The notes beneath the pieces were generated by a model that was given only the letters and a program-made list of their open reading frames with translations, did not search any database and had not been told where the DNA came from. A program made the position numbers and the translations under genes. From positions 1 through 49,800 of the forward strand of contig VRUD01000026.1 in NCBI GenBank assembly GCA_019456305.1: a stretch of DNA of 49,800 nt, in the 5' to 3' direction. Position 1 is the stretch's first letter, and every line of letters starts with the position of its first letter. Of the stretch, positions 1 through 49,800 are shown piece by piece. The DNA is from Cytophagales bacterium. GTDB lineage: Bacteria > Bacteroidota > Bacteroidia > Cytophagales > VRUD01.

Positions 1-882
1 TATATTTATTGACTGAATAGCTTTTATTATTTCAAACATTTTTGAAGACTGCCCGGTTTTTTCGGGTTCGTTGATTGCTGTTTGGATCTGTTCATCTTTG
101 AAATTGTCTGTTTGTTGAAAACTAAAAATTACAGAGGTAATACCAAATGTCAATATTACCCAAAGGAGCAATTGGGTTAATCCTACCAGCGCTATGCCTG
201 TAATCTTGCCCATCATCAGTTGAAAAGGTTTTACTGATGAGATTATAATTTCAACAATACGGCTTGTTTTTTCTTCAATAACACCTCTCATGATCTGGAC
301 GCCATAAAGAAATATAAAAAAATAGATCATAAAAGAGGCAAAATACCCTACAATAGTAGAAGCGACTGCACTGCTGTCTTTTTCACCTTCCTCGCTTAAT
401 TTAATGGTGTTGATAGTAATTTTGGTTTTAATATTTTCCAGTGTTTCTCTGTCAATTCCTGCTTTTTGCAGTTTTCTGCTTTCAATCTCTTCTTTTAAAA
501 TCCTTTGGATATAACTTTGAACTTCAATGCCCGGATTTTGCCTGGTATAAAACTCTATTCCTTTAGGATCATCAATATCCAATGCGGGTATGTAAAGCAG
601 GCCGTAGTGGTCACTTTGTAAATAGTTAACTTTCGCATCTTCTATTGAGGCAGTTATTAAGTTAAAGGTAAGATTTTTATAGTTTTTAATTTTATCTGTA
701 AAAAGATTACTTTCATCCCTCACATCTATTATCTTGGCTTCCTGAGATACCATGGTAAGCCAAAACGGGATAATCATTAACGATGCTAATAATATTGGCC
801 CGAGAATGGTCATGATAATAAATGACCTTTTTCTTACACGGGTGAGGTATTCGCGTTTAATTACTAATAAAATCTTGTTCAT
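1..882 (-). CDS. ABC-2 type transporter permease (NatB/YhaP-like), 3' end cut by window edge
   Basis: Reading the minus strand from the ATG at 882 gives 294 uninterrupted codons running off the left edge. The protein starts MNKILLVIKREYLTRVRKRS, followed by a hydrophobic segment (about residues 20-45), a long extracytoplasmic region (about 45-190) and further membrane helices (about 200-220 and 235-265). The motif GVIEEKTSRIVEIIISSVKP at about 222-242 is typical of NatB/YhaP-type ABC-2 permeases. It should form the membrane part of an exporter with the ATPase encoded just upstream; substrate is unknown (Na+, drug or lipid export are all known in the family). A 217-bp repeat-filled gap separates the two genes. 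The family assignment is firm; the C-terminal helices lie outside the window. Confidence 0.88.
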   Translation of the reverse strand, partial: MNKILLVIKREYLTRVRKRSFIIMTILGPILLASLMIIPFWLTMVSQEAKIIDVRDESNLFTDKIKNYKNLTFNLITASIEDAKVNYLQSDHYGLLYIPALDIDDPKGIEFYTRQNPGIEVQSYIQRILKEEIESRKLQKAGIDRETLENIKTKITINTIKLSEEGEKDSSAVASTIVGYFASFMIYFFIFLYGVQIMRGVIEEKTSRIVEIIISSVKPFQLMMGKITGIALVGLTQLLLWVILTFGITSVIFSFQQTDNFKDEQIQTAINEPEKTGQSSKMFEIIKAIQSINI

Positions 883-958
883 TATTTATTGTATCGGAAT
901 TTCAATATTTTAAATGAAACTTATATTCAAACCTATCCTTTGTGCACTTAATGAACAG

Positions 959-1049
959 CTACTGGGCTCTGGTTACTGGGTTCTGGGTTATTAGTAATTC
1001 TTTCTGACAGTATTCATTCTACCAGTACCCAGCACCCAGTACCCAATAA
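959..1049. repeat. Inverted pair of heptad tandem arrays
   Basis: Five 7-bp units at 959-993 (CTACTGG, GCTCTGG, TTACTGG, GTTCTGG, GTTATTA) face four units at 1022-1049 (CCAGTAC, CCAGCAC, CCAGTAC, CCAATAA) that are roughly their reverse complement. The two arms could form an imperfect hairpin between the ABC ATPase and permease genes. This fills most of the 883-1099 gap; no gene is seen there. Confidence 0.8.
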
Positions 1050-1099
1050 CTAACTTATTATTTTTACTCCGCTCAATATTTAGGAATTTCATTTTTAAA

Positions 1100-2077
1100 T
1101 CAATTTACAACGTTATGTCCCTTCACTTTTGCAATAAATATATCGTTAATACCCGGAATTTTTTCATTGAAACTATGTATTTCAACATTTTTTAACAATT
1201 CTGCCAAGAGATCGTTTGGACTGCGCTTTGAGGTGATCTTAATGGTGGCTTTAAAACTATTATTTTCCAACCATTCCATTGAAATTATTTTGAAATCTGT
1301 CATGAGCAAGCGCAAGGGATCATCTGCATTTAATAGCTTATCAGGTTTATCGGTTTTGTCGTCTGCCTTGCGGCATAAATGTCGCCCTACAACCATATAT
1401 GTATCGGTTTTGTATTGATCTTTGATCTCAGTTAAAGGGCCGTCTAATATGGTTTTTGATTTGTTGATCAGAGCTATATGGTCGCAAAGTTCCTCTACTG
1501 ATTCCATTCTGTGGGTAGAGAATATGATCGTGCTGCCCTGTTCGCGCAACTTCAGGATCTCATCTTTTACTAAGTTAACATTGATCGGGTCAAATCCTGA
1601 AAAAGGCTCATCCAGGATGATCAGTTTCGGTTTGTGAAGGATTGTGCTTATAAACTGCACTTTTTGCTGCATTCCTTTAGAGAGGTCTTCTACATTCTTA
1701 TTCCACCAGGCGGTTAATTCAAATTTTTCAACCCAGCCTTTTAGTTTTGCAAGGGCATCCTTCTTAGGCATGCCTTTTAATTGAGCGAGGTAGAGAAGCT
1801 GCTCTCCCACCTTCATCTTTTTATAAAGGCCTCTTTCTTCGGGCAAATAACCTATAGAGTAAACATGTCTGGCAGCAAGCGGTTCATTATCAAAATATAT
1901 TTCTCCACTGTCAGCCCCGATGATCTTAGTAATGATCCGTATCAATGTTGTCTTGCCTGCACCATTCGGTCCAAGCAAACCGAATATGCTTTGCTTTGGC
2001 ACACTGATATTTACCTTATTCAGGGCGGTATGCCCAGCATACCTTTTTACTACGTTATTTACCTTTAAGATTTCCAG
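1100..2077 (-). CDS. ABC transporter ATP-binding protein (NatA/YhaQ-like)
   Basis: Nucleotide-binding subunit partnering the ABC-2 permease downstream. It has Walker A GPNGAGKTT, signature LSKGMQQK, Walker B LIILDEPFSG and the switch histidine in STHR, followed by a C-terminal extension of about 90 residues typical of NatA-like proteins. The first usual start codon is GTG at 2002, but it would leave only about 12 residues before Walker A. The same frame stays open upstream and encodes the missing first strand (LKVNNVVKRYAGHTALNKV), so coding very probably extends to about 2077, where a CTG stands. No ATG, GTG or TTG occurs in that extension. Either a rare start codon is used or the reading has a small error. 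Function is certain as an ABC ATPase; substrate is unknown. Confidence 0.88.
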   Translation of the reverse strand: MEILKVNNVVKRYAGHTALNKVNISVPKQSIFGLLGPNGAGKTTLIRIITKIIGADSGEIYFDNEPLAARHVYSIGYLPEERGLYKKMKVGEQLLYLAQLKGMPKKDALAKLKGWVEKFELTAWWNKNVEDLSKGMQQKVQFISTILHKPKLIILDEPFSGFDPINVNLVKDEILKLREQGSTIIFSTHRMESVEELCDHIALINKSKTILDGPLTEIKDQYKTDTYMVVGRHLCRKADDKTDKPDKLLNADDPLRLLMTDFKIISMEWLENNSFKATIKITSKRSPNDLLAELLKNVEIHSFNEKIPGINDIFIAKVKGHNVVN

Positions 2078-2094
2078 GATTTTCTTTAATTTTT

Positions 2095-2102
2095 CAAATA
2101 TA
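2095..2102 (-). promoter_or_regulatory. Candidate -7 box TATATTTG for the ABC ATPase
   Basis: TATATTTG on the minus strand fits the Bacteroidota -7 consensus TAnnTTTG. It lies 18 bp upstream of the CTG at 2077, so transcription would begin within a few bases of the presumed start codon, giving a very short leader. No good TTTG -33 box was found at the usual distance. Confidence 0.35.
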
Positions 2103-2260
2103 CAAAGTTTTAATTTTTAAAATAATCGATATTTTTCTTGGATATTAAATATCCTGTAACTTAATCTTACGCCAATATTTTTAACTTGCGAAATTTAGGA
2201 TTTATTGTTTTGTGAAAAAAATATCTACAAAATTTGTTTTTTATTTGAGATAATTCTTTA

Positions 2261-2268
2261 TATCTTTG
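2261..2268 (+). promoter_or_regulatory. Candidate -7 box TATCTTTG
   Basis: TATCTTTG matches TAnnTTTG and lies 37 bp before the ATG at 2305. TTTG occurs at 2233-2236 and 2244-2247; neither spacing (24 or 13) is ideal for a -33 box. Likely promoter of the secreted propeller protein. Confidence 0.5.
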
Positions 2269-2304
2269 CGCCTTATTTAATTTAAACCTTTAAAAAAATT
2301 CATT

Positions 2305-4107
2305 ATGGAAAATTTTACAATTAAGTTCGAACAGTTTTTAAACAAAACTGCATCAGCATTGATTACTCTGGGAGTATCTTTGCTGATAATTACAATTACA
2401 CAGGTTTCTGTTCATGCCCAACATTTAGATGTGACTATCTTTCCATCAGATAACTGGGTTAAAGAGTCTGGAATTCGCATTAATTTTGATTCTATTGACA
2501 TAGCTGCACCGCGCGGCCTTCACACTCCCTACGTCTATCGTTTCCCGGATGGTACATTGCGTATATACTATGATCAACTTAGACAAAATTTTAAGGAGAT
2601 GCATAGCGCCACATCCACAGACGGACTTGTATGGGTCAAAGATACCGGGGACAGGCTTCCGGGATTTGGTTTCCACCCTCACATTATCAAAGTATCTGAC
2701 ACCCTTTTCCGTATGTATTATGAAGCCAGTTTGACAGGGGCAATAAAAAGTGCATTATCATCTGACGGATTGACTTGGGTAGTAGAAGCCGGCTTCCGAC
2801 TGATCAGTGTTCCTGGGTCACATACTAACCTTGTTGTTGATCCTGTCGTTATTGAATTACCAGGTGGTCTTTTGCGTATGTATTATCGCGTTAGAAATGA
2901 GAATTTTATCGGGAGTGCAACTTCGACTAATGGATTAACTTGGAGTGTTGAATCTGGCAGACGTATTGAAAATGCGGCTGAATTCGCTGCCATTCGTTTG
3001 CCAGATAGCACAGTTGTCATATACTTTTCAAGGCCAAACTATAGTAAAATATTAAGCGCAAGATCTTCAGATGGTTTAAGTTTTACCGATGACCCAGGTG
3101 TGAGACTGCTTCCTGGCAACCATCCTGACGGTTTTTTGTTGGAAAGTGGCACGATCTTAACAACTTCAATTGTTCAATTTCCAGGAGACACATTACGCAT
3201 GTATTATCAAGGGTCCAGTAGCTCTACTGATGTTAACTTTTTCTCACGCGTATTCAGCGCTGTTGCTGTTCCAAAAGTAGAAGAGGTGGTTAATTTAGAC
3301 ATCAAGCCAACCTCCTGTCCGAATCCATTGAATGTAAAAAGCAATGGCGTTCTACCAATTGCGATCCTTGGCACAGCAGATTTTGATGTCAATGATATTG
3401 ATGTTTCTTCAGTGCTGCTTCAGGGAATTTCTCCTATCAGGTCAAATATTGAAGATGTTAGCACACCTGTAGTGAACAAAGTAGATGTTTGTGACTGCAC
3501 TACTGGCGGTGCCGATGGTTTTGATGACCTGACCCTGAAATTCAAAACCCAGGATATTGTGAGCACACTTGGCCCTGTCAGCGGGGGTGATACAATAGTT
3601 TTAACCATTACGGGTATTCTATTGGATAGTACGCCTTTTGATGCATCCGATTGTATCATTATAACCCCTGTTGGAGGTGGAAATGATACGGCAGGAGCCA
3701 AAGTAGCAATATGCCATATTCCACCCGGAAATCCTGCTAATTCACATACGATCTTTGTAAGCTCTAATGCAGTTGATGCACATTTGGCGCACGGAGATAA
3801 CTTAGGAGCGTGTGATAGCATTGCATTTGGTGGTAATAATGATCCCCAGCTAAGATTATCAGCTTATCCAAATCCATTTTCCGAAACAACAATTATTCAA
3901 TTTGATTTAGATGAAACAGTGTATGCTACCTTAAGGGTGTTTAATATAATGGGTAAGCATATTATTACGTTGTTTGAGGGAACAATGGAGGAAAATAATT
4001 TGTATTCCATTCAATTCAATGCAGAAGATCTGCCAACCGGTATTTACTATTACAAGTTAGAAACAGAGAACGGCATTATTAGAATTGAAAAATTGCTATT
4101 AAAATAA
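2305..4107 (+). CDS. Secreted five-bladed-propeller-like protein with T9SS type A sorting domain
   Basis: A 600-residue exported protein. The N-terminus carries an unusually long signal peptide ending near VSVHAQ (residue 38). Residues about 45-330 are repeated blades of the form (M/I)YY...SA(T/L)SSDGLxW, resembling the glycosidase/sialidase-like propellers of the GH43/GH32 fold group. No catalytic residues could be assigned, so enzyme activity is not claimed. Then follow a cysteine-containing NLDIKPTSCPNPLN domain (about 332-450), a short CHIPPGNP...HTI...AHLAHGD domain (about 470-505), and a C-terminal domain starting AYPNPFSETT (about 518-600) of the Por_Secre_tail type. The last predicts export by T9SS and attachment to the surface or release. 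It has its own promoter and a strong downstream hairpin, so it is probably monocistronic. Confidence 0.85.
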   Translation: MENFTIKFEQFLNKTASALITLGVSLLIITITQVSVHAQHLDVTIFPSDNWVKESGIRINFDSIDIAAPRGLHTPYVYRFPDGTLRIYYDQLRQNFKEMHSATSTDGLVWVKDTGDRLPGFGFHPHIIKVSDTLFRMYYEASLTGAIKSALSSDGLTWVVEAGFRLISVPGSHTNLVVDPVVIELPGGLLRMYYRVRNENFIGSATSTNGLTWSVESGRRIENAAEFAAIRLPDSTVVIYFSRPNYSKILSARSSDGLSFTDDPGVRLLPGNHPDGFLLESGTILTTSIVQFPGDTLRMYYQGSSSSTDVNFFSRVFSAVAVPKVEEVVNLDIKPTSCPNPLNVKSNGVLPIAILGTADFDVNDIDVSSVLLQGISPIRSNIEDVSTPVVNKVDVCDCTTGGADGFDDLTLKFKTQDIVSTLGPVSGGDTIVLTITGILLDSTPFDASDCIIITPVGGGNDTAGAKVAICHIPPGNPANSHTIFVSSNAVDAHLAHGDNLGACDSIAFGGNNDPQLRLSAYPNPFSETTIIQFDLDETVYATLRVFNIMGKHIITLFEGTMEENNLYSIQFNAEDLPTGIYYYKLETENGIIRIEKLLLK

Positions 4108-4117
4108 ATTTTATATA

Positions 4118-4177
4118 AACTTGCCAGGGAATTCCATTATAAATTTGGAATATACTTGGCAAGTTTTGTTTTTTTAA
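4118..4177 (+). terminator. Rho-independent-type terminator after the propeller gene
   Basis: Arms AACTTGCCA (4118-4126) and TGGCAAGTT (4157-4165) pair perfectly, with inner pairing of AATTCCA and TTGGAAT, and are followed by a T-rich run to 4177. It begins 10 bp after the stop codon. The T-tract overlaps the -33 region of the next promoter. Confidence 0.7.
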
Positions 4178-4196
4178 AAAAAGCATTTTATCTTTG
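4165..4196 (+). promoter_or_regulatory. Bacteroidota-type promoter, TTTG-N20-TATCTTTG
   Basis: TTTG at 4165-4168 and TATCTTTG at 4189-4196 are separated by 20 bp, which fits the -33/-7 consensus of Bacteroidota primary sigma factor promoters. The ATG of the next gene is 67 bp downstream. One of the best promoter matches in the window. Confidence 0.65.
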
Positions 4197-4263
4197 TTTT
4201 CAAAGTTTTATTTAAACCAGGGGTTTTGCTATTTTTTGGTATAATTCCCAAAAATTTATAGAG

Positions 4264-6678
4264 ATGAACAAATTAAAATCAATAATCGCAATTTTGCTTT
4301 TAAGTTTAATCACTTTATCCTTTAAAGCAAAAGCCCAAACCTGGGATTCTGTGGGAACGGGAATGAATGGTGGTGTAGGGGCATTTGTTGTAGATACAGT
4401 TAATAATATCCTTTATGCCGGTGGAGGGTTTACCACTGCGGGTGGAGTAAGCGCCAATAATATTGCTAAATGGGACGGAACAAGCTGGGATTCTTTAGGA
4501 TCAGGATTGAATAGTGGTGTACAAGCATTAGCAATTTATAATGATACACTCTATGCGGCAGGTTCTTTTACATTGGCAGGTGGAATAAGCGCCAAATACA
4601 TTGCAAAATGGAACGGAACAAGCTGGGATTCTGTAGGAACCGGAATGGATTCTGATGTCATGACATTAGCCGTTTACAATAATACACTTTACGCAGGAGG
4701 ATTTTTTTCAACTGCAGGTGGAGTGAGTGCACCAACTATTGCAAAATGGGATGGAAGTAATTGGAGTTCTGTTGGAACAGGAACTAATCTTTTTGTTCTG
4801 TCTTTAGCCGCGCTTAATACTGTTCTATACGTTGGTGGTCTATTTACTACTGCAGGTGGAGTAAGCGCTATTAATATTGCACAATGGAATGGGACAAGCT
4901 GGGATTCTTTAGGAAGTGGACTTGGAGATCCCTTTGCAGATCAGGTGTTGGCTATAGATTCGTTTAATGGTGAGGTTTATGCGGGAGGGACTTTTATTAA
5001 TTCAGGAGCAATGAGCATTTATAGGATCGCTCGATGGAATGGAGCAAGCTGGGATTCAGTAGGAACCGGGATGAACTTTGATGTTGAGTCCTTAACCAAC
5101 TATAACAATGAACTCTATGCAGGAGGTCTTTTTACAACCGCAGGTGGAGTGGCAGCAAATTATATTGCAAAATGGAACGGGACAAATTGGTATCCAGTAG
5201 GGACAGGAATGAATGGTTGGGTTTATTCATTAATTGAGTATAATGGTGAACTCTATGCGGGTGGTGATTTCACAACCGCAGGTGGTATAAACGCAAATTA
5301 TATTGCCAGATGGAACGCAGATACTTGTGGAATTACCTCCTCTTTTACTTCCAGCGCAACAACGATTTGTGAAGGAGAAATCATCAATTTCACCAATACC
5401 AGCACAGGAGCTATTACTTATGAATGGCAGCAAAACGGTACTCCTTTTAGTACGGCTACCGATACTTCAAGAACATTTAATATAGCAGGTACTTATTCCA
5501 TCAGTCTTATTGCAGATAGCGGCAGTTGCAGTGATTCATCCGGTGTTATAATTATTGTCAATCCAACTTATTCTTTCAACACACCTAACGACACCATCTG
5601 TGATGGCGATAGCGTTTTGATAGGTGGTGTTTATCGCAAAACCGCAGGAATATACTATGACAGCTTAACTACTGCCAATAGTTGCGACAGCATAATTGCT
5701 ACAACCTTGATCGTCAATCCAACTTATTCCATTAACACACCTAACGACACCATCTGTGATGGCGATAGCGTTTTGATAGGTGGTATTTATCGCAAAACAG
5801 CAGGAACATACTATGACAGTTTAACCACAGTCAATAGTTGCGACAGCGTAATTGCTACAACCTTAATCGTCAATCCAACTTATACCATTAACACACCGGA
5901 TGAAACCATCTGCGATGGCGATAGCGTTTCGATATTTGCTGTTTATCGCAAAATAGCCGGAACATACTATGACAGTTTAACCACTGCCAATAGTTGCGAT
6001 AGCGTAATTGCTACAACCTTAATCGTCAATCCAACTTATACCATTAACACACCTAATGAAACTATCTGCGATGGCGACAGCGTTTCGATATTTGCTGTTT
6101 ATCGCAAGATAGCCGGAACATACTATGACAGCTTAACCACTGTCAATAGTTGCGATAGCGTAATTGCTACAACCTTAATAGTTAATTCATTACCAACTGT
6201 TAATCTCGGTGCAGATACTATTATTTGCAATAGTTGTTCAATAACGCTTGATGCGAGTGCAGGTTTTTCAAGCTATGACTGGTCAACAGGAGAAACCACA
6301 CCAACCATAACAGTTGATTCAACAGCCACTTATATAGTACAAATCACAGATACAAATGGCTGTTCAGCCACAGATTCAATTGCAGTAACTATCTCAACTG
6401 GCATCAATAATCAATCAACAATCAACAATAATCAATTAAAAGTTCACCCAAATCCAAACACCGGAGAATTCACCGTAACATTCAACATAACAGAAAAGCA
6501 GCAAATCAATCTCAAAATAATTAACATAAAAGGTCAGATAATTTATCAGGAAAATCTAACTGATTTTACAGGCAGCTATCAAAATAAAATAGATATGAGT
6601 GGCTATGCAAAAGGAATATATAATTTACAACTATCAACTAAGCAAGGAACAATCAACAAAAAAATAATCCTTGAATAA
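4264..6678 (+). CDS. T9SS-secreted repeat protein (kelch-like repeats, PKD, four 52-residue repeats, sorting domain)
   Basis: An 804-residue surface protein. A signal peptide ends at KAKAQ (residue 25). Residues about 26-355 hold seven repeats of about 46 residues built on LYAGGxFTTAGGVSAxxIAKWNGTSW, likely propeller blades. A PKD/Ig-like domain follows (about 356-432), then four nearly identical 52-residue repeats (433-640), one more Ig-like domain with the LGADT...WSTGE signature of bacterial adhesins, and a C-terminal T9SS type A domain starting LKVHPNPNTGEF (about residue 726). Five heptad DNA repeats encode the Asn/Gln-rich linker just before the sorting domain. The domain order suggests an adhesin or surface scaffold, not an enzyme. 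It has a clear promoter of its own and a palindrome 12 bp after the stop. Confidence 0.85.
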   Translation: MNKLKSIIAILLLSLITLSFKAKAQTWDSVGTGMNGGVGAFVVDTVNNILYAGGGFTTAGGVSANNIAKWDGTSWDSLGSGLNSGVQALAIYNDTLYAAGSFTLAGGISAKYIAKWNGTSWDSVGTGMDSDVMTLAVYNNTLYAGGFFSTAGGVSAPTIAKWDGSNWSSVGTGTNLFVLSLAALNTVLYVGGLFTTAGGVSAINIAQWNGTSWDSLGSGLGDPFADQVLAIDSFNGEVYAGGTFINSGAMSIYRIARWNGASWDSVGTGMNFDVESLTNYNNELYAGGLFTTAGGVAANYIAKWNGTNWYPVGTGMNGWVYSLIEYNGELYAGGDFTTAGGINANYIARWNADTCGITSSFTSSATTICEGEIINFTNTSTGAITYEWQQNGTPFSTATDTSRTFNIAGTYSISLIADSGSCSDSSGVIIIVNPTYSFNTPNDTICDGDSVLIGGVYRKTAGIYYDSLTTANSCDSIIATTLIVNPTYSINTPNDTICDGDSVLIGGIYRKTAGTYYDSLTTVNSCDSVIATTLIVNPTYTINTPDETICDGDSVSIFAVYRKIAGTYYDSLTTANSCDSVIATTLIVNPTYTINTPNETICDGDSVSIFAVYRKIAGTYYDSLTTVNSCDSVIATTLIVNSLPTVNLGADTIICNSCSITLDASAGFSSYDWSTGETTPTITVDSTATYIVQITDTNGCSATDSIAVTISTGINNQSTINNNQLKVHPNPNTGEFTVTFNITEKQQINLKIINIKGQIIYQENLTDFTGSYQNKIDMSGYAKGIYNLQLSTKQGTINKKIILE
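5560..6183 (+). repeat. Four in-frame 156-bp tandem repeats
   Basis: Units start at 5560, 5716, 5872 and 6028; each encodes 52 residues beginning NPTY and ending ATTLIV. Units 1-2 carry SVLIGG and units 3-4 carry SVSIFA, so the array looks like an older two-unit duplication that was itself modified. As 156 is divisible by three, unit number can change without breaking the frame. Confidence 0.92.
6402..6436 (+). repeat. Five heptads in the linker before the T9SS sorting domain
   Basis: Units CATCAAT, AATCAAT, CAACAAT, CAACAAT, AATCAAT lie in tandem within the coding sequence and encode the linker INNQSTINNNQ just before LKVHPNP. Loss or gain of one unit would frameshift the sorting domain. 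Confidence 0.85.
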
Positions 6679-6689
6679 AATACCATTAA

Positions 6690-6709
6690 CCCCTCGATTT
6701 ATCGAGGGG
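6690..6709. terminator. GC-rich palindrome after the repeat protein
   Basis: Arms CCCCTCGAT and ATCGAGGGG around a TT loop, 12 bp after the stop codon. It can fold as a strong stem, but no T-tract follows on the plus strand, so it may be a dispersed palindrome as much as a terminator. Confidence 0.45.
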
Positions 6710-6804
6710 GCTCAAAAAACAAGTAATAACCTAACCGTTTTAATGGTTTTAAAAAATAAATAAACTTTGCGCTCTTTGCGCCTTTGCGAGATAAATTAAA
6801 GCCT

Positions 6805-6823
6805 CCGGCCACGGCCGGTCTAC
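6805..6823 (-). repeat. REP-like element: GTAG followed by hairpin
   Basis: On the minus strand GTAG (6823-6820) is followed by a 6-bp stem CCGGCC/GGCCGG (6818-6805). A GTAG tetranucleotide directly 5' of a GC-rich hairpin is the established layout of REP elements processed by RAYT transposases. It lies between two plus-strand genes; the rest of 6710-6884 holds only TTTGCG repeats. Confidence 0.45.
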
Positions 6824-6884
6824 ATTTTAATCGCTTCATTACCAATATTTTTGTAAAACTTTAGGAAAAAACAGTTTTTCCCTC

Positions 6885-6892
6885 TATCTTTG
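6885..6892 (+). promoter_or_regulatory. Candidate -7 box TATCTTTG before the DUF1573 gene
   Basis: The box lies 28 bp before the ATG at 6920. An alternative in-frame TTG start at 6890 would fall inside the box, which is the reason for choosing the ATG at 6920. Confidence 0.6.
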
Positions 6893-6919
6893 CGCATCCA
6901 AACCAAAAAAATAATTATC

Positions 6920-7693
6920 ATGAAAAAGCATCTAGTATTATTATCAGTATTTACACTTATCGTATCGTATGGCTATTGCCAGGGTACCTTTAAGTTTGAA
7001 AAAGAATCGCACGATTTTGGCGCTGTGGAAGAAGGTAAGCTGGCAATTTATGAATTTGTTTTTAAAAATACAGGCAACCAGCCCATCATCATTTCCAACG
7101 TAAAAGCATCGTGCGGCTGCACCACACCATTTTGGACAAGAGAACCGGTGCCGCCTGGCGGAACAGGAAAAGTCAAAGCTCAATACAACAGCAAAGGAAG
7201 GCCCGGAACATTTGCCAAAAGCATTACAATTACCTCAAATTCCCAGACGCCTACCAAGGTGCTCCGTATCAATGGAGTTGTTAATAAAAAGCCGGCAAGA
7301 GTACTTACCCCGGAGGAGCTTGCTCAATCTCCCGTCATTCAATTTGAAAAATCAACCCACAATTTCGGGAAAGTAGAGATTGGTCAGACCGTAAGCTACA
7401 AATTTTCTTTTTCAAACAAAGGGAAAAATGACCTGAAGATCACTAATGTTCAGAGCCGCTGCAGGTGTGTAACCCATCAGGCATCCAAACAGGTGATTAA
7501 ACCCGGAGAAACTGCCCAATTAACGCTGACTTACACCCCCAGGGGCAAAAGCGTACTCAAAGAAGTGGTTACGATTAATTCAAATGATCTGACCCAACAG
7601 GGATTTAACATTACTTTAATAGCCGATTTAGTTGAAAGCCTTGTCTCTCAAAGCATACTCAGGGAAGACAAAGCTTCGGTTCCGTTTAAATAA
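6920..7693 (+). CDS. Secreted protein with two DUF1573 domains
   Basis: A 257-residue protein with a signal peptide ending near YGYCQ (residue 20). Two DUF1573 domains follow, each beginning with the typical F(E/K)KxxHxFGxVxxG motif (about residues 23-37 and 143-157). Each contains the loop that holds the characteristic cysteines: ASCGCTTPFW in the first and SRCRCVTHQA in the second. DUF1573 has an Ig-like (ASH/PapD-like) fold, is very common in Bacteroidota envelopes and has no assigned biochemical role. The start is set by MKKHL after the promoter box. A strong palindrome follows 11 bp after the stop, so the gene is probably transcribed alone. Confidence 0.88.
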   Translation: MKKHLVLLSVFTLIVSYGYCQGTFKFEKESHDFGAVEEGKLAIYEFVFKNTGNQPIIISNVKASCGCTTPFWTREPVPPGGTGKVKAQYNSKGRPGTFAKSITITSNSQTPTKVLRINGVVNKKPARVLTPEELAQSPVIQFEKSTHNFGKVEIGQTVSYKFSFSNKGKNDLKITNVQSRCRCVTHQASKQVIKPGETAQLTLTYTPRGKSVLKEVVTINSNDLTQQGFNITLIADLVESLVSQSILREDKASVPFK

Positions 7694-7704
7694 TAATCAG
7701 TTTA

Positions 7705-7730
7705 CCCCGCACATAAATTTATGTGCGGGG
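7705..7730. terminator. Strong palindrome, also found near 42737
   Basis: Perfect 13-bp arms CCCCGCACATAAA and TTTATGTGCGGGG. It can act as a terminator for the DUF1573 gene. The same palindrome with one less central pair recurs at 42737-42761, so it belongs to a dispersed family. Confidence 0.6.
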
Positions 7731-7857
7731 TTTACCGGTAAGCTGAAAACTGGGAACCGGATAACCGAAAACCTAAAAACCGATCCAAAGTACTCGGGAG
7801 AAAAACCGAAATTGTTATCACAATCTGCAATCTACAATCCGAAATTCGCAATCCGCA

Positions 7858-8982
7858 ATGATAATAGGAGTCCCCAAAGAGATCAAAGAAGATGAAAACC
7901 GTGTAGCGCTTACGCCTGCAGGTGTTGCGGAATTAAAGAAATCCGGACATACCATCTTTGTACAAACAACAGCAGGTATTGGAAGCGGATTTGATGATAA
8001 TGAATATGCTTCTGCAGGTGCACAAATATTACCAACTATTGAAGATGTTTATGATCGTGCAGATATGATCATCAAGGTAAAAGAGCCTATTAAGCAGGAA
8101 TATAATCTCGTTAAGAAGGATCAGCTTATCTTCACTTATTTTCACTTTGCTTCCTCGCTAGAACTTACCAATGCTATGATGAAGTCCAAAGCAGTTTGCC
8201 TGGCTTATGAAACTGTCGAAGAAGCTGATGGTTCTTTGCCATTGTTGGTACCCATGTCTGAAGTAGCAGGTAGAATGGCAGTTCAACAAGGAGCCAAATA
8301 CCTGGAACGGCCTCAAAAAGGCAGAGGAATATTATTGGGCGGTGTTCCTGGAGTAAATCCTTCAAATGTACTTATCCTAGGCGGAGGTATCGTTGGTACT
8401 CAAGCTGCGAAGATGGCAGCAGGATTGGGAGCTAACGTAACTATTATGGACATAAGCTTGCAGCGACTAAGATATTTGAGCGACATTATGCCTGCCAACG
8501 TCATTACCATTGTTTCTAACCATTATAATATCAGGGAAGCGATAAAAACATCAGACCTTATTATTGGGGCAGTTCTGATACCAGGCACTAAAGCACCCAA
8601 TCTTATCACTCGTAAAATGCTTAAAGAAATGAGAGCGGGTACGGTATTGGTTGATGTTGCCGTTGACCAGGGTGGCTGTATCGAAACCTGCAAACCTACC
8701 ACACATCAGAAACCCACTTTTGTAATTGATGAAATTGTTCATTATTGTGTTGCCAATATGCCCGGTGCGGTTCCCTATACTTCTACGTTAGCCCTAACCA
8801 ATGCTACGCTCCCTTATGCCATAGAACTCGCAAATAAAGGATGGGAAAAAGCATGCAGTGAAAACCTGGAACTGTTATTGGGGTTAAATATTATTAATGG
8901 AGATATTGTTTATAAAGGTGTAGCAGAGACTTTTGGGTTAGAATATCATGACGTGGAGGAATATCTAGCGCATGCGCGTTGA
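7858..8982 (+). CDS. ald: Alanine dehydrogenase
   Basis: NAD-dependent alanine dehydrogenase (L-alanine to pyruvate and ammonia, reversible), cytoplasmic. The 374-residue length is normal. The start MIIGVPKEIKEDENRVALTP is the family signature with Arg15. Lys75 (KVKEP), His96 (YFHFAS), the Rossmann loop GGGIVG at 175-180 and Asp270 (VDVAVDQGG) match the known active-site and cofactor residues. The last five codons (LAHAR, stop) run into a heptad-like sequence that continues past the stop, so the extreme C-terminus has probably been rewritten by repeat DNA. Downstream was presumably followed directly by sulP before the toxin-antitoxin-like insertion. Confidence 0.96.
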   Translation: MIIGVPKEIKEDENRVALTPAGVAELKKSGHTIFVQTTAGIGSGFDDNEYASAGAQILPTIEDVYDRADMIIKVKEPIKQEYNLVKKDQLIFTYFHFASSLELTNAMMKSKAVCLAYETVEEADGSLPLLVPMSEVAGRMAVQQGAKYLERPQKGRGILLGGVPGVNPSNVLILGGGIVGTQAAKMAAGLGANVTIMDISLQRLRYLSDIMPANVITIVSNHYNIREAIKTSDLIIGAVLIPGTKAPNLITRKMLKEMRAGTVLVDVAVDQGGCIETCKPTTHQKPTFVIDEIVHYCVANMPGAVPYTSTLALTNATLPYAIELANKGWEKACSENLELLLGLNIINGDIVYKGVAETFGLEYHDVEEYLAHAR

Positions 8983-8988
8983 GCATAG

Positions 8989-9010
8989 CGCATGGCCTGA
9001 ATGCCATGCG
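8989..9010 (+). terminator. Hairpin after ald
   Basis: Arms CGCATGGC and GCCATGCG with a 6-base loop, followed by an A-rich stretch, 7 bp after the ald stop. It is made of AGCGCAT-like heptad sequence related to that in the signal peptide at 24250. Terminator role is plausible but no T-tract follows. Confidence 0.4.
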
Positions 9011-9072
9011 AAAAAGTATGCTGAGGTATTAAAAAACCGTAACTATTCAGTAAATAATAAAATATTGCCAAT

Positions 9073-9145
9073 AATTTTGAAATTCAGTAATATAAAAGGA
9101 GATATATTCGGTGGAATAACAGCAGGGATTGTCAGACGTCTTTAG
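9073..9145 (+). pseudogene. Duplicated 5' fragment of sulP
   Basis: Positions 9073-9132 match 9908-9967 in 58 of 60 bases (differences at 9104 and 9127). Read from TTG at 9077 it gives the first 19 residues of the SulP protein, then diverges into RRL and stops at TAG (9143-9145). It is a truncated copy of the transporter start left upstream of the inserted DUF5615/DUF433 pair. Confidence 0.9.
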
Positions 9146-9163
9146 TACCGGACAATATCAGTT

Positions 9164-9517
9164 TCAGTGACTTGTCAGCATGAATCGGTAAATCTCGATT
9201 ACTCCTATTTCGGGGTCATCAAGGAATTCATTCAAGGCTTTAATATTATCTCGGATTATATTCTCTATATAAGGGACTCTACAATTTCCTATTTTCAACC
9301 AAATCACTTTGGGTGGGCTGCCTCTTGTTACACTTAAGTCGTTAAAATCTGAGTCTTTTGTTACTATCGTAAAACCGTTTTTTTTTGCAAAAATCCAAAT
9401 TTCTTGATCATCAGATTCATCTAATCCTTTTATCATTACATGCGTTGAGCCTGGAAAAAGATCATCAAGTCTTGCTATTAACTTATCAGATAGATTGTTG
9501 TCAAATAACAATTTCAT
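9164..9517 (-). CDS. DUF5615 PIN-like protein (putative toxin/ribonuclease)
   Basis: A 117-residue protein beginning MKLLFDNNLSDKLIARL, the signature of DUF5615/Mut7-C-like PIN-fold proteins. Acidic residues expected in a metal-dependent nuclease site are visible at Asp6, Asp55 and Asp57 (TKDSDF). Members are found with DUF433 partners and are proposed type II toxins. Its ATG overlaps the DUF433 stop by four bases (ATGA), indicating translational coupling with the upstream partner. Nuclease activity is inference from the fold; no experiment is implied. Confidence 0.85.
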   Translation of the reverse strand: MKLLFDNNLSDKLIARLDDLFPGSTHVMIKGLDESDDQEIWIFAKKNGFTIVTKDSDFNDLSVTRGSPPKVIWLKIGNCRVPYIENIIRDNIKALNEFLDDPEIGVIEIYRFMLTSH

Positions 9518-9741
9518 GGGCTTAATACTGTAACTTTGTGTTCCCGATCAGCAGCATAAGCTAAACAAGCAAGAATATCCTCCTTTGTAATTTTTGGAAA
9601 ATCATCCATTATCTCCTCGAAAGTCATTTCATCGGCAAGCATGTTTAAAATATCATAAACTGTAATCCTGAACCCTCTTATACAAGGTTTACCTGACCGT
9701 TTTCCTGACTCAATGGTAATGTAATCTTTGTAGTTTATCAT
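9514..9741 (-). CDS. DUF433 protein (putative antitoxin)
   Basis: A 75-residue protein with the DUF433 signature: GKPCIRGFRITVYDILNMLA, then FEEIMDDFPKITKEDILACL, a winged-helix-like DNA-binding domain. It is the usual partner of DUF5615 PIN-like proteins and is translated first. The ATG at 9741 (MINYKDYITIES) is preferred over an in-frame start at 9765 because the family normally begins this close to the ITI strand. A TATCTTTG box lies 59 bp upstream. The pair is transcribed against all neighbouring genes and is flanked by the sulP duplication, so it looks like an acquired cassette. Confidence 0.85.
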   Translation of the reverse strand: MINYKDYITIESGKRSGKPCIRGFRITVYDILNMLADEMTFEEIMDDFPKITKEDILACLAYAADREHKVTVLSP

Positions 9742-9799
9742 AATTCTAATATAGAATTTGAGCACGTTATTTTGCTATAGTTAATACTTTTTTGTTTTA

Positions 9800-9807
9800 C
9801 AAAGATA
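9800..9807 (-). promoter_or_regulatory. Candidate -7 box TATCTTTG for the DUF433/DUF5615 pair
   Basis: CAAAGATA on the plus strand reads TATCTTTG on the minus strand, 59 bp before the DUF433 ATG. No well-spaced -33 TTTG is seen. Confidence 0.4.
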
Positions 9808-9860
9808 ATAATAAATACAAAAATTACATATCCACGAGGTTTATTTTCACCAAATTTGTT

Positions 9861-9879
9861 AATATTGCATCGCAATATT
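9861..9879. promoter_or_regulatory. AATATTGC palindrome upstream of sulP
   Basis: Perfect 8-bp arms AATATTGC and GCAATATT around ATC, 33 bp before the chosen sulP start. It could be an operator or leader hairpin; nothing in the sequence shows which. Confidence 0.35.
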
Positions 9880-9911
9880 TTCAAAAAAAATTTATAACAA
9901 TAACCAAAATT

Positions 9912-11621
9912 TTGAAATTCAGTAATATAAAAGGAGATCTATTCGGTGGAATAACAGCAGGCATTGTTGCGCTGCCGCTGGCGCTTGCCTTTGGCGTTCA
10001 ATCGGGCATGGGAGCTGTTGCCGGTCTTTATGGTGCAATAGTGCTTGGGATCCTGGCGGCAATCTTTGGAGGAACAGCCACCCAGATAAGCGGGCCTACC
10101 GGGCCGATGACCGTAGTATCGGCAGCAGTCATCGGAACAGTAATTGTGCTTTCCGGAAGCGTGCAGAATGGCATGGGTGTCATTATCGCTACTTTCTTGC
10201 TGGCAGGAGGGTTTCAAATTCTCCTGGGTATTTTAAAAGTAGGCAAGTATGTGAAGTTTATTCCCTACCCGGTATTATCAGGATTCATGAGCGGAATAGG
10301 AGCGATCATCATCTTATATCAATTGTATCCTTTTTTGGGTCATGATTCTGAAAAAAGCACAATAGATATTATTATTCACTTCTCTAAACCTCTTACAGCA
10401 ATGAATATAAGTGCGGTAGGATTGGGCGGTTTAACAATTGTTATTATATACCTATTTCCGAAAATTACGAAAGTTGTTCCCAGCCAGTTGGTTGCTTTGG
10501 TTGTTGTTACACTAACTGCATTTTTTCTTAAAATTGATGTTCCTATAATAGGAGATATTCCTACAGGACTTCCTGAATTAAAGATTGCTTCCATCTTGTC
10601 AATAGAACCTTCAAACTACTGGCTGATCGTGAAGTTTGCCATCACTCTTGCTGCATTGGGTGCAATTGATTCGCTGCTTACTTCGGTGATAGCCGATAAC
10701 GTCACCAAGACTAAACATAACAGTAACCGGGAGCTGATAGGGCAGGGTATTGGTAATATGGCATCTGCACTGATTGGAGGTATTCCAGGTGCAGGCGCTA
10801 CCATGAGAACTGTGGTGAATATTAATGCAGGAGGCAAAACACGACTGGCGGGTCTTGTGCATGGTTTGCTGCTTGTTGTTGTGTTATTTGGTGCCGGAAA
10901 ATATGCTGCCCATATCCCGTTGTGTGTTCTTGCCGGTATTTTGATTACGGTGGGAATTGGAATTATTGACTATAAGGGACTGAAACACCTGCTTCATGTG
11001 CCCAGGGCAGAGGCGATGATATTGGTTATAGTACTGGCGATCACTGTTTTCGGGGACCTGCTTACTGCAGTGGCTGTGGGAATGGTTCTCGCATCCCTGG
11101 CGTTCATGAAGAAAATGAGTGATATAGTGAGTGACGAATCAAAAATATCTTCCATTACTAAGTTTGAAAAGGAATTACCGTGGAAAGATGAAGAAGAGAT
11201 TTCAGATAAAATTGAAGATAAGATTTACATCAAACACCTTGACGGACCCTTATTTTTCGGGTTTACTGCTCAATTTCAGCAAATGACCCAAGCCTTGCCT
11301 GAAGTTAAAATAGTTATCATGAGGATGGAAAAAGTTCCTTACATAGACCAGTCAGGTTTGTATGCGCTGGAAGAGGTAATACTTGGGCTTGAGAAGAAAG
11401 ATATTGTGGTGTTGATGACAGGGATCAAGGAACAGCCGGTGGACATGTTAAGAAAGTTGAATGTGGTTCCCGGATTGATACCCGAATCGTATCTGTTTGC
11501 AAGCTTTCGTGGTTGCACCAAGTGGCTGAAACATAACTTTGAAGAGAGCAAGGATGGATTTAAAAAAATTATTGATGATCTGCACGAAATTAAAAAGGCG
11601 GAGGTATCTTACCATATGTGA
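9912..11621 (+). CDS. SulP-family anion transporter with STAS domain (putative bicarbonate transporter)
   Basis: An inner-membrane SulP/SLC26 transporter of 569 residues from the chosen start. It begins KFSNIKGDLFGGITAGIVAL, the family entry motif, followed by about ten or more hydrophobic helices to about residue 400 and a C-terminal STAS domain (LDGPLFFGFTAQF...YIDQSGLYAL). A beta-carbonic anhydrase gene follows 68 bp downstream, which favours bicarbonate as substrate over sulfate. The frame is open back to 9792, but the extra 40 residues come from DNA adjoining the inserted cassette and the duplicated upstream copy diverges just before TTG 9077. The equivalent TTG at 9912 is therefore chosen; the real start could be earlier. 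Confidence 0.88.
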   Translation: MKFSNIKGDLFGGITAGIVALPLALAFGVQSGMGAVAGLYGAIVLGILAAIFGGTATQISGPTGPMTVVSAAVIGTVIVLSGSVQNGMGVIIATFLLAGGFQILLGILKVGKYVKFIPYPVLSGFMSGIGAIIILYQLYPFLGHDSEKSTIDIIIHFSKPLTAMNISAVGLGGLTIVIIYLFPKITKVVPSQLVALVVVTLTAFFLKIDVPIIGDIPTGLPELKIASILSIEPSNYWLIVKFAITLAALGAIDSLLTSVIADNVTKTKHNSNRELIGQGIGNMASALIGGIPGAGATMRTVVNINAGGKTRLAGLVHGLLLVVVLFGAGKYAAHIPLCVLAGILITVGIGIIDYKGLKHLLHVPRAEAMILVIVLAITVFGDLLTAVAVGMVLASLAFMKKMSDIVSDESKISSITKFEKELPWKDEEEISDKIEDKIYIKHLDGPLFFGFTAQFQQMTQALPEVKIVIMRMEKVPYIDQSGLYALEEVILGLEKKDIVVLMTGIKEQPVDMLRKLNVVPGLIPESYLFASFRGCTKWLKHNFEESKDGFKKIIDDLHEIKKAEVSYHM

Positions 11622-11689
11622 TAAAAATTTAATGCCATATAATTTATAAAAGCAATAAAATGTTTATTCAAACGAAAGAATCATAAGCA

Positions 11690-12286
11690 ATGCAAACCCC
11701 TGAAAAAGCACTTGAATTATTAAAGGAAGGTAACCAAAGGTTTGTTAGCAACAACCAAATTAACCGTGACTTGCTGGAACAGGTCAGGCAAACAGCTTCG
11801 GGGCAGCGCCCGTTTGCGGTAGTGCTCGGATGCATTGACTCGCGTGTGCCTCCTGAACTGATCTTTGACCAGGGCATTGGCGATATTTTGAATGTGCGCA
11901 TCGCAGGTAATATTGTGAATGACGATATACTTGGAAGCCTGGAGTTTGCCTGTAAAGTGCTGGATTCAGCGCTTATCGTAGTGTTAGGCCATAGCCGGTG
12001 TGGGGCAGTACGTGGCGCATGTGATGACGTAAAATTGGGAAACCTGACAACGCTTATCAGCAAAATAAAGCCTGCGGTAGATTCTGTTAAGAATGAAAAA
12101 GATGACAGTACAACAAATGGCGGGTTTGTGCAGAAGGTAGCTGTAAGGAACGTTTTTATGACAATAAATGCCATTAAGGAAGGGAGCCAAATATTAGCAG
12201 AAATGATCGGAAATGCAGAGATAGGGATTGTTGGCGGGATGTATGATGTGGAAACGGGCAAGGTAGAGTTTATGGAAAATGGTTGA
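11690..12286 (+). CDS. Beta-class carbonic anhydrase
   Basis: Zinc enzyme that interconverts CO2 and bicarbonate; 198 residues, normal for the class. Zinc ligands Cys48 (GCIDSR), His101 and Cys104 (GHSRCGAV) and the Asp50-Arg52 dyad are all present. It has no signal peptide, so it is probably cytoplasmic. The position directly after the SulP transporter, same strand, suggests that the two work together in inorganic carbon supply or pH balance. The 68-bp gap contains no terminator, so co-transcription is plausible. Confidence 0.95.
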   Translation: MQTPEKALELLKEGNQRFVSNNQINRDLLEQVRQTASGQRPFAVVLGCIDSRVPPELIFDQGIGDILNVRIAGNIVNDDILGSLEFACKVLDSALIVVLGHSRCGAVRGACDDVKLGNLTTLISKIKPAVDSVKNEKDDSTTNGGFVQKVAVRNVFMTINAIKEGSQILAEMIGNAEIGIVGGMYDVETGKVEFMENG

Positions 12287-12319
12287 TGGAAGATGGAAGA
12301 AAATAAAAATCCGAAATCC

Positions 12320-12569
12320 GAAACCACTAATTAGTGTCTGTCTATAAAGTCGAATGTTTAATATATTATAGTAAAAACATAACCTCGTAAGTTGATTAAA
12401 AAGTCGGCAGTCCACAGTCGGCAGTCAGCAAATTTGCCAACTGCCGACTGCCAACTGCCAACTTAATGTTGAAACTTTGGATTTTCATTAACGAATATTT
12501 TTGACATTATAGACAGACACTAATTACACTAAATTAGTGAAATTCTTAATTAGTGTAATTAGTGGTTTC
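12320..12569. repeat. 20-bp stem interrupted by a small transposable element
   Basis: The right arm (12550-12569) is the exact reverse complement of a 20-base left arm that is now split: its first 14 bases are 12320-12333 and it continues, after the inserted element, at 12521-12532 (the first 6 bases there repeat the target). Removing 12334-12520 and one TAATTA copy restores a perfect hairpin downstream of the carbonic anhydrase gene, likely its original terminator-like structure. Confidence 0.85.
12334..12520. mobile_element. 187-bp MITE-like element with TAATTA target duplication
   Basis: Perfect 14-bp terminal inverted repeats GTGTCTGTCTATAA (12334-12347 and reverse complement 12507-12520), weaker similarity continuing inward, and a direct repeat TAATTA on both sides (12328-12333, 12521-12526). 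There is no coding capacity. Inside, two sets of heptads, AGTCGGC-type (12402-12429) and GCCAACT-type (12436-12463), face each other and could fold into a long hairpin. It is a non-autonomous insertion; the parent IS family was not identified. Confidence 0.82.
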
Positions 12570-12609
12570 AAAATCAAGAATTAATATCCATTTTCCATTT
12601 TTCCCAGTG

Positions 12610-12684
12610 TCGGGGTGGGGAGATTCGAACTCCCGACCCCCAGACCCCCAGCCTGGTGCGCTAACCGGACTACGCTACACCCCG
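12610..12684 (-). tRNA. tRNA-Pro (GGG anticodon)
   Basis: On the minus strand a full cloverleaf is readable: 7-bp acceptor CGGGGTG/CACCCCG, D-arm, anticodon stem CCAGG/TCTGG with loop CTGGGGG giving anticodon GGG, and T-arm GGGAG-TTCGAAT-CTCCC. CCA is not encoded. Discriminator base A at 12610. Confidence 0.94.
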
Positions 12685-12830
12685 AACATTATTGAATTAT
12701 TTTTAGATTTAGTAATTTTATTATAAACTTATCAATTAACTGTCAATTGAACTGTCAACTGCTACTGCCACAACCTTGCCTTTATTCCCTCTATTCCCTT
12801 ATTTCCTTATTCCCTTATTCCCAGCAAATT

Positions 12831-12872
12831 CATCGGATGACCCAAACGCACAACCTGGAGAGTCATCCGATG
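12831..12872. repeat. Inverted repeat CATCGGATGAC in the tRNA-M1 peptidase gap
   Basis: Arms CATCGGATGAC (12831-12841) and GTCATCCGATG (12862-12872) are perfect and 20 bp apart. The rest of 12685-12948 consists of TTATTCCC octads (about 12780-12820) and ATTGTCT/ACTGCCA heptads (about 12895-12942); no gene is seen. Confidence 0.65.
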
Positions 12873-12948
12873 ATAACCACCCCTTGTCATAGTCATTGTC
12901 TATTGTCATATTGTCTACTGTCTATTGCCAACTGCCAACTGCATTTCC

Positions 12949-15207
12949 TTATTCCCTCCTACCCTCCCCTACCCTCCTTGGGAAATAATTGTTATTAACA
13001 TCAGTATCGGCTGTTTCTGATAACGGATCAAGTTTGAAAGACACGGCTTTTTTTTCTGATACAAATACCTGGCTGACCTGTTTATCATTTTTCTTCCAGA
13101 TCTCGGCTGGTATTCTTATCACTTCTTCCGAACTATCTTCATAGCTGATTTGCAGGATCAAGGGCATTACCAGGCCCCCAATATTATTAAATTTCACCTC
13201 ATATAAGTTTAAGCCTTTTCCTAACAGATCTTTCTGTTCACCGGTAAGGTCATTGTATAAACTTTCATAACCAGCCTTATCTAAAATTGCTATATCGAAT
13301 CCCGGGTATTCGGTATGAATATCTGATAGGTGGCTATTTTCAACGTTATTATCGTTTAATTTATTTAAGGAGTGATGCTTTTCTCCTTCCCCTTTGACGA
13401 GGGAATTAGGGAGTGAGGCTTCTAATCTTAACAATGCAACATTCTCAATTGACATATCTACATGATCGGTAGTAAAAAACCAGCCTCTCCAGAACCAGTC
13501 AAGGTCTACCCCTGAAGCATCTTCCATGGTACGGAATAAGTCGGCAGGCATCGGACGTTTGAATGCCCACCTTCTGCAATATTCCTTAAAAGCATAGTCA
13601 AATAATTCTTTACCCATCACCGTATTTCTCAAAATATTCAGCGCAGCAGCAGTTTTTCCGTAAGCATTTTTGCCAAACTGTAAAAGTGATTCGGAATTGG
13701 TCATGATCGGAACCATTTTGGATTTATCACCTTTCATATAGCTGATTATGTTCTTTATGCCTCCCCTTTTTGGACGGAATTGAGGATCCCATTCTTTAAG
13801 GGCAAGCCCCTGAACAAAGCTATTCAGCCCTTCATCTAACCATGTCCACTGCCTTTCATCCGAATTGATGATCATGGGGAAAAAATTATGCCCTACTTCA
13901 TGGGTGACCACCGATATGAGGCTGTTTTTCTTCGCCTCATCATAGGAACCGTCCGGATCAGGGCGGGCACCGTTAAAGCAGATCATAGGATATTCCATGC
14001 CCCAAACCGGCCCATGAACAGAGATCGCAACAGGGTAACTATAGTCAACACTATATACTGAATAGATTTTTAACGTATTAGCAACCACTCTGGTAGAGTA
14101 TTTTCCCCAGAGGGGATTCCCCTCCTTTGGATAAAATGACATGGCAAGCACTTTGTTGCTACCCTGACCTTTGGTGCGAGGCTGGTTGATATTCACACCC
14201 ATGGCGTCCCAGATGAATTTCCTTGAACTTGCCCAGGCAAAATCACGCACGTTGTTGGCATGAAAGATCCAGGTTTTCTTTTTATCTGACCTGGATTTTT
14301 CATTTTGTACAGCTTCATCCTGGGTAATAATAAGTACAGGCTGATCATTACTCCGGGCTTTTTTCAGTCTTTCGATCTGTTTTTTTGTTAGCACATCATC
14401 CGCATTTTGCAATTCTCCTGTGGCTGCCACTATGTGATCTGCCGGTACGGTAATGCTTACCTTATAATCTCCGAATGATAACGCAAACTCGCCCCTGCCT
14501 TGAAACTGCTTGTTCTGCCAGCCGTTTACATCATCATATACAGCCATACGTGGAAACCATTGCGCAATTTCATACAGGTAATTTCCATCTTCTTCAAAAT
14601 ATTCATATCCTGAGCGTCCCCCTATTTCCACATGGTTATTGATATTATAGCTCCATTTTATGGAAAAGGTGTAAGAATTATCTGGTTTTAATGGTGAAGG
14701 AATATCTACCCGCATCATAGTTTTATTAATAAAATATTTTAAATCCAGCCCTGATTTGTCTTTAACCTGCTCAATTTTATATCCGCCTTCAAAGCTACCA
14801 TGATTCACAAAATAGGCTAATTCGTTCAGCTCAAGATCGCCATCTATTGTGTGTGTATTGGATTTGTAGGAGTCTGAACTTTTTGCTCTTACATTCTGGT
14901 CTAATTGCAGCCACAGGTAAGAAAGCGCATCAGGAGAATTATTGATATAGTTAATGGTTTCAAAACCAGTGATTCGCTGATTTTCATCATCTAATTCTGC
15001 CTTAATAACATAATCAGCTTTTTGCTGCCAGTATTTGTGTCCCGGAGCGCCAGAAGCTGTCCTGTAATTGTTTGGAGTAGGGAGTTCTTCTACTAATTGC
15101 TGGAATTTTGAGTTGCTGATATTTTGCTGGGCAAACAAATCAGCAGGCAGTTGACAGTAGACAGTAAGCAATATAGCTGCTACTACCAGGTTTCTGATTT
15201 TTCTCAT
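12949..15207 (-). CDS. Secreted M1-family metallopeptidase
   Basis: A 752-residue zinc peptidase of the gluzincin/M1 type. A signal peptide ends near DLFAQ (residue 27). The active site HEVGH lies at 436-440 with the third zinc ligand in WLDEGLN (Glu459); the GMEYPM motif at 403-408 corresponds to the GxMEN substrate-recognition loop of M1 aminopeptidases. It probably trims peptides in the periplasm or at the surface. The signal-peptide codons for TVYCQLP are made of heptads (15147-15167). The last codons (RRVGEGRRE) come from a G-rich run on the coding strand and do not look like normal family sequence. A HupE-like gene lies 113 bp upstream on the same strand, with a heptad array between them. 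Confidence 0.92.
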   Translation of the reverse strand: MRKIRNLVVAAILLTVYCQLPADLFAQQNISNSKFQQLVEELPTPNNYRTASGAPGHKYWQQKADYVIKAELDDENQRITGFETINYINNSPDALSYLWLQLDQNVRAKSSDSYKSNTHTIDGDLELNELAYFVNHGSFEGGYKIEQVKDKSGLDLKYFINKTMMRVDIPSPLKPDNSYTFSIKWSYNINNHVEIGGRSGYEYFEEDGNYLYEIAQWFPRMAVYDDVNGWQNKQFQGRGEFALSFGDYKVSITVPADHIVAATGELQNADDVLTKKQIERLKKARSNDQPVLIITQDEAVQNEKSRSDKKKTWIFHANNVRDFAWASSRKFIWDAMGVNINQPRTKGQGSNKVLAMSFYPKEGNPLWGKYSTRVVANTLKIYSVYSVDYSYPVAISVHGPVWGMEYPMICFNGARPDPDGSYDEAKKNSLISVVTHEVGHNFFPMIINSDERQWTWLDEGLNSFVQGLALKEWDPQFRPKRGGIKNIISYMKGDKSKMVPIMTNSESLLQFGKNAYGKTAAALNILRNTVMGKELFDYAFKEYCRRWAFKRPMPADLFRTMEDASGVDLDWFWRGWFFTTDHVDMSIENVALLRLEASLPNSLVKGEGEKHHSLNKLNDNNVENSHLSDIHTEYPGFDIAILDKAGYESLYNDLTGEQKDLLGKGLNLYEVKFNNIGGLVMPLILQISYEDSSEEVIRIPAEIWKKNDKQVSQVFVSEKKAVSFKLDPLSETADTDVNNNYFPRRVGEGRRE

Positions 15208-15213
15208 GATAAT

Positions 15214-15269
15214 GTTAGTTATTGGTTTGTTAGTCGTTGGTTATAGTTTGTTAGTTGTTAGTTATAGTT
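15214..15269. repeat. Eight-unit heptad array (GTTAGTT type)
   Basis: Units GTTAGTT, ATTGGTT, TGTTAGT, CGTTGGT, TATAGTT, TGTTAGT, TGTTAGT, TATAGTT follow in strict 7-bp register, starting 7 bp upstream of the M1 peptidase ATG on the opposite reading. It fills most of the gap to the HupE-like gene. Confidence 0.8.
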
Positions 15270-15320
15270 AGATTGTTCGTCCCACCCGGCTCCGACTGCT
15301 TTGGGAAATCAATAGTTTAT

Positions 15321-15911
15321 CTAAAATATACTATTTTCAATCACCAACACAAGTGCAATCCCCCCGACAACACCGGAAATGATCAGGTTCCATTCTCTCC
15401 GTGTTATTCTGAAAAAATAGACAAATATGAATGAAGCCGCTAATATAGCAAACAAAAGTAATATTTGACATACTTCCACGCCAATATTAAAGGCAAAAAG
15501 TTTCAACATGATGTTTTCACTATTGCCCAAAACCTGCCTGAGATGATTTGAAATTCCCATCCCATGTATGAAGGCAAAGAAAACGCCAAAGAAGTACCTG
15601 AAATTATGTGAAGGATACCTGTATTGATATTTTTCCTTTCTAAAAAAAATGTTTGAAATAGCAGTAATGAGAATGGTACATGGCAGGAGAAATTCAATCA
15701 GATGATTATTAATAGTAAAATCATTCAATGAAGTTAGTACCACCGATATTAAATGCCCGAAGGTAAAAGAGGTAACTAACCACAGCACCTTTTTCCAATC
15801 AGCTATTTGATAAATAATAAACAATGCTGCCACAAAAAGAATGTGGTCGTAAGTATTTAAGCTGCTGATGTGATGGAAACCCTGGATAAAGTATGATGAA
15901 AAAGTTGACAT
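15321..15911 (-). CDS. HupE/UreJ-family membrane protein
   Basis: A 196-residue polytopic membrane protein. The N-terminal GFHHISSLNTYDHILFVAAL followed by FTFGHLISVVL matches the HupE/UreJ_2 pattern (GxxHI...DHxLF...TxGHS), whose histidines and aspartate are thought to bind metal. Five or six hydrophobic helices follow, including one with GVEVCQ, also typical. Classical HupE proteins import nickel, but many Bacteroidota members sit outside nickel-enzyme clusters and their role is open. Here the neighbour is a secreted M1 peptidase, with no hydrogenase or urease gene nearby. Confidence 0.85.
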   Translation of the reverse strand: MSTFSSYFIQGFHHISSLNTYDHILFVAALFIIYQIADWKKVLWLVTSFTFGHLISVVLTSLNDFTINNHLIEFLLPCTILITAISNIFFRKEKYQYRYPSHNFRYFFGVFFAFIHGMGISNHLRQVLGNSENIMLKLFAFNIGVEVCQILLLFAILAASFIFVYFFRITRREWNLIISGVVGGIALVLVIENSIF

Positions 15912-15954
15912 TTTTTAAAAGTACATAATATTAACAAATAAACACTCACATTAA

Positions 15955-16133
15955 AGTTAATAACAGTTAATAACAGTTAACAACAGTTAACAACGGTTGC
16001 TTAAAACACTGCTTTTTTGCAATATGCTCCTTTTTTTCAAGATTAAGCATATGAAAAAGTAACCGATATTAACCATTATTAACCGCTATTAACTGTTTTT
16101 AACCATTTACATAAAGTTAACAACGGTTGCTTA
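15955..16133. repeat. Facing arrays of 10-bp tandem repeats
   Basis: Four units AGTTAATAAC/AGTTAACAAC (15955-15994) face about five units AACCGATATT, AACCATTATT, AACCGCTATT, AACTGTTTTT, AACCATTT (16061-16108), which are roughly their reverse complement. AGTTAACAACGGTTGCTTA occurs twice directly (15985-16003 and 16115-16133). These fill most of the 305-bp gap 15912-16216 between HupE and clpB; no gene is seen there. Confidence 0.8.
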
Positions 16134-16216
16134 GTGTTCTCCTGAGTACTTGGAGGATGCGCAGGCACACCAAATTTAGTATGTTTTAGTAAAAAAACAA
16201 AATTATTTTATGATTA

Positions 16217-18916
16217 TCAATTTATTTCCTCTTTAACAGCCTCCTTTTTCACAAATCTTATCTCCCCTTTGTCATCAAGCACCGCTTCCACAATCGGGAT
16301 ATCTTTGCTATCCTCCCCGAAGGGTTCCCCGATAGGATCGGGACAGGCGCGGGAGGTACTACCGGCTTTTTTTAAATTACCTGCCAGTATTTCCTTAGAT
16401 AGCTCATTCAATATCCTTCGCTGCAATACTCTTTTCAAAGGCCTTGCTCCGAATTGCGGGTCGTATCCGAGCTTGGCAAGCAGATTGAGCACTTCATCAG
16501 ATGCCTTTAGTTGAATGCCTGACCCTTTGAGCCTTTGCTGTATCAATTTGAATTGAATATCTACGATCTTCCTTATCTCCTTCTTCGTGAGCGGCTTGAA
16601 CATGATCATTTCATCAACCCTGTTCAAAAATTCAGGGCGTATGGTTTTTTTCATCAGCTCAAATACCTGGTTTTTCGTATCTTCAAATGTGGTGTCAGGT
16701 GTTTCCACCTGACACACATCATTGTGCTTTTCAAAATTTTCCTGTATAATATGCGAACCAATATTAGAGGTCATAATAATAATTGTATTCTTGAAATTTG
16801 CTATCCTCCCTTTGTTATCTGTAAGCCTGCCTTCATCCAGTACTTGTAGTAATATATTGAAAACATCAGAATGTGCTTTTTCGATCTCATCTAATAATAT
16901 TACAGAATAGGGCTTTCGTCTCACTGCTTCAGTCAACTGACCGCCCTCATCATACCCAATATATCCCGGAGGCGCCCCAATCAGCCTGCTTACAGAATGT
17001 CTTTCCTGGTATTCCGACAGGTCAATACGTACTAATGCATTTTCATCATTAAATAAAAATGCTGCGAGGGTTTTTGCCAGTTCGGTTTTACCAACACCTG
17101 TGGTACCCAGGAAGATAAACGAACCAATAGGTCTTTTAGGATCCTGCATCCCTGCCCTGCTCCTTCTCACGGCATCAGCAATGATCCGTATGGCTTCTTC
17201 CTGCCCGGCAACGCGTTTGCCAAGCTCTTCTTCGAGGTGCAGTAATTTCTCCTTTTCGCTTTGCAGCATGCTTGAAACAGGAATCCCGGTCCATTTGCTC
17301 ACAACATCAGCAATATCTTCACTGCTGACCTCCTCTTTTAGCATAGCGCCATTGCTTTGAACCTTGCTCATTTGCTTTTTTAATTCTTCAAGTTGTTTCT
17401 CGCTTTCCACAATCTTTCCGTAACGCAGTTCAGCTACTTTACCCAGATCACCTGTCCGTTCAGCTTGTTCTGCCTGAAGTTTATATTGTTCAATATTCTC
17501 TTTTTCTTTTTGGATATTCTCAATGACGCTTTTTTCATTTTCCCATTTGGCTTTCAGGTCATTTTTCTGACCTGTAAGATCTGCAATTGCTTTAGATAAT
17601 CTTTTTTCCTTTTCTTTATCTTTTTCGCGTTTTATTGCTTCGCGCTCAATTTCCAGTTGCATGATCTTTCTCTGGATGTCATCTAATTCTTCGGGCAATG
17701 AATTCATCTCTAACATCAGTTTTGAGGCAGCTTCATCCATCAGGTCAATGGCTTTATCCGGGAGAAATCTGTCAGAGACGTACCTGTTTGAAAGCTCTAC
17801 AGCAGCAATGATCGCATCATCTTTAATTCTCACACCGTGATGTACTTCATATTTTTCCTTGATCCCGCGAAGAATAGAAATAGAATCCTGAACATCCGGT
17901 TCATCCACCATCACGGCTTGGAAGCGTCTTTCCAGGGCTTTATCTTTTTCAATGTATTTTTGATATTCTTTTAACGTGGTAGCGCCTATTGCATGCAGCT
18001 CACCTCTTGCCAATGCAGGTTTCAGTAAATTTGCCGCATCCATGGCGCTTTCTCCCCCAGCGCCTGCACCAATGAGGATATGTATTTCATCAATAAATAA
18101 TATGATCTCCCCATCCGAATCGGTTACTTCTTTAATAACGGCTTTTAAGCGCTCTTCAAATTCTCCTTTATACTTTGCCCCAGCTACCAGCAAACCCATA
18201 TCCAAAGAAACGATCTGCTTTGTTTTTAGATTTTCAGGTATATCACCATCCACAATTCTTTGAGCAAGCCCTTCAACGATCGCAGTTTTCCCAACCCCTG
18301 CTTCACCCAGCAGGATCGGGTTGTTTTTTTTCCTGCGGTTGAGTATCTGCAAAACCCTCCTGATCTCATCATCACGGCCGATCACCGGGTCAATTTTGCC
18401 GGCTTTTGCAAGTTCATTTAAGTTAATGGAGTATCTTTTTAAAGAATTGTATTTGGCTTCGGCATTCTGGTCGGTAACTTTTCGGTTGCCTCTTAATTCT
18501 TTGATCGCTTGTAAAAGGTACTTTTCATTAAAGCCAACATCGCGCATAAGGCTGGCTGTTTTATCTTTGCCTGCAAGCAGGCCAAGCAAAATGTGCTCAA
18601 TGGCAACGAACTCATCTTTGAACTGTTTGAGATAGCCGGTTGCTTTTTGCAAAGTTGCAGCAGCGTCATTTGAAAGGTAAGGTTGGGTGCCGGTAATTTT
18701 TGGATATGAATTGACAAGCTCTTCCAGCCTGCTTTCAAGGAGGGTTTTGTTAATAACAAGTTTTTTAAGGATAAACGAGATCATATTTTCGTCAGACAAT
18801 AAAATGGCTTTCAGCACGTGGCCTGTTTCTATTGCCTGCTGTTGATTGCCCGTAGCAATTTCAGAAGCTTTTTGGATGGCTTCCTGGGATTTTATGGTGT
18901 AATTGTTAAAGTTCAT
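16217..18916 (-). CDS. clpB: ClpB disaggregase
   Basis: Cytoplasmic AAA+ protein disaggregase working with DnaK. The start MNFNNYTIKSQEAIQKASEI at 18916 is chosen over an in-frame ATG at 18970 because it matches the family. It has an N-domain (about 1-145), first Walker A GEAGVGKTA, a charged coiled-coil middle domain rich in EKE repeats (about 400-530), second Walker A GTTGVGKTE and the C-terminal sensor GARPLKR. Length is 899 residues against about 860-870 for most homologues. Part of the excess is an in-frame insert near residue 853 (STSRACPDPIGEPFG) encoded by a palindromic GC-rich element, placed between the last helix and the final strand so the core fold should survive. Confidence 0.97.
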   Translation of the reverse strand: MNFNNYTIKSQEAIQKASEIATGNQQQAIETGHVLKAILLSDENMISFILKKLVINKTLLESRLEELVNSYPKITGTQPYLSNDAAATLQKATGYLKQFKDEFVAIEHILLGLLAGKDKTASLMRDVGFNEKYLLQAIKELRGNRKVTDQNAEAKYNSLKRYSINLNELAKAGKIDPVIGRDDEIRRVLQILNRRKKNNPILLGEAGVGKTAIVEGLAQRIVDGDIPENLKTKQIVSLDMGLLVAGAKYKGEFEERLKAVIKEVTDSDGEIILFIDEIHILIGAGAGGESAMDAANLLKPALARGELHAIGATTLKEYQKYIEKDKALERRFQAVMVDEPDVQDSISILRGIKEKYEVHHGVRIKDDAIIAAVELSNRYVSDRFLPDKAIDLMDEAASKLMLEMNSLPEELDDIQRKIMQLEIEREAIKREKDKEKEKRLSKAIADLTGQKNDLKAKWENEKSVIENIQKEKENIEQYKLQAEQAERTGDLGKVAELRYGKIVESEKQLEELKKQMSKVQSNGAMLKEEVSSEDIADVVSKWTGIPVSSMLQSEKEKLLHLEEELGKRVAGQEEAIRIIADAVRRSRAGMQDPKRPIGSFIFLGTTGVGKTELAKTLAAFLFNDENALVRIDLSEYQERHSVSRLIGAPPGYIGYDEGGQLTEAVRRKPYSVILLDEIEKAHSDVFNILLQVLDEGRLTDNKGRIANFKNTIIIMTSNIGSHIIQENFEKHNDVCQVETPDTTFEDTKNQVFELMKKTIRPEFLNRVDEMIMFKPLTKKEIRKIVDIQFKLIQQRLKGSGIQLKASDEVLNLLAKLGYDPQFGARPLKRVLQRRILNELSKEILAGNLKKAGSTSRACPDPIGEPFGEDSKDIPIVEAVLDDKGEIRFVKKEAVKEEIN

Positions 18917-19120
18917 ATTAAGTAAATATTTTTTTAAAAAAAACTTGTGCTTTAGCGCATTTAGGGTCAAAACCCTGTAACAATCAATTTCACAAATAAT
19001 AATCCAAAAGAGTTTTTAGAACAAATAATGACATATTGTTGTAATATTTTATATTATTTTTGATAAACCATGCCATTGTGGCTTATTTCCTAAAGATAAT
19101 TTTTATTCATTTTTTTCTGT

Positions 19121-19151
19121 TTTGATGATAAATTTTTATATTATACTTTTG
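19121..19151 (+). promoter_or_regulatory. Bacteroidota-type promoter, TTTG-N19-TACTTTTG
   Basis: TTTG at 19121-19124 and TACTTTTG at 19144-19151 are 19 bp apart, an ideal spacing. It lies 36 bp before the RAYT remnant at 19188. The remainder of the gap to clpB is AT-rich without visible genes. Confidence 0.55.
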
Positions 19152-19187
19152 TGATGTTTTAGATAATAATATATAGTTGCAGAAACT

Positions 19188-19409
19188 ATGCGATTTATAA
19201 AAGGTGCTACAGCCAGAGAGGCAAACAAAAAACTTAGACGTACAGGGGCATTCTGGCATCATGAAAGTTATGACCATATTGTGAGAGATGATGCTGAAAA
19301 ACTAAGGATTATTAGTTATATTTTGGAAAATCCATTAAATGCAGGTTCAGTAAAAGATTGGCATGATTGGAAATGGACATATTGTAATTCAAAGTATTGC
19401 GTGATATAA
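19188..19409 (+). pseudogene. RAYT (REP-associated tyrosine transposase) C-terminal remnant
   Basis: A 73-residue reading frame matching only the C-terminal part of Y1/RAYT-type transposases: the segment FWHHESYDHIVRDDAEKLRI followed by YILENPLNAGSVKDWHDWKW is the typical FWxxxSYDHxVR...YIxxNPxxAGLVxxxxxWxWS pattern. The HUH-containing N-terminal half is absent and no trace was found upstream, so the protein should not be catalytically active alone. A good promoter precedes it, so a transcript is possible. Its presence fits with the REP-like palindromes elsewhere in the window. Confidence 0.8.
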
Positions 19410-19461
19410 GTTGTTTTAGATTTTTAATTGAGATAGCTCAACATAAATGTTGAGGTACAAT

Positions 19462-20073
19462 ATGAAACTCTGCTTCGCCACAAACAATATTCATAAACTA
19501 AATGAGATCAAGGCGCTCATAGGGTTTGAGTTTGAAATTTTGAGCCTGGCTGATATCGGCTGTAACGAATCTTTGCCCGAAGATCAGGAAACACTACAGG
19601 GCAATTCATTGCAAAAAGCGGAATACGTCTGGAAAAACTATCAGGTCAGCTGCTTTTCGGACGATACAGGCCTGGAAGTTGATGCACTTAATGGCCAGCC
19701 GGGTGTGTATGCTGCCAGGTATGCAGGTGAGCGCTGTGATTTTGATGACAATATAAACCTGTTATTGAAAAACCTCTCAGGAATCAAAGATCGTAAAGCC
19801 CGCTTTATATCAGTTATCACGTTGATATTGGATGGAAAGGTAGAACAGCCCCGACAAAATCGGGATTTCACTTACATTCAATTTGAAGGCATCATTAATG
19901 GTGAAATTCTTACTGAAAAAAGAGGTCAGAAGGGCTTTGGGTATGACCCGGTCTTTAAGCCGGAGGGCTATGATGTCAGCTTTGCTGAAATAGAGCCAGA
20001 AGAGAAAAACAAGATCAGTCACAGGGGTATAGCTATTCGGAAGTTGGTTGAATATTTGAAACTAACAAACTAA
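19462..20073 (+). CDS. rdgB: XTP/dITP diphosphatase (RdgB/HAM1 family)
   Basis: House-cleaning nucleotide pyrophosphatase that removes dITP, XTP and [19 protein letters not shown] at 19462 is the family start (an ATG at 19447 in frame is less likely). The motifs [26 protein letters not shown] and SHRG are all present. Between LDGKVEQP and FEGIINGEI there is an extra stretch (PRQNRD, about residues 130-135) encoded by a small palindrome, CCCGA/TCGGG, at 19850-19864. It falls in a loop between two strands, so function is probably kept. The 203-residue length is slightly above the usual size. Confidence 0.95.
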
Positions 20074-20109
20074 TAACCACCCATTTTAGGCACTTTAGGC
20101 ATTTTTTCA

Positions 20110-20117
20110 TACCTTTG
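20110..20117 (+). promoter_or_regulatory. Candidate -7 box TACCTTTG for secDF
   Basis: TACCTTTG fits TAnnTTTG and lies 49 bp before the secDF ATG. No clear -33 TTTG was found. Confidence 0.5.
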
Positions 20118-20165
20118 CAAGCCTAAAAGATTCAGTATTCCATTATCCAATAAACAATATTTATA

Positions 20166-23100
20166 ATGATAAACAAACCAGTCATCATAGGCTTTACAGC
20201 CGTCATAACAATTTTAAGCCTTTTTTATCTCTCTTTCACTTTTATTGCAAGAAATATAAATAAAGAAGCTACACAATTTGCAACAGACGAAAAGGGCAAT
20301 ATAGACTTTAGCAAAAAACAAGCATACCTTGATTCCATCTGGAATGAGCCGGTTTACAACCTGGTTGGTATGGAATTTACCTATAAAGAGGTTAAAAAGA
20401 ATGAGTTGAGCCTAGGCTTAGACCTGCAAGGCGGGATGCACGTGGTGCTCGAAGTATCTCCGGTTGATATTTTGAATGATCTTTCGGCTAATAGTAAAGA
20501 CCCTCATTTTCTTCAGGCAATTAAAAAAGCCCGTGGGATGCAAAGAAACAGCCGGGAAAAATTTGCAAGCTTATTTTATAAAGCCTTTAAAGAGATTGAA
20601 CCTGATGGTAAGCTTAGCCGTATTTTTTCAAATACAAATACAAAAGGACTGATCCGCTATGAATCTTCTGATGAAGAAGTGATGAAGATCGTAGAAAGTA
20701 AGATGCAAGACGCCACAGACCAGGCATATCAAATCTTACGAAAAAGGATCAATCAATTTGGTGTCAATCAGCCGGTCATACAAAAATTAAAAGGCACAGG
20801 CAGGATCCAGTTAGAACTTCCCGGTGTTGAGAATCCGGCACGGGTCAGGGAATTATTGCAGAGAATTGCTAAATTAGAGTTCTGGGAGGTTTGGGAACCG
20901 GGTGAATTTGCACCGTATTTTAACCAGCTCAATGATTATCTTGTAAAAGTAGAACAACGGGAGGCTGAGAATAAATTTGATGAGATTGGTACTCCTTTTG
21001 ACAACATTCTTACAGCCGATACTGTTTCAGATGAAGGTACGGAGGAAGAAGGCGCTTCTGATGCTATTTTGAATGATCTGTTATCCGAAACCGATGAAAA
21101 AGATATTTTAGATCCTGATACCGGTAGTGAAGATGAGAAGTCATTGACAGACCAGTTGACCGGAACTAATGAAGACCTCCCCCAAGGCAAAAGCGATGGC
21201 AAAGTCTCCCCCTTGGAGAGGACGATGTCCAGTGGACATCGGGACAGCATTGCGGGAAGCAGGGGGGCTGCTGATACTGCTGAAGATGAACGCTCATTGG
21301 TAGAACAGTTGACAGGCACAGATGAAGATACTTCCACAAGTGATACGCTGACACAGCAGCAAAGCTCACTATTAGCCAGTTTATTCGTTCCCTTAGACAG
21401 GGAAGGAAATATTGGCTCAAACATTAATGATACTTCACGAGTAAACAAGCTCATGAATTCTATGGAAGTAAAAGCCATTTTCCCTCCTAATATGAAGTTC
21501 CTATGGGATGTAAAACCATTCATTGCAGATGATGGAAATGAGTTTTTGGCTTTATACCCGATTAAAAAAGGTAGAAGAGGCGAAGCGCAATTAGCCGGTG
21601 ATGTGATCAAGAACGCCAGGCAGGATTTTGATGAAAGAGGCAGGGTTGCGGTGAGTATGTCAATGAACAGCTTCGGAGCTAAAAAATGGAGAAAGCTGAC
21701 CCGGGAAAATATAGGTAGAAGGTTTGCTATAGCGCTGGATAATTATGTTTACTCCGCTCCGGTAATCCAGAGTGAAATACCAAACGGACAATCCGTTATT
21801 TCAGGAAATTTTACGCTTGAAGAAGCCAAAGACCTCGCTAACGTGTTAAATGCAGGTAAGCTAAAAACACCAACTACAATTGTACAAGAGGCGGTGGTAG
21901 GCCCTTCATTGGGTAAAGAAGCAATTCAGCAAGGTATTATTAGTATCATAGCCGGTCTTTGTTTGGTTGTGTTGTTTATGATGCTTTATTATAATTCAGG
22001 AGGCTTTGTAGCAGACATCGCCTTGTTGATCAACGTTTTCTTTATCCTGGGGATCTTATCACAGCCTTTTTTTGATGCATCACTCACCTTACCCGGGATA
22101 GCAGGAATTGTCTTGACCATTGGCATGTCCATTGACGCCAACGTGCTGATCTTTGAAAGGATACGCGAAGAGCTGAAAAACGGAAAAGCAATGGTAAATG
22201 CCATAGCTGACGGTTACAATCGGGCTTATACTGCCATAATAGATTCAAACGTAACTACATTCCTGACTGCTTTTATATTATATAAATTTGGTTCTGGTAT
22301 TATACAAGGCTTTGCCGTAACATTGATGATAGGTATTATTTGCTCATTTTTCTCCGCAGTTTTTATTACCCGGTTGATAATTGAATGGATGGCGAAGACA
22401 AAAAATGAGAAGCTGTTATTTTTTTCTACCTTCATCTCGGCCAGGTTATTTCAAAATTTAGACTTCAATATCATCAGTCGCAGAAAATTAGCTTATTTTC
22501 TTTCCGGAACCTTGATCCTGGTAGGGATTATAAGCATTGTAACCCAAAAAGGGCTGAACCTGGGCGTAGATTTTAAAGGAGGCAGGTCTTATATCGTAAG
22601 ATTTGACCAACCGGTGATCGCCTCAAAGGTTAAAGCTGCAATATTGGATGACTTCGAAAATGCAGGCACTGAAGTAAAAACCTTTGACGCAACCAACCAG
22701 TTGAAGATCACTACAAGCTACTTAGTGGAAGATGAATCAACAGAAACCGATGAGAAGGTGAAAGTTGCATTGATGAGTGGTTTGAACCGATACAGCGACA
22801 ATAAACCTGAAATATTGGCTTCCTCTAAAGTAGGGGCAACCATTGCTGATGATATTAAAAATGATGCACAAACCTCCGTTATATATGCGCTCATAGCGAT
22901 ATTCTTATACATCCTGGTACGTTTCAGAAAATGGCAATTCGGGCTTGGAGCTTTGGCCGCATTATTTCATGACATGTTGATTGTGATATCCATGATATCA
23001 ATCGTACGCCTGTTTGGGATAGACTATGAAGTTGACCAGGTGCTCATAGCAGCAATGCTCACCGTGATCGGTTATTCAATCAATGATACGGTGGTGGTGT

Positions 23101-23402
23101 TTGACAGGGTCAGGGAGTTTCTTAGAGAGAATCCCAGGGCAGATATAGAGATCACATTAAACAGGGCAATAAACAAAACCCTCAGCAGGACGGTGGTGAC
23201 CTCTTTCACTACATTGACAGTAGTAGTTGTACTGTTCTTGTTTGGAGGCGAGGTGATGAGGGGTTTCTCCTTTGCCTTGATGGTAGGAATTATTGTTGGT
23301 ACTTATTCTTCGATCTTCATTGCTACGCCATTGGTGCTGGATACTACAAGGAAGAAATTAGCAAGTGTTTTTGAGAAAAAGGAAAAGGTGGGAGTAAGAT
23401 AG
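20166..23402 (+). CDS. secDF: Fused protein-export membrane protein SecDF
   Basis: Inner-membrane RND-family partner of SecYEG that uses proton flow to complete export; 1078 residues, fused SecD and SecF as usual in Bacteroidota. The SecD half shows LGLDLQGGMHVVLEV (about residue 82) and the membrane block GMSIDANVLIFERIREE; the SecF half shows LGVDFKGGRSYIVRFD and TVIGYSINDTVVVFDRVRE. The periplasmic P1 region holds a long acidic linker (about 255-415) with two similar copies of SLxxQLTGTxED around an insert of different character (about 335-370) that contains a perfect 7-bp-arm palindrome at 21224-21240. The linker should tolerate this insert. Many secreted proteins in this window depend on Sec for the first export step. 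Confidence 0.97.
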   Translation: MINKPVIIGFTAVITILSLFYLSFTFIARNINKEATQFATDEKGNIDFSKKQAYLDSIWNEPVYNLVGMEFTYKEVKKNELSLGLDLQGGMHVVLEVSPVDILNDLSANSKDPHFLQAIKKARGMQRNSREKFASLFYKAFKEIEPDGKLSRIFSNTNTKGLIRYESSDEEVMKIVESKMQDATDQAYQILRKRINQFGVNQPVIQKLKGTGRIQLELPGVENPARVRELLQRIAKLEFWEVWEPGEFAPYFNQLNDYLVKVEQREAENKFDEIGTPFDNILTADTVSDEGTEEEGASDAILNDLLSETDEKDILDPDTGSEDEKSLTDQLTGTNEDLPQGKSDGKVSPLERTMSSGHRDSIAGSRGAADTAEDERSLVEQLTGTDEDTSTSDTLTQQQSSLLASLFVPLDREGNIGSNINDTSRVNKLMNSMEVKAIFPPNMKFLWDVKPFIADDGNEFLALYPIKKGRRGEAQLAGDVIKNARQDFDERGRVAVSMSMNSFGAKKWRKLTRENIGRRFAIALDNYVYSAPVIQSEIPNGQSVISGNFTLEEAKDLANVLNAGKLKTPTTIVQEAVVGPSLGKEAIQQGIISIIAGLCLVVLFMMLYYNSGGFVADIALLINVFFILGILSQPFFDASLTLPGIAGIVLTIGMSIDANVLIFERIREELKNGKAMVNAIADGYNRAYTAIIDSNVTTFLTAFILYKFGSGIIQGFAVTLMIGIICSFFSAVFITRLIIEWMAKTKNEKLLFFSTFISARLFQNLDFNIISRRKLAYFLSGTLILVGIISIVTQKGLNLGVDFKGGRSYIVRFDQPVIASKVKAAILDDFENAGTEVKTFDATNQLKITTSYLVEDESTETDEKVKVALMSGLNRYSDNKPEILASSKVGATIADDIKNDAQTSVIYALIAIFLYILVRFRKWQFGLGALAALFHDMLIVISMISIVRLFGIDYEVDQVLIAAMLTVIGYSINDTVVVFDRVREFLRENPRADIEITLNRAINKTLSRTVVTSFTTLTVVVVLFLFGGEVMRGFSFALMVGIIVGTYSSIFIATPLVLDTTRKKLASVFEKKEKVGVR

Positions 23403-23483
23403 TAGCTCGGATTGGGTTTCCGGGCGGCTGGTGGGTTGGGGCAGCTTTTGGATTTGTGGGCAAAGATGATAATGACTATAACT

Positions 23484-23567
23484 ATGACGAAGTAGGAATG
23501 ACGAATGACGAAGTACGAATGATCCCGAGTACTCGGGATACTTCGTCATTCGTACTTCGTATTTCAT
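23484..23567. repeat. Heptad hairpin with central CCCGAGTACTCGGG palindrome
   Basis: Units ATGACGA, AGTAGGA, ATGACGA, ATGACGA, AGTACGA (23484-23518), then a palindrome at 23522-23539, then ACTTCGT, CATTCGT, ACTTCGT, ATTTCAT (23540-23567), reverse complementary in type. A related array lies at 24086-24140. Both precede the same duplicated promoter segment. Confidence 0.8.
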
Positions 23568-23618
23568 TAGATTGCATTTTAGAATCTATATTATTAACTT
23601 TACATTTTTAATTTTCAC
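23541..23618 (+). repeat. 78-bp direct repeat, copy 1, with candidate promoter
   Basis: Matches 24114-24191 in 76 of 78 bases. It includes TTG (23572-23574), a 20-bp spacer and TAACTTTA (23595-23602), a near match to the -33/-7 promoter, and ends 2 bp before the ATG of the small antitoxin-like gene. Confidence 0.85.
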
Positions 23619-23619
23619 T

Positions 23620-23826
23620 ATGAAAACACTAATTGTAAATGTTCCGGATAAAAAAGAAAACTATTTAAGGAGTTTATTAAAAAAACACCGCTTTAAATCG
23701 CGTGTATTACCGCAAGAAGAAGACGAAGACCTGATGGCTAAATGGATTGATGAAGGAATGGAAAGCGAAGAAGTTCCAATAGAAAAAATTTACGAATACA
23801 TGAGAAAAAATGGAGTTGATTGTTAA
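23620..23826 (+). CDS. Small antitoxin-like protein
   Basis: A 68-residue protein, MKTLIVNVPDKKENYLRSLL..., very charged, with C-terminal helices DEDLMAKWIDEGMESEEVP. The short N-terminal strand (TLIVNVPD) followed by helices resembles small Bacteroidota antitoxin-like proteins that often precede RelE or PIN toxins. No toxin gene follows, so it would be an orphan. It has its own candidate promoter with a leader of only about 10 bases. The assignment as antitoxin is inference from shape and composition; the reading frame itself is convincing because it starts directly after the duplicated promoter segment. Confidence 0.65.
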   Translation: MKTLIVNVPDKKENYLRSLLKKHRFKSRVLPQEEDEDLMAKWIDEGMESEEVPIEKIYEYMRKNGVDC

Positions 23827-23884
23827 CGGTCAATTTTACAGGGACATTTCAAATTACACAAATTGTAAGTTACAATAGTACAAT

Positions 23885-23942
23885 CAGAGTCTCCCGGAAA
23901 TCCTAAATTCAAACATTTTACTATCTTAAAAAGGGGACTCTG
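23885..23942. other. Stem-loop in the 23827-24209 gap
   Basis: CAGAGTC-T-CCC (23885-23895) pairs with GGGGACTCTG (23933-23942) with one bulge. It stands 58 bp after the small gene and may terminate its transcript. The rest of the 383-bp gap holds a 51-bp dispersed repeat, ATGACGA heptads and a duplicated promoter segment; no further gene is seen. Confidence 0.4.
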
Positions 23943-23958
23943 ATGGGACTCTCTAAAA

Positions 23959-24009
23959 AATATTAGAATATGTTTTTCAGGAGGAACTATAGTAGTTCGC
24001 ACAATATTA
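23959..24009. repeat. 51-bp dispersed repeat, copy 1
   Basis: Identical over 51 bases to 34593-34643, same orientation. It contains a 6-bp hairpin GAACTA-TAG-TAGTTC preceded by GGAG. The two copies bracket the two giant adhesin genes. Confidence 0.92.
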
Positions 24010-24113
24010 CGAAATGAAAAGTTGGCTATTGAAAATATAAATAAAACACTTGTATATAATCATAGCCAACTAGACAACTATAACTATGACGAATGACGAA
24101 TGACGAATTCGTA

Positions 24114-24191
24114 CTTCGTCATTCGTACTTCGTATTTCATTAGATTGCATTTTAGAATTTATATTATTAACTTTACATTTTTAATTTCCAC
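24114..24191 (+). repeat. 78-bp direct repeat, copy 2, with candidate promoter of the first giant adhesin
   Basis: Copy of 23541-23618. TTG (24145-24147) and TAACTTTA (24168-24175) with a 20-bp spacer lie 35 bp before the ATG at 24210, so the adhesin and the small antitoxin-like gene appear to be driven by duplicated promoters. Confidence 0.8.
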
Positions 24192-24209
24192 CCTTAAATT
24201 ATAAATATT

Positions 24210-27200
24210 ATGAAAAAGCTAATCCTTTACTCGTCAATTTGCAGTTTGGCTCTATGCGCCATGCTCTATGCGCCATGCGCATACGCCCAGGTCGTTGAAA
24301 AATGGAAAGTGATCTATGACGGAGGCGCTGGAGATAGGGGAGCTGATATGGTTGTTGATGATTCGGCAAATGTGTATGTAACCGGATATAGCCAGGATGG
24401 AGGGGGACTCTCTGATTATTATACGGTGAAATACGATAGTAACGGGGTAGAGCTATGGTCTGCGACCTATGTCCTGGTTGTAGGTAATGATTATGCCCAG
24501 GCCATAGCCATTGATGCTGCAGGAAATGTGTATGTAACCGGATATAGTAATAACGGTGGTGGTAGTGATGAATATTTAACCATAAAATACAATGCCAGCG
24601 GAGGGCAGTTATGGGCAGTGACCTTTAATAATTTTGCTAATCAACGTGCACAAGACATAGTCGTTGATGCTGCAGGGAGTATTTATGTAACGGGAGATGG
24701 CGGGCCCATCGGCAGTACTGATTATATCACTGTAAAATACAATCCTGACGGTACTCAGGCATGGTGGCATCAATATAACGGACCCGGGAATGGAAATGAT
24801 TACGCCCGTGCCATTGTTGTAGATGATATTACCGGGACTGGCGTTTATGTAACCGGAAGTGGTCTGGCAGGAGTAGGCGATGATTTTATAACTATAAATA
24901 TTCTTCCTTCGGGCACTTTTGGTTGGGGGCAATTCTATAATGGGATTGGTAACGGCAATGATGTTGCACGTGCCATTGCCATAGATGCCACAGGGGTGTA
25001 TGTAACCGGGGAGAGCGAATTTGCACCTGGAAACTATGATTATGTCACTATAAAATACGATTTTACCGGAGTGCAGCTATGGACTACACCCTATGACGGT
25101 GGATTGGGAGGTAATGATAGAGGAAGGGCCATCGCTTTGGATGGTTCAGGGAATGTGTATGTAACCGGGTTCAGCAGTAATGGCGCCAATGATGATATTG
25201 TAACTGTAAAGTACAATAACACCGGCACCGAGCTATGGCCTGCTGTCTATGATGGAGGCAGCGATGATATCGGAGAAGCCATTGCAGTAGATGCTTCAGG
25301 CAATGTGTATGTAACCGGAAAAAGTGGTATTCCCGGCATTTTTGATTATACCACTATAAAGTACAATACCAGCGGTGTGCAGCAATGGGATACGGTTTAT
25401 GGGAATCCGATTTTTGACGATTTAGCAACAGCGATAGCTGTGGATAATTCAGGCAATGTGTATGTAACCGGCTATAGCCGCAACAGTGTCCCCAATGATG
25501 ATATTGCCACCATCAAATATTGCGATAACATACCGGTGGCATCGGTAGTTGCAGATCTGGATACTATTTGCACCGGATTTGTTGCAACCTTAACTGCTTC
25601 AGGAGGTACTAACTATCAATGGAGTACCGGAGATGCAGCAGCAATCATCACTGTAGTTCCACCCCTCACAACTACCTACTGGGTGATCGTTTCCAATAGC
25701 TGTTCTTCAGATACGGCTTATGTGACCATTACTGTAAATCCACTACCTCTAGCCATCATCACAGCAAGCAGCCCAACAACCTTCTGTGCCGGAGACAGTG
25801 TGGATTTATTATCAGTAGATACCGCTGGTATTGCCAACTATGACTGGTTGTTAAATGGTGTAGCCACAGGCGCAACAGGCTGGACCTATAATGCACTTAT
25901 GGGTGGAGATTATCAGGTGGTGGTTTGGAATACTTTTGGTTGTTATGACACATCAGCAGCTATTACAGTTACCGTTAATCCGCTGCCTACAGCCAATATC
26001 ACAGCAAGCGGACCGACAACATTTTGTCAGGGTAATAGCGTCACTTTAACATCTGACCCTGCTGCCGGTTATTCATGGAACACAGGAGCTGCAACTCAAA
26101 GCATCACCGTCAGTGTCGGTGGAGTTTATTCCGTAACGGTAACCGATGGAAACGGTTGCAGCGGAACTTCTGCTGCAACCTCAGTAGTAGTAAATCCTCT
26201 CCCAACTGTAAATCTGGGATCAGATACCACCCTCTGCACCGGAGGCACCTTTATCCTTGATGCAGGAAATGTGGGTTCTACATATCTATGGTCAACCATT
26301 GAAATTACACAAACAATAGTTGTAAGTACTTCAGGCACTTATTGGGTAGAAGTAATTGATGCAAATAGCTGTCTGAACATAGACAGCATCATTTTAACAA
26401 TAAATCCTCTCCCTATAGTAGATGCAGGAGTTGATATTTCAATTTGCAATGACGGAAGCACAGTGATTTTAGGCGGCTCACCAACAGCATCGGGAACAAG
26501 TCCATTGACATACAATTGGTCTCCAGGGATTAATTTGGATAACCTTATAGCAGCCAACCCGGTTTTCACTCCTCTTAGTGTGGGGATCACACAATTTGAA
26601 GTAATTGTAACAGATGGAAATGGCTGTATTGACACAGCCACAATCCTAATTACCATCAATAATTTGCCAATAGTCAATCTTGGCTCTGATACCACCATCT
26701 GCACCGGAGGCACGCTTATCCTTAATGCTAGCAATACCGGTTCTGCTTATGTATGGCAGGATGCCTCTACCAATCAAACCTACAACGTCATATCCTCCGG
26801 CACTTATTCTGTACAAGTAACCGATCCGGGTGGCTGCACAGCAAGCGATACGATCACGATCAGCCTCTCACCTGCTATGACTACCGGCATCACTGCCATT
26901 CCTGAAAACAACTGCCAGGGAGATGGCATTGCGATCTTGACTGTTACAGGAGGAACCTTGCCTTATACTTTCCTTTGGTCTAACGGAGCCATCACGCAAA
27001 ACCTTTCAGGACTTTCAGCAGGCACGTATATTGTGACTGTCACAGATTCCAATGACTGTACAGCTATAGATACAGCAGCGATAGGAGGCGCTTTACCTCC
27101 CACTACGAGCATCTCCTCTATTGCTGAAACCGGCTGCGGAAATAACGATGGTACAGCAGTTCTATCTGTTTTTGGAGGCGTTGCTCCCTATACTTTCAGT

Positions 27201-29531
27201 TGGTCTAATGGGGCTACAACCCAAAATATTGCCGGGCTTGCATCAGGAACTTACACCGTGATTGTAACCGATGCAAATACTTGTTTGGCTTTCGATACGG
27301 CTGTCATTGGCTCACCACCGCTGCCATCTGTAAGCATTACCGGTTTTGATGAAGGCGCTTGCGATGCCAATAACGGTATAGCTGTAATGACCGCTTCAGG
27401 AGGTACATCACCCTACACTTATAGCTGGTCAAACGGGGCAACTACACTATCCATCACAGGACTAACTCCGGGTATCTATGTTGGAACTGTCACCGATAAC
27501 CTTGGCTGCTCCGCAAGCGATGCCGTCACCATCAATGAAGCGCCAGGCCCCTCCGTTACCCTCACAGGCATAGATGAAGGCAGTTGTGGCGCTGGCAATG
27601 GTACAGTAATTTCCTCTGCCTCCGGAGGAACTTCGCCTTATACTTATCTTTGGTCAACAGGTGCCACTACTGTCAATATCACCTTGCTTTCATCCGGTAC
27701 CTATTCTTTAACAGTAACTGATTCAATTAACTGTACAGTTAGCGACAGCGTTACACTGCAAGAGCCGGCCACTTTCACTTTATCAATAAGCGCAACTACA
27801 AATGCCACATGCGGTACAAACGATGGCAGCGCTACAGTCACCATTACCGGTGGTACGCCACCCTTCACTTATTCGTGGTCAAGCGGTGACACACTTGCTA
27901 CGGCTGATAGCTTGATTGCAGGTATTTATATTATTACAGTTACAGATGCCACCGGCTGCTCTAATTTTGCTGTTGCCACTATCAGCAATGTTGGGGGTGC
28001 AACAATTACTACTACTTTGGTGACTAACGTAAGCTGTTTTGGCGGTTCAGACGGAGCTATCAATATTACCGTAACAGGCGGCATCGCTCCTTATACTTAT
28101 AGCTGGTCTGATGGAAACACCTCCCAGGACATCAGCAGTCTTGCTGCCGGGCCTTATGAAGTGAATGTTACCGATAACAGCGGTTGTGTTTCTACCAAAA
28201 GTATCTTAGTCACTCAACCGGCAGCTTTGAGTCTGACTGTTTCAGAAACAGCCGCAATTTGCGATAGCGCTGATGGGAGCGCAACGGTTAGTGTTGCAGG
28301 AGGAACAGGTCTCTACACATTTAGCTGGGCAACAACTGGCGGGACCGATAGCACAGAAACCGGTCTGACAGCCGGCATTTATACCGTTACTGTTTCTGAC
28401 GCCAACGGATGTACCGATTCCATTACAGCAGCTATTAGCAATTTCGGAGGACCGGCCATTGTAGTTGACCTCATAGAAAATGCAGATTGCGGTGCGGAAA
28501 TTGGAGCTATTTATATTACCGTATCAGGTGGTACAGAACCCTACGCTTACCTGTGGTCAAGTGGCGATACGACACAGGATATTACAGGCTTGCCTGCAGG
28601 TATCTATGATGTGACAGTGACGGACTCAACCAACTGCCTCTCCACAGAGAGTTTTGAAATAACAGGAGCTCAGCCGCCACTCGAAACAATCTGCCTTGTC
28701 ACCGTTGACAGCGCCACAGGCAAGAACCTTATCGTTTGGGAGAAAAATCAGACAACCCTGGTGAAATCATATAATATCTACAAAGAAAGTTCTCAGATAA
28801 ATGTTTATTACCTGATAGGCAACATGCCTGTTGACAGCGTTAGCGTATTTGTGGATACCTTGTCAGACCCAAAGCTCAGGTCATGGAGGTACAAGATGCA
28901 GGTGGTAGATTCATGCGATAATGAATCGGATTTAAGTGCAGACCATAAGACGATGCACCTGAATATAAATTTAGGAATACCCCCTGCAATAAACCTGATA
29001 TGGGATCATTATGAAGGTTTCCCATTTGCTACCTATTATGTTACCAGGTACACCGTATCAACCGGCTGGGTAACCTTAGATTCGCTGGCAAGCAACCTTA
29101 CTTCCTATACCGATCCTACACCGCCCAATGAAGACCTCTATTACGTTGTTGAGGTAAAGCATCCTACAGGCTGTGATCCTAATCTGAGTAAAGTATTAAC
29201 CTACAATTCTGCCAGGTCAAATGTATCCAACAGGCTATTGCCTACCGGCATTGATCAGTTTCGAGTTTCGAGTTTCGAGTTTCGAATTTTTCCCAATCCA
29301 TATTCGGGTGTGACTCAGATAAGCTATACTTTACCTGAAAAAGCAGATGTGCTCTTAGAAGTATTTAATGTTTTGGGCAAAAAGATAGAAGTATTGGCTA
29401 ACGGGGAACAAAAAAGCGGAGCGTATCAATATAGCTTCAGTGCAAAGGAGCTGGGTTATTCATCCGGGGTTTATATCCTGAAGCTTATTGCAGGGGAAGA
29501 TGTATACACTAAGCAGTTGATAGAATTTTAA
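24210..29531 (+). CDS. Giant T9SS-secreted adhesin-like protein with SBBP and SprB-type repeats
   Basis: A 1773-residue surface protein. The signal peptide ends at CAYAQ (residue 27) and is encoded by five heptads. Eight beta-propeller (SBBP) repeats with the core NVYVTGYS cover about 30-440. Several Ig/PKD-like domains (LGSDTTLC...WST type) follow to about 870, then about nine SprB-type repeats of about 80 residues built on GGTxPYTYxWSNGATTxxIxGLxxGxYxVTVTDxxGC to about 1490. A fibronectin-like region (NLIVWEK...SYNIYKES) precedes a type A sorting domain from IFPNPYSG (1693-1773). It is probably displayed on the cell surface for adhesion or motility, like SprB-repeat adhesins. The second giant gene begins 29 bp after its stop and is probably co-transcribed. 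Confidence 0.9.
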   Translation: MKKLILYSSICSLALCAMLYAPCAYAQVVEKWKVIYDGGAGDRGADMVVDDSANVYVTGYSQDGGGLSDYYTVKYDSNGVELWSATYVLVVGNDYAQAIAIDAAGNVYVTGYSNNGGGSDEYLTIKYNASGGQLWAVTFNNFANQRAQDIVVDAAGSIYVTGDGGPIGSTDYITVKYNPDGTQAWWHQYNGPGNGNDYARAIVVDDITGTGVYVTGSGLAGVGDDFITINILPSGTFGWGQFYNGIGNGNDVARAIAIDATGVYVTGESEFAPGNYDYVTIKYDFTGVQLWTTPYDGGLGGNDRGRAIALDGSGNVYVTGFSSNGANDDIVTVKYNNTGTELWPAVYDGGSDDIGEAIAVDASGNVYVTGKSGIPGIFDYTTIKYNTSGVQQWDTVYGNPIFDDLATAIAVDNSGNVYVTGYSRNSVPNDDIATIKYCDNIPVASVVADLDTICTGFVATLTASGGTNYQWSTGDAAAIITVVPPLTTTYWVIVSNSCSSDTAYVTITVNPLPLAIITASSPTTFCAGDSVDLLSVDTAGIANYDWLLNGVATGATGWTYNALMGGDYQVVVWNTFGCYDTSAAITVTVNPLPTANITASGPTTFCQGNSVTLTSDPAAGYSWNTGAATQSITVSVGGVYSVTVTDGNGCSGTSAATSVVVNPLPTVNLGSDTTLCTGGTFILDAGNVGSTYLWSTIEITQTIVVSTSGTYWVEVIDANSCLNIDSIILTINPLPIVDAGVDISICNDGSTVILGGSPTASGTSPLTYNWSPGINLDNLIAANPVFTPLSVGITQFEVIVTDGNGCIDTATILITINNLPIVNLGSDTTICTGGTLILNASNTGSAYVWQDASTNQTYNVISSGTYSVQVTDPGGCTASDTITISLSPAMTTGITAIPENNCQGDGIAILTVTGGTLPYTFLWSNGAITQNLSGLSAGTYIVTVTDSNDCTAIDTAAIGGALPPTTSISSIAETGCGNNDGTAVLSVFGGVAPYTFSWSNGATTQNIAGLASGTYTVIVTDANTCLAFDTAVIGSPPLPSVSITGFDEGACDANNGIAVMTASGGTSPYTYSWSNGATTLSITGLTPGIYVGTVTDNLGCSASDAVTINEAPGPSVTLTGIDEGSCGAGNGTVISSASGGTSPYTYLWSTGATTVNITLLSSGTYSLTVTDSINCTVSDSVTLQEPATFTLSISATTNATCGTNDGSATVTITGGTPPFTYSWSSGDTLATADSLIAGIYIITVTDATGCSNFAVATISNVGGATITTTLVTNVSCFGGSDGAINITVTGGIAPYTYSWSDGNTSQDISSLAAGPYEVNVTDNSGCVSTKSILVTQPAALSLTVSETAAICDSADGSATVSVAGGTGLYTFSWATTGGTDSTETGLTAGIYTVTVSDANGCTDSITAAISNFGGPAIVVDLIENADCGAEIGAIYITVSGGTEPYAYLWSSGDTTQDITGLPAGIYDVTVTDSTNCLSTESFEITGAQPPLETICLVTVDSATGKNLIVWEKNQTTLVKSYNIYKESSQINVYYLIGNMPVDSVSVFVDTLSDPKLRSWRYKMQVVDSCDNESDLSADHKTMHLNINLGIPPAINLIWDHYEGFPFATYYVTRYTVSTGWVTLDSLASNLTSYTDPTPPNEDLYYVVEVKHPTGCDPNLSKVLTYNSARSNVSNRLLPTGIDQFRVSSFEFRIFPNPYSGVTQISYTLPEKADVLLEVFNVLGKKIEVLANGEQKSGAYQYSFSAKELGYSSGVYILKLIAGEDVYTKQLIEF
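29127..29531 (+). repeat. 405-bp 3' end shared with the next adhesin gene, copy 1
   Basis: Matches 34145-34549 with only three differences, ending exactly at the stop codon; similarity upstream is far lower. It encodes the last 134 residues including the sorting domain. Four heptads TTTCGAG/TTTCGAA (29259-29286) precede IFPNPYSG. Confidence 0.95.
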
Positions 29532-29560
29532 CCTTTTAACCTTTAACCAATTTGCTTATT

Positions 29561-32500
29561 ATGAAAACAAAAATTACTTCCGTAAAAGCGCTTTTTGTAA
29601 GCGCTGCATTGTTTGTGCAGTTTGGTTTGAATGCACAACAACAAATCCCAGTTAAAATACAACAAGCAAATTTTGACAATCAGAAATTGCTGTATAAAAA
29701 TTCTAAATCATTACCTAAGACTAAAATTACCGGTAAGAAATTTTATAATGCATCAAAATTTACCGGTTCGTCTCTATCTAAAATTTTGATGGTTCCCATC
29801 TTCACTGAAGATTTTGACAGCGTAGCTATTCCTACAATACCTAGCACTTGGTCAAATATTGCTAATTTACCTCTTGGTGGAGTGTGGCAGGCAGGATTCA
29901 GCACTGCTGATGGAACTACTTTATCATCTCCAACCGGAGCAAATGGTTTTGCTTTTTTTGATTCTGATGGTTATGCTGGTGACGGAAACGCTGAAAATGC
30001 TGATTTGATAACACCCATGATTGACGCTTCTACGCTTCCTTCGGTTAGTTTGTCTTTTAGCCATTATTTCCGAGCTGGGTTTGGTGGCAATGCGGAAGTA
30101 TTTGTTAGTAATAATGGGGGAACTACTTATACCTCAGTGGCAAGCTGGTTTGCTACATCAACTCCTAATGCTCAATCAGAAAATATTGATATTTCGCTCA
30201 TTGCAGCTGGAAATGATAGTATCATGATCAAATTTCATTGGACGGGAGACTGGTCATGGTATTGGTTAATAGATGATATCGTAGTGGATATAAACCTTGC
30301 TAACGAACTTGTTTTAAATTCAATATTTTCTACTTCTTATTCTTTAATACCTTTAACTCAAGCTTTCCCTATAACTTTTGAAGGCAGAGTCGCTAATACT
30401 GGTATTAACTCCCAACCTAACGTTACACTTAATGCTAATGTTACAGGTGCCGGTACCTTTTCCGGAAATAGTACACCACTTACATTAATATCGGGAGTAG
30501 ATTCACTTTTAACTGTAGCTACTACTTATACTCCTTCAGTGATTGGCAGCTACACAGTGAATTTCGCTGTAAGTTCGGATTCCACAGATGATAATCCTTC
30601 AAATGACACCCTTTCGGAAAACTTTGATGTATCAGATACCGTTTTTGCAAGGGATAATGGCATTTTACCGGCTGGCGGCATATGGCTTGGCGCTGGAAAT
30701 CGTTATGAATATGGTAATTTTTTCCAGGTGAGTAATACACAGGATGTTACTTCTGTTACCTTTTCTCTTCATCCTGCTTCTGATTCAGGGGCTACAATGA
30801 AAGCCAAAATCTATGGCCTGCCCGGATTCACACTTATAGATTCCTCTGCCGTTTATACGGTTAATGCTGTGACTGATGTTAATGCCTTTACTACTTTACC
30901 ATTGTTGAATGCACCAATAAACCTGATAGCGGGTGATTATCTTGTTGTTCTTGCTACAACTAATGGCGCTATGAATTTTGTGGTATCTACGGGAAGTGAT
31001 CTTTTCCAGCCTAACGGTTCAACACTAATGCAGGATACGGACGGTGCACTTGGCCCTGCTGGTACATGGTATCTTTCTCTTTCAACGCCTTTTGTTAGGT
31101 TAAATTTTGCACCACCACCACCACCTGCTTGTTCAGCAAATTTCAGTTTCTTTACTGATACGACTTTGACCGTCTCATTTATCGATTCCTCTACAACATC
31201 CAATCCGCCTTTGAGCCGGTCATGGGATTTTGGAGATGGAGGTCCTGTGGATATCACTCCAAGTCCCGCTCATACCTATGGTGCAGCGGGAAGCTACTAT
31301 GTATGCTTAACCATTCTTGATAATGTTGTTTGCTCTAACACAATTTGTGATAGCGTTACCGTTCCTGCTCCACCACCACCTGGCTGTACGGCAGGCATTA
31401 GTAGTTTTACAGATGTACTTTGTTTCGGTGCCTGTGACGGCTCTGCTACAGTGAGTGCTTCCGGAGGCATCCTTCCTTATACTTATTCGTGGGCACCAAC
31501 TGGAGGAATAAACCCCACGGCAATCGGACTTTGCGGAGGAACAACCCATACAGTGACTGTTACAGATGCCGCTGGCAATAGCTGCACTGCGAGCCAAGCT
31601 ATCACCGAACCCCCTGACATTGTCATCATCTCAGAAACACCAACAGACATCACTGCCTGCGGTGCAAATGACGGAACAATCACAATAACAGCAATCGGAG
31701 GTACGGGCACATTGAGTTATTCCATAGATGGCGGAGTTATTTTTCCGAATACTACGGGAAATTTTACCGGCTTGAGTGCTGGCACTTATACTGTAGTAGT
31801 ACAAGATGCAAACGGATGTATTGTAACAGGCAGTATATTAACTATCAGCGAGCCGGGTGCACCGCCAGCGCCAGCAGCAGGAACAAATGCAACCTATTGC
31901 CAGGGAGATGCAATGGCTGACCTAACGGCAACAGGGTCAGGTGGAACACTTACCTGGTATGATGATGCAGGATTGACAAATGTAGTAGGAACTGGTGCGA
32001 CTTTCTCTCCGCCATCAACAGTGGGAACAATTACTTATTATGTCACTGAAACTGTAAGCGGATGTCAAAGTCCTGCCAACTCTGTGGTTATAACGGTAAA
32101 TCCTCTCCCAACAGTAAATCTGGGATCAGACACAACGATTTGCAATGGTTGTTCAATAACACTTGATGCAGGGGCTGGCTTTACAAGCTATGGCTGGTCA
32201 ACCGGAGAGAGCACCCAAATTATAAATGTCGATTCGGCAGGCACTTATATAGTTCAAGTTACTGATACAAATGGATGTACTGCTGCCGATACTATTATTA
32301 TTGATTTAGATTTACCACTATGCATTATTACTGCCGGCATTGCCGGCACGGATGCGAGCTGTGTTGGCAATTGTGATGGAGAAGCCAATCTGACAGTTAC
32401 AAACGGCACAACGCCCTATACTTTTAACTGGTCCAATGGAGCAGTTACTGAAGATCTGATAAACTTATGTGCAGACACTTATACTGTTACTGTTACCGAT

Positions 32501-34549
32501 TCCAACGGATGCACCGCCTCTGACAGTGTTACCATTTCATCCTCTAATACCTTAACAGCCGTCATAACAGGAGTAACGCCTGCTTCATGTCTCGCAAAAT
32601 GTGATGGAATTGCCTCTGCCTTTGCAACAGGAGGTACACAACCTTACACTTACCTCTGGAATAACCCATCGGCACAGACAAATTCCATTGCAAATAACTT
32701 ATGTGCAGGTACGTATATTGTAACAGTGACCGATGCCGCTGGATGCCCGGATACTGCAAGTGTTACGGTTAATTCAAACCCTGAAATGATACTGAATATA
32801 ACTATAACAAATGCCACTTGCGGTAATACAGATGGAAGTGCATCAGTTGTTGTCAGCAACGGAACGCCTACCTATATCTATTCATGGTCGAGTGGAGATA
32901 CGCTCTCATTTGCCGATAGTTTGGCATCTGGTTTTTATATCGTAACAGTGACCGATGCCGTTGGATGTTCTAATTTTGCCAACGTCACCATCAGCGATGC
33001 AAACGGGCCTACCATTACTGTCGTTACGTCAACAGATGTGACATGCAATGGAGGTTCAGATGGAGTTATCGGTATCAATGTAACCGATGGCACACCTCCA
33101 TACACTTTGCAGTGGTCAAACGGAAGTTCGGGGGATTTCATTTTTAATCTGCCCGCAGGACCTTATGAGATAAATGTTACAGATGCCAATGGCTGTGTTG
33201 CAACGCAAAGTATTGCAATTACAGAGCCCGATGCTCTATCCCTAACGATAAGCACGATAGACGCCACTTGTGGCAATACAGATGGAAGCGCTACGGTGAA
33301 CGTGGGCGGAGGAACGGGCGCTTACACTTATCAATGGGGTGCCGGAACGGGTTTTCAGACCACTGCAACTGCAACGGGATTGGGAGCAGGTGTGTATAAC
33401 GTAACCGTTACAGATGCAAGCGGATGTATTGACTCTGCTGCTGTTGCAGTCAGTAATATAAACGGCCCCCTCATTACCGTGGATTCAATCATTGATATCA
33501 GTTGTGATAATCCCTCAGGCGGGTCAATATATATCACCGTAACAGGAGGATATACGCCCTATACTTATTTATGGTCAAATAACGATATAACCCAGGACCT
33601 GCTCAACATCCAGGGAGGAATATATGATGTAACCGTAACAGATACGAGCGGATGTGTCGCAACAGCGAGTATGGAAATATTAGGCGTCCTACCCACCGGA
33701 GATTCCATTTGTGTCGTTACGGTGGATAGTGCGAGTGGTAAAAACCTCATCGTTTGGGAGAAGACGACGGGGGCCAATATTAAATCATACAATATTTATA
33801 AAGAGAGCACACAAGCCGGGGTTTATTTCCTCATAGGCGCTGTGCCGTTTAATGCTCTTAGCGCTTTCACCGATTCATTATCCAATCCCGTCATAAGGTC
33901 GTGGAGGTATAAAATAGCTGCAGTGGATTCCTGCGATAATGAATCCGAATTGAGCAAAGAGCACAAGACGACGCACCTCACCATAAATATGGGAATAAAT
34001 AACACCATCAATTTGATATGGGATCATTACCAGGGGTTCGATTTTGGCACTTATTATATTCATAGATACACAACATCAACCGGTTGGGAAGAAATAGATT
34101 CTATGGCGAGCAACCTCACCTCATGGACAGACCCTTTACCTCCTAATGAAGACCTCTATTACGTTGTTGTGGTAAAGCATCCTACGGGCTGTGATCCTAA
34201 TCTGAGTAAAGTATTAACCTACAATTCTGCCAGGTCAAATGTATCCAACAGGCTATTGCCTACCGGCATTGATCAGTTTCGAGTTTCGAGTTTCGAGTTT
34301 CGAATTTTTCCCAATCCATATTCGGGTGTGACTCAGATAAGCTATACTTTACCTGAAAAAGCAGATGTGCTCTTAGAAGTATTTAATGTTTTGGGCAAAA
34401 AGATAGAAGTATTGGCTAACGGGGAACAAAAAAGCGGAGCGTATCAATATAGCTTCAGTGCAAAGGAGCTGGGTTATTCATCCGGGATTTATATCCTGAA
34501 GCTTATTGCAGGGGAAGATGTATACACTAAGCAGTTGATAGAATTTTAA
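29561..34549 (+). CDS. Giant T9SS-secreted adhesin-like protein with jelly-roll, PKD and SprB-type repeats
   Basis: A 1662-residue surface protein. ATG 29561 (MKTKITSVKALFVSAALF) is preferred to an upstream in-frame TTG at 29552. A signal peptide ends near LNAQQ. Residues about 80-245 form a cleaved-adhesin/choice-of-anchor-like domain (EDFDS...PSTWSN...GGVWQAG...FFDSDGY). Then come a CARDB-like region, a PKD domain (SWDFGDGG, near 560), about ten SprB-type repeats (GGTQPYTYLWNN...VTVTDxxGC), a fibronectin-like segment and a type A sorting domain (1582-1662) almost identical in DNA to that of the previous gene. The N-terminal halves are unrelated while the C-terminal parts match, so the pair looks like different ligand-binding heads on a common export tail. 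Confidence 0.9.
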   Translation: MKTKITSVKALFVSAALFVQFGLNAQQQIPVKIQQANFDNQKLLYKNSKSLPKTKITGKKFYNASKFTGSSLSKILMVPIFTEDFDSVAIPTIPSTWSNIANLPLGGVWQAGFSTADGTTLSSPTGANGFAFFDSDGYAGDGNAENADLITPMIDASTLPSVSLSFSHYFRAGFGGNAEVFVSNNGGTTYTSVASWFATSTPNAQSENIDISLIAAGNDSIMIKFHWTGDWSWYWLIDDIVVDINLANELVLNSIFSTSYSLIPLTQAFPITFEGRVANTGINSQPNVTLNANVTGAGTFSGNSTPLTLISGVDSLLTVATTYTPSVIGSYTVNFAVSSDSTDDNPSNDTLSENFDVSDTVFARDNGILPAGGIWLGAGNRYEYGNFFQVSNTQDVTSVTFSLHPASDSGATMKAKIYGLPGFTLIDSSAVYTVNAVTDVNAFTTLPLLNAPINLIAGDYLVVLATTNGAMNFVVSTGSDLFQPNGSTLMQDTDGALGPAGTWYLSLSTPFVRLNFAPPPPPACSANFSFFTDTTLTVSFIDSSTTSNPPLSRSWDFGDGGPVDITPSPAHTYGAAGSYYVCLTILDNVVCSNTICDSVTVPAPPPPGCTAGISSFTDVLCFGACDGSATVSASGGILPYTYSWAPTGGINPTAIGLCGGTTHTVTVTDAAGNSCTASQAITEPPDIVIISETPTDITACGANDGTITITAIGGTGTLSYSIDGGVIFPNTTGNFTGLSAGTYTVVVQDANGCIVTGSILTISEPGAPPAPAAGTNATYCQGDAMADLTATGSGGTLTWYDDAGLTNVVGTGATFSPPSTVGTITYYVTETVSGCQSPANSVVITVNPLPTVNLGSDTTICNGCSITLDAGAGFTSYGWSTGESTQIINVDSAGTYIVQVTDTNGCTAADTIIIDLDLPLCIITAGIAGTDASCVGNCDGEANLTVTNGTTPYTFNWSNGAVTEDLINLCADTYTVTVTDSNGCTASDSVTISSSNTLTAVITGVTPASCLAKCDGIASAFATGGTQPYTYLWNNPSAQTNSIANNLCAGTYIVTVTDAAGCPDTASVTVNSNPEMILNITITNATCGNTDGSASVVVSNGTPTYIYSWSSGDTLSFADSLASGFYIVTVTDAVGCSNFANVTISDANGPTITVVTSTDVTCNGGSDGVIGINVTDGTPPYTLQWSNGSSGDFIFNLPAGPYEINVTDANGCVATQSIAITEPDALSLTISTIDATCGNTDGSATVNVGGGTGAYTYQWGAGTGFQTTATATGLGAGVYNVTVTDASGCIDSAAVAVSNINGPLITVDSIIDISCDNPSGGSIYITVTGGYTPYTYLWSNNDITQDLLNIQGGIYDVTVTDTSGCVATASMEILGVLPTGDSICVVTVDSASGKNLIVWEKTTGANIKSYNIYKESTQAGVYFLIGAVPFNALSAFTDSLSNPVIRSWRYKIAAVDSCDNESELSKEHKTTHLTINMGINNTINLIWDHYQGFDFGTYYIHRYTTSTGWEEIDSMASNLTSWTDPLPPNEDLYYVVVVKHPTGCDPNLSKVLTYNSARSNVSNRLLPTGIDQFRVSSFEFRIFPNPYSGVTQISYTLPEKADVLLEVFNVLGKKIEVLANGEQKSGAYQYSFSAKELGYSSGIYILKLIAGEDVYTKQLIEF
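34145..34549 (+). repeat. 405-bp 3' end shared with the previous adhesin gene, copy 2
   Basis: Second copy of 29127-29531 (three differences, changing one Glu to Val and one Val to Ile, plus one silent). The heptads lie at 34277-34304. Sequence after the two stop codons is unrelated. Confidence 0.95.
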
Positions 34550-34592
34550 AAAATTATTGGAAATAAGATCATGAGCGAAGGATAATCATTTC

Positions 34593-34643
34593 AATATTAG
34601 AATATGTTTTTCAGGAGGAACTATAGTAGTTCGCACAATATTA
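34593..34643. repeat. 51-bp dispersed repeat, copy 2
   Basis: Identical to 23959-24009, 43 bp after the second adhesin stop. It is followed by a CCCAGAGTACCCGGGGG near-palindrome (about 34664-34680) before maf. Confidence 0.92.
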
Positions 34644-34682
34644 AAGTAACAGCATGTTGATTCCCCAGAGTACCCGGGGGAA

Positions 34683-35306
34683 TCAATTGTCAACTGCGAA
34701 CTTCTTTAGCTCCTGATAAACTTTATGAACCGGTAACCCCATCACATTGAAATAGGAGCCATTAATTTTTTCTATACCGATCAACCCGATCCATTCCTGG
34801 ATACCATAGCCTCCTGCTTTGTCAAAAGGCTTATAATTTTCTATATAATAATTGATCTCAGCCTCTTTTATTTCCCTGAACCAGACTTCTGTTTTATCAT
34901 AAAAGGAAATTTCTTTATCCCTACTCAATAAACACACCCCTGTTATCACTTCATGTTTAGACCCTGAGAGCTTTTTTAGCATTTCAAATGCTTCACTTTT
35001 GTTTCGTGGCTTCCCTAATATCTCATCATTCCCGCCTGCCTGGCTTGAGCTATCGTGTTGGCGGGCAGGTAAGCAAACAATCGTATCTGCCGCAATAACG
35101 ATCTCTTTAGTGATCTCATCTTTTAAAGCTTTGGCTTTTGATTCCGCGAGATAAACAGCTACTTGTTCTATTTTAAGATGGGAAGGATAATCTTCATTTG
35201 AAGGTTTTGTTTTTACCACTAAATCAAATCCTGCTTCTTTTAATATTTGTTGTCTTCTTGGGGAATTGGAGGCGAGGATCAGAGGTCGGTTCAGGTTAAA
35301 TTCCAT
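34683..35306 (-). CDS. maf: Maf-family nucleoside triphosphate pyrophosphatase
   Basis: A 207-residue Maf/YhdE-type house-cleaning pyrophosphatase acting on dTTP/UTP or modified nucleotides. It has the substrate loop LASNSPRRQQILKEAGF, the metal-binding IAADTIV (Asp74) and KAEA-type EILGKPRNKSEAFEML. Between VCL and NDEILGKP there is an extra segment of about 13 residues (PARQHDSSSQAGG, 80-92) that homologues lack. It is encoded by a GC-rich element with arms CCTGCC (35035-35040) and GGCAGG (35064-35069). The insert sits in the loop after the active-site aspartate, so activity could be affected, though the frame is intact. It is the last gene of the serC-serA-DUF1015-maf run, 8 bp after DUF1015. 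Confidence 0.94.
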   Translation of the reverse strand: MEFNLNRPLILASNSPRRQQILKEAGFDLVVKTKPSNEDYPSHLKIEQVAVYLAESKAKALKDEITKEIVIAADTIVCLPARQHDSSSQAGGNDEILGKPRNKSEAFEMLKKLSGSKHEVITGVCLLSRDKEISFYDKTEVWFREIKEAEINYYIENYKPFDKAGGYGIQEWIGLIGIEKINGSYFNVMGLPVHKVYQELKKFAVDN

Positions 35307-35314
35307 AGGTTGAT

Positions 35315-36565
35315 TTAATCTAACAAATGCGAAACTATTCCACTTCTCAACTTCGGCTCAAACCATGTAGATTTTGGAGGCATCACTTTACCTGAATCAG
35401 CGATATTGATGAGTTGTTTTATCGTAACAGGATATAATGCGAAAGCCACAGCCATTTCTCCACTATCTACGCGTTCTTCCAGTTCTTCCAATCCCCTGAT
35501 ACCGCCCACGAAGTCAATCCTTTCGTCAGTTCTAGGATCGTTAATATTTAAAATCGAAGATAAAATATTGTTTTGTAGTATGCTTACGTCTAAGGCGCCA
35601 GTAGGGTCATCATTCTTGTAAGTGCCATCCTTTGCAATTAAAGCGTACCATTTATGAGCTAAATACATCCCAAACTCATGATATTTTACAGGTTTTATCT
35701 GGGTTTTTTCAATGCGCTCTATAATAAAATACCCTGATATTTTTTTTAAGAACGCTTTTTCGGAGTAACCATTCAAATCTTTTACAATTCTGTTATAATC
35801 AATAATATTTAATTGGTTTGCAGGAAACAGAACGGTTAGAAAATAGTTGTATTCTTCATTTCCGGTATGGTCCGGATTAAGATTTTTTCTTTCATCGCTC
35901 ACTTTATATGCGGAGGCTGCTCTGTGATGCCCGTCAGCGATGTAAGTGAAGGGTACTTTGGTTTTAAATAATTTGGTGATCTTATCTATAGTTGACTTGT
36001 CATTTATCACCCATACGGTGTGCTGAACAGCATCATCTGCGGTAAAATCGTATTCGGGTGTATTGTTGGAAATATAGTTATTGGTTAATTCGCCAATTTC
36101 GGAAACATCAGGATAGGTTAAAAATACAGGCCCTGTATGTACTCTGGTAGTTTTTATATGGTTTATCCTGTCCTGTTCTTTTGAAGGGCGTGTATGTTCA
36201 TGTTTTTTGATGATGTTTTTCCTGTAATCTGCAATGCCTGAGCAGCAAAAAAGTCCAATTTGCCGATGCATACCCATAACCTGCTGATAAAGATAATAAC
36301 ATTCCTCTTTTTCCTGGAACAAGATGCTATCTGAGATAAACTTATCAAAGTTGTCTTTTGCTTTATCATATACAGCCTGATTGTGGGGATTTACATCTTC
36401 GGGCAGATCAACTTCCGATTTTATAATATGCAAAAAAGAGTAAGGATTTCCCTTAACCGCTACCCTTGCTTCAGCCGAGTTTAGTACATCGTAAGGTTTT
36501 GATGCTACCTTATGCACATGCTTTTTGATGGGTCTTACGCCTTTGAAGGGTTTTATAATAGCCAT
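35315..36565 (-). CDS. DUF1015 family protein
   Basis: A 416-residue cytoplasmic protein starting MAIIKPFKGVRPIKKHV, with KPYDVLNSAEA, the highly conserved FTYIADGHHRAASA motif (about 206-219) and a C-terminal VMPPKSTWFEPKLRSG. The function of DUF1015 is not established. In Bacteroidota it is frequently next to serC and serA, as here, which suggests a link with serine or phosphoserine metabolism (a kinase-like role has been proposed for related proteins). A five-unit heptad array lies directly upstream of its start. Confidence 0.9.
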   Translation of the reverse strand: MAIIKPFKGVRPIKKHVHKVASKPYDVLNSAEARVAVKGNPYSFLHIIKSEVDLPEDVNPHNQAVYDKAKDNFDKFISDSILFQEKEECYYLYQQVMGMHRQIGLFCCSGIADYRKNIIKKHEHTRPSKEQDRINHIKTTRVHTGPVFLTYPDVSEIGELTNNYISNNTPEYDFTADDAVQHTVWVINDKSTIDKITKLFKTKVPFTYIADGHHRAASAYKVSDERKNLNPDHTGNEEYNYFLTVLFPANQLNIIDYNRIVKDLNGYSEKAFLKKISGYFIIERIEKTQIKPVKYHEFGMYLAHKWYALIAKDGTYKNDDPTGALDVSILQNNILSSILNINDPRTDERIDFVGGIRGLEELEERVDSGEMAVAFALYPVTIKQLINIADSGKVMPPKSTWFEPKLRSGIVSHLLD

Positions 36566-36572
36566 GTAAGAA

Positions 36573-36607
36573 AGTACGAAGTACGAAGTACGAAGTATGA
36601 AGTAGAA
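36573..36607. repeat. Five-unit AGTACGA heptad array upstream of DUF1015
   Basis: AGTACGA three times, AGTATGA, AGTAGAA in register, 7 bp upstream of the DUF1015 ATG and 23 bp after the serA stop, i.e. inside the presumed operon. Confidence 0.85.
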
Positions 36608-36630
36608 AATTTGTCATTCGTAAATCAAAA

Positions 36631-37584
36631 TTATTTATTAAAAAACTCAATGATCTTATCAGCCAATTCCAACCCTATTCTTTCCTGTGCCTCAATAGTA
36701 GAAGCGCCAATATGTGGAGTCAATGACACTTTGGGGTGCTTCAGAAGTTCAGGTTTTGGTGTAGGTTCTTCTTCAAAAACATCAATCCCTGCATAAGCAA
36801 CCTTGCCGTTATCCAATGCTTTTATCAGGGTGCTTTCATCTATACATCCACCCCTGGCACAGTTGATGATGTACACACCATTTTTCATTTTTTCAAATTC
36901 AGCCTTTCCAATCATGGGTTTTTCTCCCTTTTTAAAAGGAACATGCATAGAGATAAAGTCGCTTTCTTTTAATACTTGTTCCATACTTACAGTTTTCAAA
37001 GAAACAGAGATTTTTTCTTGGGCTATTTGAAGCTCAATATTCGTTTCATTTAGCATTATATCGCAGGCTAACACTTTCATTCCTATACCAAAAGCAATAC
37101 CTGCTACTTCCTGGCCGATCCTTCCAAGTCCAATGATCCCAAGCATTTTACCACATAATTCGATTCCTTTGGAATATTGTTTCTTGAGTGATTTAAAGTC
37201 AGAAGAACCAAACAAGGGCATTTGCCTGTTAGAATCAGGTAAAAATCTTACAAGGCCAAACAGATGCGAAAATACCAATTCGGCAACAGATAAGGAAGAC
37301 GCAGCAGGCGTATTGATAACTTCAATTCCTTTACTTCTTGCATATTCCACATCAATATTGTCCATTCCAACCCCTCCTCTGCCTATTAATTTCAGATCAG
37401 GACATGCGTCAATGATCTCTTTTCTGATCTGAGTGGCGCTGCGTACCAAAACCGCATCGTAGCTTTTCAGGGCATCTTCCAATTTATCCTGGGCGATATT
37501 ATCTGTATCAATCTGAAAACCAGCTTCCTGTAATTTTGATTTCCCGGAGTCGTCTATGCCGTCATTTGCGAGTATTTTGTTCAT
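36631..37584 (-). CDS. serA: D-3-phosphoglycerate dehydrogenase
   Basis: Oxidises 3-phosphoglycerate in the first step of serine synthesis. The 317-residue protein is the short form without the C-terminal ACT regulatory domain, so feedback by serine is not expected. The Rossmann motif GLGRIGQEV lies at 152-160; catalytic Arg244 (NCARGG), Glu273 (FEEEPTP) and His291 (LTPHIGAST) are all present. serC is 39 bp upstream on the same strand and DUF1015 65 bp downstream, so the genes likely form one operon. Confidence 0.95.
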   Translation of the reverse strand: MNKILANDGIDDSGKSKLQEAGFQIDTDNIAQDKLEDALKSYDAVLVRSATQIRKEIIDACPDLKLIGRGGVGMDNIDVEYARSKGIEVINTPAASSLSVAELVFSHLFGLVRFLPDSNRQMPLFGSSDFKSLKKQYSKGIELCGKMLGIIGLGRIGQEVAGIAFGIGMKVLACDIMLNETNIELQIAQEKISVSLKTVSMEQVLKESDFISMHVPFKKGEKPMIGKAEFEKMKNGVYIINCARGGCIDESTLIKALDNGKVAYAGIDVFEEEPTPKPELLKHPKVSLTPHIGASTIEAQERIGLELADKIIEFFNK

Positions 37585-37623
37585 ATATGTTTTTTATTTA
37601 TTCTTTATTTTTCCTGTTCAAAT

Positions 37624-38706
37624 TTAGACCTCACTTACTTCATGTTTCCCAGCAAAAACCTTCATCACATCAACCAATACCTCAACGCTTTCAAGAGGCA
37701 TAGCATTATATATAGAAGCTCTGAAACCGCCTACAGACCGATGCCCTTTTATTCCAATAATATCATGTTCGGCAGCGAGCGCCAGGAACTCTGATTCTAG
37801 ATCAGGATTGTCCATAATGAAAGTGACATTCATTTTAGAACGGTCTTCTTTATTTGCTGTTCCTTTGAATAATGGGTTTTTGTCGATTTCTTCGTAAAGC
37901 AAATCAGCTTTTTCAATATTTTTTCTTTCCATTTCAGCTAACCCTCCCTGCTCTTTTAGCCACTTTAAGGTTTGTAAAGAGGCATAAATCGCAAATACGG
38001 GGGGCGTATTAAATAAAGAACCGCCTTCTATATGTGTTCTGTAATCCAGCATAGTTGGAATTTCCCGTTTCACTTTTCCTAAAATTTCATCTTTAACGAT
38101 CACTAATGTAACTCCGGCTGGTCCCAGGTTCTTTTGAGCTCCTGCATAAATGAGCGCATATTTTGATACATCAACAGTACGGCTAAATATGTCTGATGAG
38201 AAGTCGGCAACTAATGGAATATTCACATTATAATCTTCATAGATCTGGGTGCCGAAAATGGTATTATTGGTGGTGATATGAAAATAGGCAGCATTTTCCG
38301 GCAGATCATACTGTTTGGGGATGTAGTTGTAATTTGAGTCGGAAGAAGATGCGACAACATTTACATTGCCGAAAAACTTAACCTCTTTGATGGCTTTTTT
38401 TGCCCATGAACCGGTCTCAAGATATGCTGCAGTTTGTCCCTCATCTAAAAGGTTATATGGGATCATGCAAAATTGCAGGCTTGCACCGCCTTGCAGGAAC
38501 AAAACGGAATACCCGTCCGGCACATTGAGTAATTCTTTTATAAGCGTTGTAGCTTCTTCAATTATCCCGGTAAATTCTTTACTTCTATGAGAAATTTCGA
38601 GAATGGACAATCCGCTATTGTAAAGCTCATTCACAGCTTTTGCCGAATTTTCTATAGTGTAACCGGGCAAAAGCGAAGGACCCGGATTAAAATTGTATTT
38701 TTTCAT
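37624..38706 (-). CDS. serC: Phosphoserine aminotransferase
   Basis: PLP enzyme for the second step of serine synthesis (3-phosphohydroxypyruvate to phosphoserine), also used for pyridoxine synthesis in some bacteria. The 360-residue length is normal. It starts [20 protein letters not shown]; the PLP-binding motif is [10 protein letters not shown] with Lys192; LQGGAS at 71-76 contacts the phosphate and [14 protein letters not shown] is the C-terminal signature. First gene of the serC-serA-DUF1015-maf run. The 190-bp region between it and the divergent lipoprotein gene is AT-rich with no clear promoter box. Confidence 0.97.
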
Positions 38707-38896
38707 AACAATATTAATTTTTTTTCGTAAACCCTGTTAAAGAAATATAAATAAATAGTGATATTAAACTGTTTTTGCTTATTCATTTTAGATAATCACT
38801 GTCTATATCTATTACTTTTTTAAACGGTGTAAAGATAGTATATTTTAAGCGATAATTTTATAATAGAATAATAAAATTCATTACAAATTTAATAAC

Positions 38897-39829
38897 ATGT
38901 ATTTTCAGAGAAAAATCATTGTAATCCTAATCGTTAGTTTAACCCTATTTTTAACAGGTTGTGGTTTTAATAATAACGAAGAGAAAAAAATAGCACGGGA
39001 GTATGATGTAGAAAGCGTGGGAGATTTAATAGTATCAGTAGAAAATATCCCAGACCTGTCTAATCAAATAATTGAAAGTATTCTAAATTCTTTCCCATCA
39101 CCTGTAGAAATATCTTACCTTCTTAAAGCTGTTGGTACTGGTTATTCTTATAATATTTTAAATCCTGCAGATAACAAAAATAAATATATAACAAGCTATA
39201 AGAAAGCTATAAATCTTGGTACTTATGGAGCAGATCTTGGCTATACAAACATATATGCACAGAGAAGAGATGTGATAGAGTACCTGAATCTTGTCTATGA
39301 ACTTGCTAATGAAATTTCGATAGGTCATGTTTTTGACTTTAATTCAATCAAAAGGGTGGCTCTAAACAGTGAAAACTTAGATTCGTTATTATATATGACT
39401 ACTGTAAATTACGAAAGGATGAATAAATATTTACGTGAGCAAGATCAATTAAAGTTAAGTGTCTTAATGCTTACCGGGGGTTGGTTAGAATCTATATACC
39501 TCTTATCACAGGTAGCTAAGCAAAGCGGTAATGATGAATTAAAAGAAAGGGTAGGTGAACAGAAAATAACCCTTGATAACATCATGCTGCTTTTATCTGT
39601 CTACCAGGTTGACCCTGATGTAAGAAAATTACTTAATAAATTTATGAAACTGAAAAATCTTTATGACCAGGTAGAGATCGTGTATCATTACGCTGAACCT
39701 GATTTTACGGAAGTAGATGGAAAGATGGCAGTAGTAGATAATAGTACAACGACTATAAATATCTCTGATGAGTTATTTATGCAGATCATTGAAATGATAG
39801 AGTCGATTCGTAGTGGGATTATCACATAA
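38897..39829 (+). CDS. Uncharacterised lipoprotein, 310 residues
   Basis: A lipoprotein signal peptide with lipobox LTGC (Cys22) is followed by an Asn/Glu-rich tether. The mature protein is largely alpha-helical, with conserved-looking motifs SFPSPVEISYLLKAVG, NLGTYGADLGYTNIY and LTGGWLESIYLL. The pattern resembles a Bacteroidota-specific family of about 300-residue lipoproteins of unknown role. It is predicted to sit in the periplasm or outer membrane. It is divergent from serC and followed convergently by a small membrane protein, so context gives no function. Confidence 0.8.
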   Translation: MYFQRKIIVILIVSLTLFLTGCGFNNNEEKKIAREYDVESVGDLIVSVENIPDLSNQIIESILNSFPSPVEISYLLKAVGTGYSYNILNPADNKNKYITSYKKAINLGTYGADLGYTNIYAQRRDVIEYLNLVYELANEISIGHVFDFNSIKRVALNSENLDSLLYMTTVNYERMNKYLREQDQLKLSVLMLTGGWLESIYLLSQVAKQSGNDELKERVGEQKITLDNIMLLLSVYQVDPDVRKLLNKFMKLKNLYDQVEIVYHYAEPDFTEVDGKMAVVDNSTTTINISDELFMQIIEMIESIRSGIIT

Positions 39830-39847
39830 TAGGAAAAATTATTTACT

Positions 39848-40171
39848 TTACCGTGTTTTATGACTTATTCTTCTTTTCTCCCTTCGTATTTTAAGGACCC
39901 TGTAGTTAACTATTACGCCAATAATAAATGTAAATAACCCTAACAGAAAAACTCCCAGATCAATGAACCATTGCAGAGGATCAATATGCAAAATTCTAAC
40001 ATTAAAAATAAAAAAACGAAAGGGGTTCCCAATCAACATATTGAGTTCAATACTCCAGGTTATTAAAACAAAAGAAGTTCCTAATAAAAAGCCATAGATT
40101 ATTCTCCAGTTAGAATAGATTTTAGTTTTCTTTTTTTGGGGATACTTCATTGAACCATTGATCATTATCAA
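39848..40171 (-). CDS. Small membrane protein, two predicted helices
   Basis: A 107-residue protein with a basic N-terminus (KYPQKKKTK), two hydrophobic segments (about residues 28-47 and 68-90) and a strongly basic C-terminal tail (KIRREKRRISHKTR). ATG at 40171 or the in-frame ATG at 40150 could be the start. I do not recognise a family. It sits between a convergent lipoprotein gene and alkaline phosphatase; the hydrophobic pattern and positively charged ends support a real membrane protein. Confidence 0.6.
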   Translation of the reverse strand: MIMINGSMKYPQKKKTKIYSNWRIIYGFLLGTSFVLITWSIELNMLIGNPFRFFIFNVRILHIDPLQWFIDLGVFLLGLFTFIIGVIVNYRVLKIRREKRRISHKTR

Positions 40172-40253
40172 ATATTCATTAATCCAATTTCTTACTTCAA
40201 GCTATTATCAGCAATCTTACAATTTAAAGTTCAAAATTCAAAATTTTGAACTA

Positions 40254-41426
40254 TTAATCATCATTAAACCCAAATACTTTAATAAATTTATCAAATATAG
40301 TATTATTATGATATATCCCTGTGAATTTTTCTGCTCCAGGCCCATAAGCAAATACCGGTACCATCACTCCTGTATGATTAGTTGTAGTAAAAGTACCATT
40401 TACTGTTCCGGATAAAAAATCACCTCCATTTATTGCCAGTCCTCCGGTTTCATGGTCAGCAGTGATAACAACTAATGTTTGACCATCTTGCCGGGCAAAA
40501 TCTAATACCAACCCAATTACTTTATCAAAATCCAGCATTTCATCAATAATATATTGAACATCGTTTGCATGGCCTCCCCAGTCTATTTGCGAGCCTTCTA
40601 TCATTAAAAAGAATCCTTTTTCATTGTTATTCAATATATTGATCGCTGTCATTGCTGCTTTAGACAAATAGTCTCCCCTGCCTTCTGACATTTTAACTGG
40701 CTGGTCTTCAGCAATAAAACCTGCCAGTTTGTTGCTATCAATTTGAGCAATGGCATCAATATCAAAAAGAACCTGGTAACCTTTTACTTTTAAGCTATCA
40801 ATTAAGTTTTTACCATCGCTTCTCTGGTTAAAATGTTTGCTGCCACCGCCAATAAATACATCTATATCTGTTTTTAAAAAATCTGCAGCAATTGCTTCAT
40901 ACATTTCTCTGTGTGGTTGATGAGCGATAAAAGCTGCCGGTGTCGCATGCGTGATGGAGCTTGTTGCTACCAACCCGGTAGCCAGGCCATGAGCTTCAGC
41001 TATTTCAAGGATCGTTGGTAATGGCTTACCATTTATGTCAACACCTATTGACAGATTATTGGTTTTTTTCCCGGTAGCAAATGCTGTTGCACTAGCGCCT
41101 GAGTCTGTAATATAATTATTTGCAGAATTGGTCTTAGACAATCCTATGTATTTGATCCGTTCTAAGTTAAGCGAACCTCTGTTTGCTGTCAGTCCGGCAT
41201 AAATTTGGCTTAGCCCCATCCCATCACCAATTAAGAAAATAATATTTTTTGCCTGTTTGTTTGCTGGATTAGATTCAAATGCTGCCTGTTCATCACTTTT
41301 ATTCCCGGGTATTCGGGGTATTTTTTTTGAATCTGTATTGCAAGAAAAGATGAAAATGCACAAGCACAGATAAAAAAGAAATTTAATGACTATTCGCTTT
41401 TTTGTGTCAGTACAATTATAATGCAT
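40254..41426 (-). CDS. Alkaline phosphatase, lipoprotein
   Basis: Metal-dependent phosphomonoesterase of the PhoA family. From ATG 41426 the protein has 390 residues with a lipoprotein signal (FIFSC, Cys29). Visible are the metal-binding IIFLIGDGMG (Asp68), the nucleophile serine in ITDSGASATAFATGKK (Ser109), SQIDWGGHAND and TADHETGGLA, so the active site is complete. The frame is open 31 codons further (to 41519), but that part is mostly an 8-bp tandem repeat giving a His/Cys-rich sequence unlike a signal peptide, so the later start is chosen. Probably scavenges phosphate outside the inner membrane. Confidence 0.93.
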   Translation of the reverse strand: MHYNCTDTKKRIVIKFLFYLCLCIFIFSCNTDSKKIPRIPGNKSDEQAAFESNPANKQAKNIIFLIGDGMGLSQIYAGLTANRGSLNLERIKYIGLSKTNSANNYITDSGASATAFATGKKTNNLSIGVDINGKPLPTILEIAEAHGLATGLVATSSITHATPAAFIAHQPHREMYEAIAADFLKTDIDVFIGGGSKHFNQRSDGKNLIDSLKVKGYQVLFDIDAIAQIDSNKLAGFIAEDQPVKMSEGRGDYLSKAAMTAINILNNNEKGFFLMIEGSQIDWGGHANDVQYIIDEMLDFDKVIGLVLDFARQDGQTLVVITADHETGGLAINGGDFLSGTVNGTFTTTNHTGVMVPVFAYGPGAEKFTGIYHNNTIFDKFIKVFGFNDD

Positions 41427-41468
41427 GAATGCATGATTGCATGGATGCATACAACCATGCAACCATGC
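41421..41468. repeat. Six-unit octad array at the alkaline phosphatase 5' end
   Basis: Units ATGCATGA, ATGCATGA, TTGCATGG, ATGCATAC, AACCATGC, AACCATGC in 8-bp register. The array covers the chosen start codon and the sequence just upstream, so it forms the leader of the transcript and offers several alternative ATG codons in different frames. Confidence 0.8.
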
Positions 41469-41574
41469 AATATTTACCATCTTGTGTAAATAAAGGGATA
41501 GGAATATTTTTTTTTTCATATTCTATTTAATCTGTAAATAAGCTGCCAAATCTCCACTTTCTTGCTTACATTTA

Positions 41575-42717
41575 CTAATTAATAGAAAACTTTTTCCCAG
41601 GCAAGACTTTAACGATACCCTGAAATTCTAAATTCAACAAAAGCGAAGCTGTTTTACTTATAGGTAATTGCGTTTTTATGCTGAGATCATCAATCATCAT
41701 TTCTCCCGCCTCTTTCAGCAATTCATAGATCTTTACTTCATCAGTTGTTAATTTTGATATATCAAACGAATAACTCAGATTATTAGTTCCCTTGTCCCGG
41801 TTATTACCAGGACCTGAGGAAAGTTTTTCTTGTTTTGTAACCCAGTTCATCACATATTTGATGTCTTCAATTGATGTTAGTAAATTTGCTCTATGCGATT
41901 TTATAAGATTGTTGCAGCCTTCTGAAAATTTCTCACCGATATTACCGGGTACAGCAAATACGTCTCTATTATAGCTATTGGCAATTTCGGCTGTGATGAG
42001 TGCTCCTCCTCTTTTTCCGGCTTCTATTACAATGATACAATCTGCCAATCCTGCGATAATGCGATTTCTTGTAGGAAAATGGGGCGCATCGGGTTTTTTA
42101 CCAAAGGGATATTCTGTAAGAATGCCGCCATTTTCAAGCATTTTTACTACTGTGTTCCGGTGCACAGCAGGATAGATAATGTCTATGCCGCTTGCCATTA
42201 CTCCCACTGTAGGAAGGTGATGATACAATGCACGTCTATGTGCAGTTATGTCAATACCGTAAGCTAAACCGCTTACAATCAGGGCATTGAATTGAGTAAA
42301 TTCTTCTATTAATTCATTTACAATTCTTTTTCCATATTCTGTTGCCTGCCGTGTTCCTATTATACTAACAACTTTCGTATTATCCAGGTTTGTATTACCC
42401 TTAAAGTAAATTAACTCCGGGGCATCAATAATTTGTTTAAGCCTTTTTGGGTAACGTTGGTGAGTGTAAAATATCAGTTCTATATCATACTTCCTGGCAA
42501 AATTAATTTCTTTTTCTGCAAGTTTTAGCACATTTTGATTTAATATTACCTTTGCCAGGTGCTCCCCAATCCCTGGAATTTTTAATAATTTGCCTTTTGG
42601 TGTTTTGAATACTGCCTCAGCTGAACCGCAATAGCTTACTAATTGTTTGGTAAGCATATTTCCGATTCCTGAAAGCAAGCCTAGTGCAACTTCATATAAC
42701 AACTTGTCATTCATCAA
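41575..42717 (-). CDS. dprA: DNA processing protein DprA (Smf)
   Basis: Protects and hands incoming single-stranded DNA to RecA during natural transformation. The 380-residue protein has an N-terminal SAM/HhH-like region (IPGIGEHLAKVIL), the Rossmann-fold core with SIIGTRQATEYGKR, VSGLAYGIDITAHRRAL, TEYPFGKKPDAPHFPTRNRII and EAGKRGGALITAEIA, and a C-terminal winged helix (about 315-380). All key motifs are complete. The start could be either of two adjacent ATG codons. Together with the many repeat elements, DprA shows that uptake of DNA is at least possible in this organism, though dprA is widespread. Confidence 0.96.
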   Translation of the reverse strand: MMNDKLLYEVALGLLSGIGNMLTKQLVSYCGSAEAVFKTPKGKLLKIPGIGEHLAKVILNQNVLKLAEKEINFARKYDIELIFYTHQRYPKRLKQIIDAPELIYFKGNTNLDNTKVVSIIGTRQATEYGKRIVNELIEEFTQFNALIVSGLAYGIDITAHRRALYHHLPTVGVMASGIDIIYPAVHRNTVVKMLENGGILTEYPFGKKPDAPHFPTRNRIIAGLADCIIVIEAGKRGGALITAEIANSYNRDVFAVPGNIGEKFSEGCNNLIKSHRANLLTSIEDIKYVMNWVTKQEKLSSGPGNNRDKGTNNLSYSFDISKLTTDEVKIYELLKEAGEMMIDDLSIKTQLPISKTASLLLNLEFQGIVKVLPGKKFSIN

Positions 42718-42736
42718 ATAAACTGGTTACTGCTTG

Positions 42737-42761
42737 CCCCGCACATAACTTATGTGCGGGG
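42737..42761. repeat. Dispersed palindrome, second copy
   Basis: Arms CCCCGCACATAA and TTATGTGCGGGG around a single C, flanked by GCTTG and CTTGC. Same family as 7705-7730. Located just upstream of dprA. Confidence 0.8.
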
Positions 42762-42982
42762 CTTGCCAGATTCTGGTAACAAGGCTTAGATCGGTTGAAT
42801 ACGTAAAATTAAATGTTATTAATAATTTTTGTGTAATTTGATAAAAAAATCGGGTATTATGCCCTTTTTTACGATTCGGAAGGAAGTTTGATGGCGTTGC
42901 ATTCTAATAGCTAGTTTATTAGATGTAAGATGTTTGATGTACGGATAAAGGATACACCGAATATTCCCATCAACCATTATCG

Positions 42983-43235
42983 GTTAGCTGTTAGCTGTTA
43001 ATTTCAGTATAATAATGAAACTGTTGATCATGCGTTGCTCTTCATGCAACCCTTCAAAAAGCTGTTAGCTGTTAGCTGTTGGCTGTTAGCTAAAAGCCAA
43101 AAGCTAATAGCTAAAAGCTAACAGATTCCATTCCTCGTTCCCAAATTTTCAATCTTCTAAAGTTCTTCATTTTGATTTTGTGTTATCAAATCTATTGCTA
43201 ACAGCTAACAGCTAATAGCTAAAAGCTAACAGCTA
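42983..43235. repeat. Three GTTAGCT-type heptad arrays
   Basis: Array 1 at 42983-43003 (GTTAGCT, GTTAGCT, GTTAATT); array 2 at 43061-43123 (nine units, GCTGTTA changing to GCTAAAA/GCTAACA, so its two halves are reverse complementary); array 3 at 43197-43235 (GCTAACA, GCTAACA, GCTAATA, GCTAAAA, GCTAACA, GCTA). Array 3 contains the stop codon of the thioredoxin-like gene. Together with the palindrome they fill the 515-bp gap 42718-43232, in which no gene was seen. Confidence 0.85.
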
Positions 43236-43778
43236 TCCATCTAATGCCTTCTCTATATATTTATAAATTATGTTAGAATTAAAATTGCTCATTTCATCAT
43301 CTTTTAAAGTTCTTTCCAAAGAACCTTTGTGATAAAAAATTACTTTACCTTTTTTATCTATTATTACATGAAGCGGAACGGTAACAATTTGCTTTAAAGC
43401 ATCTTTATTCCATTGCTCACTATCAAAATTAGAGTACTTGTTAATAAGCTCTTGTTCATTAGTGATCTGTTGAAATTTAAAGATCACATCTTTATTTTTG
43501 AAAAAGTTGAAAACTTTTTCTTCATCTTCAGTGGTGATTGCGAGGAATTCTACTGGTTTCTCTTTATATTTATCAACTAAAGCATTAAGTTTTGGAATTT
43601 CTTTAATACAGGGAGCACACCATGTGCCCCAAAAGTTCAGTATAACTACTTTACCTTGTAGGCTGCTCAGCAAGGTCTTTTTCCCTTTAGGATTGACAAA
43701 ATAAAAATCAATGGCATCTTGGGCGAAAACAAAGTGAGCATATATGGCAATTAAAATTGAGAATATACTTTTTTTCAT
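43233..43778 (-). CDS. TlpA/ResA-like thioredoxin-fold protein
   Basis: A secreted or periplasm-facing thiol-disulfide oxidoreductase of 181 residues. A signal peptide ends at FVFAQ (residue 20). The thioredoxin motif is FWGTWCAPCIKEIP with Cys54 and Cys57, preceded by GKVVILNFW and followed by the cis-proline region TVPLHVIID, typical of the AhpC/TSA-TlpA group. It likely reduces disulfides in envelope proteins. The stop codon lies inside a heptad array. Upstream it diverges from the propeller lipoprotein gene. Confidence 0.92.
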   Translation of the reverse strand: MKKSIFSILIAIYAHFVFAQDAIDFYFVNPKGKKTLLSSLQGKVVILNFWGTWCAPCIKEIPKLNALVDKYKEKPVEFLAITTEDEEKVFNFFKNKDVIFKFQQITNEQELINKYSNFDSEQWNKDALKQIVTVPLHVIIDKKGKVIFYHKGSLERTLKDDEMSNFNSNIIYKYIEKALDG

Positions 43779-43871
43779 TTTGTAAATATAAGAATTTTTA
43801 TTTATTTCTATGAATTCTAAAAAAATTATATTTTCTTTGGGATATATTTTTAGACTAATAACAAATTAAAA

Positions 43872-45578
43872 ATGAAAAATAAATTATTTTGGGCGGTTAT
43901 TATAATCTTTTTTTCCTGTGAATCGGAACACAAAGAAAAGGAAAAAATAGCGAAAGAAACTATTATTGACACATTAGCCCACGTAAAAAAGTCAATAGCA
44001 GATAGTTTGGTTAACATTGAATTGACGATTACGAGGAGTACCGAAGTAACGGAAGATAAGCCCTTCCCGGATCCTCTTTTTTTACAGAAAATCAAACAAA
44101 AGGAAGAAGAACTTTTTAATTTTAAAAAAGAACTTGAAATAATTGCTCTTACGTTGGATAACAGGGAGAAAGAACTCAATGCCAGAGAAAATAAATTAAG
44201 CAGTAAAGAATTGGAAATTAGGGTTCAGTTAGATAGTATTAAAGAGACAAAACAAAACATTTTTCAAAAAAATGTGACGCCTGAACCTAGTGAACAAGAG
44301 ATTGATTTGTTAGAAGCGCAAAGAAATGACTTTGGAGAACAAATGAAATTTTTTGAAGAAAAGAAAAAGATGTTTGAGCAGGAGCAAGCTCAGTTTTTAA
44401 AGGTAAAAGAAGAATTTAATTCGAGGCTAAGACAGTTTGAGGAAACTCAATCTGCCGACAAAACTATAGCAGCAGCAGGAGAAGAGGGAGAAGAAGTGGT
44501 AGAAGGAGCAGTAGGAGAAGAGAGAGAAGATGTGGTAGAAGGAGCAGCGGGAGAAGAGAGAGAAAAAGTGGCAGAAGCAGAAGAAAAAACAGCGGAAGAA
44601 AAAATAGAGTTGCCTGAGGCTGAAAAAAAATGGGTCATCTATAATACCACCAACTCCGGACTTCCAGACAATTATATCAGAGCAATTACAATAGATGGAA
44701 AAGGTAATAAATGGATCGGAACCAGCAGGGGGCTGGTTCAGTTTGACGGTAAAGATTTTACCGTTTATAATACATTGAATTGTGAGCTTCCTGACGAATA
44801 TGTAAATGCAATAGCCATAGACAAAAGTGAAAAGGTGTGGATCGCAACCGATGATGGCATTGCCAGGTTTGACCCAGATGGGGAAATAGAAAAAATGTGG
44901 ACAATTTATCAAAAATCAAATCCATCTGCACAGGATTATGTGTATAATCCTGTCAAATCTGTTACAATAGATGAAAAAGGAATAAAATGGTTTGGGTCTG
45001 AAGCAGGATTAATGAAGTTTGTTCAGGGTGATAGCGAGGGATCCCCTGATAAGTGGAAGATTTATAATACTTCAAATTCAAGCATACCTGATGATGAAAT
45101 TGGGTCAGTCACGATTGATAAACAAGGACTTAAATGGATTGGAACTTATTATGGAGGATTAGCAAGTTTTGATGAAGTAAAATGCACTGTTTATAACCAG
45201 GAAAATTCCGGTTTACCTACCCAGGGCGGTGTAGGAATTATCGCAATTGATACTATTGGTAATAAGTGGGTTGCAACAGGTAATGGATTGGTGAAATTAA
45301 AGGCAGATGGACAGCCAGGTGAGAAATGTATTGTATATAATAAATTAAATTCAGGATTGCCCATCAACTCAATTGGTGCGCTTGCCTTTGACAAAGGTGG
45401 AAATCTATGGATCGGTACATGGGGTGGGGGATTGGTGAAATATGATGGTACCAACTGGAAGGTCTATGATCAATCAAATTCACAGCTTCCACATAATAAG
45501 ATATGGTCAATATTAATTGATGAAAACGATTATAAATGGATTGGAACTTTGTCGGGTGGGTTGGCAGTTTTTAAATGA
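43872..45578 (+). CDS. Lipoprotein with coiled coil, acidic 12-residue repeats and a Reg_prop-type propeller
   Basis: A 568-residue lipoprotein: lipobox FFSC (Cys16), a long charged coiled coil (about 70-195, many KEEELFNFKKE-type heptads), three 12-residue acidic repeats (203-238, GEEREDVVEGAA type), and a C-terminal beta-propeller (about 250-568) of seven blades with the core (S/N)SGLPDNxIxAIxIDxxGNKWIGTxxGLxxFDG. Such blades are the Reg_prop repeats usually found in the sensor part of hybrid two-component systems. Here there is no membrane-spanning kinase part, so it is probably a stand-alone sensor or binding lipoprotein with the propeller held away from the membrane by the coiled coil. 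Confidence 0.85.
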   Translation: MKNKLFWAVIIIFFSCESEHKEKEKIAKETIIDTLAHVKKSIADSLVNIELTITRSTEVTEDKPFPDPLFLQKIKQKEEELFNFKKELEIIALTLDNREKELNARENKLSSKELEIRVQLDSIKETKQNIFQKNVTPEPSEQEIDLLEAQRNDFGEQMKFFEEKKKMFEQEQAQFLKVKEEFNSRLRQFEETQSADKTIAAAGEEGEEVVEGAVGEEREDVVEGAAGEEREKVAEAEEKTAEEKIELPEAEKKWVIYNTTNSGLPDNYIRAITIDGKGNKWIGTSRGLVQFDGKDFTVYNTLNCELPDEYVNAIAIDKSEKVWIATDDGIARFDPDGEIEKMWTIYQKSNPSAQDYVYNPVKSVTIDEKGIKWFGSEAGLMKFVQGDSEGSPDKWKIYNTSNSSIPDDEIGSVTIDKQGLKWIGTYYGGLASFDEVKCTVYNQENSGLPTQGGVGIIAIDTIGNKWVATGNGLVKLKADGQPGEKCIVYNKLNSGLPINSIGALAFDKGGNLWIGTWGGGLVKYDGTNWKVYDQSNSQLPHNKIWSILIDENDYKWIGTLSGGLAVFK

Positions 45579-45614
45579 AAATAAAAGTAAATCCAAAGAC
45601 AAAGAAAATTTAAA

Positions 45615-45683
45615 ATGAAAAAAACTGCCTCCCTATTTTTACTTTTTACTTTTTACTTAAAAGCAACGGACAGGAGGATATGA
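45615..45683 (+). pseudogene. Signal-peptide remnant interrupted at a heptad tract
   Basis: ATG 45615 opens MKKTASLFLLFTFY, a typical signal-peptide start, within a tract of ACTTTTT heptads (about 45637-45655), then stops at TGA 45681-45683. With one extra heptad the frame would continue into KSNGQEDMRIGNRNC and then stop, so it looks like the beginning of a former secreted protein that lost its body. The remaining gap to 45819 is occupied by the REPIN-like element. Confidence 0.4.
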
Positions 45684-45725
45684 GAATTGGCAATAGAAAT
45701 TGCTGATAAACTATACGAAATTATT

Positions 45726-45785
45726 GTAGCACGAAATTTATTTCGTGGTAAAATTATATATCCCGCGATATAAATATCGCGCTAC
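45726..45785. repeat. REPIN-like element: two inverted REPs, each with GTAG
   Basis: Plus strand: GTAG (45726-45729) followed by hairpin CACGAAAT-TT-ATTTCGTG (45730-45747). Minus strand: GTAG (45785-45782) followed by hairpin CGCGATAT/ATATCGCG (45781-45764). Two REP units facing each other, each with the GTAG tetranucleotide, is the known REPIN layout mobilised by RAYT transposases. Confidence 0.75.
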
Positions 45786-45819
45786 AGTTCAGAAACTCCT
45801 GACTTCTCGTAATCTGTGT

Positions 45820-46971
45820 TTACAGTTTCGGACAAGGGATAACCATTTCCTTGAATTTAGGCTTCTTTGCCCTACTGTAGCCATAAAGCATGAATTCGTA
45901 AATAATTGCAATTTCAAAGGAGCCGGTAGTAGTAGAGCTAAGTTTTGAAATTGTAAGATCGTAACTAAATCCTATGATCAGGTCATTATCAAATCCCAGC
46001 AGATTTTCTTCTTTAATTCCTCCCATGAAAACAAGTGCATCATGGTGCACATCCTTTTCAGCATCTTTTTTAATAGCCGGAAGCCCCCTGTACCAAACTC
46101 CAAACATAACAGGACGATAATTCCAATAGATCCCTAGATCTAACTGGTCAAATTTTCCCTGCATCTTGTAATTGATTGCCGGGGAAATACTTTGGCTATT
46201 CTTCTTCCTGGCTATAATACTGCCTATTGGTATTTTAGCGCCTGCATGGAAGGTTGTTTTCAATGGTAAAACACTTTTAGTTTCCACGAAAGATTGATTG
46301 GGCAGGGTTAGATGATTCGCTGAAATACCAAACCAATAATTAATAGCATTATCCCTGGTAAAATTTGAATACGTCAATCCTCCGGCAGAAAAATCAAAGT
46401 ATCTTATCTTATCACTACCTCGGTCTTCTTGTGTAAGAGGAGAGATTGTGCCACCAACGCCAAATTGATCTCTAAACGTGAGCAAGCTAAAATCATAACT
46501 TCTAAACGTGTATGAAAAATTCAATCCACCCCTTGCATACCAATGCCGGGCAATTGGTAGCATGTATGAATACAGAAAACCCAGATTGGTTTGGCTCTGT
46601 AACTTTACACTTTTACCAATGCCTATAGCATCGTACCATTGCTTGTCAACTCCTGCGTAACTCCTTGTAGCCAAAAATCCAAAACCACTTTTCCATTTTC
46701 TGACATTAATATCCAGTGAGACGGCCCTTGAATCAAAACGGTTTACATTTTTTTTCCATTGATTTCTGGCATTGACGACCAACCTTGCGAAAGGTGTTGT
46801 GCCTGTAAGTGCAGGGTTCAGGTATAGGGGAGCTGCATAGAACTGGGAAAATTGCGGATCCTGAGAAAAACAGTTGATCCAGATACTCGGGAACAGTTGA
46901 CAGTTGACAAAGAAGAAAAAACATGCAATTGACAACCGGAAATGGGCTATATGTTGTAAAAGTCGTTTCAT
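45820..46971 (-). CDS. PorP/SprF-family type IX secretion membrane protein
   Basis: An outer-membrane beta-barrel-type protein of 383 residues from ATG 46971 (MKRLLQHIAHF; an in-frame ATG at 47007 is possible). After the signal peptide comes DPQFSQFYAAPLYLNPALTG, the hallmark of the PorP/SprF family, followed by FARLVVNARNQWK and repeated amphipathic strands, ending with YEFMLYGY. SprF-like proteins are needed for surface delivery of adhesins with the CHU_C (type B) sorting domain; exactly such an adhesin lies two genes upstream on the same strand. The signal-peptide codons for VNCQL come from CAGTTGA heptads (46894-46907). Confidence 0.92.
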   Translation of the reverse strand: MKRLLQHIAHFRLSIACFFFFVNCQLFPSIWINCFSQDPQFSQFYAAPLYLNPALTGTTPFARLVVNARNQWKKNVNRFDSRAVSLDINVRKWKSGFGFLATRSYAGVDKQWYDAIGIGKSVKLQSQTNLGFLYSYMLPIARHWYARGGLNFSYTFRSYDFSLLTFRDQFGVGGTISPLTQEDRGSDKIRYFDFSAGGLTYSNFTRDNAINYWFGISANHLTLPNQSFVETKSVLPLKTTFHAGAKIPIGSIIARKKNSQSISPAINYKMQGKFDQLDLGIYWNYRPVMFGVWYRGLPAIKKDAEKDVHHDALVFMGGIKEENLLGFDNDLIIGFSYDLTISKLSSTTTGSFEIAIIYEFMLYGYSRAKKPKFKEMVIPCPKL

Positions 46972-47006
46972 TTTTAAATTGTTATATTGTTTACTATCAA
47001 TATTCA

Positions 47007-47055
47007 ATTGTCTATTGTCTACTGTCTATTGTCTACTGTCTACTGTCTACTGCGT
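47007..47055. repeat. Seven-unit ATTGTCT/ACTGTCT heptad array
   Basis: ATTGTCT, ATTGTCT, ACTGTCT, ATTGTCT, ACTGTCT, ACTGTCT, ACTGCGT in register, running into ACTATTG, which contains the stop codon of the PD40/TPR gene (47057-47059). It fills the gap before the PorP-like gene. Confidence 0.88.
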
Positions 47056-47056
47056 A

Positions 47057-49033
47057 CTATTGCTCATCAGGTACTCCGCTCTGCCACGGCTTAAGTTCAT
47101 AATCTTTAACAATTTCTTTATATGAATTTTCCCCCTCTAATACAAAGTTTGAATGATAGGGTTTGTACCCTTTCACTAATATTGTCATTTCAAAAACCTT
47201 TCCGGGAGGTATTACCAGCATATATTGTCCCGTTGAAGAATTCGAATGATAAATTCCCTCTGTTTTCCTTGTCTCATTGTCAATCATCATGATTGTCGCT
47301 CCCAAGGGTTCTTTTGTTTCAGATGACCTGATTACGCCTTTCATTACGATCAGGTCAACCATTTTAGTGGGCATGTGTACAACATAGATGTCGTGTCCTC
47401 CAAAACCGCCTTTCATATCGGATGAATAATAGCCCCTTTCACCGCTTGCAGAGATAACGAAAAAACGGTCATCACCTACATGATTAATAGGATAACCAAG
47501 ATTTTCCGGCTCACTCCATAATCCATCTTCACCTAACTCAGACTTGAAAATATCAAAACCGCCCATGGTATTGTGACCTTGTGAGCCGAAATATAATGTT
47601 TTGCCATTCACATGTATAAAAGGCTCATCTTCATCATATGGAGTGTTAATAGTGGGGCCAAGATTTTGAGCTGGTCCCCATTCATAAATTGGATCCGCCT
47701 CTGCCTTATATATATCCCTGCCTCCATATCCTCCTGGTCTGTCGCTTGAAAAATACAAAACTTTTCTGTCAGCCGTCATGCTTGCACTTGATTCCTGCCA
47801 ATTGGTATTTATATTTCTCCCTAATTTTCTTGGAACTGACCATGAAGTTCCTTTTAAACTGGAAACATAGATATCACCGGTAAGCAATTGTTCTTCATCA
47901 GTTCTATAGATAAAAAGCTCCTGGCCATCAGTAGACAGGCCAATACAGGCGTCATGTGTATTTGTATTTATATTTGTATCAATTTTTTCAGCTTTAGTCC
48001 ATGCTCCGTTTTTTTTATAAGATATGTAAACGTCTTCAAAATATTCATTGTTGGGGTCTAATAATCTCCCTGTACTTTCTTCATGTCTTGACGTGAATAT
48101 CATCACAGATTCATCTGCTGTAATTACCGGTACATAATCGGCATAGGGAGAATTAATATTTTCCTCCAGGTTTTCAATTTTCACATCTACAGGATTTGCA
48201 ATCATTTGTTTGGCTCTTTTTGAAATCTCAATATATCTGTTAACGTCAGAATTCTTATATTCTTTAACAGTTAAAGAATTTCTGTATTTCTGAAATGCCT
48301 TAATGGCATCGTCAAAACGGCTGTCTAAATGGTATGCTAATCCCAGGTCAAAATAGACATCGGTTTTACCTGCCTCAATAGCTTTCTCAAAAAATGTTAT
48401 CGCCTGCTGATGATATTTCGTGGTATATAAATAACAAATTGCGATTTTATAATTTAATTCGGCATTCGCGATATCATTTTTATATAAAGATATATAACGA
48501 GGAAGTGCACGCTGGTAAAGCCCCCCATCAAAATAATAGTCTGCAAGTTTAGTGCTAAGCTTTTTTTCCCTTTTGTTTATACTTATTGAGTCTGTATTTG
48601 CAATAACACCATTTTGTAGTAAATTTTTATCCGTGAAAAAATATAGCGCTAACGCCGGCAAATATGCTGCTTTTCCATCATAATCGACTATTTTTAAGCG
48701 ATAGTATGGGTAAGGGATTTTAGGTGAAAGACTTGTATCAACTACCGTATAATATAGTGCAACACTGCTATTTCCAGCGCCATCAATATTAATTAAATCT
48801 TCAAAATTTACGCCATCATTACTTCGCTGTACGGTAAAATAATCGTTATTGTGTTCAGAGGATGTTACCCAATAAATAATGGCTTTATCGTCTTCTGACC
48901 ATATTGTAAAGAAAACAACATCTGTAGCTAAAGAATCAACAGTTTCTTTAATATTTTGTGCCCCAACTTTCCCAAAGCCGGTTGTAAGCAAAATAGTTAT
49001 CAATAATATGTAAGAGATATTTTTAGAATACAT
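47057..49033 (-). CDS. TPR/PD40 envelope protein associated with PorP-CHU_C cluster
   Basis: A 658-residue exported protein. A signal peptide ends at KVGAQ (residue 26). Residues about 40-130 form a fibronectin-like domain (YWVTSSEHNNDYFTVQRSNDG), then TPR-like helices (about 165-285), a WD40-like PD40 propeller (about 295-565) with repeats such as LYFSSDRPGGYGGRDIYKAE, and a carboxypeptidase-regulatory-like Ig domain (about 570-640). This is the order of the PorE/OmpA-type periplasmic proteins of T9SS, but the C-terminal OmpA peptidoglycan-binding domain is missing. It lies between the CHU_C adhesin and PorP genes, all on the minus strand, so it probably assists that adhesin. Its stop codon sits in a heptad array. 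Confidence 0.87.
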   Translation of the reverse strand: MYSKNISYILLITILLTTGFGKVGAQNIKETVDSLATDVVFFTIWSEDDKAIIYWVTSSEHNNDYFTVQRSNDGVNFEDLINIDGAGNSSVALYYTVVDTSLSPKIPYPYYRLKIVDYDGKAAYLPALALYFFTDKNLLQNGVIANTDSISINKREKKLSTKLADYYFDGGLYQRALPRYISLYKNDIANAELNYKIAICYLYTTKYHQQAITFFEKAIEAGKTDVYFDLGLAYHLDSRFDDAIKAFQKYRNSLTVKEYKNSDVNRYIEISKRAKQMIANPVDVKIENLEENINSPYADYVPVITADESVMIFTSRHEESTGRLLDPNNEYFEDVYISYKKNGAWTKAEKIDTNINTNTHDACIGLSTDGQELFIYRTDEEQLLTGDIYVSSLKGTSWSVPRKLGRNINTNWQESSASMTADRKVLYFSSDRPGGYGGRDIYKAEADPIYEWGPAQNLGPTINTPYDEDEPFIHVNGKTLYFGSQGHNTMGGFDIFKSELGEDGLWSEPENLGYPINHVGDDRFFVISASGERGYYSSDMKGGFGGHDIYVVHMPTKMVDLIVMKGVIRSSETKEPLGATIMMIDNETRKTEGIYHSNSSTGQYMLVIPPGKVFEMTILVKGYKPYHSNFVLEGENSYKEIVKDYELKPWQSGVPDEQ

Positions 49034-49069
49034 TACGTTGATTTTTTTGTTAATTTTCTAATTTACAAA

Positions 49070-49800
49070 TTATCTAAGTAACATCACATAACCTGTTTTA
49101 GATAATTCATCGCCACTACAAAATACTACATCAATTGTAAATACATAAACATCTTGTTTGGCCATTTTCCCTCTGTAAAATCCATTCCAGCCCTTCCAGT
49201 TTTTTAATCCGTCAGGATCGGCAGGGGGGCAGTCTGTTTCCTCGTGGCTTTCAAATATCAGTTCACCCCATTTATTAAATATTCGCATTTCATAACTTTT
49301 CAATATGCCAACTATATATGGATAAAAAACCTGGTTTTCTGCCGTACTAATATTTGTTAGAGTTGGATCAACATTTTCTTCTCCATTTGATGAACCGCTT
49401 GCTAATCCTGTAAATGCGTTTGGAATTAATAATTTAGTACCTTTTATAACCGTTACTGCTGAAATTAATCTAAACGTATCTTTACATCCTCCACTACTCG
49501 TTGCAATTAATTCTACATCATAGGTACCCTCTTGTGAGTAACTTGTACACACAACGGGATCAGTTAAATTAGAAGTTTTGCCATTACCAAAATCCCATTC
49601 TAATTGAACGTAATTTAGTGATTTATTATTAAAACACGCCTGGTTGCCAATCAGAACCTGTGTTGGTGGGGGAATAAACAAGGCTACTGGTAACGGATAA
49701 ATTGTTATTGTAGCACTCTGTACTGAAATACAAGTATCATATGAAGTATATTCACAAGCTGTAAGGGTAACAGTAAATGTTCCTCCTTGATTATATGTAT
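49070..49800 (-). CDS. CHU_C-type gliding adhesin, C-terminal part (cut by window edge)
   Basis: The minus-strand frame is open from the right edge to the stop at 49070, giving 243 codons without a real start. Visible are the end of one PKD-like repeat (FTVTLTACEYTSYDTC), a complete PKD domain (IGNQACFNNKS...LEWDFGNGKT...EGTYDVELIAT) and the C-terminal gliding-motility/CHU_C domain with IPNAFTG, YEMRIFNKWGELIFES, WNGFYRGKMAKQDVYVFTIDV. This is the type B T9SS sorting signal. The gene precedes PD40/TPR and PorP/SprF genes, the organisation known for SprB-SprF-like systems. Apparent starts inside the window are internal codons. Confidence 0.92.
   Translation of the reverse strand, partial: TYNQGGTFTVTLTACEYTSYDTCISVQSATITIYPLPVALFIPPPTQVLIGNQACFNNKSLNYVQLEWDFGNGKTSNLTDPVVCTSYSQEGTYDVELIATSSGGCKDTFRLISAVTVIKGTKLLIPNAFTGLASGSSNGEENVDPTLTNISTAENQVFYPYIVGILKSYEMRIFNKWGELIFESHEETDCPPADPDGLKNWKGWNGFYRGKMAKQDVYVFTIDVVFCSGDELSKTGYVMLLR

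What the first reader, a model, noticed from the sequence alone, without database searches (positions are those of the whole stretch)
29127..34549. Two adjacent adhesins share an almost identical 405-bp 3' end
29127-29531 and 34145-34549 differ at three positions and the identity ends exactly at the stop codons, while the regions just upstream are clearly diverged and the N-terminal domains unrelated. This indicates recent gene conversion or copying of an export-tail cassette. Homologous recombination across this repeat would delete about 5 kb and give a single gene carrying the first protein's head and the common tail.
Basis: seen in the sequence. Interest (0 to 1): 0.7.

Follow-up and report, generated by a model that had tools for sequence, protein, structure and literature searches.

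The report
Neighbouring surface-protein genes share one tail
Two neighbouring bacterial surface-protein genes carry an almost identical export-signal end because DNA was copied from one gene to the other, and this genome shows the same tail copying among at least 30 of 150 such genes.

Summary
29127-29531 and 34145-34549 differ at 3 of 405 positions, and identity stops at the stop codon. Each copy holds the end of an extracellular module, a linker and a type IX secretion (T9SS) type A sorting domain (CTD). Gene conversion between tandem paralogues explains it best. Synonymous divergence is saturated upstream but 0.011 in the tail. Trees reject A1+A2 as sisters upstream (AU p about 0.002) and support them 99/99 in the tail.

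It is not an isolated event. Among 150 CTD genes scored in this genome, 30 share a tract (at least 90 bp, at least 90% identity) overlapping the CTD with another gene, in 13 clusters. In several pairs the upstream DNA is unrelated. A single-contig relative shows the same (7 of 60). The two most alike pairs of 11,175 are both same-strand tandem neighbours. I call this C-terminal reassortment, by analogy with terminal reassortment of type III effectors.

The tail linker carries a 7-bp repeat, TTTCGAR. This genome is riddled with it, including in-frame inserts in pyrD, metH, rsmA and four aminoacyl-tRNA synthetase genes. Gain or loss of one unit in the tail would remove the CTD from either protein. 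The 5,018-bp deletion is geometrically right but untested.

The parts
24210..29531 (+). Gene A1: signal peptide, SBBP beta-propeller repeats, Ig/PKD-like and SprB repeats, extracellular module, linker, T9SS type A CTD (1773 aa)
29561..34549 (+). Gene A2: signal peptide, choice-of-anchor J, PKD, Ig_7, SprB repeats, the same extracellular module, linker, CTD (1662 aa from the ATG)
29127..29531 (+). Shared tail, copy 1 (405 bp)
34145..34549 (+). Shared tail, copy 2 (405 bp, 3 differences)
29286..29522 (+). CTD of A1 (TIGR04183 match)
34304..34540 (+). CTD of A2 (TIGR04183 match)
29259..29286 (+). Four-unit TTTCGAR heptamer array in the A1 linker (FRVSSFEFR)
34277..34304 (+). The same four-unit heptamer array in the A2 linker
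28698..29126 (+). Homologous but diverged extracellular module just before tail copy 1
33716..34144 (+). Homologous but diverged extracellular module just before tail copy 2
28884..29017 (+). Separate tract of A1 that is 94% identical to the paralogue on contig C40; A2 lacks it
29532..29560 (+). 29-bp gap between the A1 stop and the A2 ATG; suggests one transcript

Best explanation
A1 and A2 are old tandem paralogues with different heads. Recently RecA-type recombination without crossover (gene conversion) copied the last roughly 405 bp of one gene over the same stretch of the other. The 5' end of the tract lies in a stretch conserved across part of the family; the 3' end is where homology ends, at the stop codon. 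A1 to A2 is the likelier direction (inferred), because A1's upstream module groups with the other carriers of this tail type and A2's does not. The tail is the T9SS address label, thought to be cut off at the surface, so exchanging it should not alter the displayed protein. The same process acts across the genome's large set of T9SS genes, mostly through the CTD, the one part they all share. Shown: identity, saturated upstream divergence, topology switch, genome-wide tracts. Inferred: the recombination route, direction and functional neutrality.
For: A1-A2 dS is beyond estimation in both upstream segments and 0.011 in the tail (1 synonymous, 2 nonsynonymous changes in 134 codons). 189 identical polymorphic sites in a row. 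A1+A2 as a clade is rejected upstream (AU p 0.00195 and 0.00131) and supported 99/99 in the tail. Significant tracts also join C18-C34, C18-C40, C3-C18, C25-C15 and A1/A2 with C3/C18. 30 of 150 CTD genes share tracts overlapping the CTD. 5 of the 22 pairs over 80% identity are tandem neighbours (p 5e-9). A single-contig relative shows 7 of 60. SprA and 14 PorP-family genes are present.
Against: No strain, read or orthologous locus was available, so the event cannot be dated or seen as a polymorphism. Direction rests on little: of the three differences, at position 26 C3/C18/C40 share A1's base, at 42 they share A2's, at 343 they share A1's. In tail pairs with unrelated upstream DNA, conversion inside the CTD and capture of a tail by a new gene look alike.
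Confidence: 0.85

Rival explanations
1. Tail capture: a head gene acquired a copied tail by integration or illegitimate joining, so the tail was grafted on rather than homogenised in place.
For: Some other pairs share a near-identical CTD with wholly unrelated upstream DNA: C3:96203/98187, 236 bp at 99%, starting 3 nt before the CTD and ending 2 nt after the stop; also C8/C23, C7/C84 and C14/C23. C34 carries a different CTD after a module near identical to C23's.
Against: A1 and A2 are homologous for hundreds of codons before the tail, so grafting is not needed for this pair.
Confidence: 0.08
2. Assembly artefact: two similar tails were collapsed to one consensus in a draft assembly.
For: Draft genome of 159 contigs; coverage could not be checked.
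Against: Three differences are kept; the repeat lies inside a 49.8-kb contig rather than at its end; tracts of this kind join many contigs; a single-contig genome shows the same pattern, including a 385-bp tract ending at the stop codons.
Confidence: 0.05
3. Recent tandem duplication of the whole gene, followed by fast divergence of everything but the tail.
For: The genes are adjacent, in the same direction and of similar length.
Against: Synonymous sites upstream are saturated, and A1+A2 are not sisters there.
Confidence: 0.01
4. Strong purifying selection on the export signal.
For: The CTD matches a functional sorting-signal family.
Against: Only 1 synonymous difference at 89.5 synonymous sites; other CTDs in the genome have a median identity of 44%.
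Confidence: 0.01

Closest known systems
Porphyromonas gingivalis rgpA, kgp and hagA modular adhesin regions (PMC5266723)
   Same: Bacteroidota T9SS surface proteins with CTDs; near-identical internal stretches shared between genes; domain rearrangement and gene conversion proposed by the authors.
   Different: There the shared pieces are adhesin domains in a few known genes, compared across strains. Here the shared piece is the export tail itself, spread over at least 30 genes of one genome, several with unrelated bodies.
Terminal reassortment of type III and IV secreted effectors (Stavrinides et al. 2006, as described in PMC5675462)
   Same: A secretion signal at one end is joined to unrelated functional parts, so new proteins enter an existing export route.
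   Different: Here the signal is C-terminal and belongs to T9SS; most events look like homologous copying within the signal, not fresh fusions; cargo are surface proteins.
TAACTGA heptamer repeats of Beggiatoaceae, Cyanobacteria and some Bacteroidetes (PMC4679880)
   Same: Scattered tandem 7-bp units in many copies per genome.
   Different: TAACTGA makes stops in the forward orientation and is mostly intergenic. TTTCGAR has no stop in any of six frames and lies inside conserved genes.
Rickettsia palindromic elements (as described in PMC10969869)
   Same: Repeated DNA inserted in frame within protein-coding genes.
   Different: About 150-bp elements; here arrays of 7-bp units encode a 7-residue repeat (NSKLETR or FRVSSFE).

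Membership tests
T9SS type A cargo (TIGR04183/PF18962) | C-terminal sorting domain above the curated cut-off | tested here: met
   TIGR04183 61.3 and 53.9 bits (cut-off 23); PF18962 65.3 and 38.7 (cut-off 27)
T9SS type A cargo (TIGR04183/PF18962) | N-terminal Sec signal peptide | tested here: inconclusive
   Hydrophobic N-termini followed by Gln, by eye only; no predictor was run
T9SS type A cargo (TIGR04183/PF18962) | T9SS machinery in the same genome | tested here: met
   SprA 2495 bits; 14 PorP-family genes
T9SS type A cargo (TIGR04183/PF18962) | Export and removal of the CTD at the surface | not testable with these tools
   needs proteomics
Ectopic gene conversion tract | Run of identity far longer than expected from the pair's overall divergence | tested here: met
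   global p 0.0005
Ectopic gene conversion tract | Identity includes synonymous sites that are saturated outside the tract | tested here: met
Ectopic gene conversion tract | Topology differs inside and outside the tract | tested here: met
Ectopic gene conversion tract | Non-reciprocal change seen against an unconverted strain | not testable with these tools
   no second strain; none of the 38 other genomes searched, all outside its family, had a match
Terminal reassortment (type III/IV effectors) | Shared secretion signal on otherwise unrelated proteins | tested here: met
   Met for C3:96203/98187, C8/C23, C7/C84 and C14/C23; not the case for A1/A2, which are homologous upstream
Terminal reassortment (type III/IV effectors) | Belongs to a type III or IV secretion system | tested here: not met
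   The signal is a T9SS CTD, so this works like terminal reassortment but is not a member

The most novel reading that the evidence does not exclude
The T9SS sorting domain with its linker behaves as an exchangeable cassette across unrelated cargo genes (C-terminal reassortment), helping new proteins reach the surface. In A1 and A2 the cassette also carries a heptamer array whose copy number could switch export on and off by frameshift.
Probability: 0.3. Interest if true: 0.72.

Novelty: new variant of a known kind. Interest (0 to 1): 0.5.

Why it matters
Genomes can hold over a hundred T9SS cargo genes whose bodies share little. If the export label is swapped and homogenised separately from the bodies, CTD sequence is a poor guide to cargo ancestry, and new surface proteins can arise by gaining a tail. 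The pattern can be tested in any complete Bacteroidota genome with the simple tract count used here.

Tried and rejected
Relatives with the same locus: none of the 38 other genomes searched matched; the genome-contig scan gave only distant homologues. In one of these (nzgw153) tandem T9SS genes share 87.5% over 1.86 kb upstream but have diverged CTDs, the reverse pattern. Gapped blastn with an identity filter missed the A1/A2 tail, probably because alignments ran on into diverged DNA; an ungapped strict search was used instead. Direction of conversion from the three differences is not decisive. Promoter scan: no excess over shuffles (31 against 28.5). A paper search for T9SS CTD domain shuffling found none; two broader searches gave the P. 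gingivalis paper as the closest. Structure prediction was not used because it would not separate the hypotheses.

Full report
Observation. The two 405-bp stretches differ at three positions, and identity stops at the stop codon. They are the 3' ends of two large same-direction genes, A1 (24210-29531) and A2 (29561-34549), 29 bp apart. Both proteins have SprB repeats and a type A T9SS sorting domain above the curated cut-offs; their heads are of different kinds. The genome has SprA and 14 PorP-family genes, so the export system is there. The window is the whole of contig C26 of a 4.25-Mb, 159-contig, 98% complete genome. None of the 38 other genomes searched, all outside its family, holds a match.

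Why it is conversion. Eight further genes in the genome could be aligned with A1 and A2 over the module before the tail; the alignment holds ten sequences in all. Between A1 and A2, synonymous divergence is too high to estimate in the SprB and module segments and 0.011 in the tail. The pair has 189 identical polymorphic sites in a row, at the floor of 2,000 permutations. Trees place A1 with C25/C15 (SprB segment) or with C18/C3/C40 (module), reject A1+A2 there (AU p 0.00195 and 0.00131), and support A1+A2 99/99 in the tail. Constraint on the protein cannot hold synonymous sites, and whole-gene duplication cannot saturate one part only. A1 is itself a mosaic: 28884-29017 is 94% identical to C40. 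The 5' edge falls in a stretch that is nearly the same in C3 and C18 as well. Direction is uncertain; A1 to A2 is favoured because A1's upstream module groups with the other carriers of this tail type.

A genome-wide pattern. Significant tracts also join C18-C34, C18-C40, C3-C18, C25-C15, C18-C23 and A1/A2 with C3/C18. The search scored 150 CTDs, apparently its limit, of 438 first-look candidates. I fetched those 150 tails and compared all pairs. Thirty genes in 13 clusters share a tract of at least 90 bp and 90% identity overlapping the CTD. The background is low: median pair identity 44%, 99th percentile 63%, with A1/A2 the highest of 11,175 pairs. Several sharing pairs have unrelated upstream DNA: C3:96203/98187 (236 bp, 99%, tandem, ending 2 nt after the stop), C8/C23, C7/C84 and C14/C23. 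In the reverse case, C23 and C34 are near identical up to the linker and then carry different CTDs. Tandem neighbours are strongly over-represented: both pairs of at least 99% identity (p 9e-6) and 5 of the 22 pairs over 80% (p 5e-9). A single-contig genome from another family of the order shows 7 of 60, with one 385-bp tract ending exactly at both stop codons. That weakens the assembly-artefact reading.

How it most likely works. The CTD is the one segment that otherwise unrelated T9SS genes share, so homologous copying is possible there, and it ends where homology ends, at the stop codon. In P. gingivalis, type A CTDs are removed by PorU and the protein is attached to A-LPS (PMC9143113). If that holds here, exchanging tails is invisible at the surface. 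This works like terminal reassortment of secreted effectors (PMC5675462) but at the C-terminus and for T9SS; it is not a member of that class. The nearest reported case in the same secretion system is the exchange of adhesin domains among P. gingivalis gingipain and hagA genes (PMC5266723). The library searches found no description of CTD-tail exchange across unrelated cargo; absence there is weak evidence, because most subscription papers are not held.

The 5-kb deletion. Recombination between the copies would remove 5,018 bp and leave A1 with a tail that differs at no more than three positions; A2 would be lost. That is sound geometry, but no read or strain was available to test it.

The heptamer. 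The linker in both tails is four units of TTTCGAR (29259-29286, 34277-34304). The three-unit pattern occurs 62 times exactly in this genome, against 0 for the reversed control, and in only 3 of 295 other genomes of the phylum, with 1 to 3 hits each. Arrays lie in frame inside pyrD, valS, metH, rsmA and a Na+/H+ antiporter gene, and in alaS, leuS, pheS, an adenine deaminase and others. The unit has no stop in any of six frames, but 590 of 1,170 heptamer classes share that property, so it does not by itself explain this unit's success. Because 7 and 3 share no factor, every frame reads the same 7-residue cycle. One unit more or less in the tail would end A1 or A2 before the CTD, so a frameshift switch is possible but unproved.

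Verdict. Observation confirmed; conversion supported; best seen as one clear case of widespread tail exchange among T9SS genes.

Noticed in passing
Genome contigs C62:10644, C66:17021-17153, C30:43071, C48:8736, C1:12879, C59:8263, C108:3162, C46:8121, C95:11952 (loci L017, L016, L026, L025, L015, L286, L289, L285, L288): TTTCGAR heptamer arrays lie in frame inside conserved genes (pyrD, valS, metH, rsmA, antiporter, alaS, leuS, pheS, adenine deaminase), mostly encoding NSKLETR-type repeats. A lineage-specific expansion that deserves its own study.
   Followed up: partly
Genome contig C5:69112-69209 (L291): A 14-unit heptamer array ends 13 bp before the match of a PorP-family gene (C5:69222).
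   Followed up: no
window 23539-23625 and 24112-24198: An 87-bp direct repeat at 94% identity: one copy precedes a small gene beginning MKTLIVNVPDKKENYLRSLLKKHRFK, the other lies just before A1, as if a leader region had been copied.
   Followed up: partly
window about 23980-24050 and about 34595-34645: A repeat of about 50 bp (AATATTAGAATATGTTTTTCAGGAGGAACTATAGTAGTTCGCACAATATTA) occurs upstream of A1 and downstream of A2; the palindrome CCCGAGTACTCGGG also recurs in this genome.
   Followed up: no
Genome contig C34:38623-43328 (L067) against C23 (L063): Two genes near identical for about 720 bp up to the linker, then carrying different CTDs: a natural CTD swap.
   Followed up: partly
L325 (G036:C1:3772500-3780500): A cluster with five CTD matches in about 5 kb, most in short ORFs alternating with another small gene family; two of the tails are 97.7% identical.
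   Followed up: partly
JAHEZO010000027.1 (L096/L097): Tandem T9SS genes share 87.5% over 1.86 kb upstream while their CTDs differ, the reverse of the window's pattern.
   Followed up: partly
window 5554-6165: Direct repeat of period 156 bp, 87-90% identical, within an ORF (4264-6678) that ends in another T9SS CTD.
   Followed up: no
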